DNA from: Candidatus Woesearchaeota archaeon
GTDB taxonomy: Archaea > Nanobdellota > Nanobdellia > Woesearchaeales > JAAOYA01
NCBI GenBank assembly: GCA_018221105.1
Contig: JAAOYA010000009.1
Coordinates: 1 to 64,000 of the forward strand
Length of the DNA: 64,000 nt
Reading direction: 5' to 3'
Shown: positions 1 to 64,000 of the stretch, piece after piece
How the letters are laid out: every line of letters begins with the position of its first letter
How positions within the stretch are numbered: position 1 is the first letter of the stretch
The notes under the pieces: generated by a model
The model's database searches: none
Told to the model about the DNA's origin: nothing
Seen by the model: the letters and a program-made list of their open reading frames with translations, nothing else
Translations under genes and position numbers: made by a program

Positions 1-123
1 TCAAACAACTACAACATAGTAAGTGTTGTTGTAACCCCAAAAGTAGTCATTCAATTAGATACTCCAAAAGAAATAGCTTGTGACAGCAGAACAAAAACAA
101 TTTTAGAAAGCGCTTTTGTGTAA
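1..123 (+). CDS. C-terminal end of an upstream CDS (partial, product unknown)
   Basis: Frame 1 is open from base 1 to TAA at 121-123 (SNNYNIVSVVVTPKVVIQLDTPKEIACDSRTKTILESAFV*); directly followed by the CCA enzyme gene. Confidence 0.5.
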   Translation, partial: SNNYNIVSVVVTPKVVIQLDTPKEIACDSRTKTILESAFV

Positions 124-163
124 TTTAGTAACTTTTTTAATAAAAACAAGCTTTACTTCTAAA

Positions 164-1369
164 ATGCTTGAACAAACACTAAAAAACATACTACCTGAAA
201 AAAAAATCAACAAACAAGTAAAAAAAGTAGTTAACACTATAAAAAAAAGCTTGAAAAAAAATGGTGTGCACGCTCAAGTCTTTGTAGGCGGTAGCATAGC
301 AAAAAAAACAAATTTAGCAGATGATTATGATTGCGATCTTTTTGTTCGCTTTAACAAAAAAAAATATTTTGATAAAAACATTTCTGATATTTTAGAAAAA
401 ATAATAAGTTTTGAAGTAGAGAGAGTTCACGGCTCACGTGATTATTTTCAAACAATAATTGAAGGCGTAAAATACGAAATAGTTCCAGTGCTAAAAATAA
501 CAAAAGCAATTCAAGCGCAAAACATCACAGACGTCAGTCCATTACACGTTAAATGGGTAAAAAAATATCGCAAAAGCGATCAAATAAGACTATTAAAAGC
601 TTTTTGTAAAGCGCAAGACTGTTATGGTGCGGAAAGCTACAAAAAAGGTTTTTCAGGACACGTTTTAGATATTCTAACAATTTATTATGGCAGTTTTGAA
701 AAAGTCTTACGCGCAGCAATTGATTGGAAAGAAAAAACATTAATCGACGTAAAAAATTATCATATGGGAAAAATTAAGATCAACAAAGAAAAAATCAGCT
801 CTTTAATAGTCATTGATCCAATACAGCCAGAGCGCAACGCAGCAGCAGCACTATCGAGAGAAAAATTTGGATTATTTCAAAAAGCTGCCAGTGATTATCT
901 TGCAAACCCTTCAAAAAAGTTTTTTGAAAAAAAGAAACGAACAGTAGCGCAAATAAAAAAAGCAAACACTAAAACCAATCTGTTAATCTTTGAAGCAACA
1001 CCCCTAAATGGTAAAAATGATGTTGTAGGAGCAAAAATACTGAAAGTTTACGAGCATTTGAGAAAACAATTCATAATGCATGATTTCGTGCCATTAAATG
1101 ACGGGTGGTATTGGAACGCAAAAGCAATAATATACTTTGCTTTTGAGAAAAAACCATTAACAAAAACAACAATTCGCATAGGCCCGCCAATACACAATAA
1201 AAAAAACGCTGAGAACTTTCAAAAAATTTACGAAAATATCATTGTAAAAAACAAAAGATTATACGCAAAAGTATTGCGCGAGCATGTAAAACCGCAAACT
1301 CTAGCAAGCAAACTTTTAAAAACAAGCTACATTAAAAGTAGAGTAAACTCAATAAAAACCATGAGGTAA
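164..1369 (+). CDS. cca: CCA-adding enzyme (archaeal class I tRNA nucleotidyltransferase)
   Basis: GGSIAKKTNLADDYDCDLFVRF nucleotidyltransferase motif and archaeal CCA enzyme C-terminal features; ORF track start 116 extended upstream, ATG at 164 (MLEQTLKN) more likely. Confidence 0.9.
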   Translation: MLEQTLKNILPEKKINKQVKKVVNTIKKSLKKNGVHAQVFVGGSIAKKTNLADDYDCDLFVRFNKKKYFDKNISDILEKIISFEVERVHGSRDYFQTIIEGVKYEIVPVLKITKAIQAQNITDVSPLHVKWVKKYRKSDQIRLLKAFCKAQDCYGAESYKKGFSGHVLDILTIYYGSFEKVLRAAIDWKEKTLIDVKNYHMGKIKINKEKISSLIVIDPIQPERNAAAALSREKFGLFQKAASDYLANPSKKFFEKKKRTVAQIKKANTKTNLLIFEATPLNGKNDVVGAKILKVYEHLRKQFIMHDFVPLNDGWYWNAKAIIYFAFEKKPLTKTTIRIGPPIHNKKNAENFQKIYENIIVKNKRLYAKVLREHVKPQTLASKLLKTSYIKSRVNSIKTMR

Positions 1370-1426
1370 TACTATGAAAGTATACTCATTAACATTCGTG
1401 ACTTTCAAAAACCAGGAGGTGAGTTT

Positions 1427-2173
1427 ATGAAAGCAATTATACTAGCCGCAGGCTATGCAACAAGACTATACCCTTTAACAATCGACACGCCAAAACCATT
1501 ACTTGAAGTGGCAAAAAAAGCAATCATTGAATACATAATAGAACACTTAGAATTAATCGATGAACTAACAGACATTTATGTTGTCACAAACAACAAATTC
1601 TATGAAACCTTCAAAAGCTGGAATGACAAAGTAGTCTATGGCAAGACAATACACGTCATCAACGACGGCACAAACACCAACGAAGATCGTTTAGGAGCAG
1701 TAGGAGACATGCACTACGTCATAGAACAAGAAAAAATTGATGATGACACATTCATAATAGGCGGTGACAACCTATTCGAGTTCAACCTTAAAAAAATGGC
1801 AGAGTTTTCAAAACAAAAAAACGCTTCAGTAATAGCAGCCTATGACATGTTAGACTTAGAAGAAGTGCGCAACAAATTTGGAGTGGTAGTAGTTGATGAT
1901 GACAATAAAATAATAGACTTTCAAGAAAAACCAGCAGAGCCAAAAAGTACTCTAGCAGCAACAGCATGCTATTTACTATCAAAAGAAGACCTAGAAGAAC
2001 TAGAAAAGTGCATTGCAGAAAATCGCAAGCCAGACAACTTAGGAGACTTCATCAAATACTTATCACAAAAAAAACCAGTCTATTGCATGACATTTAAAGA
2101 AGGATGGTTCGATATAGGAAGCCACGAACACTACAAAGAAGCACAAACACACTTTGAAAACAAAAAACAATGA
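1427..2173 (+). CDS. Sugar-1-phosphate nucleotidyltransferase (NTP_transferase family)
   Basis: MKAIILAAGYATRLYPLTIDTPKPLLEVAKKAIIEYII; SD AGGAGGTGA upstream. Confidence 0.9.
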   Translation: MKAIILAAGYATRLYPLTIDTPKPLLEVAKKAIIEYIIEHLELIDELTDIYVVTNNKFYETFKSWNDKVVYGKTIHVINDGTNTNEDRLGAVGDMHYVIEQEKIDDDTFIIGGDNLFEFNLKKMAEFSKQKNASVIAAYDMLDLEEVRNKFGVVVVDDDNKIIDFQEKPAEPKSTLAATACYLLSKEDLEELEKCIAENRKPDNLGDFIKYLSQKKPVYCMTFKEGWFDIGSHEHYKEAQTHFENKKQ

Positions 2174-2655
2174 ACAACACATTAATAATAATACTATTAA
2201 CGCTAGCACCGTTTCTAGAGTTAAGAGCTTCAATACCTTACGGAATAATAGTGGGGTTGAGTTGGCCTTTAGTGTTTGTTCTGGCAACAACAGTGAATAT
2301 AATATTAGGTTTTATTCTATACTTTTTCTTTGACAAAATAGTGCGAGTTGCAACCTCAATAGCTCCAATAAAAAGATTGTACGAGCAAAAAGTACTGAGC
2401 ACACAACAAAAACTACAACCCTATATTCACAAGTACGGAACATGGGGCTTAGCAATATTTATTGGCATACCGCTACCTGGAAGCGGGGTATACAGTGGTT
2501 CAATAGCAGCATATGCACTTGGAATGAAAAAAACTGATTTTTACAAAGCAATGATAATAGGAGTTTTGATTGCTGCTATACTTGTTACAATAATAATGCT
2601 CAGTGGCAGTACTGCATTTAATTGGTACTTAAAAACAGAAGTTTATTCCCGCTAA
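2170..2655 (+). CDS. Small multidrug export family membrane protein (COG2426-like)
   Basis: LTLAPFLELRASIPYGI and GIPLPGSGVYSGSIAAYALGM motifs; hydrophobic; overlaps preceding stop by 4 nt. Confidence 0.75.
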   Translation: MNNTLIIILLTLAPFLELRASIPYGIIVGLSWPLVFVLATTVNIILGFILYFFFDKIVRVATSIAPIKRLYEQKVLSTQQKLQPYIHKYGTWGLAIFIGIPLPGSGVYSGSIAAYALGMKKTDFYKAMIIGVLIAAILVTIIMLSGSTAFNWYLKTEVYSR

Positions 2656-2679
2656 CTTTATAAATAGACCCGTCTTCTC

Positions 2680-3690
2680 GTGGGCTCTATGCAAATCAAC
2701 AAAGAATTATTGGAAAATCAATTAACAGACATTATAGGACAACAGAACACCAAAGAACAACTAAAAAGTGCATTACTTACAAATCGCAACGTTGTAATAG
2801 TTGGAGCCCCAGGAATTGGCAAGACAACACTAGCAAAAAACATAGCAAGAATACTGCCAGATTTAGACGTAGCAGATTGCGCTTATCACTGCCTACCAAC
2901 AAAACCAGTGTGCCCACAATGCAAATCAAACAACACTAAAACAAAAAAAATCAGTGGAAGCGAGCGCTTTGTAAGAGTACAAGGAAGCCCTGATTTGACA
3001 AGCGAAGACCTATTAGGAGATATTGACCCGCAACTAGCACTAAAGCACGGAGCGCAAAGCATTCAAGCATTCACGCCAGGAAAAATCTTCAAAGCAAACA
3101 ATGGAATACTATTTTTTGACGAGTTAAACCGTTGCCCAGAAAAACTACAAAACGCATTATTGCAAGTGCTAGAAGAAAGAATAGTAACAATAGGAGGTTA
3201 CGATTTAGACTTTGAAGCAGACTTTTTGTTCATAGCAACAATGAACCCAGAAGACTCATCAACAGAACGCTTAAGCACAGTATTGATGGATCGTTTTGAC
3301 GTAATAGAAATGGCATACCCTCAAACAATAGAAGAAGAAATACAAATAGTGCAAGAAAAAGGCAAAAAACTAGCAGATTATCCAAGCGACTTATTAGAAG
3401 TTGCAATACAATTCGTACAATTACTACGCCAAAGCGACGCCCTAGAACACAAGCCAGGAGTGCGCGCTAGTCTTGGAATGTACGAGCGACCACAAGCAAA
3501 CGCGATAATAGCAGGGCGCAAACAAGTAAATTTTGAAGACATACAAAAAAGCGTTGTATCAGTAATAGCACATCGCATAAAACTAAAACCATCAATAAAA
3601 TACCAGCAAACACCACAACAATACTTAACAGAACAATTCAACAAATTCTGTGAAAACCTAGAGTTAGACCAAAAAGGTGGTGCTGGGTAG
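2680..3690 (+). CDS. MoxR/Mg-chelatase-ChlI-like AAA+ ATPase with a Cys4 insert
   Basis: Walker A GAPGIGKTTL, Walker B ILFFDELNR, ERFVRVQGSPDLTSEDLLGDID; CAYHC...CPQC insert. ATG at 2689 may be the real start. Confidence 0.85.
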   Translation: MGSMQINKELLENQLTDIIGQQNTKEQLKSALLTNRNVVIVGAPGIGKTTLAKNIARILPDLDVADCAYHCLPTKPVCPQCKSNNTKTKKISGSERFVRVQGSPDLTSEDLLGDIDPQLALKHGAQSIQAFTPGKIFKANNGILFFDELNRCPEKLQNALLQVLEERIVTIGGYDLDFEADFLFIATMNPEDSSTERLSTVLMDRFDVIEMAYPQTIEEEIQIVQEKGKKLADYPSDLLEVAIQFVQLLRQSDALEHKPGVRASLGMYERPQANAIIAGRKQVNFEDIQKSVVSVIAHRIKLKPSIKYQQTPQQYLTEQFNKFCENLELDQKGGAG

Positions 3691-4870
3691 CGAGAGAGAA
3701 GACAAAAAAAGCTATGATTCACTAGAGCCAATAAAAGAAGTTGATGGAAGCCTCGCAAGCCAAAAGCAAGAAGACAAGTTAATGAAAACAGTCCTGCAAA
3801 GCGACAAAGACCAAGTAGATCAAGGAAAAGTAATAATAGAAGCCATCAACAAAGGCATCAACGCATTCAACCCAGACATAATGTTTGAAAACATGGCCAA
3901 CAATTTTTCAATGGCAAAAAAACTTTATGGCAAAACACTAATACGATTCCTAGCAGGCTATGATGATAGTTACGTAGAAAAAAATATCCGCATACCAGAA
4001 TTTAAAAAACAATTATCTGAGAACATCAAACACAACATAGAAAGATTACAAGACAACAAAATACTTGACAAAAAACACTTTCTAACAGACAATTCATACG
4101 AGCTAGCAGCAATAAACATATTACACGAAGAAGTAGACAAAGTAAGCGCCATAGGCAGTGGCGAGAAAACAAGCACTAAAAAAAGCCATTATGGACAAAA
4201 AACCGAGAGTCGTGATTATCGCAAAGGAGACCGATACAAAGACTTAGACATAAAAAAATCAATAAAAAAATCAATACGAAGAGGTCATAGCACAATACAA
4301 TTAGAAGACCTTAAAACATATGATCGTCAAAGCAGAGCAAAAAAATACATCATATACGCGCTAGACACTTCAGGCAGCATGAAAGGAGAAAAAATAGGCG
4401 TTTGCAAACGTGCAGGAATAGCACTAGCGTACAAAGCAATACAAGAAAAAGATCGTGTAGGACTGATAGTGTTTGGCGACAAAATAGAAAAAATAGTGCG
4501 TCCAACAAACAATTTTAGTGAAATAGTAAACAACATCATAGACTTAAAAGCCTCAAAAGAAACAGATATTTCTGCAGTAATAAAAAAAAGCATAGAATTA
4601 TATCCTAACGATGTTACAGGAGTAAAACATTTGATATTGCTATCTGATGCAATGCCAACAATAGGAAAAAAACCAGAAAAAAACACCTTAGACGCTGCAG
4701 GAATTGCAAAAGAAGCCAACATAACAATAAGCATCATTGGAATAAAACTAGACAAAGAAGGCGAAGAACTAGCAAAAAAAATCGTTGAAATCAGTGACGG
4801 AAAATTCTATTCAGTAAAAGAACTAGCAAACACAACAGCAATACTGCTAGAAGATTATTATTCAAGCTAA
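3677..4870 (+). CDS. VWA-domain protein (MoxR partner / ChlD-like)
   Basis: MIDAS-like ALDTSGSMKGEK and ILLSDAMPT; overlaps MoxR ATPase gene. Confidence 0.85.
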   Translation: MVLGSEREDKKSYDSLEPIKEVDGSLASQKQEDKLMKTVLQSDKDQVDQGKVIIEAINKGINAFNPDIMFENMANNFSMAKKLYGKTLIRFLAGYDDSYVEKNIRIPEFKKQLSENIKHNIERLQDNKILDKKHFLTDNSYELAAINILHEEVDKVSAIGSGEKTSTKKSHYGQKTESRDYRKGDRYKDLDIKKSIKKSIRRGHSTIQLEDLKTYDRQSRAKKYIIYALDTSGSMKGEKIGVCKRAGIALAYKAIQEKDRVGLIVFGDKIEKIVRPTNNFSEIVNNIIDLKASKETDISAVIKKSIELYPNDVTGVKHLILLSDAMPTIGKKPEKNTLDAAGIAKEANITISIIGIKLDKEGEELAKKIVEISDGKFYSVKELANTTAILLEDYYSS

Positions 4871-4909
4871 ACAAAAAACTATATAAACAACCAACATTCT
4901 TTTTTTTCA

Positions 4910-5155
4910 ATGTCATTTATCACAACACTTGATTTAATAGCACAAATAGGAATAGCACTATTTGGGGTGACAGCATTAGTGCTGGTCGCTAGAAAAAACA
5001 AGTGGGGCTTTGTTCTAGGACTAATATCACAACCATTCTTTTTTATCACAGTAATCATCAACAAACAGTGGGGCATCTTCACACTAGCATTCATTTACAC
5101 ATTCACGTGGGCTTACGGCATCTACGAATGGTTCTACAAAGACGCAAAAAAGTAA
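4910..5155 (+). CDS. Small ~3-TM membrane protein, PnuC/SemiSWEET-like
   Basis: 81 aa hydrophobic; KWGFVLGLISQPFFF...YGIYEWFYK resembles PnuC-family halves. Confidence 0.6.
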   Translation: MSFITTLDLIAQIGIALFGVTALVLVARKNKWGFVLGLISQPFFFITVIINKQWGIFTLAFIYTFTWAYGIYEWFYKDAKK

Positions 5156-5205
5156 AGTTTTAAATACGATACTTGTCAAAAAATACAGTATAAGCCTTTA
5201 AAACT

Positions 5206-8200
5206 ATGATTTTGAAAAAAAAAGAGTTGACAATATTATCCTTGCTAGCATTCTTGGTAATTCTAACAACAACAAGTTTAGCATGCACCACTCCAGTAGA
5301 TGACTTGTATATCAATAATGACACAGTACTGTGCAACGGAACATACAGTATTGCTGACACAGGGAATGGTTTAATTATCATAAATGCTTCAGATATTGTC
5401 ATAGAATGCAATAATACAATAATTAATGGAACATCTAATGGTATTGGTTTTAACATTACTGGCTTGGATAACGTGACTTTGAAAAATTGTGATATTCGTA
5501 ATTACGCCTCGCAATTATATATTGTGAGTGCTAAAAATACTATAATTGACAATACTTCTTTTATCAATGATCAATCTACTGCTATTAAGTTAATTTCATC
5601 AAATGATACTAGCATAATAAACAGCGATTTTTCCGGGTCTTCAAACGCACAAGTAATTAATGATACTGGTACAATAGCATTTAATGGATTATTTGAAAAC
5701 AATACTGTAAAAAACTATAATACAACCGTAATTGATTTTTCAGAAGCCTACAATTGGATTTTTAGAAATAATAATATTTATAACACTGCATATTTGACAG
5801 CAGGTTACACTGCAATAGTACAAGACAATATATTTAATAATTCTGCAAGTTATTTTTTATCAAAGGTACAAGATGATACACAAGTTTATAACAACACCTT
5901 TATGAATGCTCCATCCGCTATACATTTATTATTAGCAACAGCAGAATTTGCAAATAACACATTTACAAATATACAAACTGCTTTTGACAGGCCAGACAAC
6001 GCTGCCATAAAATTTTTGGGCGGCAACACTTTTACAAATGTTAGTGCCATAATGAATTGGACTTTAGACACAACAATTTTTATAAGAAATAGTCAACAAT
6101 TACCACAAGGTAATTATTTCTTAAATGATTCTGGTAATGACGGAGCAATAATAATCGACGCAGATAATATAGAGTTAGATTGCAATGGTGTTGTGCTCAA
6201 CGGTATGACTGTTGGTAAAGGTGTTGTTGATACTTCTAATTCCAATGTTACTATTAAGAATTGTGAAATCAGAGATTATAATGATGGGTTTAGTTTAACA
6301 GATGTTATCGATTTTGCCAGCGTCTCTAACGATTTCTCCAACTTACCAGGTGATGGCGTTGGGTGTTACAACAACTGCACACTTTTAAACATAACAGATA
6401 ACAGTTTTTACGCTGTGGGCTGGCCAATAGACCTTGACGGAACAGACTACTTTGACCAAATAACAATAGATAATGTAACCACTGAACTTGATGAAAGCTA
6501 CGGTATATATATTGATAACAACTTATTTAATTCAAACATAAGAAACGTCAAGATAAATAACAGCAACGGTGGATGGGGCGGAATATATATCGGTAGCGGT
6601 TATAATAATAACCTGACAAGTATCATAATTGAAAACAGCGATTCAGCAGCTCTAGAATTATACAGTTCATATAACACAGTAGTAGATAGTATAACAATAA
6701 CTTCAAACGCGAGAGAAGGCTTTGTTCTTTTAAGTTCTTACAACAACGTTTTTAAAAACACATTGATAACAAGTTGTGGGCGGGACGCGATAAAAATAAG
6801 CAACGCTGCGTCAGATAACAACACCTTTGAAAACATAACGATAACAAACACGAACGACGTATATTATGATTTGAACGTAGCCACAGCAGCTATTGATGGA
6901 ACAAAACTAATAGATACACACATCTCAAACTATACATTTGCTGGGGCTGGTGGAACACTAACAATAAAAGAATCAGGACTTGGCGAATTAAAGTATTTAC
7001 AAGTAGTTAATGGTAATGGGTATCACTTAAACGATGGAGACGCAAACGCGATTGTTAACATTGCTTCAAACCTTATAAGTGTCAGAAGCGACTTATCATC
7101 AGAGTTTAATAAAAGTGCAGAGCTTATTTTTTACTACACTGACAGTTTAGGATTTTCAAATAAAATACCTTATCGTAATGGGGTAATGTGTCCTGTAACT
7201 ATTTGTACAGAACTACAAGACGCTGACGTCTATATGTTTAATGTTACGCAGTTTTCAAATTATAGTGTAGGAGGGACAATACCTCTTGCTAATGACACAC
7301 TATTAAATCTTAGCACTACAGTACAAACTGATGGCTCAATAACAATATCTTGGAGTAATCAAAGCGGCGTAAAATATAATGTTTACAGAAATATTAGTGC
7401 TTTATCAGCTCCAGTTAGTAGTTTGCAAAGAATTGCTGCTAACATAACAACACTAAGCTATGTTGACACTAGTGTTAGTGCCAGCACAACATACTTTTAT
7501 GTCATAACAGTAAGTGATGCTAGCGGGGAAAACCAAAGCTCAATAACAAGCAATGTTAACGTTACAACACCTGCAACTTGTAGCAATGCGTATGGCGCGT
7601 GGGGTTCTTGGGGTGCTTGTTCAAGTTCACAACAATCAAGAACTCGCACAAGAACATGTTATGTAACCGTGGGCAACACTGATACTGATACTGGAACACA
7701 AAGTTGCACTTCAGGCGGTGGCGGAGGCGGTGGAGGTTCAAGTACAGCAACCGATGGCATAAGCCAATCAATTAGTTTATCAGAGATGAAAAATGGCACA
7801 AGCAATGTTAAGTTTTCAAAAGCAACAATTGACGTAGTAGAATTAGAAGTTGCCATATTAGAAAACAGTAACAAAGTAAAGTTTACAGTAACAAAACTAG
7901 CCACTAAACCAAAAATCCTGCCAGAGAAAGCAAAAGCTTACGGTTACTTATCTATTGATCATGAAAACCTTGAAGACAAATACATTAAATTTGCAAAAAT
8001 AAAGTTTAAACTCTCAAAAGAATGGATAGCGCAAAATGCTAGTTCTCCAACAAAAATAAAACTATACCGCTATACTACACAATGGGACGAGTTAGAAACA
8101 CGAATGTACCTACAAGACATTGTTAATTATTACTTTGAAGCAACAAGTCCTGGACTGTCATACTTTGTAATAGGGGTAGAAGGAGAAGAGCCGGAAGTAA

Positions 8201-8496
8201 CAGTTCAAGAGCAGGCAGAAACTCAAGAAGAAGACCTTGGCACAGCAGCACAAGAGGATCAAACAACAGCCGATCAAGAATCACAAGAAGAAAAAGCTGA
8301 AACTCAAAAATTTAACCCATTAAACAAGTTTAACAGGATATTATTTGGATTATTATTAACAATTGTAATAATTGCAACTTTTATGCTGCACCACCATCAC
8401 ATAATACAAGAAAAGAAAACAACAAAACAGCCTGAAAAGAAAAAAAGTACTTCCAAAAAAACAAAAAGAAGAAAATCAAGCACAAAGAAGTCCTAA
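5206..8496 (+). CDS. Large secreted/membrane-anchored surface protein: parallel beta-helix repeats, Fn3-like, TSP1-like, PGF-pre-PGF-like domain, TM, Lys-rich tail
   Basis: N-terminal signal/TM; repeated N-x-(I/V)-x-N beta-helix pattern; WGSWGACSSSQQSRTRTRTC; SISLSEMKNGTSNVKFSKATIDVVELEVAI...PGLSYFVIGVE; C-terminal TM and KKST/KRRK tail. Confidence 0.8.
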   Translation: MILKKKELTILSLLAFLVILTTTSLACTTPVDDLYINNDTVLCNGTYSIADTGNGLIIINASDIVIECNNTIINGTSNGIGFNITGLDNVTLKNCDIRNYASQLYIVSAKNTIIDNTSFINDQSTAIKLISSNDTSIINSDFSGSSNAQVINDTGTIAFNGLFENNTVKNYNTTVIDFSEAYNWIFRNNNIYNTAYLTAGYTAIVQDNIFNNSASYFLSKVQDDTQVYNNTFMNAPSAIHLLLATAEFANNTFTNIQTAFDRPDNAAIKFLGGNTFTNVSAIMNWTLDTTIFIRNSQQLPQGNYFLNDSGNDGAIIIDADNIELDCNGVVLNGMTVGKGVVDTSNSNVTIKNCEIRDYNDGFSLTDVIDFASVSNDFSNLPGDGVGCYNNCTLLNITDNSFYAVGWPIDLDGTDYFDQITIDNVTTELDESYGIYIDNNLFNSNIRNVKINNSNGGWGGIYIGSGYNNNLTSIIIENSDSAALELYSSYNTVVDSITITSNAREGFVLLSSYNNVFKNTLITSCGRDAIKISNAASDNNTFENITITNTNDVYYDLNVATAAIDGTKLIDTHISNYTFAGAGGTLTIKESGLGELKYLQVVNGNGYHLNDGDANAIVNIASNLISVRSDLSSEFNKSAELIFYYTDSLGFSNKIPYRNGVMCPVTICTELQDADVYMFNVTQFSNYSVGGTIPLANDTLLNLSTTVQTDGSITISWSNQSGVKYNVYRNISALSAPVSSLQRIAANITTLSYVDTSVSASTTYFYVITVSDASGENQSSITSNVNVTTPATCSNAYGAWGSWGACSSSQQSRTRTRTCYVTVGNTDTDTGTQSCTSGGGGGGGGSSTATDGISQSISLSEMKNGTSNVKFSKATIDVVELEVAILENSNKVKFTVTKLATKPKILPEKAKAYGYLSIDHENLEDKYIKFAKIKFKLSKEWIAQNASSPTKIKLYRYTTQWDELETRMYLQDIVNYYFEATSPGLSYFVIGVEGEEPEVTVQEQAETQEEDLGTAAQEDQTTADQESQEEKAETQKFNPLNKFNRILFGLLLTIVIIATFMLHHHHIIQEKKTTKQPEKKKSTSKKTKRRKSSTKKS

Positions 8497-8529
8497 ATTT
8501 TATATAGACATCAATATTTCTAAACTTTT

Positions 8530-9150
8530 ATGAGCAAAAAAGCATTACTTTTAATCAGTGGAGGACTTGACAGTCCAGTAGCAGGATGGCTAATGCGCGA
8601 GAAAGGCTTAGAAGTCTATGGAATATACTTTGATAACAGGCCTTTAGCTGACGCAAAAAGCTTTGAGAAAGTCAAAGAATTAAGCAAACTCATTGGATTA
8701 AAAAAATTATATGTAGTGCCGCACGGTGCTAACCAGCAAGAATTCATGAACATTGCTAACACACGCTTTCAATGTGTTTTTTGCAAGCGATTAATGTACA
8801 GGATGGCAGAGTGTATAGCAAAAGAAAAAGGTTTTGATTACTTGCTAACAGGCGAGAACCTTGGACAAGTCGCCAGTCAAACACTTGACAACCTAACATT
8901 AAACGATCAAAGTGTTAACATAATAGTGCTACGGCCGCTCTTAACTTGGTCAAAACAAGAAATTATAGACTTAGGGAAAACCATTGGAGTCTACGATATT
9001 AGCATACAAAAAAGCACTGGCTGCAAAGCACTACCAACAAACCCAGTAACAAAAGCAAAAAAAGAAAAAATATTGTTTGAAGAAAGCAAAATCAACATAG
9101 CACAATTAATAAAAATTAGTTTAGAGCAAATAAAAGAAGTGACACTATGA
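8530..9150 (+). CDS. ThiI-like PP-loop sulfurtransferase (C-terminal ThiI domain only)
   Basis: LLISGGLDSPVAGWLM PP-loop, CVFCKRLMYR, LLTGENLGQVASQTLDNL; no THUMP domain. Confidence 0.85.
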   Translation: MSKKALLLISGGLDSPVAGWLMREKGLEVYGIYFDNRPLADAKSFEKVKELSKLIGLKKLYVVPHGANQQEFMNIANTRFQCVFCKRLMYRMAECIAKEKGFDYLLTGENLGQVASQTLDNLTLNDQSVNIIVLRPLLTWSKQEIIDLGKTIGVYDISIQKSTGCKALPTNPVTKAKKEKILFEESKINIAQLIKISLEQIKEVTL

Positions 9151-10193
9151 GTTTGACAACAAAACAAATAAAAGAATTAAAAGAAGAACTAGACAATTGC
9201 AAAAAACCAATATACTTTTTTGACGATGACCCTGACGGACTATGCTCATTTCTATTATTTTATCGCTACAAAAGAGAAGGCAAAGGAGTAATAATAAAAC
9301 GTGCTCCAGGACTAGATTACACTTTTGCAAAAAAAGCAATAGAGTACGGCGCAGACAAAATATTCATATTAGACAAGCCAAAAATAGAGGAAAGCTTTAT
9401 TGAGAACATACCAAAAAAAATTCCAATAGTGTGGCTAGACCATCACTTACCACAAAAAACAACTTCCAACATTAAATATTTCAATCCAAAAATAGCTAAT
9501 TTAGATGAGTTGCGACCAACAAGTTATTGGGCGTACCTTGCAGTACAGCAAGACTTATGGATTGCAACAATTGGCTGCGTCAGCGATTGGACAGTGCCAA
9601 AAGACATTCTAACAACTTTCAAAAAAGAATATCCTAGTATAATGCCTAAATTGCCAAAAGATCCTTCGCAAGCACTCTACGAGCAAACAATTGGCAAACT
9701 ATCACGCTTATACTCTTTTTTATTAAAGGGCGCTATTAAAGACATTGACAAATCAATAAAAATCTTAACAAGAATAAAAACACCACAAGAACTATTAGAT
9801 AATACCACTCCAGCAGCCAATTACTTACACAAGCGCTTTGAAAAAATCAATGTAGAATACAAAGAATTATTTGCAAAAGCTAATAAAAAAACAAAAAGTA
9901 AACTATTACACTTTAACTACTTTGAAACAAGCAATAGTTTCACAGGAGACATCTCAAACGAGTTAATATACTATAATCCAGAAAAACTAATCATTGTAAG
10001 TCGCAAAAAAGGAGACGACATGCGAATGAGCCTTCGAAGTGGTACTATAAAAGTACGACCAATACTAGAAAAAGCATTAATCGGAGTTGATGGTCACGGC
10101 GGAGGACACTTACACGCTTGCGGTGCAAGCGTTAAAACAAAAGATTTTGACAAATTCCTACAAACAATCAAAGAAGAACTAGGAGAAAAGTAA
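9147..10193 (+). CDS. DHH-family phosphoesterase (RecJ-like)
   Basis: FFDDDPDGLCSFLLFYRY, VWLDHHLP, GGGHLHACGASVK. Confidence 0.85.
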   Translation: MSLTTKQIKELKEELDNCKKPIYFFDDDPDGLCSFLLFYRYKREGKGVIIKRAPGLDYTFAKKAIEYGADKIFILDKPKIEESFIENIPKKIPIVWLDHHLPQKTTSNIKYFNPKIANLDELRPTSYWAYLAVQQDLWIATIGCVSDWTVPKDILTTFKKEYPSIMPKLPKDPSQALYEQTIGKLSRLYSFLLKGAIKDIDKSIKILTRIKTPQELLDNTTPAANYLHKRFEKINVEYKELFAKANKKTKSKLLHFNYFETSNSFTGDISNELIYYNPEKLIIVSRKKGDDMRMSLRSGTIKVRPILEKALIGVDGHGGGHLHACGASVKTKDFDKFLQTIKEELGEK

Positions 10194-10229
10194 ACTTTTT
10201 AAATAAAACACAAATCTTGTCTATTATGC

Positions 10230-10320
10230 GCGCCGGTGGTCTAATGGCTATGACTTCGGCCTTCCAAACCACTTGTGGTGAAGTGAGCCGAGTATCCGGG
10301 TTCAAATCCCGGCCGGCGCA
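10230..10320 (+). tRNA. tRNA-Gly (TCC) with 19-nt intron at 37/38 (intron 10267-10285)
   Basis: Acceptor GCGCCGG/CCGGCGC + A73; T-arm CCGGG TTCAAAT CCCGG; anticodon stem TCGGC/GCCGA; BHB: CTTC/GAAG helix with CAA and TGA bulges, inner helix ACCAC/GTGGT; CCA not encoded. Confidence 0.93.
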
Positions 10321-10350
10321 TCAATCCTCACATTTCTAATGCAATGAAAA

Positions 10351-10932
10351 ATGGAACAAATTTATGAAAAGATATTTGAACTTGCAAAACCTTATTATGA
10401 AAAAGCTAGACCTTACGATATTTTAGCAATTGAATGGATGATAGGACAAGCAGATAGAATTGCTGATATTGAAGATTTGGATAAAAAATTATTATTACCG
10501 CTAATAATTCTCCACGATATTGGTTATGCTCGTGTTGCTGAAGATAATCCAGATGTGAAAGATATAAAAAGTAAAAAAATTCATATGGAAGAAGGAGCAA
10601 AAATTGCTAATGCGATTCTTATACAGCTTGATTATGATCAAAAATATATAGAAAAAATTACTTACTATGTATCAATACATGATAATTGGATATTTAATGA
10701 CGATATTCCCTTTAAAGAATGTAAGGAAATGGGTGTATTTAATGATCTTGATTTTATGTATCCTTTAGCTAATCCTTCTATGCTTAAAGCTAGAGCCGAT
10801 AGTATGGGAGAGACTATAGAAGAGAACATTAAAGGACTTAAGAATGACGAGAAACTGAAAAGAAGACCTTTATGTTGTGAGCAGACCAAAAAGTTGTTCA
10901 AACAATTAATAGAAAAAGCTAAGACTTATTGA
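10351..10932 (+). CDS. HD-domain hydrolase
   Basis: LLPLIILHDIGYA, HMEEGAKIA, YYVSIHDNW pattern. Confidence 0.7.
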   Translation: MEQIYEKIFELAKPYYEKARPYDILAIEWMIGQADRIADIEDLDKKLLLPLIILHDIGYARVAEDNPDVKDIKSKKIHMEEGAKIANAILIQLDYDQKYIEKITYYVSIHDNWIFNDDIPFKECKEMGVFNDLDFMYPLANPSMLKARADSMGETIEENIKGLKNDEKLKRRPLCCEQTKKLFKQLIEKAKTY

Positions 10933-10995
10933 TTACATTCGACACATTTATTTTTTTACAAAACTTTTAAAAGAAGCAACATAAACAATTCTTTT

Positions 10996-11649
10996 ATGGC
11001 AGAACAAAACGTATTAGTACTGTGCGCTCACTCAGACGACCAAGTACTTGGGGCTGGTGGTACAATAGCAAAGTATGCAAGTGAGGGGAAAAAAGTCTAT
11101 ACAATAATACTTTCCTATGGTGAGCTTGCCTTGTGGTGGTTTAAAAAAAGCGTTGGCGCAACAATACGCGTCAAAGAAGCGCAAGCTGCAGACAAAGTAT
11201 TGGGCGGTAGTGGAGCAACATTTTTTGGACTAACAGAAGGAAAATTCGCACAAGGAATAAAACAAAAAAATGTATTGTCAAACATTAAAAAGTTCATGAC
11301 AAAAAACAATATTAATCAAATAATTACTCACTCAATTGATGACCCTCTGCCTGATCATAACGAAACCTACAAACTGGCAGTAAAAATTGCTGATAGCAGC
11401 AAAAAAAATGTCGGGGTTTACAGTTTTGACGTTTGGAACATATGGAACATACGAAAGCGTGACGTTCCAAGATTATACGTTGACATAACAAACACTTTTG
11501 AGAAAAAAATTAAAGCACTTGACTGTTTTGAAAGTCAAAAAGTCTGGATTTACTTCACACACTTGTATTGGAGCATGCTAATACGTGCCAAAGTGTTCGG
11601 CTGGCAAAACAAAACAAAACACGCAGAAAGATTCTACAAAATACGATGA
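10996..11649 (+). CDS. PIG-L/LmbE-family deacetylase
   Basis: VLVLCAHSDDQVLGAGGTIAKYASEGKKVYTIILSYGE; HSIDDPLPDHN. Confidence 0.88.
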   Translation: MAEQNVLVLCAHSDDQVLGAGGTIAKYASEGKKVYTIILSYGELALWWFKKSVGATIRVKEAQAADKVLGGSGATFFGLTEGKFAQGIKQKNVLSNIKKFMTKNNINQIITHSIDDPLPDHNETYKLAVKIADSSKKNVGVYSFDVWNIWNIRKRDVPRLYVDITNTFEKKIKALDCFESQKVWIYFTHLYWSMLIRAKVFGWQNKTKHAERFYKIR

Positions 11650-12779
11650 TACAAAAAAAGAAATTATTAATAGCTGCAGAATCATTCGCTCCACGAAAAG
11701 ACGGTGTTGCAGTATTCTTAAAAGAAACAATCAATAGGCTAAAAGATACTTTTGACATTACAGTGTTGGCGCCAGCGTACGAAGGTTACAAAGATGATGA
11801 CCCGAAAGTAAAAATTATCAGGTTGTCAGTCTCAAAAAAACAATGGGGTGATTACAAGCCCGCAAAATGGAGGTTTAAAAAAATAAAAAATGCAGTAAAA
11901 AACACAGATTTAATATGGGTTAACGGACTTTTTACTATTGGACTGCCAACAATATATTTTGGCAGCAAGTATAACAAAAAAATTTTTTCTTGGCTACATC
12001 ACATTGAATGGGAGTTAGTTCCTGACAGCTTAAAAGTTAAGGGCGTTAAAAAAAAATTTTTAGGTCACGCAGTCAAAACAGTAGTACGAAAAGCTTACGA
12101 TAAATGCACAACTTTAATGGCGCCATCACGTGAGACTGCAACGAAATTAAAACATGTAGGGGTTACAGTGCCAAAAGCAATAATAAAAGCCGGCGTTGAC
12201 ACAGAACACTACAAACCAGCAAAAAACAAAGAACTAATAAGAAAAAAACTGCGTTTGCCAGCAAAAACTTTCATTATAGGCTATTGTGGACGTGTAGGAG
12301 CAGAAAAAAACCTTCGAACACTAGTAAAAGCATTTCAAATATTTAACTCAGAAAACCCTGACGCTAGACTTTTAATTGTTGGTGACGGACCAGACAAAAT
12401 AAAAGAACCACTAAAACAAAAAAATGTCAAAATAACAGGCTTTGTAGAAGACCCAGCACCATACTATCAAGCAATGGACGCCTATGTTCTGCCATCACTA
12501 ACAGAAACAACATCATTGACAACTCTCGAGGCTATGAGCACAGGACTGCCAGTAATCGTGACGCCGAGTGGATTGATAAAAGAATACGTCAAAAATCGTA
12601 TAAACGGACTACTATTTCCAAAACGCTCATGGGAAGTACTACTATCACACCTCAACAGAGTATACAAAAATAAAGATTTTGCAGAGACTTTAGGGCGCAA
12701 CGCCCGCCAATCAATGATAGAAGAATTCTCGTGGGATAGCACGGCGATGAAAATTGAACACATTCTAAAAAGCAAATGA
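11646..12779 (+). CDS. GT4-family glycosyltransferase
   Basis: APRKDGVAVFLKETINRL; GYCGRVGAEKNLRTLVKAF; EX7E motif (ETTSLTTLE)AMSTGLPVI. Start at ATG 11646 overlapping the deacetylase stop, not 11568. Confidence 0.9.
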   Translation: MIQKKKLLIAAESFAPRKDGVAVFLKETINRLKDTFDITVLAPAYEGYKDDDPKVKIIRLSVSKKQWGDYKPAKWRFKKIKNAVKNTDLIWVNGLFTIGLPTIYFGSKYNKKIFSWLHHIEWELVPDSLKVKGVKKKFLGHAVKTVVRKAYDKCTTLMAPSRETATKLKHVGVTVPKAIIKAGVDTEHYKPAKNKELIRKKLRLPAKTFIIGYCGRVGAEKNLRTLVKAFQIFNSENPDARLLIVGDGPDKIKEPLKQKNVKITGFVEDPAPYYQAMDAYVLPSLTETTSLTTLEAMSTGLPVIVTPSGLIKEYVKNRINGLLFPKRSWEVLLSHLNRVYKNKDFAETLGRNARQSMIEEFSWDSTAMKIEHILKSK

Positions 12780-12997
12780 TAAAAAAAATAATAGAACGAA
12801 TATTGCGTGATAAGAAAATAAAACCTTTCGAGTACAACTTTCACACACCAGAACAAAACATTAACTTCTCACAAATAAAAAACATAGAAGGAGACTACCT
12901 AATAATAGACAATAAAGGCAGAGAAAAAGAAATACCATTAGAAGACATCAACAAAATAACAAACAAAGACAAAACAATATGGGAGAAGAAAAGTTGA
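12776..12997 (+). CDS. Small protein, possibly DUF504/UPF0248-like
   Basis: 73 aa; IIERILRDKKIKPFEYNFHTPEQNINFSQIKNI...IPLEDINKI resembles DUF504 layout; overlaps flanking genes. Confidence 0.5.
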   Translation: MIKKIIERILRDKKIKPFEYNFHTPEQNINFSQIKNIEGDYLIIDNKGREKEIPLEDINKITNKDKTIWEKKS

Positions 12998-13353
12998 AAA
13001 ATACTAAACAATGGGGACAACTCACAATAATTGACTTGTTTAATTGTGATAAAAAAATTATTACAAATAAAAAATTACTAACTAAATTTGTACAAGATTT
13101 GTGCAAGCAAATCAACATGCTGCCTTATGGTAAGACTCTGATAAAAAAGTTTGGAGGAGCAAAACTTAAAGGATATTCTCTTATGCAATTTATTGAAACA
13201 TCTTCTATAGTATTGCACGTCGACGAGAACAAAAATAATGTTTTTGTTGATGTTTTCAGTTGTAAATCATTTGACGTGCAAAAGGCTAAACAGTTTTCAC
13301 AACAATATTTTATGGCGCAAAGCTCCAAAACAAAAACTATTGGAAGAGGATAG
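12979..13353 (+). CDS. Divergent S-adenosylmethionine decarboxylase-family (SpeD/SpeH-like) protein
   Basis: WGQLTIIDLFNCD; ETSSIVLHVDENKNNVFVDVFSCKSFD aligns by eye to the ESHxSIHTWPE...VDxFTC region. Confidence 0.7.
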   Translation: MGEEKLKNTKQWGQLTIIDLFNCDKKIITNKKLLTKFVQDLCKQINMLPYGKTLIKKFGGAKLKGYSLMQFIETSSIVLHVDENKNNVFVDVFSCKSFDVQKAKQFSQQYFMAQSSKTKTIGRG

Positions 13354-13431
13354 TATTTTTTCGAAACCTTTTTAAATAAATCGGGGTTTCTGCGTGTATT
13401 CCCAAAGACTATTCTTTTGGATAGTAGGGTG

Positions 13432-14091
13432 ATGTATATGAATAAGACTGAATTGAGTAAAACATTAAAGGATTTAAAAGATAATTCTAAAGAGCGCAAT
13501 TTTGTGCAAAGTGTTGAATTAATAGTCAATTTAAAAGATATTGATTTTAAAAAGGTAGAACAACACGTTGATTTTTTTACAGACTTGCCTAATGAGCGTG
13601 GCAGAAAAGTTACTGTTTGCGCTTTTGTAGGACCAGAATTATTAGAAGAAGCAAAAAAGACTTGTGACAAAACAATAATGGTTGATGAGTTTGACAAGTT
13701 AGCAAAAGACAAAAAGGCAGTAAAACAATTAGCAACAGATTATGATTATTTTATAGCACAAGCCAATATCATGGCGCAAGTAGCTCAAAAGTTTGGAGCA
13801 ATACTAGGGCGCAAAGGCAAAATGCCGAACCCGAAAGCTGGATGCGTGGTGCCGCCAAAGACTAACCTACAACCTTTGGTTGACAGGTTACAAAAAATGG
13901 TTCGTATAACTGCTAAGACACAGCCAGTAATACAATCAAAAGTTGGCAGTATGGCAATGGACGAGGAAAAAATCATAAACAACACGATATCTTTGTACGA
14001 TTCAATAACCCATCACTTGCCAATGGAAGACAAAAACATAAAAAACGCATACTTAAAACTTACGATGAGCAAGCCGGTGAAAATAAAATGA
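13432..14091 (+). CDS. rpl1: Ribosomal protein uL1
   Basis: ILGRKGKMPNPKAGCVVPPKTNLQPLVDRL; followed by L10 and L12. ATG 13432 or 13438. Confidence 0.93.
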   Translation: MYMNKTELSKTLKDLKDNSKERNFVQSVELIVNLKDIDFKKVEQHVDFFTDLPNERGRKVTVCAFVGPELLEEAKKTCDKTIMVDEFDKLAKDKKAVKQLATDYDYFIAQANIMAQVAQKFGAILGRKGKMPNPKAGCVVPPKTNLQPLVDRLQKMVRITAKTQPVIQSKVGSMAMDEEKIINNTISLYDSITHHLPMEDKNIKNAYLKLTMSKPVKIK

Positions 14092-15053
14092 GCGCTGCAC
14101 AAGTAGCACAACTAAAAAAAGATCAAGTAAAAGAATTAGTTACTTTGCTTGACGAGTACCCAATAATTGGAGTTGTAGACGTAGAAAATCTTCCAACAAA
14201 ACAATTTCAAACAATGCGTGCTAACCTGCGAGAAAAAGTAGTAATAAAAATTGCCAAGCGACGCCTAATCCAAATTGCCTTAGAACAATCAAAAAACAAA
14301 GACGTGAAAAAACTAGAAGTTTACCTAACTGGAATGCCAGGACTGATTTTTACACGGGAAAACCCTTTCAAACTTTTTAAAACATTAAAAGATAATAAGT
14401 CAAAAGCTCCAGCAAAAGCAGGCAATATCGCTCCAAGCGATATCACAGTCAAGGCTGGACCGACAAGTTTTGCACCAGGACCAATAATTGCGCAATTAGG
14501 CGCACTACAAATAAAAGCAGGAATTGAAGGCGGCAAAGTAGCAATCAAAGAAGATTCAATAGTTGCAAAAGAAGGAGACGTTATTGACGCACAACTAGCA
14601 GAAATACTAGCACGACTTGACATTAACCCAATGGAGATAGGACTTAACATTACAGCAATTTTAGAAGAAGGTTCAATATTTACAAAAGAAGTTTTAGATG
14701 TTGACGAGCAAGCTTACTTGAACAATATTGCTCTAGCAAGCGCAGAGTCAACAAACTTAGCTTATCAAATAGGTTACTTGTGTGCTGAAACAACACCAGG
14801 AATTTTAGCAAAGGCTTTTTTAGAAGCTAAAGCCCTAGCTATGACTAGTGACATACTGGCAGACGCTGTAGCAGAAGATTTGTTAGTTAAAGCTCACAAT
14901 CAGGCACTAACACTGCAAGCGACAATGTCGGGTGAGGCTCCAAAAGAGCAAGTTGCACAAAGTGACGCGCCAAAAGAAGAAAAACCAAAAGAAGAAGTTA
15001 AAGAAGAGGAAGCTCCTGATGCTGCAGCAGGCCTTGGAGCATTATTTGGATAA
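14088..15053 (+). CDS. rplP0: Ribosomal protein uL10 (P0)
   Basis: N-terminal L10 domain, acidic C-terminus ending DAAAGLGALFG. Confidence 0.93.
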   Translation: MSAAQVAQLKKDQVKELVTLLDEYPIIGVVDVENLPTKQFQTMRANLREKVVIKIAKRRLIQIALEQSKNKDVKKLEVYLTGMPGLIFTRENPFKLFKTLKDNKSKAPAKAGNIAPSDITVKAGPTSFAPGPIIAQLGALQIKAGIEGGKVAIKEDSIVAKEGDVIDAQLAEILARLDINPMEIGLNITAILEEGSIFTKEVLDVDEQAYLNNIALASAESTNLAYQIGYLCAETTPGILAKAFLEAKALAMTSDILADAVAEDLLVKAHNQALTLQATMSGEAPKEQVAQSDAPKEEKPKEEVKEEEAPDAAAGLGALFG

Positions 15054-15088
15054 ATAATCAAGCTATATTATTGGAGGAATCAAAAAAA

Positions 15089-15397
15089 ATGGAATACGTA
15101 TACGCTGCAATGTTGATTCATAAAGCAGGAGGCAAAGTTGACGAAGCAACAGTCAAAAAAGTCTTAAGCGCAGCCGGTGTAAAAGCAGACGATGCAAGAA
15201 TTAAAGCATTAGTCGCAGCATTAGACGGTGTCAACATTGATGACGCAGTCAAAACAGCTGTAGTGGCACCAGCAGCACCGAGTGCAAGCGCTGCACCAGC
15301 AAGCGACGCTGCACCTGCAAAAGAAGAAGCAAAAGAAGAAGTAGAAGAAGTTAAAGAAGAAGCAGCAGCAGCCGGTTTAGGCGCGCTGTTTGGCTGA
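15089..15397 (+). CDS. rpl12: Ribosomal protein L12 (P1)
   Basis: MEYVYAAMLIHKAGGKVDEATVKKVLSAAGV...AAAGLGALFG; SD GGAGG; start 15089. Confidence 0.93.
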   Translation: MEYVYAAMLIHKAGGKVDEATVKKVLSAAGVKADDARIKALVAALDGVNIDDAVKTAVVAPAAPSASAAPASDAAPAKEEAKEEVEEVKEEAAAAGLGALFG

Positions 15398-15464
15398 TTT
15401 TTTTCTTTTTTTAACTAGAAAATAATTTTTTTTTGTTTTGTTAAAGAAGTGAAAGTGAAACATC

Positions 15465-16343
15465 ATGGCTGATAAAAAAAAATTACGTCAAGACTTGCAA
15501 GAAGCACAAAGAAAAGTTCAAGCGCTTCGAAAAGACTTAAACAAGCTAGGCAGAGTCAAAGAGGAAACTTTCAAGAAAAAAGAAGAGCAAAGTAATAAGA
15601 TTAAGGAGTTGTTTGATTCTATTAAAAGATTAAAAAAAGAGCGCAATAAACTAACAGATACTGTAAAAGTTTTAAAAGAAAAGCGCCAAAAGTTTAACGA
15701 GCAAATAAAAAATAATGTTGTATTGTTAAAAAAAGCTTCTGCTGATAGACAAATATTTTTTGAAAAGTTTCGCTTTAGAGTAACACCTGAGAAACTAAAA
15801 AAGGAAATTGATGCTATAGAATTAAAAATTGAGACTAACGTGATGAGCTTTGACGCTGAACAAAAACTTATGAAAGCGATTAAAGAAAAAAAGAAACAAT
15901 ATAATGAAGTGAAAAGCAAGTCTGAGAGTTTTACTGATTATAAAAAATTATCAAGAGATGTTAAAAACTTAAAGCGTGACGCTGATAGCTTGCACAAAGA
16001 CATCCAGCAAAAGGCAGAGCTTAGCCAAAAAAAGCACGAGGAAGCTATTGGTCGAAGCAAAGAAGTTGAAAAGCTTAAACTTTTAGAAAAAACTTTTTAT
16101 GAATATTTTCTAAAACAAAAAAAAGCATTTGTAAAAATTAATGATAAATTAAAAGAAGAATTAAGCATTACTAGTGGTGTTGGCGAAAAGCTTAATCAAT
16201 TACACGCTAAAGAAGCACACAAAAAAGAAATAGCTGTAAAAAAGATCGAGCGCGAAGCTGAAAAAAGCGTTGATGAAAAACTAAGAAAAGGCGGCAAAAT
16301 CACTACTGATGACCTGTTAGCGTTTCAAGCACAAAAAAAATAA
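15465..16343 (+). CDS. Conserved archaeal coiled-coil protein (COG1340-like)
   Basis: Long charged heptad coiled coil with ADRQIFFEKFRFRVTPEKLKKEIDAIE; downstream of L12. Confidence 0.75.
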   Translation: MADKKKLRQDLQEAQRKVQALRKDLNKLGRVKEETFKKKEEQSNKIKELFDSIKRLKKERNKLTDTVKVLKEKRQKFNEQIKNNVVLLKKASADRQIFFEKFRFRVTPEKLKKEIDAIELKIETNVMSFDAEQKLMKAIKEKKKQYNEVKSKSESFTDYKKLSRDVKNLKRDADSLHKDIQQKAELSQKKHEEAIGRSKEVEKLKLLEKTFYEYFLKQKKAFVKINDKLKEELSITSGVGEKLNQLHAKEAHKKEIAVKKIEREAEKSVDEKLRKGGKITTDDLLAFQAQKK

Positions 16344-16490
16344 TTCTTAAATATAATGGGCATGTAAACTTATAAAAATATATAACAAAATATCTAATAA
16401 TATATTAATATACATTTTAGTATTTCTTTATACAATTTAGTTCTTTTTTCCTATGTATATTTTAAATATAGTAAACACAACAAAAAATCG

Positions 16491-18710
16491 ATGGCAGAAC
16501 TAACAATAATACCCTATAACACAGCATTTAACCCACAAATTGATAGTACAACATATCAAATCTATGCTAGAGGGACTGCAGGGAAAAAAATCTGTTTAAC
16601 AACAAAAAACGTTTATCCACGCTTTTACATAAAACTAAAACCAGTCTATGACATGCAAGAGTTCGCAGACAGAATAAAACAAATAAAAATCGAGTGGGAC
16701 ACACCATACACAGTAATCGACACTACAATAAAAGAACGATTAATGCGCTCCAAACCGACGAAACTAATAGAAGTACAAGTCAACGTACCAAGAGCAGTAT
16801 CAATAATTAGCAACATATTAAAAAAACGCGCAGAAGTAGAAGAAATCTATGAAGCAGACCTATTATTTAGGCGCAAGTATTCACTAGGGAAAAAAATCAA
16901 TCTCAACAATTTATACAACGCAACAGCAAAACTAACAAACACCACGCCAACAATCGATTTTTACGAATTAGAAAACCTAGAACCACAAGTTGGCACCATA
17001 GATTACGAGCCAAAAATATTATCGTTTAGCATGCAAAGAACAGAAAACGGCATACTAGCAATCAGCACACACATAGGTGGCATCACAAAAACATTCAGTT
17101 GGAAAAAACCAACAATCGACAGTCCAATACAATCAGAACAACAATTAATCAATGCATTCAAACATTACCTGCAACAAACAGACTATGACATAATAACAGG
17201 CTATTACAGCGACAAAGGAATAGAATTCTTACAAAAAAGAGCACACCGCTACAAAATAAAATTAGACCTGTCAATTGACGGCCAAGAAATAAACTTTGTT
17301 AATTACCCCAGAATCTACGGCTGCAACCACATAGACCTAAACCCACTGCTCAAAACTCATCGCAAGTTCTTATCAAGCAAAGCATTAGAATTAGAACAAC
17401 AACTATTAGAATTAAGCACACCACTAACATCACAAGCAGAAGAAATGTCAAAAAAAAGAGCAGTAATACTGCACGAGCTATGCAAAGAAACACTACCATT
17501 CTTGCTTGAATACTCCAAAATTACTAGTATGCCAATAGAAGACATCGCACGCTTTAGCGGACAACAATTAGGAGAGTGGTACTTGATAAAAAAATTTTTA
17601 GAAGCAAAACAAGTAATACCATTAAAACGCTTTGACGTAAAAGCGCAAAGGCCACGGCAAACAAACATCAATGCCAGCGGACTATACAAAGACCAATACT
17701 TCACCAATATAACATTGTTAGCGCCAATGATAATGGCACATTACAACATTGATGAAAACAAAAAAAATTGTGATTGTTGTCCACAACGAGACAGCAAAAA
17801 CCATGGTTTTTGCATGCAAAAAAAAGGCACAGTGCCAAAACTATTAGAAGAACTGGGAGCAAGGCACAAAAAAATAAGCCAGCTGAAAACAGAAAGTCAA
17901 ACAATATTTGAGCGCGCTGACATACTAGAAGACCTGGCCTATCACATATACTCAAACCTTGCAAGCCCGACAAGTCGATGGTTCAGCCCAGAAGTAATCA
18001 CGAAAACAGACGAAGTACTAACAGAATACCTGCAACGATTAAATCGTCAAAGCATCACATATAAAGACTATGAAACATTATTTGTAGAACAAGAAGCAAA
18101 ATTTGGCAGTGTTAGCCGCTGGCCAGAACTATTACGATTAGACTTTGAAAAAGCTGACAAAGTATTTTTTGCAAACAACAAATATGCCCTAACAATAGGA
18201 CAAGAGTTTATAATGAGAGGTTTTGATTACAAGCGCAACACCAGCAGATTAAATGCTGAAACACAAGAAAAAATATTGCGATTATTATTATTTGGAGATG
18301 TCAATACAGCATTAGAGCACGCAAAAAACACAGTAAAAGCATTGCAAGAGCGCCAAATTAACAAACAATCACTAATGATATCAAACGTGCTAACACGAGA
18401 CTTACCAGAGTATGAAAGCAAAGACGCTCACATAACAATAGCAAAAGACTTAGAGCAAAAAGGACACTTAGTGCGCGCTGGAACACTAATAAATTATTAT
18501 GTTAGCAATCAAGGAAATTTAGTGCGTGAAAAAGCAAGAACACTGGACAGTACAGAGCCATACGACATAGATTATTACTTAAACAATCAATTAATGTCGA
18601 TGATGACTGAAATATTTTCACCGCTTGGCATTACAAAAGAACAAATAATACAAAAAGTTCAAAACATCAACACAGTAACTGATTATTCAACAACAGCAAA
18701 CAGTTTGTGA
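16491..18710 (+). CDS. Family-B DNA polymerase homolog, predicted catalytically inactive
   Basis: PolB-like layout: NTD, exonuclease-like DIITGYYSDKGIEFLQKRAHRYKIKLDLSIDG, IEDIARFSGQQLGEWYLIKKF, thumb FIMRGFDYKRNTSRLNAETQEKILRLLLFGDVNTALEHAKN; no DIE, no DxxSLYPSII, no YGDTDS. Confidence 0.82.
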   Translation: MAELTIIPYNTAFNPQIDSTTYQIYARGTAGKKICLTTKNVYPRFYIKLKPVYDMQEFADRIKQIKIEWDTPYTVIDTTIKERLMRSKPTKLIEVQVNVPRAVSIISNILKKRAEVEEIYEADLLFRRKYSLGKKINLNNLYNATAKLTNTTPTIDFYELENLEPQVGTIDYEPKILSFSMQRTENGILAISTHIGGITKTFSWKKPTIDSPIQSEQQLINAFKHYLQQTDYDIITGYYSDKGIEFLQKRAHRYKIKLDLSIDGQEINFVNYPRIYGCNHIDLNPLLKTHRKFLSSKALELEQQLLELSTPLTSQAEEMSKKRAVILHELCKETLPFLLEYSKITSMPIEDIARFSGQQLGEWYLIKKFLEAKQVIPLKRFDVKAQRPRQTNINASGLYKDQYFTNITLLAPMIMAHYNIDENKKNCDCCPQRDSKNHGFCMQKKGTVPKLLEELGARHKKISQLKTESQTIFERADILEDLAYHIYSNLASPTSRWFSPEVITKTDEVLTEYLQRLNRQSITYKDYETLFVEQEAKFGSVSRWPELLRLDFEKADKVFFANNKYALTIGQEFIMRGFDYKRNTSRLNAETQEKILRLLLFGDVNTALEHAKNTVKALQERQINKQSLMISNVLTRDLPEYESKDAHITIAKDLEQKGHLVRAGTLINYYVSNQGNLVREKARTLDSTEPYDIDYYLNNQLMSMMTEIFSPLGITKEQIIQKVQNINTVTDYSTTANSL

Positions 18711-19234
18711 ACACGATCATCATAGCGAGCAAACTCGCCAGCAACAGTGTCATAATAGAAAACAGTGGCGTCAACAACATAAGTTCCAGGTTCAGTTCCT
18801 CGCGCTACACCAATTGCTGTTGTGAAAATATGACGCTCATGCTTTTTTAATGTTCTAGCATCAATTTCAAAAAAAGTCGGTAGCGGATTAGGACTTGCAG
18901 TTGTGGTCTTATCAGGTCTTATCAACTTATTAAAAACAAGTTCTACCTTAAACTCTGTCTCGTTTAACACATTCAAGACCCCGACACCATAAACAGCACT
19001 ATCGCCAACATCAATTTTGTAAGTGTCAAAAGGCACCACTACTTTTTCTTGACCAGCAGTTAATTGCCTGACAATCTCATTGCGCGTTTGTTGGTCTAGC
19101 TCGTTTTTAATGTTAATGCCGGTGTCTAATGCTTGAAAAACAAGTTTTAGGCCAATACCAAACACTACCATTGCTATAATGATAACTACAATTATGTTAG
19201 CACTTAATTCTATCGCAGAGCGACGATTGCTCAT
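18683..19234 (-). CDS. Type IV pilin/archaellin-like secreted protein
   Basis: N-terminus MSNRRSAIELSANIIVVIIIAMVVFGIGLKLVF. Confidence 0.65.
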   Translation of the reverse strand: MSNRRSAIELSANIIVVIIIAMVVFGIGLKLVFQALDTGINIKNELDQQTRNEIVRQLTAGQEKVVVPFDTYKIDVGDSAVYGVGVLNVLNETEFKVELVFNKLIRPDKTTTASPNPLPTFFEIDARTLKKHERHIFTTAIGVARGTEPGTYVVDATVFYYDTVAGEFARYDDRVHKLFAVVE

Positions 19235-19461
19235 TTTACTAGTTCGTATTCTTTTAGAAGCAATCCCATAAACATTATTAGCACTACAGCTCCAATTGCC
19301 ATAATTCCTAATGATGTTAAGATTCTTTCAAAGCCCAAGCTAAACAATTGCCATAAGCCAAAAGCCATTATAACAAAGCCCAACCATAAGAACTTATCAA
19401 GTACTAGTTTTAGGATTTCAAATTCTTGTTGTTGTGTTAGTGTTTTCTTTATTTTAACCAT
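19231..19461 (-). CDS. Small two-TM membrane protein
   Basis: 76 aa, two hydrophobic segments; between two pilin-like genes, overlapping the downstream one. Confidence 0.6.
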   Translation of the reverse strand: MVKIKKTLTQQQEFEILKLVLDKFLWLGFVIMAFGLWQLFSLGFERILTSLGIMAIGAVVLIMFMGLLLKEYELVK

Positions 19462-19477
19462 ATTATTACCTCATAAT

Positions 19478-20101
19478 TTAAGGGTCAATGTCAATAAACA
19501 AGTTGTTGCGAGCATACACATCATTATCATCAGTCAAGTCATTACAGTCACCAACTGATGAAATTGCAGTATTGCTTAGAGCGCATACTGTTACAGTAAA
19601 CTTGTAAGTCTCATCCTTTGCAGCTTGTGGAATAATAGTCACTGGTAAAACTTCGACTTTTCCGCCATCAATTTCTTGATTGTCAAACCATTGAATATCC
19701 GGCTCTTCAGCAGTATCACAAGCCCCACTATCAGAGATTTGTTGAACACAATCAAAACTAATAAAAAATGTATCGCTATCAGCGTCTATGTTTTTGACTC
19801 CGATAAAAACACCTCTCTTTTTTTCACTGCTCTCCATTCTAATACTTTCTGCGTTGAACGCTATTTTTTGAGTTGTTCCTTTTAGGCGGTTAGCCATTTC
19901 TTGCTGCATCTCATCAGTTACTTGTTCGAACTGTCCTGCAACGCCGCCAAAGCTTTTTCTCATAAAGCCAAGACCTAAGCCAAGCATTGTAATAGCTAAA
20001 ATTAATACTACAATAGCGTTAATTGAAAGACTTAAACTACCTCTTTTGCGACTTGGACCGCTAAAGACTTGCGGTACGAAGAATAACCCTGAATTTTTCA
20101 T
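19478..20101 (-). CDS. Type IV pilin-like secreted protein
   Basis: SRKRGSLSLSINAIVVLILAITMLGLGLGF pilin-like processing region. Confidence 0.65.
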   Translation of the reverse strand: MKNSGLFFVPQVFSGPSRKRGSLSLSINAIVVLILAITMLGLGLGFMRKSFGGVAGQFEQVTDEMQQEMANRLKGTTQKIAFNAESIRMESSEKKRGVFIGVKNIDADSDTFFISFDCVQQISDSGACDTAEEPDIQWFDNQEIDGGKVEVLPVTIIPQAAKDETYKFTVTVCALSNTAISSVGDCNDLTDDNDVYARNNLFIDIDP

Positions 20102-20221
20102 TTTATCAAAACCTCTTTTCTAATTGTTTTTATTAGAGTAAAAACTCGTGTTTCTCCTTTATAAATTTTACTATAAAATCGATGGAAAGTTTTTTAAATA
20201 GACCTGTATTCTCACAAAATT

Positions 20222-20740
20222 ATGGCAAAATTAAGAAAATTTGTCGCTTATCGACGTCAAGAAAGACCTTATACTAGAATAAGTAAGTTTCGAAAAAAAG
20301 CATATGTTAAAGCTAGACCTAACTCTAAAATTGTTCGCTTTGATATGGGAAACCTCAAAAAAGATTTTCCAGTAAAAGTACATTTAATCTCAAAAGAAGA
20401 TGTTCAAATACGCCATAATGCTTTTGAATCAGCACGCTTAGCATCAAATAGGTTAATGGAAAAAAACGTTGGTAAAATAAACTTCAACATTAAAATTCGA
20501 GTGTACCCGCACCACATTTTACGCGAGAACCCTTTAGCTAGTGGCGCTGGTGCTGACAGGATGAGTACGGGAATGAAGTTAAGCTTTGGAAAAACAATCG
20601 GTGTTGCAGCACAAGTTGACAAAGAACAAAAAATCATGACCATTGGCGTTGCAAAAGAACACATTGAACTTGCAAAAAAAGCTTTAACAAGATCTTATCA
20701 AAAACTTCCTTGCTCTTGCAGAATAGAAGTAGAAGCTTAA
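20222..20740 (+). CDS. rpl10e: Ribosomal protein L10e (uL16)
   Basis: RRQERPYTRISKFRKKAYVKARP; RVYPHHILRENPLASGAGADRMSTGMKLSFGK. Confidence 0.93.
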   Translation: MAKLRKFVAYRRQERPYTRISKFRKKAYVKARPNSKIVRFDMGNLKKDFPVKVHLISKEDVQIRHNAFESARLASNRLMEKNVGKINFNIKIRVYPHHILRENPLASGAGADRMSTGMKLSFGKTIGVAAQVDKEQKIMTIGVAKEHIELAKKALTRSYQKLPCSCRIEVEA

Positions 20741-20794
20741 CTACTCTAGAATAGTTCTAAAACATTTTAAACTCTATAGACGACACTAATAGTA

Positions 20795-21880
20795 ATGCAA
20801 CTAGGAGAAACTATCAGTGCGCTAATACAACAACAATTTAACGTATTAGTACCAGCAGATTTTTTAAACGCTGCAATACTATTTGTAGGCTTTCTAATAC
20901 TCGCAAGACTGGCAATATTTGTCAATGAAACATACCTTCTAAAAATTGCCAAGAAAACAAAAACAACAGTCGATGATATAATACTTAGAAAAGTAGAAAA
21001 GCCAATAGCAGTACTGCTAGTGTTTATAGGATTTCGATTAGCAATAAAATACTTGCCAACAGTACCACAACTAGTTTTTGACATTACAGAAACAATAATA
21101 GTGCTACTAATTTTCGGGGTGATATTTTCAATCACAAGATTGTTTATGGGACTTTTAGAAAAACGTTGGGAAGAAAACGTCACTTCAGCACCATTAGATG
21201 AGGAAGTACTGCCATTAGTCCGGTCTTTTGCAAACGTCGTATGGATTTTTATCATGATAACAGTCCTGTTAAGCGTGTGGGGCGTTAAAATAAAACCATT
21301 ACTTACCAGTCTAGGAATAGCCGGTGGACTAGTAGGACTTGCAGCTTCATTTGCACTAAAAGACACACTAGCAAACGTTTTTGGAGGAATGTCATTAATA
21401 CTAGACAGAACATTCAGCGTACACGATTTTATAGAATTAGAAGACGGCAAGATGGGAACAATAATCGACATCGGTCTTAGAAGCACCAAAATAAGAACCT
21501 ATGAAAACAAAGTAATAATAGTTCCAAACGGAGTATTATCAAACAGTCAAATAATCAATTACGCAAAACCAAACAATGTCATCAGACAAATAGCACAGAT
21601 CGGAGTAGCTTACGGATCAGACCTTAATAAAACAACAGAAGCAATACTTGACGCGCTAAAAGGATTAGAAGGAGTACTAGAGCACCCAAAAGCAGAAGTG
21701 CACTTTATCAAAATGAACGAGTACTCATTAGACTTTAGAGTATTATATTATATAGAACATTATCGCAATAGGTGGGCAATGGAAAACAAAGCAATGAGAG
21801 CAATACACAAATCACTACTAAAAAACAAAATCAAAATACCATTTCCAACAAGAACAGTATACCAGTACAAAGGAAAATAA
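20795..21880 (+). CDS. MscS-family mechanosensitive channel
   Basis: GIAGGLVGLAASFALKDTLANVFGGMSLILDRTFSVHDFIELED; NGVLSNSQIINYAKP. Confidence 0.92.
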   Translation: MQLGETISALIQQQFNVLVPADFLNAAILFVGFLILARLAIFVNETYLLKIAKKTKTTVDDIILRKVEKPIAVLLVFIGFRLAIKYLPTVPQLVFDITETIIVLLIFGVIFSITRLFMGLLEKRWEENVTSAPLDEEVLPLVRSFANVVWIFIMITVLLSVWGVKIKPLLTSLGIAGGLVGLAASFALKDTLANVFGGMSLILDRTFSVHDFIELEDGKMGTIIDIGLRSTKIRTYENKVIIVPNGVLSNSQIINYAKPNNVIRQIAQIGVAYGSDLNKTTEAILDALKGLEGVLEHPKAEVHFIKMNEYSLDFRVLYYIEHYRNRWAMENKAMRAIHKSLLKNKIKIPFPTRTVYQYKGK

Positions 21881-21891
21881 TAAAATCAAAT

Positions 21892-22860
21892 TTAATATTC
21901 TTTTTTCTTTAGAAGTATTTCATTATTCAAATCGTCAATATTATCAAAAACTTTAAACCCAGAATCATTTTTGAATTGTTCAACAAGTTTCTTGTCCAAT
22001 ATATCGGTTTTGCTAACATAAACAATTACAGGCCTTGAAAACTTTTTCATGTTTTTATAAAGCTTAATTTGGTCCTTAAGAGGGTATGGTTCACTAAGAT
22101 CATAAATGTAAACAATAACATCGGCAACATACTTTAATGCCAAGTACGCCATGTTTTCAATAAAATTCATTTTATGACGGTTCAAGGCCCCGGGAGTGTC
22201 AACAAACTGTAATTTTTCATACTTGTGAGTTCTATAACCAATAAGCAAACGCTTAGTAGTAAAAGCATAACTGTCAATATCAGGATTTGAAGTAGTAAGT
22301 TTTGAAAGAAGTGTGCTCTTGCCAACATTTGGAAAACCTGCAATGGCAATAGTGAACAAGTTATCTTTAATATCAGGAAAACCTTTCAATGTTTTGCGAG
22401 CATTATCCAAATATTTCAAATCATCACCAACTTGTCTGATAAGTGATGAAACTCTACCATAAAACTCTGCACGTAATTGTTTAGGCTTATTAATATCCCG
22501 GGTCTTAAAAATCAGTTTAATATAACGATCGTGAAACCCCTCAACCTTTTGCACAAACCAATTAAGCGCTGCCAGAGACTTTTTTAATTGTTTATAGTCA
22601 AGAGTCAATCGAATAAGCTCTTGGTAAAACTCAGGCAAAGAATCAATTGATGGAAAACTCTTAAGAAGCTTAGTGATTTGGCGGGCCAGCACACGCTTAA
22701 CAGTATCAAGTCTAATAACTTCTTCACGCTTAGCACGCTGCAACGGTTCAAAACGACGTAATTTAAGCCTTTGCTCCTTAACCTTTTTAGACGATGCACT
22801 AAAAGCAATATCTAAATAATGCTGACTATCCTCAAAATTAGGAAGGTTTTGAAAGTTCAT
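21892..22860 (-). CDS. NOG1-family GTPase
   Basis: N-terminal NOG1 helical domain; GFPNVGKSTLLSKLTTSNPDIDSYAFTTKRLLIGY; FVDTPGAL; SKTD. Confidence 0.9.
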   Translation of the reverse strand: MNFQNLPNFEDSQHYLDIAFSASSKKVKEQRLKLRRFEPLQRAKREEVIRLDTVKRVLARQITKLLKSFPSIDSLPEFYQELIRLTLDYKQLKKSLAALNWFVQKVEGFHDRYIKLIFKTRDINKPKQLRAEFYGRVSSLIRQVGDDLKYLDNARKTLKGFPDIKDNLFTIAIAGFPNVGKSTLLSKLTTSNPDIDSYAFTTKRLLIGYRTHKYEKLQFVDTPGALNRHKMNFIENMAYLALKYVADVIVYIYDLSEPYPLKDQIKLYKNMKKFSRPVIVYVSKTDILDKKLVEQFKNDSGFKVFDNIDDLNNEILLKKKEY

Positions 22861-22951
22861 AAAACCTTGGTTGACTGGCGTTATTTAAAAAAACTATGTT
22901 TTGCGAAAACTTTATTAATACTACAACAATCAACTCGTTAGACCATGGGAG

Positions 22952-23713
22952 GTGGTGTTAATGGCAGTATTTAGCTTACCAATAATAGCATTCATTGTAA
23001 TCTTTATCTTAAGCGGACTAAAAATAGTCAACGAATACGAGCGCGGAGTAAAATTCACATTAGGACGATACGCTGGAATGATGAAACCAGGATTGCGACT
23101 TATCATACCAGTAGTGCAAAGCTGGGAGCGCGTAGACTTACGAGTAAAAGCAGTAGACGTGCCAGACCAAGACTGCATAACAAAAGACAACATAAGCGTA
23201 AACGTAAACGCAGTAGTCTATTACAAAGTCTCAGGAGCAGACAAAGCCATCCTAGAAGTTGAAAATTTTCGATTCGCCCTAAGCCAAATGGCGCAAACTA
23301 CCATGCGAAACGTTGTAGGTGAAGTAGAACTAGACGACCTATTACAACAACGCGACAAGATAAGCGGTCGAATACAAAAAATTATTGATACTGCAACAGA
23401 CCCATGGGGAATAAAAGTAGACGCAGTAGACCTAAAAGACGTAGCACTACCACAAGACATGAAACGCGTAATTGGAAAACAAGCAGAAGCAGAACGAGAA
23501 AAACGCGCAGTGATAATAAAAGCAGAAGGCGAAGTCATAGCAGCAGACAACATCACAAAAGCCGCCAAAACACTAAGTGGAGCACAAGGAGCACTACATT
23601 TGAGAACACTGCAAACACTAAACGACCTCTCAAGCGACCAATCAAACACAGTGATATTCGCCGTGCCACTAGAAGTCGTGAGAGCATTTGAAAAACTAGG
23701 CGGAAAAAAATAA
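22952..23713 (+). CDS. SPFH/stomatin-like (slipin) protein
   Basis: VNEYERGVKFTLGRYAGMMKPGLRLIIPVVQSWERVDLRVKAVDVP...; start possibly ATG 22961. Confidence 0.92.
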   Translation: MVLMAVFSLPIIAFIVIFILSGLKIVNEYERGVKFTLGRYAGMMKPGLRLIIPVVQSWERVDLRVKAVDVPDQDCITKDNISVNVNAVVYYKVSGADKAILEVENFRFALSQMAQTTMRNVVGEVELDDLLQQRDKISGRIQKIIDTATDPWGIKVDAVDLKDVALPQDMKRVIGKQAEAEREKRAVIIKAEGEVIAADNITKAAKTLSGAQGALHLRTLQTLNDLSSDQSNTVIFAVPLEVVRAFEKLGGKK

Positions 23714-23721
23714 ACTTTTTT

Positions 23722-24018
23722 TTATTGTTCTCTTTTTGGTTGAGGGTTATAGAACACTTCTCTAGACTCTATATCACTACAAGGTGCTAGAATTGTGCCT
23801 TGGAGTGTTTCTACTATTGGCAAAGCTAAATTATCTCCAATAAAATCATAAATTCTTGTTAATAGCATACTAGAACTAGGATGCTTTATTGGCACTGCGT
23901 AATGATAACGTGGCAATTCAAGAATAATCGGTTCCCTGTCAGAAGTTTCAGCATACGGGTCTTGACCACAAGCAATCCTAAACCTTATAGCTTTTATGTG
24001 TTCATCTAATGTGAGCAT
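23722..24018 (-). CDS. Hypothetical protein (98 aa)
   Basis: Open frame between convergent slipin gene and tRNA; no recognised family. Confidence 0.5.
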   Translation of the reverse strand: MLTLDEHIKAIRFRIACGQDPYAETSDREPIILELPRYHYAVPIKHPSSSMLLTRIYDFIGDNLALPIVETLQGTILAPCSDIESREVFYNPQPKREQ

Positions 24019-24058
24019 ATAATTTCTTCTACAAAGTTATATTTAAGTTTTTAGAAAG

Positions 24059-24155
24059 TAGCGGGGGGTGGATTTGAACCACCGACCTCCGGGTCTCTCC
24101 AAAACAAAATTTTTTGTATGAGCCCGACGGGCACTCCTGGCTGCCCTACCCCGCT
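24059..24155 (-). tRNA. Initiator tRNA-Met (CAT) with 22-nt intron (24095-24116)
   Basis: Reverse complement: AGCGGGG...CCCCGCT A73; GGG/CCC anticodon-stem pairs; A1-U72; loop CTCATA-intron-A; T-arm GGTGG TTCAAAT CCACC. Confidence 0.92.
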
Positions 24156-24245
24156 ATAGAGTGATTTTGGTGAATAAAGGTGTATTTATAAGTGTTTCGT
24201 CAACAAAAACTTTAAAAATAACACGCTCACTCCAAAGTAATAATT

Positions 24246-24327
24246 GCCGGGATCGCATAGTCTGGTATTGCGCAGGATTGCTAATCCTGTTCCTTTGGAA
24301 TCGTGGGTTCAAATCCCACTCCCGGCG
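24246..24327 (+). tRNA. tRNA-Ser (GCT)
   Basis: GCCGGGA/TCCCGGC acceptor, G73, anticodon loop TTGCTAA, type II variable arm, T-arm GTGGG TTCAAAT CCCAC. Confidence 0.92.
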
Positions 24328-24375
24328 CTCTTTTTTAAAAAATTATAAAAAGCCTGAACTGTTATTAGTGTTATT

Positions 24376-26328
24376 ATGAAAAAAATATTGTTGTTAATGC
24401 TGTTATTTTCTTGTGTTTTTGCTGGCGCTCAAATTATTGATGATCAACAATTATACACTGCAACAGAATTAGATCTTTTTTTGACAATTGATAGTGGTTT
24501 TGACGTGTTAGCAGGCAATAACCCAACACTTAACTATTTTGATGCTAGTGTTAATTTTTTGCCAACTACAACAATATCGCAAGAAGTGATGAGTTTGAAA
24601 ACATACCCCGGACTCTACAATGTTGATACTTTTCGCTGGACAACTTTAGAGGACACTTATGATTTTACAATACAATCATACATTCAAAGTCGCCGCGAGC
24701 AAAAGCAGATTACTCGCAAGCTAAAATTTCCAATTGAAAGTTTAGACACTTCTTTTGATCAATACCTTTCAAGCTCTGATTATGTGACTATCACAAGTGA
24801 AGTTCGCGATATCGCGTCAACACTTGCAACAGGAGAAGACGATTTGTTTATAGTGGTAGCAAAAATTAGTAAGTGGGTCACTGATAACATAGAATATGAC
24901 TTGTCAACATTAAACGCTCAAACAACACAACCAGCAAGTTATGTGCTACGAACGCGCCAAGGTGTTTGTGATGAAATAACAGTACTTTTTATTTCAATGC
25001 TTAGAAGTCTTGGGATCCCAGCACGATTTGTATCAGGAATAGCTTATAGTAATAGTGAACTTTTTGATTACCCTTGGGGGTTTCACGGTTGGGCAGAGGT
25101 ATACTTTCCAGGCCATGGTTGGATAAGCGTTGACCCGACATATGATGAGATAGCGTTTGTTGATGCAACACACATTAAACTTTTAGATTCGCCAGGAGTG
25201 CAAAACCCATCAATTACTTATGAATGGTTAGGCCACAACGTAGAAATAGTAGGGCGCGAACTAGCACCAATAATCGAAGTAAAAAAAATAGGCAACCCAT
25301 ACAATGACAATGTTGAGATAAGCGCCCAAGTTTTCGAGGATGTTGTAGATTTCAAATCATACAATGGTGTTAGGACAATAGTGAAAAACAGAAACGCTCA
25401 TTATGTGGCATTAAATTTGTATTCTTCACATGTTGAAGGATTAGAGCAAATTGTTGGAAAACAAATAGTTATCTTGACACCTTTCGAGGAGAAAACTGTC
25501 TATTTTGTTTACAAACTAACAGGAGCTTTCAAAAATGATTACAAGTACACTTTTCCACTGACAGTTTACTTAAATGAAAATGTTGAAGCTGACGTTAGTT
25601 TTTCAGCATCGCGTGAGGGGACGAGAATTGAGGAGAGTGATGTTGACGTTTTTATAAAAAAAAGCCAGTCAAAAGTACAAGCTGATGCCAACGCAGTAAT
25701 AGAGCTTGATTGTAACGTGCCAGGGACTGTTTACAAAAGTCAAACATTCAATATTAATTGCACAGTATCAAACACTGGAAACATATACTTAAAAGACTTA
25801 GAATTATGCTATGATAATTGTTTAAACATTACTAGTCCTATAAGCTCTAAAGAAAACTATTTGTTCACAGAAAGTTTTAACGAATCAGGACGTAAAAAAA
25901 TCAATATTGAACTAACAGGAACTGACATTTACCTAGCACAACAATTAGAGTTAGGAGTCGCGCAAAAAGCTTTTGTACAAATTACTAATGTGTCAGAGCC
26001 GCAAACAATAAATTATGAAGGCATTGCAAAAGTAAACTTTTTACTAACACCATACTCTGACCCGCAAAACATAAAATTAACAATAAAAATCAATAATAGG
26101 GAAAGAACATACCATTATCAGTCAATGGAAAGCCCGCTAAACTTTATCTTTGAAGTATTAGGGCAAGACCTAAAAGAAGGCTCAAATACTGTACAATTGT
26201 TTGTCGAGTATGATTCGCGCTATGGAATAAAAACAAGCACTGCAAACGCGCAAATAACATTATTGAAACTAACACTTTGGCAAAAAGTACAAGTTACCAT
26301 AACACAGTTATATTACAAATTATTCTAA
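24376..26328 (+). CDS. Secreted/membrane transglutaminase-like domain protein
   Basis: Signal peptide; PASYVLRTRQGVCDEITVLFISMLRSLGIPARFVSGIAYS...GFHGWAEVYFPGHGWISVDPTYDE (Cys-His-Asp triad). Confidence 0.9.
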   Translation: MKKILLLMLLFSCVFAGAQIIDDQQLYTATELDLFLTIDSGFDVLAGNNPTLNYFDASVNFLPTTTISQEVMSLKTYPGLYNVDTFRWTTLEDTYDFTIQSYIQSRREQKQITRKLKFPIESLDTSFDQYLSSSDYVTITSEVRDIASTLATGEDDLFIVVAKISKWVTDNIEYDLSTLNAQTTQPASYVLRTRQGVCDEITVLFISMLRSLGIPARFVSGIAYSNSELFDYPWGFHGWAEVYFPGHGWISVDPTYDEIAFVDATHIKLLDSPGVQNPSITYEWLGHNVEIVGRELAPIIEVKKIGNPYNDNVEISAQVFEDVVDFKSYNGVRTIVKNRNAHYVALNLYSSHVEGLEQIVGKQIVILTPFEEKTVYFVYKLTGAFKNDYKYTFPLTVYLNENVEADVSFSASREGTRIEESDVDVFIKKSQSKVQADANAVIELDCNVPGTVYKSQTFNINCTVSNTGNIYLKDLELCYDNCLNITSPISSKENYLFTESFNESGRKKINIELTGTDIYLAQQLELGVAQKAFVQITNVSEPQTINYEGIAKVNFLLTPYSDPQNIKLTIKINNRERTYHYQSMESPLNFIFEVLGQDLKEGSNTVQLFVEYDSRYGIKTSTANAQITLLKLTLWQKVQVTITQLYYKLF

Positions 26329-26334
26329 ACTAAA

Positions 26335-27432
26335 ATGGCATCTTACCAAGATCAAATAAAAGAATTACAAGAAGAACTAAAAAACACTCCTTACAATAAG
26401 GCAACACAACACCACATTGGACGTGTTAAAGCAAAAATTGCAAAGCTTAAAGAAAAAGAATTTGAGCGTTCAGCAAGCAAAAGTGGTGCCAAGGAAGGTT
26501 ATTCTGTCAGAAGAACGGGTGATGGAACAGTGTTACTTTTGGGTTTTCCATCAACAGGAAAATCAACATTATTAAACGCCATAACTAATGCAAATTCAGA
26601 AGTGGGCAGTTATGCCTTTACAACACTGACAGTAGTTCCAGGACTTATGGATTATAACTTTGCAAAAATACAAATTTTAGACGTTCCAGGAGTAATACAA
26701 GGAGCCGCTGCAGGTCGAGGTCGTGGTAGAGAAGTGCTTAGTGTCATACGAAATGCTGACTTAGTGTTAATAGTGCTTGATGGTACCCAGCCAGAACAAG
26801 TAAACACTTTACTATCAGAAGTTCATGATTCTGGAATAAGACTTGATAAGAAAAAGCCAATAATAAAAATCAAGAAAACATCAAAAGACGGGGTGAATGT
26901 TGGCTTTACAAAAAAACAAACGCACATTGACAAAAAAACAATAATAACAGTACTAAAAGAATTCAAGATCAACAATGCAGAAGTAGTAATACGTGATAAC
27001 ATAACAGTCGATGACATAATAGATGCTGTTGAAGATAACAAAAAATACTTGCCATCACTAATAGCAGTCAACAAAAGCGACATGTTAAGCGATGAGCAAA
27101 AAAAACAATTAAAAAAAGATTACAAACCAGACATTTTCATAAGCGCGAAAAACAAAGATAATATTGAAGCATTAAAAAAACTAATTTTTAAAAAATTACG
27201 ACTAATTAGAATTTATTTAAAAGAACCACAAAAACCCGCTGATTTAGAAGAGCCACTGATAATGTTTAAAGATTCGACAATTAAAGACGTTTGCAATAAA
27301 TTACACAAGGATTTTCTAACAAAGTTCAAGTTTTCAAAAGTCTGGGGCAAAAGCGCTAAATTTGAAGGGCAACGTTTAATGCTAAAACACCGGCTTATAG
27401 ACGGGGACGTTTTAGAGATTCACCTGCGCTAA
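26335..27432 (+). CDS. DRG-family GTPase with TGS domain
   Basis: GFPSTGKSTLLNAITNANSEVGSYAFTTLTVVPG; DVPGVIQGAAAGRGRGREVLSVIRNADL; C-terminal TGS. Confidence 0.93.
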   Translation: MASYQDQIKELQEELKNTPYNKATQHHIGRVKAKIAKLKEKEFERSASKSGAKEGYSVRRTGDGTVLLLGFPSTGKSTLLNAITNANSEVGSYAFTTLTVVPGLMDYNFAKIQILDVPGVIQGAAAGRGRGREVLSVIRNADLVLIVLDGTQPEQVNTLLSEVHDSGIRLDKKKPIIKIKKTSKDGVNVGFTKKQTHIDKKTIITVLKEFKINNAEVVIRDNITVDDIIDAVEDNKKYLPSLIAVNKSDMLSDEQKKQLKKDYKPDIFISAKNKDNIEALKKLIFKKLRLIRIYLKEPQKPADLEEPLIMFKDSTIKDVCNKLHKDFLTKFKFSKVWGKSAKFEGQRLMLKHRLIDGDVLEIHLR

Positions 27433-27469
27433 TTTTATAAATAATGATTCTTTCAAGTTGCATTCCAAA

Positions 27470-28330
27470 ATGAAAAAATTAGTTTTGCTAATGTTTTTGT
27501 TGATGCTGCCAACTGTAATGGCAGCGCATCAGACTACAATAGTTTACGAACTACAAGATGATCAAAGCATTAAAACAATCATTAGCTTAGAGTTTGATGA
27601 TAACATAACAAGAGATGTTTTATTGCAAGTGCCAACGCAGCATGAAAATTTAAGGGTTGCAAAAGACAAAAAACTAGCAAGTTATAATATTGAAAACTCA
27701 CAATTAACTGTTAGTTTAGAAGATAATCAAGAATTATTAATTGTTTATTATACAGACTTCTACACATTAAACAATGAATTTGTCAACAGCATAAAACCAA
27801 TAATAGGTGATGGCAGCTTGCAAGTATTATTTGTGATGCCGACAGGCTATCGCCTGGCAACAAGCATAACAAGTGATGAATTAACAAACACTGTAAGCCC
27901 AAAACCTAACAATATACTAAGTGACGGCCAGCAAATAATACTAGAGTGGACACGCCAAAATTTTGACGGGGAATTCGCATTATTTGTGCGCTACAAAAAA
28001 CCAGTTTCTCAAACAATCCCAATAATAATTTTGATGATTGTAATACTATTACTTTCAGCTTATAGCATTTACAACTTTTTTCGAGAACCACAAATCAAAA
28101 CAATAACAAAAGATTATGATATTAGTGATCACTTAAAAGAAGACGAGCAAATAATCATTAACCTATTAAAAAATCGTGGCGGAGAATGCGAGCAAGCAAC
28201 ACTAACACTCATCAGTGATTTTTCAAAAGCAAAGATTTCACGCTTGCTTTTCGAATTAGAAGAGCGAAAAGTCATAAAAAAAGTAAAAAAAGGCAAAAAA
28301 AACTATATAATGCTAAAAAAAGAACGTTGA
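27470..28330 (+). CDS. Membrane-anchored protein with extracytoplasmic domain and cytoplasmic wHTH
   Basis: Signal peptide, one C-terminal TM (TIPIIILMIVILLLSAYSIYNFF), then EDEQIIINLLKNRGGECEQATLTLISDFSKAKISRLLFELEERKVIKKVKKGKKNYIML. Confidence 0.8.
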   Translation: MKKLVLLMFLLMLPTVMAAHQTTIVYELQDDQSIKTIISLEFDDNITRDVLLQVPTQHENLRVAKDKKLASYNIENSQLTVSLEDNQELLIVYYTDFYTLNNEFVNSIKPIIGDGSLQVLFVMPTGYRLATSITSDELTNTVSPKPNNILSDGQQIILEWTRQNFDGEFALFVRYKKPVSQTIPIIILMIVILLLSAYSIYNFFREPQIKTITKDYDISDHLKEDEQIIINLLKNRGGECEQATLTLISDFSKAKISRLLFELEERKVIKKVKKGKKNYIMLKKER

Positions 28331-28457
28331 AACAATTATTGACAAAACAAAAGCTTTTCTAGCGTTTTCTAGCGATTTAAAGACATTGTTTCAGCACAAA
28401 CAATTAAGGATAACATTGTCATCACACCATTAATTAAACTCTTTGGAGGTAAAAATT

Positions 28458-29897
28458 ATGAAAATAAAAACATTATTTGTGTTAATGATTTTAGTGTTTT
28501 CAGCAATACTAGTAGTAGCTGACAACCACACTAACAGCACAACAATCAATGACACAACAAACAACACTAACAACGACACAAACCAAACAAACAATGATAA
28601 TCAAACAGACACCAACACTACAGAACCAACAACTACAGCACTATCAATTTGGGATAGTGGAGTATACGAAGTTGGTGAAGACATTGAATTCTTTGCAAAC
28701 TACACAGCAAACAGTACATTAGTACTTGGCGCCGACTGTCAAATAACTTTTGACAATACTAGTTTTGCAATGAGTGAAAACACAGATTATTACAAGTACG
28801 AAAAAGTATTCGATCAAAACGGAACTTTTGACTATAGTGTTATTTGCTCAAAAGAAAACTATACAGATTCAAGCGCTAACAGCACTGTAACAATCATTGC
28901 AGAAGATGATAATGTCACAGAAGAACTGATTAGTTTGACAATTTGGGACAATGGCCCGAAAGAAATCGATGAAGACGTCAAATTCTTTGCAAATTACACC
29001 TACAATAACACATTAGTAATTAATGCTAGTTGTCAAATAACTTTTGATAATGTTACTAGTACGATGCAAGATGATGACGAGTACTACAATTATGAAAGAA
29101 CATTTGATAATAACGGTACCTTCGAGTATTCAGTCAGTTGTTCAAAAGAAGAATATGAGACAAAAAACGCAACTGAAACTGTGACCATAACAGTAGATGA
29201 CGATGACAACCAAACAGGCACTAATGTAACAGACGATTTTGACTTTTCAGAGTGTGGAGTAACACCAGAAAACAGGTATCGATGGGGCATTGACAGAGCA
29301 ATGGAAAGAATTAGTCTTGCATTGACTTTTGGCAAAAGTGCAAAAGCACAAAAAGGCTTAGTGCACGCTCGCGAAAGATTATGCGAAGTACGTTTGATGC
29401 TAACACAAAAAAAGTTAGCACAAGCAGAAAGAGCGCAAAAATCTTATGATAAAAGCCTGAAAAAAGTCAAGCTACGAGTTCGAGAGCACACTGGAGATAA
29501 TGAAACAGAGTTCGAAAATGAAATCGAGACAAAACTAAAAAAGCACGAAAAATACGTCCAAGACTTTGGACAATTACGCCAAAGAATTCAAGGACAATTA
29601 AACAGTGACCAACAAGCAGCACTTGAAAACTTAATCAGTAGCTTTGAAAACAGCACAAACGACTTGCGCGTTGAAGTAGAACAAAAAAAACAGCGCACAA
29701 AAATCAAGATTAGAGCTCGAGAGTTAAGCGGTCAAGAAATAAAAATTGAAATCGAAACAGAAAACGATAGCGATGGCAAAGGCAGCGGTAAAAACAAAAT
29801 CACTGGCAAAGCTGTTTTTGACGTGAACAAAAGTCTTGAAGTGCGAGAGCGCATTAAAGAAAAACTTAAAAACAAAGGTAAAGGAAAAAACAGATAA
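28458..29897 (+). CDS. Secreted protein with two tandem ~90-aa beta domains and charged helical C-terminal region
   Basis: Signal peptide; SIWDSGVYEVGEDIEFFANYT... repeated as TIWDNGPKEIDEDVKFFANYT...; helical KAQKGLVHARERLCEVRLML; ITGKAV near C-terminus. ATG at 28458 with GGAGGT SD. Confidence 0.75.
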   Translation: MKIKTLFVLMILVFSAILVVADNHTNSTTINDTTNNTNNDTNQTNNDNQTDTNTTEPTTTALSIWDSGVYEVGEDIEFFANYTANSTLVLGADCQITFDNTSFAMSENTDYYKYEKVFDQNGTFDYSVICSKENYTDSSANSTVTIIAEDDNVTEELISLTIWDNGPKEIDEDVKFFANYTYNNTLVINASCQITFDNVTSTMQDDDEYYNYERTFDNNGTFEYSVSCSKEEYETKNATETVTITVDDDDNQTGTNVTDDFDFSECGVTPENRYRWGIDRAMERISLALTFGKSAKAQKGLVHARERLCEVRLMLTQKKLAQAERAQKSYDKSLKKVKLRVREHTGDNETEFENEIETKLKKHEKYVQDFGQLRQRIQGQLNSDQQAALENLISSFENSTNDLRVEVEQKKQRTKIKIRARELSGQEIKIEIETENDSDGKGSGKNKITGKAVFDVNKSLEVRERIKEKLKNKGKGKNR

Positions 29898-29978
29898 TTG
29901 TTTTTTCTTTCTTTATTTTTTTCAAAAAAGAATTTTTAATCATTATTTTTATAAACAACAATTCTTTCTAAACCTTTT

Positions 29979-30692
29979 ATGACAACAAATTTTTGGAAAG
30001 TAGTCAATAATGTCATCCGTGACGCTGACATTATTTTAGAAGTATTAGATGCTAGAATGATTAGTGAGACTCGCAATATCGAATTAGAAGACAAAATACG
30101 AAGTGAAAACAAGAAAATCTTGTACGTGATAACAAAAAGTGATTTAGTAGACAAAAAAAGTGTAGAGCGCGCAAAAAAAGAATTAAATCCTGCAGTTTTT
30201 ATCAGTGCAAAAGAACATCATGGCACGACAATTTTACGACACACGATACTAAAAATGACTAGTGAGCGTCCAGTGCGTGTCGGAGTAGTGGGCTATCCAA
30301 ACACAGGAAAAAGTTCATTGATTAACGCTCTAAAGGGCAGTGGTGCCGCTCCAGTAAGCTCAAAAGCAGGCTTTACCAAAGGAAAACAGTTTGTTCGCAC
30401 AAGTAACATACTGCTCATTGACACTCCAGGAGTAATACCTTACAAAGAAGGAGATCAAGAAAAACTAGCTTTAATTGGCAGTGTGAACCCTGAAAAAATC
30501 AAAGATCCGGACATTATAGCTGCAAAAATACTAGCAATGTTTGACGACGTTTACGGCGTCAAAGTAGACGATGAATACTTAGCATTAGAAGAAATAGCAA
30601 TAAAAAAAGGCAAGCTAAAAAAAGGCGGTGAGCCAGACGTTGACGCGCTAAGCAGGATGATTATTCGTGATTGGCAACAAGGAAAACTATAA
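29979..30692 (+). CDS. Circularly permuted GTPase (YlqF/YawG/NGP-1 family)
   Basis: G4-like TKSDLVD precedes G1 GYPNTGKSSLINAL; IDTPGVIPY. Confidence 0.9.
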   Translation: MTTNFWKVVNNVIRDADIILEVLDARMISETRNIELEDKIRSENKKILYVITKSDLVDKKSVERAKKELNPAVFISAKEHHGTTILRHTILKMTSERPVRVGVVGYPNTGKSSLINALKGSGAAPVSSKAGFTKGKQFVRTSNILLIDTPGVIPYKEGDQEKLALIGSVNPEKIKDPDIIAAKILAMFDDVYGVKVDDEYLALEEIAIKKGKLKKGGEPDVDALSRMIIRDWQQGKL

Positions 30693-30717
30693 AAATAGTA
30701 AAGGATTAACCACTAAA

Positions 30718-30918
30718 ATGTTACACAAAGAATTAAACACTAAAAAAATAACAATTTCACAATTACAAGTTAGTCCCGCGCTCACTGACAAGTTCTTAAA
30801 ACAATTAGAGCACCCATCACACCTATTAATTGAGCATTTACAAGAACAAATAGCTTTGAGAGACCAACTATTTGAAGCTGGTGCACACGAGCGAATAAAA
30901 TTACTTTTTAAGAAATAA
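30718..30918 (+). CDS. Small hypothetical protein (66 aa)
   Basis: ATG at 30718; MLHKELNTKKITISQLQVSPALTDKFLKQLEHPS... Confidence 0.5.
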   Translation: MLHKELNTKKITISQLQVSPALTDKFLKQLEHPSHLLIEHLQEQIALRDQLFEAGAHERIKLLFKK

Positions 30919-31245
30919 TCATTTGAAATTGATATCTACAATATCTGGCACAAAAAGACTTAAACTGGATGATTCTTCCTTAAGAGTGCCATCTAAAGTT
31001 ATAGATCCTCTATCATTGCTCATAATCAAATCTATAATAGCTTCCGCGCTTTCTGTGCAAACAACAATCTCGCCTAAACGTGCAAAAACTGTTTCATCAC
31101 TTTGAAAACGATATAAAAACTCATTATTTTTCAATAGCTCAATTGGAACTTGCATTGTATCACCTATAGGTGCTATAGGGTTATATGCTATATGTCTAAG
31201 AGCTGGCGGTAAGCTTTCATAAGTTGCTTTTTGAGTTTCTGGCAT
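30919..31245 (-). CDS. Hypothetical protein (108 aa)
   Basis: Open frame, no overlap with + genes, promoter-like sequence at ~31280 on minus strand. Confidence 0.5.
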   Translation of the reverse strand: MPETQKATYESLPPALRHIAYNPIAPIGDTMQVPIELLKNNEFLYRFQSDETVFARLGEIVVCTESAEAIIDLIMSNDRGSITLDGTLKEESSSLSLFVPDIVDINFK

Positions 31246-31335
31246 TTTTTCACCTGTTACTAATAGTGCACGTCAAGAAAAGTTATATATAAAGTTTCGG
31301 ATAACTTTATAAAATAAACACTCTAAAAACAGTTT

Positions 31336-33138
31336 ATGGGAGGCAGAGTTATAGTACCGGATACTAGCGTGATAATAGAATGCATACTTTCTGCTAAAAT
31401 AAAAGATTTAAGACCTGACAAAATAATCATTCACGAAGCAGTGCTAGCAGAGTTAGAACACCAAGCCAACATTGGAAAAACAATAGGTTTTATCGGGCTA
31501 GAAGAACTACAACAATTACAAGAACTAGCAACACAGTACAATATAGAACTAGAGTTTGCAGGTCAGCGACCAAGCCCTCAAGCAATAAACCACGCAAAAA
31601 GTGGTGAAATTGACGCAATAATTAGAGACTTAGCATATTCTGAAAGTGCAATACTACTAACTGCTGACAAAGTACAAGCGCAAGTTGCAAAAGCAAAAAA
31701 CATTGATGTGTTATTAGAAACAATAATTGTGAAAAAGAAAAAATCAGTATTAGAAGAATACTTTGACAATCAAACAATGAGCGTTCACTTGCGCGAAGGC
31801 ACAAAGCCAACAGCAAAAAAAGGCATTCCTGGAAGTTGGAAACTAGTGATTATCAAGAATAAAACACTCAATGCAAAAGACTTGCGACTAATAGCTCGTG
31901 ATTTAGTGGAGCAAGCCAACAATCGCGATGATAGCTTTGTAGAATTAGAGCGTGATGGCAGTACAATACTACAAATTGGAAAGTTCAGAATAGTCATCAC
32001 AAAACCAGCATTAAGTGATGGTTGGGAAATAACAGCAGTTCGACCAGTAAAAAAACTCTCACTAAATGATTACAAACTATCAACAAAACTATCTGACAGA
32101 ATACAAACGCAAGCTGAAGGAATAATGATAGCTGGAGCGCCAGGACACGGCAAAAGCACATTTGCACAAGCACTAGCAGAACATTACGCTACTAAAAACA
32201 AAATAGTCAAAACAATTGAGGCACCGCGAGACTTACAACTTGACGCTAGCATAACACAATACGCCAAAAGCCACGCCAGCACAGAAGAATTAAACGACAT
32301 GCTACTGTTAACACGGCCTGATTACACAATATTTGATGAATTACGCAACACTGAGGACTTCAGATTATTTAGTGACCTGCGTCTAGCAGGCGTTGGAATG
32401 ATAGGAGTAGTACACGCAACAAACCCACTCGACGCAGCACAACGTTTTATTGGAAAAATAGAATTAGGAGTTATAGCACAAACAATTGACACAATAATAT
32501 TCATACAAAACGGTCAAGTAGCAAAAGCGTTAAGTTTGCAAATGACTGTTAAAGTGCCAAGCGGAATGACAGAAGCAGACCTGGCAAGACCAGTAATAAG
32601 TGTTGAAGACTTTGAGACTGGCAAGTTAGAATTTGAAATTTATTCTTACGGCGAGCAAACAGTAATAATACCGGTAACAAAAGAAGTTCAACCAACAATT
32701 TTGAAGTTGGCACAAAAAACACTACAAGAAAAAATTAGCAAATTACAAAAAGATGCAAAAGTAGAAGTTGTTAGCACAACAAAAGCAATAATTTATTATC
32801 CAAAAAACGAAATAGGAAAATTGCTCGGTGCAAAAGGAGAGCGCATCAAAAGATTAGAGCAAGAACTAGGATTAGCACTTGATGTAATGCCGCTTGACAA
32901 TTATACTGAAACAAGTGAAGGGTTAGATTTCAAATTTTCTAAAACAACAACAAGCCTAATATTCTCATTAGATGATAGTATAATCGGCAAAGAAGTCAAG
33001 ATAATAGTTGGCGGTGATAAGTTAATAGTTGCAAAAGTTAGTAAGAAAGCACAACTCAAAATCAAAAGAAACAACAAAATTGCAAAAATACTAGAAAAAG
33101 CAATAAAAAACAACGAGCAAATAACACTATTGATATAG
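31336..33138 (+). CDS. PINA-type protein: PIN domain + PilT/VirB11-like ATPase + KH domain
   Basis: VPDTSVIIECIL PIN start; Walker A GAPGHGKSTFAQAL; GVVHATNPLDAAQRFIG; C-terminal KH IGKLLGAKGERIKRLEQELG. Confidence 0.9.
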   Translation: MGGRVIVPDTSVIIECILSAKIKDLRPDKIIIHEAVLAELEHQANIGKTIGFIGLEELQQLQELATQYNIELEFAGQRPSPQAINHAKSGEIDAIIRDLAYSESAILLTADKVQAQVAKAKNIDVLLETIIVKKKKSVLEEYFDNQTMSVHLREGTKPTAKKGIPGSWKLVIIKNKTLNAKDLRLIARDLVEQANNRDDSFVELERDGSTILQIGKFRIVITKPALSDGWEITAVRPVKKLSLNDYKLSTKLSDRIQTQAEGIMIAGAPGHGKSTFAQALAEHYATKNKIVKTIEAPRDLQLDASITQYAKSHASTEELNDMLLLTRPDYTIFDELRNTEDFRLFSDLRLAGVGMIGVVHATNPLDAAQRFIGKIELGVIAQTIDTIIFIQNGQVAKALSLQMTVKVPSGMTEADLARPVISVEDFETGKLEFEIYSYGEQTVIIPVTKEVQPTILKLAQKTLQEKISKLQKDAKVEVVSTTKAIIYYPKNEIGKLLGAKGERIKRLEQELGLALDVMPLDNYTETSEGLDFKFSKTTTSLIFSLDDSIIGKEVKIIVGGDKLIVAKVSKKAQLKIKRNNKIAKILEKAIKNNEQITLLI

Positions 33139-33192
33139 AAACTTTTATAAACCATGTCGGGCATTACAGAATAAAAAAGAGGTGAACGTTTA

Positions 33193-35598
33193 GTGGATAA
33201 GCAATCTGCACTTATTTTATGGTTTGACCAGTTGAACATACAAGACGTACCAATTGTTGGCGGCAAGAACGCGTCACTTGGCGAGATGTACTCACAACTC
33301 ATCCCAAAAGGCGTCAAGATTCCTAATGGTTTTGCAGTAACCGCGGCAGCATATCACATTCTACTTGACGAAGCAGGCATTCGTGATAACATAAAAACAA
33401 TACTATCAGATTTAGACACGAAAAATCTCAAAAACTTACAAGAGCGCGGTCACAAAGTACGCCAAACAATACTAAACGCTAAAATTCCACAAGTATTACA
33501 AGACTCCATATTTGAAGCATACCAAAATCTAGAAAAAGAATACGGGCAAAACGTTGACGTGGCAGTCAGAAGCAGTGCTACTGCTGAAGACTTGCCAGAT
33601 GCGTCTTTTGCAGGACAACAAGAAACTTATCTTAATATTCGCGGCGAAGCACAACTACTTGAAGCTTGCAAGAAATGCTTTGCATCACTATTTACAGATC
33701 GAGCGATTAGTTATCGCGTTGACAAAGGATTTGATCATTTCAGTATAGGACTTTCTATTGGAGTGCAAAAAATGGTTAGAAGCGACAAGGCAAGTAGTGG
33801 TGTGATGTTCTCAATTGATACAGAAAGCGGTTTTACAAATGCTGTTTTTATCACAGGATCCTGGGGGCTTGGCGAGAATGTTGTGCAAGGAGCTGTCAAT
33901 CCTGACGAATTTTATGTTTTCAAGCCTACTTTGAAAAAAGGTTTCAAACCGATAATAAGCAAAAAAGTTGGCACTAAAGAAATAAAAATGATTTATAATA
34001 AAGATGGCAACAAACCAACAAAAAATGTTCCAGTAGAGATCAATGAAAGAAAAAAATATGTTGTCACAGATGATGAAATACTAACTCTTGCTAAATGGTC
34101 AGTGATAATTGAAGATCATTACACACAAAAGCGCGGTCAGTACACTCCAATGGACATGGAATGGGCCAAAGACGGGCAAACAAACGATTTATTTATAGTG
34201 CAAGCACGCCCTGAAACAGTACACTCACAACAAAATCATAACATACTAAAAAAATACGTTTTAAAAGGCAGAGGCAGAACACTAATATGCGGTCAAAGTG
34301 TTGGGGAACGAATTGGAGTTGGTGAGGCAAATGTCATAAAAGACGTACACGACATACACCAATTCAAAAAAGGCCAAGTATTAGTGACAGAAATGACAGA
34401 TCCTGATTGGGAGCCAATAATGAAAATAGCCTCCGCAATAGTCACTAATAAAGGCGGGAGGACTTGTCACGCTGCAATAATCAGTCGCGAGCTGGGAATT
34501 CCTTGTGTTGTTGGAACACAAGAAGCAACAACAACAATAAAAAATGGAAGTGACATAACAGTCGATTGCTCTCAAGGAAGCGAAGGCTATGTTTACGCTG
34601 GAGAACTAAAATTTGAAATTGAAGAGCACAATCTTAGCCACATGCCAAAACCCAAAACTAAAATAATGATCAATGTTGGAGATCCAGCAAAAGCATTCGA
34701 GGATAGTTTCTTGCCAAATGAAGGAGTAGGATTGGCACGCGAAGAATTCATCATTAACTCTTACATTAAAGCACACCCAAAAGCATTATTACAATTTAAC
34801 AAGTTAACTGACGAGAAAGCAAAAAAAGAAATTGAAGAATTAACATTTGGTTATCATGACAAAAGATATTTTTACGTTGACAAACTAGCAGAAGGAATAG
34901 CGCAAATTGCTGCAGCGTTTTACCCAAAAAAAGTTATTTTGCGCCTTAGCGATTTTAAAACAGATGAGTACGCAAACCTAATAGGTGGAGCACAGTTTGA
35001 ACCAGAAGAATCAAATCCTATGATAGGATGGCGTGGCGCAAGCCGATACTATGATGACAAATACGTTGAAGCTTTCGGCCTTGAATGCCAAGCAATAAAA
35101 AAAGTTCGTGAAGTCATGGGACTTACAAACATAGTATTAATGGTGCCATTTTGTAGAACTGTAGAAGAAGGCAAAAAAGTCTTACAAACAATGGAGCATT
35201 TTGGACTAAAAAAAGGTAAAGACTTAGAAGTTTATGCGATGTGCGAAATACCATCAAACGTTATACTTGCAGACGAGTTTTTAGAAGTTTTTGACGGTCT
35301 TTCAATTGGAAGCAATGACCTGACACAATTAACACTTGGACTCGATCGTAACAGTGAATTAGTAAGCAAGATTTATGACGAGCGCAATGACGCTGTAAAA
35401 AAATTAATACGGCAAGTCATAGACGTTGCAAACAAGAAAAAAAAATACATAGGTTTTTGCGGTCAAGCACCAAGCGACTTTGAAGAATTTGCAGAATTCT
35501 TAGTTGAAGCTGGAATACAATCAATATCATTAAATCCTGATACAGTAATAAAAACAAGTCAAGTAATTTATAAAAAAGAGCAAGAACTAAAAAAATAA
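33193..35598 (+). CDS. ppsA: Phosphoenolpyruvate synthase
   Basis: GGKNASLGEM; GGRTCHAAIISRELGIPCVVGT; GFCGQAPSD; GTG start with AGAGGTGA SD. Confidence 0.95.
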   Translation: MDKQSALILWFDQLNIQDVPIVGGKNASLGEMYSQLIPKGVKIPNGFAVTAAAYHILLDEAGIRDNIKTILSDLDTKNLKNLQERGHKVRQTILNAKIPQVLQDSIFEAYQNLEKEYGQNVDVAVRSSATAEDLPDASFAGQQETYLNIRGEAQLLEACKKCFASLFTDRAISYRVDKGFDHFSIGLSIGVQKMVRSDKASSGVMFSIDTESGFTNAVFITGSWGLGENVVQGAVNPDEFYVFKPTLKKGFKPIISKKVGTKEIKMIYNKDGNKPTKNVPVEINERKKYVVTDDEILTLAKWSVIIEDHYTQKRGQYTPMDMEWAKDGQTNDLFIVQARPETVHSQQNHNILKKYVLKGRGRTLICGQSVGERIGVGEANVIKDVHDIHQFKKGQVLVTEMTDPDWEPIMKIASAIVTNKGGRTCHAAIISRELGIPCVVGTQEATTTIKNGSDITVDCSQGSEGYVYAGELKFEIEEHNLSHMPKPKTKIMINVGDPAKAFEDSFLPNEGVGLAREEFIINSYIKAHPKALLQFNKLTDEKAKKEIEELTFGYHDKRYFYVDKLAEGIAQIAAAFYPKKVILRLSDFKTDEYANLIGGAQFEPEESNPMIGWRGASRYYDDKYVEAFGLECQAIKKVREVMGLTNIVLMVPFCRTVEEGKKVLQTMEHFGLKKGKDLEVYAMCEIPSNVILADEFLEVFDGLSIGSNDLTQLTLGLDRNSELVSKIYDERNDAVKKLIRQVIDVANKKKKYIGFCGQAPSDFEEFAEFLVEAGIQSISLNPDTVIKTSQVIYKKEQELKK

Positions 35599-35684
35599 CT
35601 TTTTTGCCACAAAATTTATAAAACACAAAAAGCAAAAAAATATTATTCAATGTCTCTTGCGAGGGGAAAAAGAGGTGACCATAA

Positions 35685-37325
<1,641 letters not shown>

Positions 37326-37335
37326 TTTTATTCTC

Positions 37336-39021
37336 ATGAACTCAGACATGCTCGCAGAGCACATCAAAAAAAGCATTAAAAGCGGTATTTCTAAAAAAAA
37401 GACAGTTTATTACTTGCGAGGACTAGGTTATTCAAAACAAAAAATTGTAGCAGGCTACGATGAATACCACAAAAAGCATAACATATTGCAAAAGGCACAT
37501 CACAGAGCGCATTTTATCACTAGTAAAACTGGGATGTACATTGAAGAACTGATACTTTTTGCAATAATTGTGATGAGCGTTCTTGATTTCTTGAATTACT
37601 TGCCAGGAGATATTGACATAGTAAAAAAAGTTTTGTCATGGACAGCAGTAGGCTACCTTATTTACAAAGTGCAACTATCAAATATTTTTTTTGGAGAGCA
37701 CAACAAACGTCATGACAAGTTAATACTAATAACTTTTCTGATATTAATAGTGAAAAAAGTTGTTCATTACAGCATCAGAGTGCGCGAAGAAACAACATTG
37801 CTTTATTATTTTCATGATTTGATAATATCAAACGCTGCAATACTAGAGTACACTGCTTTGATAGCGGGTTCAATACTTTTGTTTGTTCTAGCTTTTTATT
37901 TTGCGATAACAGTAGAGCCACGCTACCCTTCAGTTTTGACAGTGATGCACAATAGTGTCAACAGACCAAAAAACCCGTTAGAGTTAATCACAAGGTTTTT
38001 GTCAATATTTTTTATAATGACACTTTTTTACTTGTTTGTTTTTGATCCTTTGATGGAGTGGATTGCAATAGCTGTTGACGCCCCGCTTATAGTGATAGCA
38101 TTATTTGTCTATATTTTCTTGTTTGCAAAACACGCCAACAAGTTTCACGCTGAAAGCTTTTTGTACAAAGTTGGAACTGTGGGAGAGCGTTCCATCGAAA
38201 AATTTATTGAACTTTTTAAGTATCGTGACACTTTCTTTTTAGGAATAACAGGACTTATTGGATTGCACTTACTCGTTGACATTGGAGTTTTTATCATCCC
38301 ATACATTACAGGTCTTGGCAACGCATTATACTTTGAGCTTACAGGAGCTCACACTCCACTAGTAAAACTTTTGATTGGACAATTGCAAAACACTACGCTT
38401 TTGATTGACAAGATTTTTATTAGCATAGCGTACTTGTTCAATGTCATTGGAATAATAATGCTTTTTATAATGCCATCACTAACATGGTATGTGCTTTACA
38501 CAAAGAAAAAAATTTTCATACCCAAAAGTTTACTAGCATTATTTTTTGCCAGCACAATAGTTTTACTTTTTGCTCCAGTGCTAAAATTATCTTATATTAA
38601 AAGACCTATAACTGAAGGTTTTATAGGTGTGGACATTCAAACAATGACTTTAGCCACTAATGCAATGTTAATACTCTTTATTGCTTTTGGCGTGATGGCT
38701 TTTGTGTACGCTCTTAGTTATTTGCGTTTTGCAAAAAAAACTTTTTTAGTTATTGGAACTATTATAGCAACAAGCATTTTTGGCTATTACATATACTTTT
38801 ATTTTTTATCAACAGCAACTTTTTACTTAGATTCTATGATAGCAGTACAAAATGTACAATTGCTAGCAAACGTTTGGTTATTGTCATTTGTTCAATCACA
38901 AGCTAATAGTTTTCTAGCAAGCACTTTTGCAGTGTTTTTGTTCGCGTCCACTTTATTTTATACAGGTGGAGTAGTATTATTCTTGCTAGAAGTCATTCGC
39001 GGAGCTCACTTATTAGAATAA
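37336..39021 (+). CDS. Polytopic membrane protein with N-terminal helical (UBA-like) domain
   Basis: Many TM segments; N-terminal ISKKKTVYYLRGLGYSKQKIVAGYDEYHKKH. Confidence 0.75.
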   Translation: MNSDMLAEHIKKSIKSGISKKKTVYYLRGLGYSKQKIVAGYDEYHKKHNILQKAHHRAHFITSKTGMYIEELILFAIIVMSVLDFLNYLPGDIDIVKKVLSWTAVGYLIYKVQLSNIFFGEHNKRHDKLILITFLILIVKKVVHYSIRVREETTLLYYFHDLIISNAAILEYTALIAGSILLFVLAFYFAITVEPRYPSVLTVMHNSVNRPKNPLELITRFLSIFFIMTLFYLFVFDPLMEWIAIAVDAPLIVIALFVYIFLFAKHANKFHAESFLYKVGTVGERSIEKFIELFKYRDTFFLGITGLIGLHLLVDIGVFIIPYITGLGNALYFELTGAHTPLVKLLIGQLQNTTLLIDKIFISIAYLFNVIGIIMLFIMPSLTWYVLYTKKKIFIPKSLLALFFASTIVLLFAPVLKLSYIKRPITEGFIGVDIQTMTLATNAMLILFIAFGVMAFVYALSYLRFAKKTFLVIGTIIATSIFGYYIYFYFLSTATFYLDSMIAVQNVQLLANVWLLSFVQSQANSFLASTFAVFLFASTLFYTGGVVLFLLEVIRGAHLLE

Positions 39022-42000
39022 ACCTTCTCTAAAGCTTTATCAACACTTTCTTTTCTCCAACCCAAGCGCTCCAAGCAATGACGTATTGTTGGCTCTCCAA
39101 CATTATCTTGTTTTAAATGATCAATTTCAGGAATCAATTCTGCTGTTTCAAACTCAATATTTTCAATTGCTTTTTGCACTTTTGTCTCTTCTTTTTTAAG
39201 CCTTGCTTCTTCTGCGCGAGCTTCTACTTCTTCTTTTCTAATCTCAGCTTCTTTTTCGTGCAAATGCTCAATTTTTGATCTATTAAAAATCTCTAATGTT
39301 CGATAAAAAACTTTTACCAGTGGAAACTTGCTCATGTTCTCTTTGAACTTTTCAAAATTAAGCTTTTGCGCTACGCGCTTTTCTTCATTTTCTATTATTA
39401 CTTCTTGACTTTCAAGATTTTTTTCAGCGTTATAAATTGCGCGCTCTTCTTTTTTCAGCGCAGTCATTTGACTCATTAGTTCAGACTCTACAATAAAAGC
39501 AGAGTTGAAACGATTAAAAAATACAAAACCCAAAACCACAACAGGCGTGATTAATATTCCAATAATATAGCTTAACCATTTAAGCCAAGGGTTTTGCGAG
39601 AGTCCCCTGTCAGCTATTGCAACATTTTTGAATTGTTTTTTACACTCATCTAACAAGTTCTTATTAATACTGTACGATAGGTCTGTAGTTTCTGTCATAA
39701 TATCAAAATGCCATACTATAAGAGGGTCTGTTTGCTCTACTTCAAAATTCCAATTATTAAAGTGCACTCCAAGCTCTTCTTCAATTTGCTCTGGTGTCAT
39801 GTTAGCCTGCAACAATTCAATAACACACTTTGGAATATCCTCGTAAACACTAACATTGTAAAGTGGTGTTGCCACATCAATTGTTAAATTAACCAATGTT
39901 GTGTTTGTTGAGCTGTTAAAAACAAAACTTCTGTTAGTGCTATAATTTTCTGTTAGTTTTTGAGAGTCCATCTTCAAACTAATACTCTGCCAGTCTGAAA
40001 TCTGATTAGCATCGGCTATTTTGTCAATAATCTCTGAAATGTCATCATCAATATCTAAAACATCATCAACAATACCAGGCGATTCATTAGTTGGAGTGTT
40101 AGTGGTGTTGACAGTGCTATCGCCTGTAATATCTTCAAAACCAGTAGTGTTAGTATTATTATGGACTATGATAGTATTATTATCAGTGTTATCTGGAGGG
40201 GGACTACTGCCACCTCCGCCACCTCCGCCAATGTTTGACGTGCTATCACTACCATCGCAGTCCTGGTCAATGCCATCATCCAATACTTCAGGCGCCCCAA
40301 CATGAATTGTGCTATCAGTATCATCACAATCACCTAAAGTATTAGGATGAGCTAGTTGCGGATAATGAATGTCGCCGTCACCGTCTTCGTAGACGTAAAA
40401 AGTGTTGACAGTGCTAATGCCAACACTTGTTGAATCATTACAAATGACATTCCAATTATGAGCAATAGTTGAATAAGCTAGACCAGTAACATTCAATGTT
40501 GCGTTCGCTGTAGGCGTTAATATTACGCTTTGATTTTGTGCACCATCAACATACAAAGTGCAATTGACTGAAGCGTTATCATCGTCTACTGTGAAGTTAA
40601 GTGTTATGTTATGAGTGTTTGTAAAAACAAAATTATTAATTGGTCGAAGCGCTGTAATAGTAGGACTAATGGGTGATGCGAGAGTAGTAAAATTGTATGG
40701 TCCTTGCTGTGCTGTATTAGTGCTAGGATCCCTACTGCTAACATTATAATAATATAAAGTGCCGGATTGCAAGTTATTGACTTGCACTAAATGATGAGTT
40801 GTGTTGCTGCTAAAATTAGTAGTGCCAGGACCCAATGCTGTTGTAGTGCCAATAAATATTGTTGCAGTAGCATTTTCATCAGTATCCCAAATTATAACAA
40901 CAGACTCGTTAGTGATGCTAACATTTGACACATTACTAATAATTGGTGGCAGTGTATCAGTAATGTTAAAGTAGAAAGTTTGAGAAATATTACTTAACGC
41001 TCCATCATTACAATAAACATTCCAAAAATAAGAGCCATAACTTGCAGTGGTATGCTGCATTGTTGTCAAAGTATTATTTTGTACGCTATCATTGTAGCTA
41101 ACATTAAAATTATTAACTCTTAAAGTACAATTAAAAGTGTTATTGCCACCAATAACTGTAAAATTAAAATTCACAGTTAACGAATCATTTAATTGAGTAT
41201 TAGTTGGTGGAGCGCTAAGATTAATGCTTGGCTGTACAGTATTAACTAACGCTACCTGTGTGACATTAACAAAAAACGTTTTGCTGGTGTTAGTCCAGTT
41301 TTGACTGCCACTATAAACTGCTGTCACAGGGATTATTTTTGAATTATTAAATTCTACTAAGTTATTAATTGGTGTCGTGCCATTATTTACTAGAGTGTTA
41401 TTAACCCATAATTCAAGGTAGCCTTCAGTAGAGTTAACAGTAGCGTCAATTGTCAAGTTAGTGTATTGTAAAATGGTAGTGTTTGACTCTGTATTGTTGA
41501 TTGTTAAGTTCAAGTAAGTTGTAGCTTGAATGACTGTTAAGGTTTGAATACTAGTGTTGTGTTGAGTGTAATTTTGTGATTGTGGAGCCGCGCAAGTAAA
41601 ATTATAAGTTCCAGCTGAAAACCAACTAACATCAATTTCTTCAGCAAGGTTTAGTGTCAGACCATTTCTTACTAGTGTTCTATTAGGCTGTAATGTGTTT
41701 GACGTACAATTAATTGTTACGTTTTGACCGTAAGTTATAGTGCTTGGTATTATTGTAATATTGAACACTGGAGTGGCTCTTTGTATTGTGTAGCTAAAAT
41801 TGATAGTGTTATTCTCATAGCCCGAAGTGTCATTGGCAAAATACTGCCACCCGTAAACTCCTGCTGCTAAAGGTCCAATATTATAATAGTATTCGTTAGA
41901 ACTATTGAATACTGATCGATTAATAGTCCACGGCCCTGTAAAATTGTGCGCTATCCAAACCTGGTCTATGCCACTAGCATCGACCCAAGTAGTGTTAAAC

Positions 42001-45000
42001 TGGTAAGTTAGTGTTTCATTATATGTTGTGGGACTTGTCGGATGTGTTTTATTGCTTGTCCAGTTTGGAGGAGAAGTGTCAACACTAACATTAAAACTGA
42101 TACTTGTGCTGTTTATATTGTTTGACGTGTCATTAACATAAATTGTGAAAGTGTACTGTCCATTAACTAATATTTCGCTGCTATTAGAACAACCAACCAG
42201 TGAATTATTGCTTGTTCCATTATAATACCAACAAGTATCAAGGTTAGCATCGCTTACAGTATAATTTATTGAAACATTATTTGAAGCGTATGTTATGTTT
42301 TGAGGTTCTTGCACTGTTAAAGTTGGTATTATTGTGTCATTAACTGTAAAATAAAAGGTTTGTGAAACATTACTGTTTGTGCCGTCTGTACAATTAACAC
42401 TCCAATTGTATTTAGTAGCATAACTTGGGACACTAGCTGTTAGTATTGTTGCAGTGTTGTTTTGCACTGTAAAACTATTATTTACTAAACTGTTGTCTAA
42501 GTACAATTCACAGGTTAGCGTGGTGTTTACATCATCAATTGCTGTGAAATTAAAATCAATAATTAAAGTGTTATTAATTTGAGTGTTATTAAGCGGCCAG
42601 TTTAAACTAATGCTTGGCGGGACTATGTCGGAGCTACTAACTTCTAACAATACAATGCTATAAATTCCTCCATGGTCAATAGTATGATGGCTGATGTTAT
42701 AATCATAGCCTGATTTATTAGCCCATACTTCGTGAGGTGTTAGTGAAATGTTTAAGTAGCCGGTAGAATAACCTTTCAGTGCTGTTCCTTCAATTAACAA
42801 AATATTATTTGTTAAACCTGAAGGACTAGTGTTTAAAGTGTCAATGTACAAACTGTTATTATCATAAATTGTTAAGTTTGCATTACTAATTGGAATACCA
42901 CTACTGTTTGTCACGTTAAAAAAAGCGTAATGATAAAATGTTAGGTTTGATGTTGTGTTAACAATGTTTAATCTTGCGCGATCAATTGTAACATTTAAAA
43001 AAGTAGCAAAAGAATTTTCGCCGATTTTTGTAGCATTACTAATTCCATAATTGTATACTATTGTGTTTTCTACAATTGCATTACTAGCGTTTGAAGAAAA
43101 TATCATTGTAGCACTGGTTGTTGAAGCGTTCAAAACACTGTTGTTTATTGTAGTGTTTTCACTTTGTCGAATATCAAGACCCCCGCCGCCTAATACTTTA
43201 AGGTTGTTAATGTAATTGTTATTGCTGCCTTGCAAGCCACTAAACAATAGTATGCTCGTAAAAGCAGAATTTGTTGTCACATTGTCAATAATATTGTTGT
43301 TTGATGAGTGAGTAGTATAACCTATTCTTATATTATCCCAGTTAGAATCGTTAAAAACAGTGTTTATTATAGTGTTATTATCGCCTAACAAATTAACTCC
43401 GTAATCATTGTTGCCAAAAAAAGAACTGTTGATTATTGTGTTGTCAGAGTATATTGTCAGGCCATAATTGCCAACTTCTGCGGGCAGTGTTTCACCACAA
43501 TCAATAACACTACTATTTTCTAAAAGAAAATCACTGTGCACTACCCAAGTATAATCAATACCTGTGTTAGTGCTGTTTATCAAACTGTCATAAACAAACA
43601 TTCCACCAGCTTGATCAGTAACATTTATTCTGCCTGCAGTAGCCATTGTCAATGTCACATTATCAAAAGTAAGGTTTGCACTATTATTGATTATTATATT
43701 ACCATTAACTGTTAGCGAAACATTCTCGCAAAAGGTTGTTTGGTCAACAACCCAATTGCCATTGCCAGCGTAATCAGTACCTGAGCAAAGCGGGGCGGAG
43801 GCATTGTTTAACAAGTTAATATTGTAAACGCCGGAGTGGTCGATAGTGTGATAGCTAATGTTAATATCATAACTTGGAGCGATAGCACTAACATTGTGCG
43901 GGTTGCGCGTTTCGTTAATCGATGATTGCATGACTACTTCTGCAAGAATTGTTTGATTAGTTAGACCATTAGGATTGGCGGTAAGATTTAACACACTGTT
44001 GCTATTATTGGCTTGTACTGTGATGTTCGCACCACTAACAGGCAAGCCTGAAGTGTTTGTCACGTTAAAGATAGCATAATAACTAAATGATATGTTTGCC
44101 CCGGACTCTATTAATAAATTGAACCTGTCCACTGTTGAGTTTATTATTGTGGTGGTAGCGTATGCTTGCGCCCACATGTCATCTATTGACCCTGCATTAG
44201 TTATCACAGTGTCTACTATCATAGTGTTTTGCGAGTAATCACTGACGTAAACACCGTAACAGTCGCCTGAAACATCAATTAATGAATTATTGATGATTGT
44301 GTCACTGGAATTTTCTACCCATATGTGATCATCATAAATAACCCAACACCCATCACTGGATTTTATATTGTTTAAATAATTAGAATTACTATTCTTTATG
44401 TGAAGATTTCTATAATTTGTGGCGTTAATAGTTACATTATCTAAAGTGTTGTTCGCTCCTCCTTCTATCCTTATGCCAACAGTTGCAGTCTCGACTCGAG
44501 TGTTTAATATTTTGTTGTTGCTTCCCACTATGTATAAAGCGTTTATAACATTTTCAAAATGTGAATTGTTAATGGTCACGTTATCATTGTAAATTGCCAA
44601 GCCGCGAACTAAATAATTACTGCCGTTGCCAACATTTCTTACAATAGAATTGTCCATGATAAAAGGCGCGTACACACGCCAAGTATAATTGTACTGGTTG
44701 TTGCTTTGCACTGTGCTATTATAGACGAACATTCCGGTTGAGGTCGCGAACACTTGAATGTCTAAATCGCCATCAGAAGAACCGTTTAGGTTCAACGTGA
44801 CATTATACAATGTCAGGTTGCCACCGGTCGTAACATTCACGTCACCGTAAACAACAAAGTTTGCATTAGAGCAAACAGTCTCTTGATCAACAACCCAATC
44901 ACTGCTACCACTGTACTCGCTGCCAGTGCACGCTGGCGGCGTGACTTCTGCTAAACTGAAATAGTATGTTCCAGAATGATTAATGCTTACGTTAGTATAA

Positions 45001-46184
45001 TTGAACACGTAGCCTGTCTTGTTAAACGTTACATTGTAGGGAATGTACGAAGTGTTGCTTGACTGGAACATTATAAGTTCTGTCATTATGAAGCGATTAG
45101 TAACTCCGGTAACAGAAGTGTTAATTGAATGCTCGAAAGCGTTAGTGCCATTTTGATAAAAAGACACGTTAACATCTTCAAGCCCGCTACCCGAAGAAGA
45201 ATCAGTAACATTAAACCAAACAAAATGCTGGAAAGTTATGTTGGCAGAAGGCACGCCGACAAAAGTAAGTTTATCGCGGTTAACACTAACATTGATTAAA
45301 TATAAGCTTGAACTTTGTTGTGCTTCGATACAGTCATACGCTGTGTCATTATTTGTTATTATTGAATTATAAAATTTTATACCTGTTGCATCATTGCTCA
45401 ATACTAAACAACGATCTGAAATTGTTGTTACGTTAATAACCGAATTATTAAATAAATTATTATCGCCGTCAATTAAAATATTATGGCCTTTAACATTTTC
45501 TAATATTAAGTTATCGAAAATATTATTTGTGCTTTGGTCGTCAATATTAATTCCATAAGATTCTACATTAGTAACTTGTACATACGAAAAAGAGTTATTG
45601 TTTGAAGGATTAGTATCTGTATTGTCTCCAAGCCAAATGCCATAAAATATTATATCACTAATAATTGTATTAGAAATAATATTTTCATTACTTTTTAAAT
45701 AATGGACTCCTACTTGACTAAAACTAATTTTAGAATTGCTAATATTGCTATTATTTGAATACATTGTTAAACCGTACTTACCATTGCCTCCGCCAGGACC
45801 ACAATTACTTACGTTGCTTTTGTCCATTTCAAATGGTGCGTAAACTGTCCATGTGTAGTTGTATTGATTGTGATTTTGTATTGTGCTGTTGTAGACAAAC
45901 ATTCCGGTGCTTGTTGGCGTAACATTTATTCCTTCATGGCCTTCACCAAAAGCTGACATGTTTAATGTAACATTGTTTAATGTTAGGCTAAACCCTGGTT
46001 GTACTGTGATGTTACCATCGATTACTAGTGTGTGATTATTAGAACAAGTAGTGTCTGCACCAATATCCCAATTACCTCCTGAGTAAGCCGGTGTACAAGT
46101 GGCGCTAACGATTTTTAGCATGGCAATTAAACTAATCAAAACTAACAATACTAGTTTCCAATTAGTGTTATTTCTTCTTGCCAT
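39006..46184 (-). CDS. Giant surface protein (2392 aa): three ~380-aa beta-helix modules, Ig-like repeats, MopE-like Asp-rich motif, TM, cytoplasmic coiled coil
   Basis: Signal peptide; modules starting [10 protein letters not shown] / [12 protein letters not shown] / [12 protein letters not shown] each with GMFVYxS...YTWxVxxxF; [47 protein letters not shown]; TM then KKEE-rich coiled coil. Confidence 0.88.
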   Translation of the reverse strand: [2392 protein letters not shown]

Positions 46185-46485
46185 TTTCTAATTTCTTTTT
46201 TGCTTTGTGATACGTTGCCCAGATTGTTCTATCATCGCGTTCTAGTGCTCTGGCTATTTGAGAAAATTTTAGACCTTTTGTGTCTTTGAGGTAAACTGTT
46301 ATGGATTCTAGAACTCCTAAACTGCGATTTTTGAAAATGTCAAGCGGTATTGAGAATTGTAGTTTTTCAGAAACTTCGCCTGTGAGCACCAGGATTTCGT
46401 CGAATGTTAGACCGTAGATTTTTTGCAGATTTTCAACTAGTTTGTTAAACTTCTCTTTAATATTATTATCGCGCTCCACGTCCAT
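46168..46485 (-). CDS. Sigma-70-region-4-like / HTH DNA-binding protein
   Basis: GLKFSQIARALERDDRTIWATYHKAKKKL HTH; overlaps start of the giant surface gene by 17 nt. Confidence 0.8.
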   Translation of the reverse strand: MDVERDNNIKEKFNKLVENLQKIYGLTFDEILVLTGEVSEKLQFSIPLDIFKNRSLGVLESITVYLKDTKGLKFSQIARALERDDRTIWATYHKAKKKLENGKKK

Positions 46486-46620
46486 TAATACTTACTAGGT
46501 AAGAACTAGTATATAAAAGTTATGAAAAAATAAGAGAAAAAAAAGAAAAATACTTATTAAATAAGAAAAAATCAAGCTAATATTGTTTTATCAAGAAGAA
46601 AATAAAAAAAGAAGATTAAA

Positions 46621-47100
46621 TTAGCAAGCAGTTCCTGCAGGCGTTGGCTGATCGCAAGAATTATCTAAACATTGATAATCTTCTTGGCAAGCAATTCCTG
46701 AAACCAATTTTGGTTTGCACGTGGAATCTTCAACTAACAAATCGCAGTAGAAAAAATTTGGGCTTTTACACTCGGTATGGGCTGTACAATAGTCTTCTCC
46801 TTCGCAATCAGGGTCTATATCTTCTCTAAAAATATTGCAGCACCCGTCGCTAAACTCTGAACAAGCACCCTCATAGGTATCGGCTTTGCAGGCTTGAACG
46901 CAAACGTTAGCAACAAATCCTTGAATAGGAAATTGTGTGTTATTTTTATAATCGGCAAAAGTAGGGTTGTAAACATGTGCGCAGTCCTGTACACAATGAC
47001 CTAATTGAATCCTCTTTGCAGCGTACACGACAACTGATAGAACTGTGATAACAACCAAAAGTATGACGATTATCCTTTTATAGTGACTGTGTTCGACCAT
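46621..47100 (-). CDS. Secreted/membrane-anchored Cys-rich protein (16 Cys), paralog of 47169-47633
   Basis: N-terminal TM/signal; 16 cysteines in the same order as the neighbouring paralog. Confidence 0.8.
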   Translation of the reverse strand: MVEHSHYKRIIVILLVVITVLSVVVYAAKRIQLGHCVQDCAHVYNPTFADYKNNTQFPIQGFVANVCVQACKADTYEGACSEFSDGCCNIFREDIDPDCEGEDYCTAHTECKSPNFFYCDLLVEDSTCKPKLVSGIACQEDYQCLDNSCDQPTPAGTAC

Positions 47101-47168
47101 AATACTATATTTTTCATACTAGTTATATATAAAATATTTGATAAAAATAATAAAAAAAGAAGATTAAA

Positions 47169-47633
47169 TTAGCAAGCAAATCCTGAAACTGTTGATTGAT
47201 CGCATGTATTATCAACACACTGCTCATCAAAATCACATAACTGGCCTGCTCCTAGTTTTGCTTGGCATGAACTATCGGTTGCGCAATATTCTGTAGTTTC
47301 ACAATCTGCGTGCACTGAACAGGTGTTTGGATCTTCTAGTCCGCAGTCTTCCCAATCTGTTTCTTGCTCGTATACATTGCAGCAGTCATCTTTTGTTCCT
47401 AAACATGCTCCTTCAGTTGTTAGAACTTTACAGTAATCTACACAACCTTGTTGATATGTTTCTGCTACAAGAAAGAATTCTGCATCGGCATCAGCAAGTG
47501 TTGGATTGTAAGCTTGTACACAGTCTTTTACACATGGTCCTAGTTTAGCTTTTGTTTGACCGCCGCCTGCGAATGCTACTGATGCGCTTAGTGCGATCAT
47601 GATTGCCACTAGTGCTATTAATATTTTTTTCAT
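47169..47633 (-). CDS. Secreted Cys-rich protein (16 Cys), tandem paralog
   Basis: Signal peptide MKKILIALVAIMIALSASVAFA; CSVHADCETTEYCATDSSCQAKLGAGQLCDFDEQCVDNTCD. Confidence 0.82.
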   Translation of the reverse strand: MKKILIALVAIMIALSASVAFAGGGQTKAKLGPCVKDCVQAYNPTLADADAEFFLVAETYQQGCVDYCKVLTTEGACLGTKDDCCNVYEQETDWEDCGLEDPNTCSVHADCETTEYCATDSSCQAKLGAGQLCDFDEQCVDNTCDQSTVSGFAC

Positions 47634-47762
47634 TTTGTTTTACCTCCTATTAGTTAATAAAATATAATATGTCACCCTCTAAGCGTCCGACGAGAAAGTT
47701 ATATATAAAACTTGCTGTATTGGACTATTAACAATAAGTTTTTTGGGTTTAGAAAACTTAGA

Positions 47763-47808
47763 ATGTATGTATACAAATACATATATTGTTTTATATAAAT
47801 TTATATAA
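47763..47808. promoter_or_regulatory. Candidate operator (ATGTAT-N8-ATACAT, 47763-47782) and palindromic TATA (TTATATAAATTTATATAA, 47791-47808)
   Basis: Direct reading; immediately upstream of a two-gene TA-like operon. Confidence 0.5.
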
Positions 47809-47822
47809 ATGTTGAAGTTTTT

Positions 47823-48110
47823 ATGATTTTCATGCAATTGTTAACTAAAAAGAAAAATGAAGTAATTCATTACCCTAGTCTGAGAACTGTTTTGATGGTA
47901 GAACACACTCTAAAAAACGCAAATACTTTGTTAACTAGAGAAGAACTAAAAAGAGAACTGCCCAGAAAAGTTATGCATCAAACGCTTAATGTTATCTTGC
48001 AATACTTAGAGAATAGCGGAAAAATATTGGATGGTCGAAAAGGCATATTGTGGATTTTCAATCCTAGTGAAAAACTAGATAAAGCAATAACAAAAGGTAT
48101 TGAATTATGA
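47823..48110 (+). CDS. Small wHTH protein, candidate antitoxin
   Basis: YPSLRTVLMVEHTLKN...LTREELKRELPRKVMHQTLNVILQYLENSGKILDGRKGILWIFNP; overlaps downstream toxin-like gene by 4 nt. Confidence 0.75.
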   Translation: MIFMQLLTKKKNEVIHYPSLRTVLMVEHTLKNANTLLTREELKRELPRKVMHQTLNVILQYLENSGKILDGRKGILWIFNPSEKLDKAITKGIEL

Positions 48111-48487
48111 TGTTTAAGGGAAAACCTGTAAAGGTTGTTATTACAGGTGAAGCTCAAAAAGAGTATAAGGCATTAAACGCTGTTGTTGGAAGAGAAAAAG
48201 TAAAAGGTTTGAAAACTAGCGATTATCAAAAATTGTTAAAATCAATTAATCAAAAGATTGATTTGTTAAAAGATAATCCTCAATATGGAATTCACATACC
48301 GAAAAATAAGACTCCTCCAATATACATTAAAAAATATGATGTGAATAATTTATGGAAAGTAAACCTTGTTGGGGCTTGGAGGATGATATATACAATAAAG
48401 GGTAGTGAAGTGGACATAATAGCGTTGATACTTGACTTGATGAATCATAAAGATTATAATAAAAAATTTGGTTATAAGAAAAAATAA
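48107..48487 (+). CDS. RelE/ParE-like protein, candidate toxin
   Basis: YIKKYDVNNLWKVNLVGAWRMIYTIKGSEVDIIALILDLMNHKDYNKKFGYKKK. Confidence 0.75.
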   Translation: MMFKGKPVKVVITGEAQKEYKALNAVVGREKVKGLKTSDYQKLLKSINQKIDLLKDNPQYGIHIPKNKTPPIYIKKYDVNNLWKVNLVGAWRMIYTIKGSEVDIIALILDLMNHKDYNKKFGYKKK

Positions 48488-48489
48488 TA

Positions 48490-49560
48490 TTAGAATTCAG
48501 TCAACTTCTTCATTCCAGAATAGTTCACGATAGTAGTTGTTCCATCAGGCCCGCCAGTCATCTTTTTTGTCGAGATAAACTTGTTCTCAGATAACTTGGC
48601 GATTTTTCGCTGGAAAGTCTTATACGAAGACTTGCCGCCCTCGTTAGAATATATTTTAAACAATTCTCCGATTTTTGTTCCAGAATTAATTTTGATGATT
48701 TTTAGCATGAATTGTTCTTCGTCTTCTAAATCAACAGTTTTTTTGGTCAAGAATTCATTTAATTTGTCTATTGCAATCGCGACATGCTCAACAGTAATCT
48801 TGCGCGCTGCTTTATCCTCGGCAGCGTTTCCTGCTTCTTTTAATAAGTGCAATCCAGTCCTTATGTCCCCAAGTTCAAAGGTTTTAGCTGCAATAATTTC
48901 GAATGCTTTGTCATCCCAAACGTTAGAAGCAAAAGCAAACTTCAAACGATGACTTAGAATGTCTTTTGTCTCAGCTGCATTGTACTGGTTGAACTCTAGC
49001 ATTTCAGGCAACAATCGACTTTTTATCCGCTCATCTAATTCTAATACCCAATCCTTATAATTTGTTATCAGAACTATCGTCTTGCGATACAGGTCTTCTA
49101 ATAAATTATACAAAAAATCCAAGTCCTCGGCCTTATCAATCTCGTCAAAGCAAAACACTGCACTTTTCTTATTCAAGTTTTCTTTAACAATCTTAAAAAG
49201 CTCCTCAGTTTTTTTATTCTGAACAAACCTGTAGCCTATTTGATCGCAAATCTCCACCACAATCTTGTAAGAGGTAGTTTTTTGCCAGCAATTAATGTAA
49301 ATTGGGATTACTTCATCAGTCTCATCTTCTAATTCTTCAAAAAGCTGCCTAACTGCCACGGTCTTGCCTACTCCTGGCGCGCCATGAACTAGTAAATTTT
49401 TCCCATTGCGTTTAGAAAATAATGGTTTTATAGAGTTAGCTATAGCTGATTGCTCGCTTTCACGATGGCGAACTGGCTTTGGAATAAAATCATAATCTAG
49501 TGCTACTGTGTCGCGAAATACTGATTCTGTATCCTTTAACATGTCTTTAAAGTGTGACAT
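48490..49560 (-). CDS. cdc6: Orc1/Cdc6-family AAA+ ATPase
   Basis: PVRHRESEQSAIANSIKPLF; GAPGVGKTVAVRQLFEEL; CFDEID; C-terminal wHTH-like region. Confidence 0.9.
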   Translation of the reverse strand: MSHFKDMLKDTESVFRDTVALDYDFIPKPVRHRESEQSAIANSIKPLFSKRNGKNLLVHGAPGVGKTVAVRQLFEELEDETDEVIPIYINCWQKTTSYKIVVEICDQIGYRFVQNKKTEELFKIVKENLNKKSAVFCFDEIDKAEDLDFLYNLLEDLYRKTIVLITNYKDWVLELDERIKSRLLPEMLEFNQYNAAETKDILSHRLKFAFASNVWDDKAFEIIAAKTFELGDIRTGLHLLKEAGNAAEDKAARKITVEHVAIAIDKLNEFLTKKTVDLEDEEQFMLKIIKINSGTKIGELFKIYSNEGGKSSYKTFQRKIAKLSENKFISTKKMTGGPDGTTTIVNYSGMKKLTEF

Positions 49561-49665
49561 ACAAAACCATTAACACTGTTTTTTTATAAGTTTTTTGGCA
49601 AAGCATAGTTTTTTATATGTGTAAAACAACTCCTATGTCTTCGTCTTTAATATGTTGTGATTTTA

Positions 49666-49818
49666 ATGGATAAACAAAACCTTTGTTGCGGGCACTGCTC
49701 TCACTTTCAAAAGCTTTCTAAAGAGATGGGAGACTGTAATGTTTTAGGTATTAGAGTATTATGTAATGATAATATGGCTATAGGCTGTAACAAGTTTTCT
49801 AAATTAGCTGCCAATTAA
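49666..49818 (+). CDS. 50-aa Cys/His-rich small protein (not in supplied ORF track)
   Basis: ATG 49666 to TAA 49818: MDKQNLCCGHCSHFQKLSKEMGDCNVLGIRVLCNDNMAIGCNKFSKLAAN. Confidence 0.55.
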   Translation: MDKQNLCCGHCSHFQKLSKEMGDCNVLGIRVLCNDNMAIGCNKFSKLAAN

Positions 49819-50129
49819 ATGTTACGACCGCACTTTCTACAAAAACCGTCATGATGGTGCGCGGTTGTTTTACAGGTTGGGCAATGCTTATACTTTTGTT
49901 GTGCTACTTCATTAGCAACTTCTTTTGCTAGTGATTGACTAACAACTTTCTCTTCAACTTTTTTTACAAATAATAATTTTATAGCACCGTATAATGCCAT
50001 CACGCTACCAATAACAACGAAAAGTAATAGTTTTAATTCTTGATTGCGAATATTTAACCACCAAGAAAGACCCGTGACTATAAGACCAATAATTAATAGT
50101 ACTGCGCCATGTATGCCTCTTTTTTTCAT
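49815..50129 (-). CDS. Two-TM membrane protein with C-terminal zinc ribbon
   Basis: Two hydrophobic segments; C-terminal HCPTCKTTAHHHDGFCRKCGRNI. Confidence 0.75.
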   Translation of the reverse strand: MKKRGIHGAVLLIIGLIVTGLSWWLNIRNQELKLLLFVVIGSVMALYGAIKLLFVKKVEEKVVSQSLAKEVANEVAQQKYKHCPTCKTTAHHHDGFCRKCGRNI

Positions 50130-50228
50130 AATGGTATTTTAGCCTCTTTAATATTTAAGGTTTTTGATAGCAAGTTTTTTAAAGGAGTAGCTCCTAGTCC
50201 TATTTATTAAAAAAAGTGGTGAAAATTA

Positions 50229-50804
50229 GTGGTTAAACACGTTGGACTTTTTGAAATTAGATTTCATGGCAGGGGAGGCCAGGGCGCTAAAAGCGCTGCA
50301 GCAATTCTAGCAACTACAGCTTTAGAGACTGGAAAACAAATACAGAGTTTTCCAGAGTACGGCGCTGAGCGCCAGGGAGCACCAGTTAAAGCTTATACTA
50401 GAATTAGTGATAAACCTATTTTTATTCACACTGGTGTCACACAACCGGATCTTGTAGTAGTATTGGATGAAACACTATTAAAAAATATTCCGGTAGCACA
50501 AGGATTAAACGATAAAGGAATACTAATTGCAAATACTGACAAATCAGCACAAGAAGTACAAACACTAACAAAATTTAGTGGCAAAATTATTACGTTAGAC
50601 GCTACAAAAATAGCATTAGATACTGTTGGAAAAAACATTCCTAACACTCCGATGCTTGGAGCAATAGCAAAAGTTACAGGCTTAGTGAGTGTTCAAGCCC
50701 TAAAAGAAAACGTCAAGCACAAATTCGAGCGAAAGCTAAGCACTGAGTTAGTAAACAAGAATTTAGAAGCAGTACAAATTGCAGCAGACAAAGTAAAAAA
50801 ATGA
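50229..50804 (+). CDS. porC: 2-oxoacid:ferredoxin oxidoreductase gamma subunit
   Basis: EIRFHGRGGQGAKSAAAILATTALETGKQIQSFPEYGAERQGAPVKAY. Confidence 0.92.
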   Translation: MVKHVGLFEIRFHGRGGQGAKSAAAILATTALETGKQIQSFPEYGAERQGAPVKAYTRISDKPIFIHTGVTQPDLVVVLDETLLKNIPVAQGLNDKGILIANTDKSAQEVQTLTKFSGKIITLDATKIALDTVGKNIPNTPMLGAIAKVTGLVSVQALKENVKHKFERKLSTELVNKNLEAVQIAADKVKK

Positions 50805-51130
50805 CTGATCCAAACACTCCGCCAAGAGAACCAAGATATAACAAAAAGTATGGTTATAAAGAAATTCCAATAGGTGGAATGATAACAGATTTTATGAGCA
50901 GCGAAGAATACAAGTCAGGAGACTGGCGCACTTTCAGGCCAATACACATACCAGAGAAATGCACTCATTGTATGATATGCTGGACCTTATGCCCTGACAG
51001 TAGCATCATAACTAAAGAAGCAAAATTTATTGAATTCGATTATTACCATTGCAAAGGTTGCGGCATTTGCGCAAAAGAATGCCCGTTTAAAGCAATAGAT
51101 ATGAAAGACGAAAAAGAATTCCGCGATTAA
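50801..51130 (+). CDS. porD: 2-oxoacid:ferredoxin oxidoreductase delta subunit (2x[4Fe-4S])
   Basis: CTHCMICWTLCPDSSI and CKGCGICAKECPFKAI. Confidence 0.92.
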   Translation: MTDPNTPPREPRYNKKYGYKEIPIGGMITDFMSSEEYKSGDWRTFRPIHIPEKCTHCMICWTLCPDSSIITKEAKFIEFDYYHCKGCGICAKECPFKAIDMKDEKEFRD

Positions 51131-51131
51131 A

Positions 51132-52304
51132 ATGACACAAAAAAGAGTAGCTATCACAGGAGCACAAGCAAGCGCTAACGCAATGCGCCAAATCAATCCA
51201 GAAGTTGTAGCAGCTTATCCGATAACACCGCAAACAGATGTCATGCACGCCTTTGCAAAGTTCGTAGCTGACGGCAAAGTAGACACAGAACTAATACTGG
51301 TAGAGTCAGAACACAGTGCTATGAGTGCTTGCGTTGGAGCAGCAGCAGGCGGAGTAAGAGCAATGACAGCATCAGCAGCTAACGGAATAGCATTAATGTG
51401 GGAGATAATATACATAGCAGCCTCAAACAGACTACCAATAACAATGAACGTTGTAAACAGAGCATTAAGTGGACCAATCAACATTCACTGTGACCACTCA
51501 GACAGCATGGGCTGTCGCGATGCAGGATGGCTGCAATTCTACTCTGAAAGCGCGCAAGAAGCATACGAGAATACTTTAATGGCGCAAAAAGTTAGTGAGC
51601 ACCCACAAGTTTTGCTGCCATCAATGGTATGCCAAGACGGTTTCATAACAAGTCATGCAGTAGAAGTAGTAGACCTACTAGATGACGCGACAGTAAAAAA
51701 CTTCATAGGAAACTACACGCCAAAATACCCATTATTAAACTATGAACAACCAATGACCAGTGGACCAGTAGACTTTTACGATTATTACTTCGAGCACAAA
51801 AAACAACAAATGGACGCCATGGAAAAAGCAAAAACAGTAATACACAATGTTTTCAACGAATTCGAAAAAATCACTGGAACACACTACGACTTTTTTGAAG
51901 GGTACCAATTAGAAGACGCAGAAACTGTGCTAGTAGCAGCCAGTTCAAGCGCTGGAACAATAAGAGTAGTAGTAGACAAACTAAGAAGCCAGGGAAAAAA
52001 AGTCGGGCTATTAAAAATAAGAGTTTTCAGACCATTTAACAACGAACTAATAACAAAAAAATTAGAGAACGCAAAAGCAGTAGCAATACTAGATCGCAGC
52101 GCAACATTTGGGGGATTTGGAGGACCACTATTTACAGAGATCAGAAGCGCGTTTTACGAAAAAACTAAAAAGCCAACAATCATAAATTATATTTACGGCC
52201 TAGGAGGCCGAGACTTAACAGTAGAACTAGTACAACAAGCTTACAGTGAACTAGAAAAACCTAAACAAGGACCAACAGTTAGAACGCTTGGAGTACGAGA
52301 ATAA
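51132..52304 (+). CDS. porA: 2-oxoacid:ferredoxin oxidoreductase alpha subunit
   Basis: AYPITPQTDVMHAFAKF; GCRDAGWLQFYSESAQEAYENTLMA. Confidence 0.92.
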   Translation: MTQKRVAITGAQASANAMRQINPEVVAAYPITPQTDVMHAFAKFVADGKVDTELILVESEHSAMSACVGAAAGGVRAMTASAANGIALMWEIIYIAASNRLPITMNVVNRALSGPINIHCDHSDSMGCRDAGWLQFYSESAQEAYENTLMAQKVSEHPQVLLPSMVCQDGFITSHAVEVVDLLDDATVKNFIGNYTPKYPLLNYEQPMTSGPVDFYDYYFEHKKQQMDAMEKAKTVIHNVFNEFEKITGTHYDFFEGYQLEDAETVLVAASSSAGTIRVVVDKLRSQGKKVGLLKIRVFRPFNNELITKKLENAKAVAILDRSATFGGFGGPLFTEIRSAFYEKTKKPTIINYIYGLGGRDLTVELVQQAYSELEKPKQGPTVRTLGVRE

Positions 52305-52317
52305 AGGTGATACCAAA

Positions 52318-52572
52318 ATGACACGATGGCAAGACCTAAAACCATGGGTTCGCGGCGGAATAATTGGACTGCTGCCACCAGTAATCTTTATGGTAATAAT
52401 AGTATTTTTTACTATTAGCGTGGCAGGCGTAGTGTGCCCGACACTATCAGAAAGCGTCCAATGCTCCATGATAAGGTTCTTTTTCACATACTTCATAATA
52501 TACCTTGTCATAGCAATACCATATTTTTTCATCGGAGCATTCATAAGCAGTGTGTTTTCAAAAGAAGTATAA
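52318..52572 (+). CDS. Small two-TM membrane protein inside the por operon
   Basis: MTRWQDLKPWVRGGIIGLLPPVIFMVIIVFFTISV...; AGGTGA SD; sits between porA and porB in the same orientation. Confidence 0.65.
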   Translation: MTRWQDLKPWVRGGIIGLLPPVIFMVIIVFFTISVAGVVCPTLSESVQCSMIRFFFTYFIIYLVIAIPYFFIGAFISSVFSKEV

Positions 52573-52576
52573 AAAA

Positions 52577-53506
52577 ATGGTTAACATAAAAGAACTGTCA
52601 AAGCGTGATGAAAGGCTAGGCCCCGGGCATAGAATGTGCCCTGGATGTCCAGCAACAATAATAGCCAGGCTAGTAATGCATGCAACAGACAATCCAATAG
52701 TAGTCACTAACGCAACAGGTTGTTTAGAAGTTAGTACAACAATCTACCCTTTTACTAGTTGGCGCGTTCCATGGATGCACAACGCTTTTGAAAACGCGGC
52801 AGCAACACTATCAGGACTCGAGACAGCTTACAAAGCACTAAAAAAAACCGGCAGGGCTTACGGTGACAAAGAAGTAAAATTCCTAGCATTCGGTGGCGAC
52901 GGCGGAACATACGACATTGGACTGCAAGCATTGAGTGGCACTTTAGAGCGAGGCCACAATATTGTTTACGTTTGTTATGACAATCAAGGATACATGAACA
53001 CAGGAATACAAAGAAGCAGCAGCACTCCAATGGGAGCAGCCACCAACACATCACCAGATGGCAGCCTACACCATGGAAAAGAAGTTTTCAAAAAAGATCT
53101 CACAGCAATAACAGTAGCGCACGGCATCAAGTACGTTGCGCAAGCAAGCCCAAGCCACTACGCTGACATGATACGAAAAGCACAAACAGCCTTTGAAGTT
53201 GACGGCCCAGTATTTATCAACATAATAAGCCCATGCGTTCCAGGATGGGGTTACCCGCCAGAAGAAAGCATACAAATAGCAAAACTAGCAGTTGAAACCT
53301 GTTATTGGCCAATATACGAAGTAGTAAACGGAGAGTACAAACTAAACTATGATCCAGCAGCTAGAAAAAAACCAATCACAGAATGGCTTAAAACACAAGC
53401 GCGATTTCGCCACATGCTAAAACCAGAGAATGCTCACTTAGTGACAATGTTGCAAGAGCACGTCGACAAAGAATGGGAAAAACTAAAAAAACTTTGTGGC
53501 AAATAA
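52577..53506 (+). CDS. porB: 2-oxoacid:ferredoxin oxidoreductase beta subunit (TPP-binding)
   Basis: GHRMCPGCPATIIARL; GGDGGTYDIGLQALSGTLERGHNIVYVCYDNQGYMNTGIQRS; start at ATG 52577. Confidence 0.92.
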   Translation: MVNIKELSKRDERLGPGHRMCPGCPATIIARLVMHATDNPIVVTNATGCLEVSTTIYPFTSWRVPWMHNAFENAAATLSGLETAYKALKKTGRAYGDKEVKFLAFGGDGGTYDIGLQALSGTLERGHNIVYVCYDNQGYMNTGIQRSSSTPMGAATNTSPDGSLHHGKEVFKKDLTAITVAHGIKYVAQASPSHYADMIRKAQTAFEVDGPVFINIISPCVPGWGYPPEESIQIAKLAVETCYWPIYEVVNGEYKLNYDPAARKKPITEWLKTQARFRHMLKPENAHLVTMLQEHVDKEWEKLKKLCGK

Positions 53507-53535
53507 TATAAATAGTACTACTTTCTAAAAACGTT

Positions 53536-53946
53536 ATGAAACAATTCGAGTATTTAGATCACACAGCAGACGCAAAATTCAGAGCTTTTGGCAGAACAAA
53601 CGAAGAAAAACTATCCAATGCAGTACTAGCGATGAATGGTATAATAGTAGACATAAAAAAAGTACAAATAAGAATTAGTAAAGAAGTAAGCGTAAAAAGC
53701 AAAACCCTGAGAGGACTAATATACGATTTTTTAGATGAAGCACTATTCTTGTTTGACACAGAAGGACTAGTAGTGGCAAAAGTTGAAGATTTAAAAATAA
53801 CAAAAGACACTGATCACTACTGCGCAACAGCCATCTTAAAAGGTGACAGCGTGAAAAATTATGAAGTAGAAGGACACGTCAAAGCAATAACCTACAACGA
53901 CTATGAACTAACAGATGAGTATTTACAAATGGTGGTAGACTTATAA
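53536..53946 (+). CDS. Archease
   Basis: YLDHTADAKFRAFG; LIYDFLDEALFLFDTEGLV; EGHVKAITYNDYEL; adjacent to rtcB. Confidence 0.92.
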   Translation: MKQFEYLDHTADAKFRAFGRTNEEKLSNAVLAMNGIIVDIKKVQIRISKEVSVKSKTLRGLIYDFLDEALFLFDTEGLVVAKVEDLKITKDTDHYCATAILKGDSVKNYEVEGHVKAITYNDYELTDEYLQMVVDL

Positions 53947-55367
53947 TGAAAGAAAAACTAAAAAAAACATCAAATTATAGCTTCGAACTAGAAAAAACAG
54001 GTTCTATGAAAGTGCCAGCAAAAATCTACATGAACGAAAAACTATTTGATGCAGTAGAAGACCGTGCAATACAACAATTATACAATGTAGCAGGACTGCC
54101 AGGAGTACAAGGCAGGGTAATGGCAATGCCAGACGCACACCTAGGCTACGGCTTCCCAATAGGAGGGGTCGCAGCAATAGACGGCATTATCACGCCAGGC
54201 GGCATAGGATTTGACATTAATTGCGGAGTCAGAATGCTAGCAACAAACCTAACAAAAGAACAAGTAGAGCCAAAAATACAAGAATTACTAAACGCACTGT
54301 TCAAAAACGTTCCAAGCGGAGTAGGAAGCGAAAGCAAAATACGATTAACAGACGAGCAACTAGACCAAGTTTTAGAAAAAGGTGCTAAGTGGGCGACAGA
54401 GAATGGATATGGAAACCAAGTTGACCTAGATCACTGTGAAGAGTCAGGAAGCATGCCAGGAGCCGATGCCTCAAAAGTAAGCCAGCGAGCAAAAGCACGT
54501 GGCAGAAAACAATTAGGAAGTTTAGGAGCGGGAAACCATTTTTTAGAAGTACAAATAGTAGACAAAATCTATGACAAAGAAATTGCTAATACATTCAACA
54601 TAACGAGTGAAAATCAGATAATGGTAATGATACACTGTGGCAGTAGAGGACTAGGACACCAAGTTTGCGGTGATTACCTAAGAAAAATGGAAGACGCGTA
54701 CCCTCAAATAATAGAAAAACTACCAGAAAAAGATTTGATATACGCGCCACTAAAAGACCAACTAGCAAAAGATTATTTCGCTGCAATGGTAGCAAGCGCA
54801 AACTACGCTTGGGCAAACCGACACGTAATAGCGCACAGAGTACGAGAAGCCTTCAAAGAAGTCTTCGGCGAGAAAGCAGAATTAACAACAGTCTATGATG
54901 TAGCGCACAACATTGCAAAACCAGAAAAACACGAAGTTAATGGAGAACTAAAAGAATTATTAGTGCACCGCAAAGGAGCCACAAGAGCATTCGGGCCAGG
55001 ACGCGAAGAACTGCCAGAAGATTATAAAACAACAGGCCAGCCAGTATTAATACCAGGCAGCATGGGAACAGCAAGCTACATCTTAGTAGGCACAGATACC
55101 GCGATGACAGAAACCTTTGGCTCAACAGCTCACGGCGCAGGACGAGCGATGAGTCGCCACGCAGCAATCAAGAGTTTTCGAGGAGAAAAAGTCAAAGAAG
55201 AACTAGCAAAAAAACACATTTACGTCAAAAGCGCATCATGGAAAGGTATTGCAGAAGAAGCACCACAAGCCTACAAAGACGTTGACGAAGTAGTAAAAGT
55301 CTCACACGAAGCCGGCATAGGAAAACTAGTGGCCAAAGTTGTCCCTTTCGGAGTCATAAAAGGATAA
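53946..55367 (+). CDS. rtcB: RNA ligase RtcB
   Basis: MPDAHLGYGFPIGGVAA, GGIGFDINCGVRML, SLGAGNHFLEVQ, HCGSRGLGHQVC, GTASYILVGT, HGAGRAMSR. Confidence 0.96.
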   Translation: MKEKLKKTSNYSFELEKTGSMKVPAKIYMNEKLFDAVEDRAIQQLYNVAGLPGVQGRVMAMPDAHLGYGFPIGGVAAIDGIITPGGIGFDINCGVRMLATNLTKEQVEPKIQELLNALFKNVPSGVGSESKIRLTDEQLDQVLEKGAKWATENGYGNQVDLDHCEESGSMPGADASKVSQRAKARGRKQLGSLGAGNHFLEVQIVDKIYDKEIANTFNITSENQIMVMIHCGSRGLGHQVCGDYLRKMEDAYPQIIEKLPEKDLIYAPLKDQLAKDYFAAMVASANYAWANRHVIAHRVREAFKEVFGEKAELTTVYDVAHNIAKPEKHEVNGELKELLVHRKGATRAFGPGREELPEDYKTTGQPVLIPGSMGTASYILVGTDTAMTETFGSTAHGAGRAMSRHAAIKSFRGEKVKEELAKKHIYVKSASWKGIAEEAPQAYKDVDEVVKVSHEAGIGKLVAKVVPFGVIKG

Positions 55368-55368
55368 A

Positions 55369-55650
55369 ATGTTTACAAAAGAACCACCTTGCAATAACGA
55401 TCAAGAAAATGATCTTGGCTGGCTTGCAGATTTACTAACAGAAAAATTGGGTGAAAGAATCGACCCTGATAGAATAATGGGTGCTGTTGAGCAGTATGTT
55501 GGAATTTGTGGTGGTGCAACAAGTTATATGCATGAACGGCTTGAAGAAGTAGCAAGAGAATTATACGGATCAAAGGCACAATTAGAATTTGTCACAGTGC
55601 ATGGCGAGCACAAAGAATTATGCATTGCCTACACTAGTAGTAACTTTTAA
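55369..55650 (+). CDS. Hypothetical protein (93 aa)
   Basis: Open frame directly after rtcB; no recognised family. Confidence 0.55.
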   Translation: MFTKEPPCNNDQENDLGWLADLLTEKLGERIDPDRIMGAVEQYVGICGGATSYMHERLEEVARELYGSKAQLEFVTVHGEHKELCIAYTSSNF

Positions 55651-55689
55651 ATATCTCTAAGAACAAAAATTACTAAAAGAGGTAATAAC

Positions 55690-56928
55690 TTGGCAAGTTT
55701 AGGAATACAACTAGCACTATTAGCAACACTAATATTTTTCTCAGCATTCTTTTCAGGAATAGAAACAGCCTTGATGAGTATTAGCGCAGTAAAAGTCAAC
55801 AGTTTATTACAACAACGCAAAAAAGGAGCAGAAACACTACACCGCCTAAAACAAAACCCTCACAAACTAATAATCACAATACTAATAGGCAACAATTTAG
55901 TAAACATTGGAAGCGCATCGCTGGCAACAGTAGTTTTCACAAACCTTTTCGGCTCAAGCGGCATAGGAATCGCAACAGGGGTCATGACTTTTCTAATACT
56001 AGTCTTTGGCGAGATAACACCAAAAACACTAGCAACACAAAACGCAGAAAAAATCAGTTTAAAAGTAGCAAAACCAATAGAATTATTATCGATAGCACTA
56101 TCTCCATTCGTGTGGTTCTTTGGCCACATAAGCAATCTTGTAACAAGATTGTTCGGATCAAAAGACGGCGGCGAATTATCAGAAGAAGAACTAAAAACAA
56201 TCGTTACGATGGGACACCAAGAAGGAGTCATTAGTCGAGAAGCGGCAGAGATGATGCACAACATCTTAGAGTTCAAAGGAACAAAAGTCACAAAGATAAT
56301 GACTCCAAAAATTGACATGCACATGGTAGACGGAGAAAAATCATTAAAAAAAGAATTAGATTATGTAATAAAAACACCTTACTCTTGCTATCCAATATAC
56401 ATTGACACAAAAGACAAAATAATAGGTCACTTAGACGTTGATGACGTTCTAGCACAAGTTAAAAAAAATAATATAGACCTAAAAGTAAAACAATTAAAAA
56501 GACCAGTATTTTTCGTTCCAGAATACAAAGAAATACACGATTTACTAAAAGATTTTGAAAAAAAGAAAATTTCAATAGCAATAGTAGTTGATGAGTACGC
56601 AGAAGTCAGTGGTTTAGTAACAGTAGAAGATGTACTAGAAGAAATCGTTGGCGACATATTTGACAAAAGCAACCGTCAAAGCATCCACATAAAAAAAGCC
56701 AGCAGAAAACTAATGCGCGTAGACGCTAAGATAAGTGTTGCAGAATTAAACAAAGAATTACACCTAGGACTAAAAGATGATCATTTTAACACACTAGCAG
56801 GTTTCATAGAACACCGATTACACAAAATACCAAAAAAAGGAGAGCGAATAAAACTAAAAAATGTTATAATAGAAGTTGATCAAGTAACAAAACAAGGAAT
56901 CAAAAGCGTCAAAATCATGAAAACATAA
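55690..56928 (+). CDS. CNNM/TlyC-type protein (DUF21 + CBS pair + CorC/HlyC domain)
   Basis: FFSAFFSGIETALMSISAVKVNSLL; KIMTPKIDMHMVDGEKSL; VVDEYAEVSGLVTVEDVLEEIVGDI. Confidence 0.92.
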   Translation: MASLGIQLALLATLIFFSAFFSGIETALMSISAVKVNSLLQQRKKGAETLHRLKQNPHKLIITILIGNNLVNIGSASLATVVFTNLFGSSGIGIATGVMTFLILVFGEITPKTLATQNAEKISLKVAKPIELLSIALSPFVWFFGHISNLVTRLFGSKDGGELSEEELKTIVTMGHQEGVISREAAEMMHNILEFKGTKVTKIMTPKIDMHMVDGEKSLKKELDYVIKTPYSCYPIYIDTKDKIIGHLDVDDVLAQVKKNNIDLKVKQLKRPVFFVPEYKEIHDLLKDFEKKKISIAIVVDEYAEVSGLVTVEDVLEEIVGDIFDKSNRQSIHIKKASRKLMRVDAKISVAELNKELHLGLKDDHFNTLAGFIEHRLHKIPKKGERIKLKNVIIEVDQVTKQGIKSVKIMKT

Positions 56929-56963
56929 TTCTTTTTATATAATTATAATAATCAAATTATAAA

Positions 56964-57668
56964 ATGGTAACAGCACACGTAAAAAAACGAGAAGTAATAG
57001 CAAAAGACACAATAGAGGTAACAATCGAGTTAGAAAAATCAATAGTTTTCCTGTCAGGACAACACGCGACAATAAAACTAACACTTTATCATGAAGACAA
57101 AAAAGGCGGTCAAAGAATTTTTTCAATAACCAACACGCCAAAAACTGACAAGCAAATAATAATTGCCATGCGCCAAACAGGCAGCGGTTTTAAAAAAACA
57201 CTAGAAGAAATTGAAGAAGACAAAGAATTAGAAGTTGTTACAACAGGCGGAGAATTCACACTACCACAAGACACTAACAGAAAAATTGTGTTTATTGCTG
57301 GAGGAATAGGGATAACACCATTTATTGCAATGCTGCGCCACACCTTTGAAAACAATCTACCCTACAAAATAGTGCTAGTATACTCAAATAAAGACAAAGC
57401 AGCAAGCGCATATTATGATGAATTACAACAAATGCAAACAGATCACGAAAACTTCAGGCTTATACCAACAATGACATCAGACAATGATTGGAGTGGAGAA
57501 GCAAGAAGAATAGACAGTGAGTTCATAACTGACTACTTTGAAAAACCACGAGATTACACTTTCATGATAGCAGGCCCGCCAGGACTAGTGCAAAAAATCA
57601 AAACAGAACTATCAAACAGTGGAGCAGAACAGCAACACATAATAACAGAAAACTTTGAAGGATATTAA
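56964..57668 (+). CDS. FAD/NAD(P)-binding oxidoreductase (FNR family)
   Basis: QRIFSITNTP, FIAGGIGITPFIAMLRH, FMIAGPPGLVQ. Confidence 0.88.
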   Translation: MVTAHVKKREVIAKDTIEVTIELEKSIVFLSGQHATIKLTLYHEDKKGGQRIFSITNTPKTDKQIIIAMRQTGSGFKKTLEEIEEDKELEVVTTGGEFTLPQDTNRKIVFIAGGIGITPFIAMLRHTFENNLPYKIVLVYSNKDKAASAYYDELQQMQTDHENFRLIPTMTSDNDWSGEARRIDSEFITDYFEKPRDYTFMIAGPPGLVQKIKTELSNSGAEQQHIITENFEGY

Positions 57669-58090
57669 ACTTTTAAAATTATAAGATTAGTATTACCCAT
57701 GGTTCTTTTTTCAATGACTTCACGCTCAGACAATTTTTGAACAATCCTGGAAATTTTTACTTTGTTAAAACCAGACAACACTACTAATTTATTTTGCTCT
57801 AAAGAATTATTATTATCAAGCAAAACTTTTACAACAACCCTCTCTTCACGAGGCAAAACTTTTAAGACTTTTTCAAGTTGAAACTTATTAATCTTGTGCT
57901 GAAACAATAAAACAATAAAAGCTCCAATAATAATCGATAAAAAACTAATACCATAAACAATAAGCGGCAATTGTTCGTTAGTGTCACTAGTATAAAAACC
58001 ATTAACTAATGCAAATAAAACTCCTAACACGAAAACTAATATCATTCCAATGATTAATTTTTTGTTTTCAACTTCCATTTTATTTTTCAA
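57665..58090 (-). CDS. Membrane-tethered wHTH regulator
   Basis: Two N-terminal TMs then PREERVVVKVLLDNNNSLEQNKLVVLSGFNKVKISRIVQKLSEREVIEKRTMGNTNLIILKV. Confidence 0.8.
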   Translation of the reverse strand: MKNKMEVENKKLIIGMILVFVLGVLFALVNGFYTSDTNEQLPLIVYGISFLSIIIGAFIVLLFQHKINKFQLEKVLKVLPREERVVVKVLLDNNNSLEQNKLVVLSGFNKVKISRIVQKLSEREVIEKRTMGNTNLIILKV

Positions 58091-58307
58091 TCTCGCGCTT
58101 TAACCTTTGAAACTCTTTTTGATCAATTTCTCCACTAGCCAAACGCTTCTTCAAAATATCAAGAGCGCTATCACTTTGACTAGTACGATAACCATACTGG
58201 CCGCTGCTTTTGATGAGCCACCAAACAATCAAAAAGAATAACACTAAAATTAACGGTTGAAAAAACCATCCCATACCATAACCCATCATTGAAGTGTAAT
58301 GCATCAT
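58080..58307 (-). CDS. SHOCT-domain small membrane protein
   Basis: MMHYTSMMGYGMGWFFQPLILVLFFLIVWWLI...ALDILKKRLASGEIDQKEFQRLKREIEK; start at 58307 rather than 58442. Confidence 0.85.
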   Translation of the reverse strand: MMHYTSMMGYGMGWFFQPLILVLFFLIVWWLIKSSGQYGYRTSQSDSALDILKKRLASGEIDQKEFQRLKREIEK

Positions 58308-58426
58308 TTTAATACCTCGCAATGCTTTATTACTTATAAAAATATTGAAAAATGTCAAAATCCATAAAATATTTTGAACATTTCCAAAAACTATGTTTTT
58401 GAAAAATAAAAAAATAAAATGTTGTT

Positions 58427-58783
58427 TTAGTGCATTGGACAACCGCCAAAACCGCGATTACGACCAAATCCTTGCATCATACTAGAACCTTCACTATTTT
58501 GCTCGTGGTACTCTTCCATCAGTTCATGATGTTCTTGCATAACTTCAAAACTTTCACCGTCAACAACCCAAGCCATCATATTAAAACCAGATTCTTCTCT
58601 AAAATTATCAAAGTCTTCATAAGTGCCATCTTCGATTATTAACTCCATTTGCTCATGAAAGTCTTGCTTATCATTGTTTAATATTGCTCTTTGCTCAAAG
58701 CTTCCGTGAGCGATAGCAAAACCTGACAATGCCAACAAGCCAATAGTCAACATTGCAAACAATGTAATTGTTTTCTTTTGCAT
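58427..58783 (-). CDS. Secreted Met/His-containing small protein with CPMH C-terminus
   Basis: Signal peptide; HEQMELIIEDGTYEDFDNFREESGFNMMAWVVDGESFEVMQEHHELMEEYHEQ...GGCPMH. Confidence 0.75.
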   Translation of the reverse strand: MQKKTITLFAMLTIGLLALSGFAIAHGSFEQRAILNNDKQDFHEQMELIIEDGTYEDFDNFREESGFNMMAWVVDGESFEVMQEHHELMEEYHEQNSEGSSMMQGFGRNRGFGGCPMH

Positions 58784-58823
58784 TTTATTTTCCTCCAGGC
58801 AGTTTGCCTAGTATCATATAAGT

Positions 58824-58899
58824 TGAAACAAGATAATTAAATTACTGAAACGAGAATCAAAAAAGTGAAACCAGCCTATAATTTAGTGAAACACGAAAC
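58824..58899. promoter_or_regulatory. Phased TGAAAC array between divergent promoters
   Basis: TGAAAC at 58824, 58846, 58866, 58887 (spacing 22/20/21) plus CGAAAC at 58894; flanked by divergent TATA-like boxes. Confidence 0.6.
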
Positions 58900-58931
58900 A
58901 CTTAAATAAAATATAGGTTTTGAAATAAAAT

Positions 58932-59432
58932 ATGAAAAACCGTGCTTTTGGATTAATAATTATTGGCATAGCAGCATTGATAGGGTTTATAGTGTACTCT
59001 TTTAACAGGGCATTAGACTCAATTGTGGACATTGCTTGCACTCACGGGCCGACTTGTCCAATGCAGGGAACAATAAATTTTCAGACAAGCATAGGACTTG
59101 CGATAATGTTATTACTAGTTCTTGTAGGGGTATACATGATATTTTTTAGTAAAGAAGAAAAAATAGTCACTAAAACTGTCAGAGAACAAGTAAAGCCAAA
59201 ACAGTTAAGCAAAGAACACTACAAGAAAATCTTAAACAGTATACCAAGTGACGAAAAAATAATTTTTGAAAAAATTATTGACGCAAAAGGAACTATTTTT
59301 CAATCAGAATTAGTAGAAAAAACAGATTATTCAAAAGTTAAAATCACGCGAATGCTTGATAGGTTAGAAGGCAAAGGTTTCGTTGAGCGCAAGCGCAGAG
59401 GCATGACAAACATTGTAATATTAAAGGTTTGA
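58932..59432 (+). CDS. Membrane-tethered wHTH regulator with extracytoplasmic CTHGPTCPM loop (candidate metal sensor)
   Basis: Two TMs separated by DIACTHGPTCPMQGTINFQ; C-terminal wHTH KTDYSKVKITRMLDRLEGKGFVERKRRGMTNIVILKV. Confidence 0.8.
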   Translation: MKNRAFGLIIIGIAALIGFIVYSFNRALDSIVDIACTHGPTCPMQGTINFQTSIGLAIMLLLVLVGVYMIFFSKEEKIVTKTVREQVKPKQLSKEHYKKILNSIPSDEKIIFEKIIDAKGTIFQSELVEKTDYSKVKITRMLDRLEGKGFVERKRRGMTNIVILKV

Positions 59433-59467
59433 AACTAGTTTCGCCTATTCTTATATAAAGGGTTTCA
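59430..59467. promoter_or_regulatory. TGAAACTAGTTTCG palindrome, TATA (CTTATATAAAG) and GTTTCAC
   Basis: Same core as the 58824-58899 array, bracketing the TATA box of the 59509 gene. Confidence 0.55.
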
Positions 59468-59508
59468 CACTAACACTTTCTTAAAACATACCATGAGGTG
59501 TTATACAA

Positions 59509-59697
59509 ATGGAAAACGATTGTGAAAAATTTTGTATGTGTAATTATTTAAAAAATGAATTTGACAATGAACAACCTATCGACACAGAAGATATTTATGA
59601 CAACTTATATGTTGATGAACAATTGCAAGATGATAGCATTCCGGCAGCCCTTGCGGGATTCATGACAGGGTACAATGATGACGCGATGATATCTTAA
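59509..59697 (+). CDS. Small acidic protein with N-terminal CX4CXC
   Basis: MENDCEKFCMCNYLKNEFDNEQPIDTEDIYDNLY...; AGGTG SD upstream. Confidence 0.6.
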   Translation: MENDCEKFCMCNYLKNEFDNEQPIDTEDIYDNLYVDEQLQDDSIPAALAGFMTGYNDDAMIS

Positions 59698-59714
59698 AAT
59701 TATAAGGTGAAACA

Positions 59715-60638
59715 ATGACAAAAAACAATACAACAACAATTTCTGTAAAGGGAATGACTTGCACAAATTGCAAAAACAAAATCATGACAGAGCTAAAAAA
59801 ACTCTCGGGAGTAAAAAAAGTTCAAGTAGACCTGATTGACGACACTGCAACAGTAATATACAACAGTTCAAAAACCACAAAACAAGAACTTAACAGTGCA
59901 ATAAAAACAGCAGGTTATAATACAGGGCTTTCAAAAAAGCACAAGACAATCATCGAAGGCTTAACATACGGCCTAATGCCCCACATAGGCTGTATTGCCT
60001 TCATTATAGGCTCAATTTTAGGCGTTACAGTACTAATGCAATTTTTCAAACCACTACTTATGAACAGATACTTTTTTCACTTTTTAATACTGCTTTCAAT
60101 CGGTTTCGCAACACTTTCATCAGCATTATACCTGCGAAAAAACGGTTTTTTATCAGTCAAGGGCATTAGAAAAAAATGGAAGTATCTAAGCACGATGTAC
60201 GGTACGACAATAGGAATAAACCTAATATTGTTCATGCTAATATTTCCACTACTAGCAAATGTTTCAGTAAGTGCGACAAGTGCTAATAGTATAACAGGCA
60301 ACGCAGTATTAGATTCTCAAAGCGCTTCAACAATCACAATAGCTGTAGATATCCCGTGCCCAGGCCACGCGCCACTAATAAGCGAAGAATTAAAAACAAT
60401 CAATGGAGTGCAAAGTATTAAATTTAAATTTCCAAACAAGTTTAATGTAGCCTACAATTCAGCACTGACAAGCAAAGAACAAATGCTTTCGCTTGAAGTA
60501 TTTGATGAGTACCCTGCAACAGTATTAGAAGAACAATCAAACAGTGGTGGGTTGCGACAAGTAGACAGCCAACAACCAACAGCAAACAGCGGAGGCACTT
60601 GTGGCGCAACTGCTGGCAGTTGCGGATGCACAGGTTAA
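59715..60638 (+). CDS. HMA-domain membrane protein with extracytoplasmic degenerate HMA-like domain and Cys-rich tail
   Basis: GMTCTNCKNKIMTELKKLSGVKKVQVDLIDDTATVIY; TMs; ITIAVDIPCPGHAPLISEELKTINGVQSIKFKF; tail GGTCGATAGSCGCTG. Confidence 0.82.
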   Translation: MTKNNTTTISVKGMTCTNCKNKIMTELKKLSGVKKVQVDLIDDTATVIYNSSKTTKQELNSAIKTAGYNTGLSKKHKTIIEGLTYGLMPHIGCIAFIIGSILGVTVLMQFFKPLLMNRYFFHFLILLSIGFATLSSALYLRKNGFLSVKGIRKKWKYLSTMYGTTIGINLILFMLIFPLLANVSVSATSANSITGNAVLDSQSASTITIAVDIPCPGHAPLISEELKTINGVQSIKFKFPNKFNVAYNSALTSKEQMLSLEVFDEYPATVLEEQSNSGGLRQVDSQQPTANSGGTCGATAGSCGCTG

Positions 60639-60657
60639 AACAGGAGGAAAAATAACA

Positions 60658-61383
60658 ATGGCAAAAAAAACAAAAACTGATGACAAACTAACATTTTTAT
60701 ACTGGCTAATAGGACTAACACTAGTCTTGAGCGTAATAAACACTTACAATATAGTAAGCTTAAACAATCGATTCAGTGGAGGAACTGAATTAATAGAAGA
60801 AGCAATCCAGGCAGCGCCAAGTGGCGGTGACACTGTACCGAGCGCTCCAACAAAAGTAGACGTCAGCGCAGACGATGACGCTGTCAAAGGATTATCAAAC
60901 GCTCCAGTGACAATAATAGAGTTTAGTGATTATCAATGTCCATTCTGTGCACGTTTTGCAGAGCAGACATTATCACAAATAGAACAAAAGTACATCAACA
61001 CTGGAAAAGTAAAACTGGTGTATCGTGATTTTCCACTAAGCTTTCACGCAAACGCACAAAAAGCAGCAGAAGCAGCAGAGTGCGCTGGAGATCAAGACAA
61101 GTACTTTGAATACCATGACGTACTGTTTGAAAAACAAAGCGAGTGGTCCAATATTGGCGTAAGCAAATTCAAAGAATACGCTGCTGATTTGAACTTAGAT
61201 CAAACAGAGTTTGACACATGTTTAGACACTTCAAAACATGCAAGCGAAGTACAAAAAGACTTTGCAGACGGTCAAAAAGCTGGAGTTACAGGAACACCGG
61301 CATTTTTCATAAACGGCGTCAAAGTTGTCGGAGCACAACCATACACTGTTTTTGAACAAATAATAGAAAACGAACTAAAATAA
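60658..61383 (+). CDS. DsbA-like thioredoxin-fold protein, membrane-anchored
   Basis: N-terminal TM; VTIIEFSDYQCPFCARFAEQTL; VTGTPAFFINGVKVVGAQPY; SD AGGAGG; start 60658. Confidence 0.92.
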   Translation: MAKKTKTDDKLTFLYWLIGLTLVLSVINTYNIVSLNNRFSGGTELIEEAIQAAPSGGDTVPSAPTKVDVSADDDAVKGLSNAPVTIIEFSDYQCPFCARFAEQTLSQIEQKYINTGKVKLVYRDFPLSFHANAQKAAEAAECAGDQDKYFEYHDVLFEKQSEWSNIGVSKFKEYAADLNLDQTEFDTCLDTSKHASEVQKDFADGQKAGVTGTPAFFINGVKVVGAQPYTVFEQIIENELK

Positions 61384-61396
61384 ATCTGGTGAAACT

Positions 61397-61843
61397 ATGA
61401 AAAAAACACATGTAATAATATTAGCGATAGCTGTACTAGCAATAGGAGCTGCTTTGATGAAAGGCTCGATAACTGGTGCGGCAACAACAAACAACGGACA
61501 ATTAACAATACCATTAAGCGAACTATCAAATGACGCTAAATGGTACGAGTACGATGTAGGCGGCAAAACAATAAAGTTTTTCGCAGTAAAGAGTGGCGAT
61601 GGCAGTATAAAAACAGCCTTTGACGCTTGCGATGTATGTTATCGTTCAGGCAAAGGTTATCGCCAAGAAGGCGATTATATGGTGTGCAACAATTGTGGCA
61701 ACAAATACCTAATAAGTGATTTGGGAACAAAAAACAAAAACCCTGGCGGTTGCTGGCCAAGTTTCTTACCAAGCTATGATGACGGGCAAAACCTAATAAT
61801 TGCAGTGTCAGACCTAAAAGCAGGAGCTATTAGGTTTGCCTAA
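61397..61843 (+). CDS. DUF2318-like membrane-anchored protein
   Basis: GGKTIKFFAVKSGDGSIKTAFDACDVCYRSGKGYRQEGDYMVCNNCGNKYLISDLGTKNKNPGGCWP. Confidence 0.85.
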   Translation: MKKTHVIILAIAVLAIGAALMKGSITGAATTNNGQLTIPLSELSNDAKWYEYDVGGKTIKFFAVKSGDGSIKTAFDACDVCYRSGKGYRQEGDYMVCNNCGNKYLISDLGTKNKNPGGCWPSFLPSYDDGQNLIIAVSDLKAGAIRFA

Positions 61844-61878
61844 AAGCAATTCTTTTATAGAATACTACTATTAAATTG

Positions 61879-64000
61879 ATGAGCAGAATGAAAAAAACCG
61901 TCAACATCAAAGGAATGCACTGCGCATCATGCGTGCTAAACGTAGAAAAAAGCCTGAAAAAAGTATCTGGAGTTAAAAGCGCAGCAGTAAACCTAGCAAG
62001 CGAGAAAGCAACGGTAGAAATAGACAAAACAGTAACACACGAAAAATTAGCAAAAGCTGTCAAAGATGCAGGATACGACATAGAACAAGAAATTGATGGA
62101 TCAATATTAAATTTAAAAGTTTTGGGTATGGATAACGCGCACTGCATAGGAATTGTAGGCAGCGCATTAGACAAACTTGATGGCATAATAAACAAGGAAT
62201 TATTGCCAACACAAAAAGCTAAAATAACATATAATCCAAAAAAACTTGACACTGCAAGAATTCAACAAGTAATCAAAGATTCTGGCTATGAGAACTTTTT
62301 AGATACTGAAAGTGAAGATAAAGAAAAAAAAGCTCGTGACAAAGAAACCAAAACACTAAAAACAAAAACCTACACCGCACTAATTCTAGCACTGCCACTA
62401 TTGTATTTTGCAATGGGAGAGCATTTAGGACTGCCAATATCACAATATATAATGCAAAACATGGCATTAATACAGTTTCTAATAACAACTCCAATAATAC
62501 TAGTCGGTTACGAGTTTTACACCAAAGGAATAAAATCAGTAATCAAAGCAAAAACTGCTAACATGGACACGTTAGTAGCAGTAGGCACAGGCAGCGCGTA
62601 CTTGTACAGTTTATTAGCAGTCTTTAGTGGCAAAACAACAGACTTATTTTTTGAAGTTGCAGGAATACTAATAGCATTCATATTACTGGGGCGCTACCTT
62701 GAAGCTAAGGCTAAAGGCAAGACCAGTGAAGCAATAAAAAAACTTATTGGGTTGCAAGCAAAAACAGCTATAATAATTCGCAAAGGTAAAGAACTCACTG
62801 TGCCAATAGAACAAGTTGTTCTAGGAGATATTGTGATAGTCAAGCCAGGACAAAAAATTCCTGTAGACGGAACAGTTATCAGCGGTCACTCTTCAGTTGA
62901 TGAAAGCATGGTAAGTGGTGAGCCAATACCAGTAGAGAAAAGTAAAGGCTCAAAAGTCATTGGCGCGACAATCAATAAAACAGGCAGTTTTAAATTCAAA
63001 GCAGAAAAAATTGGTGCTGACACTTTTTTGGCACAAGTCATTAAACTAGTAGAAGAAGCTCAAGGCTCAAAAGCTCCAATACAACGATTAGCTGACGTGA
63101 TAGCATCGTATTTTGTTCCAGTAGTTGTTAGCATTGCAATAATAGCATCAACAATTTACTTTTTTATCAACGGCTTTGCTTTCGCGCTAAGCATTTTTGT
63201 CGCAGTACTAATCATTGCTTGTCCTTGCGCTTTAGGCTTGGCAACGCCAACAGCAATAATAGTAGGAACAGGTCTTGGAGCACAAAATGGAATATTGTAT
63301 AAGAATGCTGAGAGCTTGCAAAAAGCGCAAAAACTTAACACAATAGTATTTGATAAAACAGGAACAATCACAAAAGGAGAGCCAGCAGTCACTGATATTG
63401 TAAGCTTATCTGCAAGAAAACAAAATGAAATATTGCAATACGCTGCAATTTGCGAAAAAAACAGTGAACACCCACTAGCAGAAGCAATACTGCAAGCTGC
63501 CAAGAACAAAAAAATAACAGTTGATAATCCAACAAAATTCATCTCAATTACAGGAAAAGGAGTTCAAGCAACCTACAAAAACAATCAATTATTGCTTGGC
63601 AATACAACACTGTTCAAAGACAAAAAAATAACAGTTGACGCTCAAACAACAACAAAAATTGATACTTTAGAAAATAACGGCAAAACAGTAATGCTAATAG
63701 CAATCAACAAAAAACTTGAAGGTTTAATAGCAGTCGCTGACACATTAAAAGAAAATTCCAAAAACGCAATCAAAGCATTAAATGATTTAGGACTTCAAAC
63801 AATAATGATCACAGGGGACAATCAAAAAACAGCTGATGTGATAGCAAAACAAGTCGGAATAGATAAAGTTTTAGCGCAAGTTCTGCCACAAGATAAAGCA
63901 AAAAAAGTAAAAGAATTACAAGAACAAGGAAGTATTGTTGCAATGGTCGGTGATGGAATCAATGACGCTGTAGCACTAACACAAAGCGATGTAGGAATAG
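61879..64000 (+). CDS. copA: Cu(+)-type P1B ATPase (partial; runs off the window)
   Basis: N-terminal GMHCASC HMA, second [60 protein letters not shown]. Confidence 0.93.

Follow-up and report, generated by a model that had tools for sequence, protein, structure and literature searches.

The polymerase gene and its reading frame

The window—the whole 64,000-nucleotide stretch analysed here, from the start of contig JAAOYA010000009.1 of a Candidatus Woesearchaeota archaeon—carries a gene for a 739-residue protein that aligns with archaeal family-B DNA polymerases (PolBs). Its motifs were called in an alignment with 11 close active relatives (A1), in a second with 55 relatives (A3), and in a classification of 128 genomes. 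The features of the gene are listed below.

16491..18707 (stop codon to 18710), + strand: putatively inactivated PolB3 gene, 739 aa
17010..17039, + strand: Exo I region, PKILSFSMQR; catalytic D and E replaced by S180 and Q182, with DIE reading SMQ (180-182) in A1 and A3
17199..17231, + strand: Exo II, GYYSDKGIEFL; catalytic D243 replaced by G, with FDxPY reading GIEFL
17442..17468, + strand: Exo III region; YxxxD gone, about six residues deleted relative to active relatives
17703..17726, + strand: motif A, TNITLLAP (active form FDFRSLYP); catalytic D406 replaced by N
17769..17813, + strand: cysteine motif C427-x-C429-C430...C441, NCDCCPQRDSKNHGFC; retained, a putative metal- or disulfide-type structural site
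17925..17957, + strand: motif B; dNTP-binding K480 replaced by E, N484 by Y, G488 by S
18060..18077, + strand: motif C, YKDYET (524-529; active form Y(S/G)DTDS); D526 kept, second Asp replaced by Glu (E528)
18090..18227, + strand: second half of the palm; shortened, residues 534-579 with pLDDT below 50
18213..18656, + strand: thumb domain, the best-retained part
18654..18707, + strand: C-terminus, without the QxxLxxFF-type PCNA-binding motif present in most active relatives

The original prediction had named an intact 739-codon open reading frame, and the frame around it proves to be uninterrupted for 769 codons; together with an alignment that runs from end to end, this single open frame rules out a sequencing frameshift or a wrongly chosen frame. 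The protein matches KOD/Pfu-type polymerases over residues 86-723 (phmmer, E 9e-39), Thermococcales PolBs are its top PDB sequence matches, and it scores 29.8 bits for Pfam DNA_pol_B_exo1 and 43.7 bits for DNA_pol_B, with a cut-off of 23 in each case. The closest sequences are active PolBs of 800-850 residues from the same taxonomic order, at roughly 27-33% identity. No close relative of the window's copy was found, and its terminal branch in the tree spans about 3 changes per column; scanned by peptide pattern against 84,980 species genomes, the window protein alone retrieved no relative, whereas alignment A1 as query retrieved 80, whose named records belong to Candidatus Woesearchaeota. Simulated neutral change of 0.05 substitutions per site would place 5.9 stops in this frame, so an open frame at such divergence (about 30% identity to relatives) is not expected without selection. 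Recent decay is at odds with the intact frame, in line with the earlier view that a pseudogene is unlikely. A scan for sigma-70-type promoters is uninformative, the host being an archaeon.

Catalytic centres

The carboxylates of Exo I to III are all missing: S180, Q182 and G243 stand in for those of the first two motifs, and that of the third is deleted. By the residues that mark an active family-B polymerase the protein also fails, with N406 in place of the motif A aspartate and, in motif C, D526 present and E528 a substitution. Established PolB chemistry would predict from these residues that synthesis and proofreading have both been lost.

The original prediction had described both active centres as destroyed, and the substitutions behind that claim are confirmed in A1, A3 and the 128-genome classification. 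When the alignments were checked for catalytic aspartates that might have been misaligned, the absence of DIE from Exo I, of the aspartate from Exo II and of YxxxD from Exo III held, as did the altered motif A (NITLLAP for DFRSLYP) and the degraded motif B. The one refinement concerns motif C: YGDTDS is indeed absent, replaced by YKDYET, but the first aspartate is kept and the second has become glutamate. The motif C site is thus damaged rather than erased.

Retained and degraded domains

The cysteine-rich motif and the thumb, both said earlier to be retained, are indeed present. The C.CC...C pattern is nearly invariant in A1 and occurs in 11 of 12 PolB3s from genomes that also carry a group B7 polymerase (discussed below). 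Of 24 conserved thumb positions the window's copy keeps 15, compared with 21 of 62 in the fingers and second palm (p = 0.027); five other dead copies keep 18-21 of the 24 (p from 7e-4 to 9e-8). The window's copy lacks the PIP-like C-terminus that 94 of the 110 complete intact copies have and that 6 of the 8 complete dead ones still carry. AlphaFold confidence is about 90 for the N-terminal, exonuclease and thumb domains and under 50 for the palm, and archaeal PolBs are the best PDB structural matches of the predicted fold; the input alignment consisted of active relatives, which the fold partly reflects, and the prediction is weak for the dead palm.

Further evidence on retention comes from three genomes of genus g132, whose copies are all dead, 35-44% identical to one another, and open over 737-781 codons, with the N-terminal domain, thumb, cysteines and PIP-like motif retained. 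Pairwise likeness among the three is 43-52% in the N-terminal domain and 39-56% in the thumb, falling to 26-31% in the fingers and 21-34% in the second palm; two active pairs show 58-70% in the fingers, 61-62% in the second palm, 41-42% in the N-terminal domain and 44-57% in the thumb. The pattern of the trio is roughly the reverse of that in the active pairs, which suggests that constraint has passed from some domains to others without disappearing. Between the closest dead copies identity is 35-55%, at which synonymous sites should be saturated.

Identity of the gene

Profile scores place the window protein clearly within PolB3: 334 bits on a profile built from 49 active PolB3s of the order, as against 42 on the PolB2 profile and 65 on that of group B7. 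Membership of PolB2 was rejected on this score, on the YKDYET motif C and the asparagine in motif A, and on the separate clade that PolB2 rows form; membership of B7 was rejected likewise, the protein reaching only 40.3 bits on the bacterial Pol II-type profile NF004421 (cut-off 570). The genes beside it are the following.

18683..19234, - strand: pilin/archaellin-like gene by reading, no Pfam match; relatives adjoin other PolB3 genes of the order
19478..20101, - strand: second such neighbour, a short pilin-like gene; relatives adjoin other PolB3 genes of the order
20222..20740, + strand: ribosomal protein L16p/L10e; also adjoins the intact PolB3 of G013 and lies near the degenerate PolB3 of G077
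20795..21880, + strand: MscS-type channel; also adjoins the intact PolB3 of G013 and the degenerate PolB3 of G171

All four (MscS, L16 and the two short pilin-like genes) are common to the window and the intact PolB3 locus of G013, and subsets of the window's neighbours lie near the degenerate genes of G171 and G077. Gene order is mostly fluid, any window neighbour being kept at only 8 of 80 active PolB3 loci, and the neighbourhood comparison revealed no constant partner gene beside the dead copies. Only the g132 trio and G064 have an NYN-domain gene close to their degenerate PolB3 (L115 10256-11365, L114 4678-5451, L116 9499-10749 and L124 5828-6763).

The profile scores, the cysteine motif and the neighbours common to an intact relative identify the gene as the resident PolB3 rather than an extra copy; as judged from these features, it is the inactivated ortholog of the normal Candidatus Woesearchaeota PolB3 at its old locus. 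The term "paralog" in the original prediction must therefore be given up: this is the order's usual PolB3, inactivated in place, and the active PolB of the genome is a bacterial-type gene.

Other polymerases and the pattern across the order

A search for a separate intact polymerase, which had been proposed as a check, returned two systems in the window's genome. One is a complete PolD, with the catalytic RRDVDGDE of DP2 and the GNHD of DP1 present; the other is a Pol II-type PolB of 760 residues on another contig (C5:15068-17338), with intact motifs and a score of 739 bits against the NCBIfam cut-off of 570. The latter belongs to group B7, the Pol II-like polymerases of Woesearchaeota and Pacearchaeota defined by Kazlauskas et al. 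2020 (PMC7544198), who proposed that they were acquired from bacteria.

Among 353 genomes of the order, B7 occurs in 119 and PolB3, once cross-matches to B7 are removed, in about 227; the two coincide in about 19, against an expectation of about 77. PolB3 catalytic residues were read in 128 genomes, most of them drawn from the top and the bottom of the score range. Of the 18 with B7, 12 have a substituted catalytic carboxylate; of the 110 without, none has (p = 7.8e-13). Counted by family, the figures are 8 of 13 and 0 of 46 (p = 5.8e-7). A thirteenth B7 case, G072, is counted through an alignment gap at Exo II, and five genomes without B7 show gaps, mostly at contig ends, or a single motif B change. 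Family f60 holds both states: its PolB3 is intact in the absence of B7 and dead in its presence.

Since five B7 genomes (G004, G013, G014, G094 and G317) hold an intact PolB3, B7 permits the decay of PolB3 and does not force it. In most B7 genomes of this order PolB3 is gone, and 60 B7 genomes of other orders yielded no clear PolB3; this absence is what would be expected of a gene that is being lost. One order appears to contain a series—PolB3 alone and intact, intact beside B7, exonuclease lost, both sites lost, and gene gone.

Several PolB genes met during this survey deserve separate mention. On contig C61 of G002 (L125 1-3565) the C-terminal part of an intact PolB3, with YSDTDS kept and cut by the contig end, lies directly upstream of B7 on the same strand, so that the old and the new polymerase stand in tandem. 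Five loci (L134, L167, L168, L170 and L174, in G193, G250, G177, G225 and G238) have PolB3 frames of about 1260-1377 aa, probably containing inteins. Woesearchaeal-like PolB3s also occur in records labelled Omnitrophota (CP070655.1) and Methanosarcinales (L270 and L267), through either mislabelled bins or transfer.

Partial decay in other genomes

The PolB3 residues lost differ between genomes and lineages. Catalytic residues that survive somewhere among the degenerate genes include the Exo I D/E in G072, the Exo II aspartate in G045 and G256, and the motif A aspartate in G256 and G173; the copy in G019 is almost unrecognisable. Because each catalytic residue is kept in some gene, their joint loss cannot go back to one shared ancestor; decay has been stepwise and at least partly independent.

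Some genes are affected at fewer sites. The PolB3 of G064 (L124 2566-4923) has lost its exonuclease residues with all polymerase residues intact and is possibly at an intermediate stage. In family f35 (L089 and L094, from G034 and G286) PolB3 lacks the Exo II aspartate; the G034 gene also has Thr and Arg for the motif B Lys and Asn, its motif A and C aspartates being kept, and the G286 gene is divided between two frames.

Proposed inactivation in place and its alternatives

In the genomes examined, catalytic residues are lost only where B7 is present, from which we infer that the acquired B7 freed the PolB3 sites. It is fairly probable, in our view, that the resident PolB3 was inactivated in place after B7 replaced it and that at least some dead copies have been kept as a non-catalytic accessory. 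B7, once acquired, would take over the DNA-synthesis role, and the PolB3 active sites, freed from that duty, would decay; at least some of the dead proteins—the g132 genus being the best case—may then stay on at forks or at sites of repair, where their N-terminal domain and thumb would hold primer-template DNA and where, the window's copy excepted, they would dock on PCNA, until the gene would finally be lost in many lineages. The replaced polymerase seems, then, to have been kept for some non-enzymatic job before its loss. The likeliest role that can be predicted for it is that of a DNA-binding accessory without catalysis, in most lineages also docked on PCNA. The structural or scaffolding function named in the original prediction is likewise a putative one. 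With no PIP-like motif left and no close relative, the window's own copy makes a weaker case.

How many inactivations lie behind the dead copies bears on how much the association with B7 can carry. If they formed one old clade, inactivated once and spread along with B7 by descent or transfer, the association would rest on few events. The trees do not discriminate between one event and several, the degenerate rows being long branches: most of these rows group together without strong support (92 and 77), and the AU test allows a single clade that includes G064, G034 and G286 (p-AU 0.58), yet such very long branches attract one another, and G064 is placed among active genes in both trees. The survival of each catalytic residue in some degenerate gene and the common neighbours that connect particular dead copies with the usual locus also argue against a single event, which we regard as quite unlikely.

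A different objection is that the dead genes are functionless remnants, dispensable after the arrival of B7 and drifting towards loss, caught with the frame still open. This is the main rival for the window's own copy, where the PIP-like motif is missing and roughly 40-70% of conserved positions are lost per domain, and it draws on the absence of PolB3 from most B7 genomes and on the condition of the G019 copy. The stops expected under neutral change have nevertheless not appeared in the window's frame, and drift would hardly account for three g132 copies that, at their mutual divergence, keep frames, domains and motifs, with constraint shifted between domains; at least some decayed PolB3s, we infer, are still under selection, and we think the remnant explanation unlikely. 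Much less likely still is a specialised lesion-bypass polymerase, active through a rearranged active site in the manner of PolB2. PolB2 was itself predicted to be dead and later shown to be active in lesion bypass (PMC7544198; PMC8764526), and the window's motif C does hold D526 and E528; the PolB2 genes of the order, however, keep the motif A aspartate and the distal motif C aspartate where the window's copy has N and E, and the window protein has glutamate for the motif B lysine, lacks most conserved positions in the fingers and second palm, and bears no PolB2 signature.

A bolder form of inactivation in place can be put forward tentatively: gain of B7 may repeatedly and independently have turned PolB3 into a free-standing pseudo-polymerase under selection, one that grips DNA (perhaps sensing template uracil), usually docks on PCNA and acts with PolD and B7, as an archaeal counterpart to Pol epsilon's inactive half.

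Relation to known polymerases

The window's copy shares with the B3 group (KOD, Pfu, Tgo and the Woesearchaeota PolB3s) full-length homology, the order of N-terminal, exonuclease, palm, fingers and thumb domains, the cysteine motif, and neighbours as in an intact relative; it differs in that all exonuclease carboxylates and key polymerase residues are replaced, the second palm is shortened and the PIP-like motif is missing. The B7 gene elsewhere in the genome represents a bacterial-derived lineage distinct from it.

Inactivated archaeal PolBs have been described before as the PolB2 group (Rogozin 2008, PMC2527604; Makarova 2014, PMC4104785). Such inactivated paralogs were mentioned in the original prediction, but the window's copy does not belong to that group: PolB2 resembles the window's copy in its non-conserved Exo I, missing Exo III and altered motif C, but its motif C HG(I/T)xDS and motif A AEIDFxSxFP are missing here. 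Separate PolB2-type genes with a motif C of the form HGI(V/I/T)DS do occur in a few scattered genomes of the order (L127, L128, L129 and L133). The C-terminal half of Pol epsilon is also an inactivated PolB module (PMC2669801), essential in yeast and interacting with the CMG helicase (PMC7544198); it too has lost both activities, but it is fused to an active polymerase, whereas the gene in the window stands alone, in an archaeon that has PolD.

Inactivated archaeal PolBs and the acquisition of B7 (PMC7544198) were thus known already. In the literature searched, which covered few subscription journals so that absence is no proof, the former are one ancient group, PolB2, and the latter is not linked to loss of PolB3 active sites; no case was found there of PolB3 being inactivated at its own locus in several lineages, always in company with B7. 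The series in this order amounts to a natural experiment on the roles of a polymerase beyond synthesis and on the parts that outlive its chemistry, and it bears on the possible origin of the dead half of Pol epsilon. For DPANN genomes, a PolB annotation is no proof of an active polymerase.

Other genes of the window

Two further genes of the window probably encode surface proteins: a giant protein of 2392 aa with a beta-helix and a MopE-type metal-binding motif (39006-46184, - strand), and a beta-helix protein of 1096 aa (5206-8496, + strand).

Follow-up and report, generated by a model that had tools for sequence, protein, structure and literature searches.

What is the row of TGAAAC sites between two divergent genes of a woesearchaeal contig for, and which protein reads it? 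Gene regulation is very little known in the DPANN archaea, most of which have never been grown in culture. The sites are found in a window of 64,000 nucleotides (contig JAAOYA010000009.1, positions 1 to 64,000), between the gene for a secreted protein, CPMH, and that for a winged-helix protein, wHTH166 (Table 1). Comparison with homologous promoters indicates that the evenly spaced row is genuine and has been conserved in evolution, and that this array is the promoter-operator of the CPMH-SHOCT-wHTH141 operon. We put the probability at roughly two in three that wHTH141, itself a product of that operon, binds the array, most likely in negative autoregulation.

Table 1. Features of the array region, the two flanking operons, and the third promoter, in window coordinates
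Feature	Position	Strand	Basis or remarks
wHTH141, two-TM DUF7343/MarR-like regulator, third operon gene	57665..58087	-	PF24034; proposed array reader
SHOCT-domain small membrane protein, second operon gene	58083..58307	-	PF09851
CPMH gene	58430..58783	-	Secreted Met/His-rich 118-aa protein; homologues in 29/359 order genomes
Proximal CPMH-promoter element	58811..58851	-	GTTTCA 58846-58851, N16, GTTTCA 58824-58829, TGATAC 58811-58816
N16 spacer, inferred TATA-like box of CPMH operon	58830..58845	-	Shine-Dalgarno positions in orthologues and place of TATA in the metal-operon promoter
Third array half-site, GTTTCA	58866..58871	-	20 bp further upstream
Fourth array half-site, GTTTCA	58887..58892	-	21 bp further upstream
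TATA box CTTAAATAAA of wHTH166	58901..58910	+	Sequence; inferred from archaeal promoter consensus
wHTH166, two-TM DUF7343/MarR-like	58932..59432	+	Extracytoplasmic loop CTHGPTCPM; proposed reader of the 59430 operator (adjacency across genomes)
DPANN-wide operator	59430..59466	+	Palindrome 59430-59443, TATA 59452-59459, GTTTC 59462-59466
62-aa acidic ORF, first past operator	59509..59697	+	No family match
HMA-domain membrane protein	59715..60638	+	PF00403; recurs after the operator in other loci
DsbA/thioredoxin-like protein	60655..61383	+	PF13462, PF01323
FtrD-like (DUF2318) protein	61397..61843	+	PF10080
Heavy-metal P-type ATPase with HMA domains	61876..64000, runs past window	+	PF00122, PF00702, PF00403

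TGAAAC begins at 58824, 58846, 58866, and 58887, in steps of 22, 20, and 21 bp, and CGAAAC begins at 58894; ACTTATATGA lies on the minus strand at 58814-58823. These strings, together with CTTAAATAAA, the palindrome TGAAACTAGTTTCG, and the GTTTCAC of the third promoter, are all where a sequence-only reading of the window had placed them. TGAAAC is not enriched across the window (55 observed against 58.6 expected), and the signal therefore lies in clustering and phasing. By pattern count over the 1.15-Mb genome, TGAAAC-N13-17-TGAAAC (same strand, steps of 19-23 bp, single strand throughout) occurs five times: three times in the array, once within the wHTH141 coding sequence, and once elsewhere. 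The four-site 22/20/21 array has no second instance in this genome. The pair within the wHTH141 coding sequence (57879-57905, with a step of 21 bp) is probably due to chance, and a pair on contig C5 was rejected as a further member for want of an identifiable promoter context.

The GTTTCA-N16-GTTTCA pair, represented in the window by the proximal sites at 58824 and 58846, was found by pattern scan upstream of CPMH in 24 of the 359 genomes of the order (control, 1). Promoters of CPMH homologues have GTTTCA-GYAAAWTAGTTATCTY-GTTTCA-N5-TGAWAC in common, with an exact 22-bp step; TGAWAC follows at N7 in the window and at N5 in the others. A further same-strand GTTTCA is located 20-21 bp upstream in 9 of the 24 promoters (null mean 0.03; 0 of 2,000 shuffles), and none of the 24 has an opposite-strand GTTTCA at 20-22 bp. 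The other 15 have nothing at 20-22 bp that could serve as a third site, which makes the longer array optional. A site at the 41-bp offset is present in three CPMH promoters, that of the window and those of G242 and G341. The exact 21-20-22 spacing recurs in two other families, where no wHTH gene is divergent. The divergent genes of G242 and G341 are unrelated to wHTH166, and the distal sites therefore need no wHTH166 promoter. The conserved 22-bp pair with phased upstream copies occurs at CPMH promoters only, where its steps of 20-22 bp, in the window and in homologues alike, show the conserved whole-turn spacing of a helically phased multi-site operator. Conservation at the CPMH homologues supports the original proposal of a regulator-binding type of array with two-turn phasing, although the phasing holds for the array steps and not for the third promoter, where the distance is 24 bp. 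Array units are often CTNGTTTCA, matching the palindrome CTAGTTTCA, and, as in that palindrome, CT precedes 11 of the 24 first sites and 16 of the 24 second sites. This suggests that the array repeats the same operator in degenerate form.

The core promoter of the CPMH operon probably lies within the array itself. The sequence-only reading was right about the position of ACTTATATGA, but its label as the CPMH TATA box is doubtful. In orthologous CPMH promoters the Shine-Dalgarno sequence begins as little as 29-34 bp past the proximal GTTTCA, which leaves too little room for transcription to start some 25 bp beyond ACTTATATGA. ACTTATATGA is an unlikely TATA box because the start site would fall into or past the Shine-Dalgarno sequence. 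The TATA-like box is more likely to be inside the N16 spacer, where a non-consensus AGTTATCT is kept among CPMH promoters. The CPMH and metal-operon promoters would then follow one plan, a TATA box bracketed by same-orientation GTTTCA sites 22 or 24 bp apart. On the wHTH166 side, the archaeal promoter consensus suggests that CGAAAC (58894-58899) may be the BRE of wHTH166 rather than an array site.

The gene order CPMH-SHOCT-wHTH141 is conserved in nearly all loci that have a good CPMH match. CPMH looks like a metal-binding secreted protein; it matches no Pfam or NCBIfam family, a structure search gave no meaningful match, and a sequence search of the PDB gave chance matches only. The wHTH141 sequence has a hydrophobic N-terminal pair. 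Both wHTH141 (38.7 bits) and wHTH166 (42.9 bits) belong to DUF7343 (PF24034, cut-off 27.6 bits), and the top Foldseek matches are MarR-type wHTH proteins, at weak E-values of at least 0.004. A third, more distant DUF7343-like protein is also encoded in the window (G000:C3:28037-28318, within a 304-codon frame).

The sequence-only reading had named wHTH166 as the array regulator, and the distribution of the two proteins argues otherwise. All but three of the 24 genomes with the CPMH element have a wHTH141 orthologue scoring at least 100 bits, and in one of those three (G170) the contig stops just past CPMH. No Cys-loop protein of the wHTH166 type is seen in ten element genomes (G066, G128, G130, G162, G179, G233, G291, G337, G340, and G341), of which six have a completeness of 95% or more; most genomes are draft metagenome assemblies, and absence is weak evidence for any single one. 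Other matches in these ten score 57-86 bits by the family model, versus 140-196 for true wHTH166-type members. The wHTH141 and CPMH genes share an operon, and this linkage inflates the co-occurrence of promoter and regulator, which alone does not prove the reader. Because the element co-occurs with wHTH141 in 21 of 24 genomes and also persists where no Cys-loop protein is seen, the array is tied to wHTH141, which is the more likely regulator.

From these comparisons we infer that wHTH141, a membrane-anchored MarR-like protein encoded by the third gene of the operon, contacts GTTTCA half-sites. One half-site on either side of the TATA-like box would make up the 22-bp pair, and as many as two others upstream, at 20-21 bp, would lie on one helix face and could make occupancy rise cooperatively. 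The general transcription factors of archaea cover the stretch around TATA, and exclusion of TBP and TFB, hence repression, is therefore the simplest reading. The likeliest outcome would be negative autoregulation by blocking TBP/TFB access, relieved once CPMH and the SHOCT protein pass a metal or envelope signal to the membrane complex. However, the weak TATA-like box of CPMH would also suit an activator. Perhaps the regulator, bound upstream of the BRE, recruits TFB to this poor, non-consensus box, as is proposed for CopR of Pyrococcus furiosus, whose sites lie directly upstream of the BRE and whose regulated promoters have a C-enriched TATA (PMC7830388). Such activation is a tentative possibility, but one half-site is always just downstream of the TATA position, and protein bound there should hinder TFB and polymerase.

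At the third promoter, the sequence-only reading had seen the same core, and TGAAACTAGTTTCG at 59430-59443 and GTTTCAC at 59462 confirm it; this operator is a bigger find than the array. No second exact copy of the palindrome GAAACNNGTTTC occurs in the genome. Two other candidate copies were rejected, a near-palindrome on contig C2 that is inside a gene and one on C5 that overlaps the 3' end of an ORF. In other families, the stop codon of wHTH166 orthologues is followed by TGAAACTAGTTTCA, 18 bp that include a TATA box, and GTTTC. When the 359 genomes of the order were scanned for TGAAACTAGTTTCA-N18-GTTTC with TATA in the spacer, 90 had this arrangement (control, 1). The GTDB species genomes, one per species, contain at least 113 such stretches. 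Among the 80 matches listed, 79 are archaeal by title, and the lone Sphingomonas match looks like chance. The matches listed are mostly from Woesearchaeota, Aenigmatarchaeota, and Micrarchaeota, and also include Altiarchaeota, Nanoarchaeota, Pacearchaeota, a Diapherotrites, and several Methanofastidiosum. The base profile of the 135 distinct sites whose spacing is 24 bp shows hardly any variation in the palindrome and, at operator positions 23-30, the spacer consensus TTTATAAG; the constancy of GTTTC is built in, as the search required it. The first long ATG after the operator peaks at 52-54 (36 of 131), read as leaderless starts about 26 bp past the TATA box, which would place the palindrome at about -52 to -39, TATA at -30 to -23, and GTTTC at -20 to -16.

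A same-family wHTH gene ends 0-120 bp upstream of the operator in 37 of 81 loci, and most operator loci have such a gene just upstream or elsewhere. Downstream are genes for HMA proteins, HMA P-type ATPases, DsbA, DsbD, FtrD-like proteins, DUF411 proteins, cupredoxins, and AhpC/TSA. The linked metal-handling regulon that had been proposed is supported; the operator usually stands ahead of metal-handling gene families. The operator-adjacent wHTH proteins all have a conserved C-terminal wHTH, and 48 of 51 have a Cys-x2-16-Cys-(P/A/S) loop, often CxHGxxCPMW, between two N-terminal hydrophobic helices. An AlphaFold2 model of wHTH166 (mean pLDDT 81) has long helices at residues 2-35 and 43-72 and a wHTH at 94-164. 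With a predicted TM region and a DNA-binding domain in one chain, wHTH166 qualifies as a transmembrane transcription regulator, as does wHTH141 on the strength of its hydrophobic N-terminal pair. We consider it probable that these elements represent a DPANN-wide metal regulon, in which paralogous two-TM MarR-type one-component sensors have GTTTCA as their common half-site. In one geometry, an inverted pair and a further half-site would bracket TATA at 24 bp; in the other, direct repeats would form an array phased at 20-22 bp. The operator-linked sensor would carry an extracytoplasmic metal loop of the CxHGxxCPM type.

Some operator loci have further peculiarities. Back-to-back operators, in which a single palindrome serves a pair of divergent genes that have separate TATA and GTTTC elements, are found at L106 (G170:C71:2474-2532), L081 (G088:C4:6194-6252), L082 (G088:C15:7969-8028), and L264. 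Secreted, uncharacterized families without Pfam matches recur past the operator (L148, L099, L130, and others), namely 'PKGVPxIYGxELGVSYDD' proteins and a four-TM 'HCPLC' protein, as do DUF411 proteins. In one family (L077, L078, L080, and L082), the operator is followed by secreted Met/His-rich proteins with repeated 'EGFSSYDEMMAAHH' motifs.

The paralogue wHTH166 would use the same half-site at the neighboring metal operon, as TGAAAC-N2-GTTTCA upstream of TATA with GTTTC downstream, and the promoters of the array and of the metal operon may cross-talk. The DNA-binding domains of the two proteins are homologous (hhalign probability 99), with a common recognition-helix pattern, KV[KQ]xxR, and a TN-containing wing, and this region differs in most relatives that lack such operators. 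The common pattern would explain one half-site for both paralogues and, like the adjacency of a wHTH166-type operator to the CPMH element in G170 and G120, makes cross-talk plausible; co-regulation of the promoters through GTTTCA is plausible as well. It could even be that the array has two readers, the ancestral one being wHTH141 and the other, wHTH166, a later addition specific to the lineage, with real co-regulation in this genome. The homology, the identical half-site, and the divergent arrangement here and in G245 are consistent with this reading, which is nevertheless somewhat unlikely: the geometries differ (inverted N2 plus 24 bp versus direct 20-22 bp), and the CPMH-wHTH intergenic region of G245 has no sites near the wHTH gene.

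What wHTH166 senses may likewise be read in two ways. Copper may be the signal: the HMA, heavy-metal P-type ATPase, cupredoxin, and DUF411 families are compatible with copper handling, although they do not prove which metal is involved. Alternatively, the system might respond to thiol redox state, given the invariant Cys pair of the loop and the presence of DsbA, DsbD, and AhpC/TSA among the targets. This is unlikely, because the targets also include those four families and because the loop adds His and Met, as in soft-metal sites.

Less likely still is the original model, in which cooperative binding of wHTH166 to the array puts its own gene, CPMH, and the downstream metal operon under joint control. 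The GTTTCA half-site is indeed common to all three promoters, the linkage between wHTH166 and the 59430 operator extends across DPANN, in this genome the TATA box of wHTH166 directly adjoins the two distal sites, and G170 and G120 place a wHTH166-type operator beside the CPMH element. However, the promoters of orthologous wHTH166 genes, including those of the nearest orthologues, have no upstream array, arrays and proximal pairs persist where no wHTH166-type protein is seen, and three- and four-site arrays stand upstream of CPMH elsewhere without a divergent wHTH166 gene. Chance repeats in AT-rich DNA, with which the lack of window-wide enrichment of TGAAAC would agree, can be dismissed: when the 148-bp intergenic region was dinucleotide-shuffled 20,000 times, three phased copies never arose and two phased copies arose in 2 of the shuffles, and conservation of the array across families already refutes chance.

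A near-invariant 37-bp operator, with linked regulators and predictable targets, offers a handle on a membrane-anchored regulator at an archaeal promoter, and it could serve as a sequence marker to assign metal-stress regulons in uncultured genomes. If correct, the DPANN-wide regulon would be among the first predicted with a defined operator across several DPANN phyla. No published description of the system, and no match to the exact string TGAAACTAGTTTCA, was found in a literature search short on subscription papers.

Several known systems resemble parts of this one. CopR is likewise an archaeal copper regulator, linked to copA, with a semi-palindromic site directly upstream of the BRE; in contrast, it is a soluble HTH-TRASH protein with the motif TTNNCAWWWTGNNAA, whereas the regulators here are two-TM DUF7343 proteins associated with TGAAAC-N2-GTTTCA or GTTTCA arrays (PMC7830388). 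A profile search detected no TRASH domain in wHTH141 or wHTH166, and the operator consensus TGAAACTAGTTTCA does not fit the CopR motif. ArnR and ArnR1 of Sulfolobus acidocaldarius, archaeal one-component regulators bound to the membrane, depend on two inverted-repeat boxes within a promoter, but ArnR has an N-terminal HTH and C-terminal TM helices, recognizes TCGAC-N5-GTCGA, and controls the archaellum (PMC6396743). Here the domain order is the reverse, with N-terminal TM helices and a C-terminal wHTH, and the box is another, so the proteins are not of the ArnR type.

Archaeal operators of the Lrp type, for example those of Ss-LrpB, also have several sites, bound on one face of the helix at intervals of two or three turns, and often control the gene of the regulator itself, but Lrp proteins are soluble and have a RAM domain, whereas the DUF7343 regulators are predicted membrane proteins without one (PMC2995911). 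EarA, also archaeal, uses repeated 6-bp sites upstream of the BRE; its site is TACATA, its target is the archaellum, and no TATA-bracketing half-site is reported in the parts of the source consulted (PMC10665913). SurR is an archaeal wHTH regulator with GTT/AAC half-sites, but its motif is GTTn3AACn5GTT (PMC12162507). SurR-type motifs (GTTn3AACn5GTT or GTTn3ATC) were rejected for the operator, whose AAC-N2-GTT halves differ in order and spacing. Transmembrane transcription regulators similarly combine TM helices and a DNA-binding domain in one protein, and a term search of the main text of their survey found no mention of MarR-type, metal-sensing, or DPANN members (PMC10269533). The DPANN regulators are thus distinct, in the combination of protein type and motif, from CopR, ArnR, EarA, the archaeal Lrp arrays, and the transmembrane regulators.
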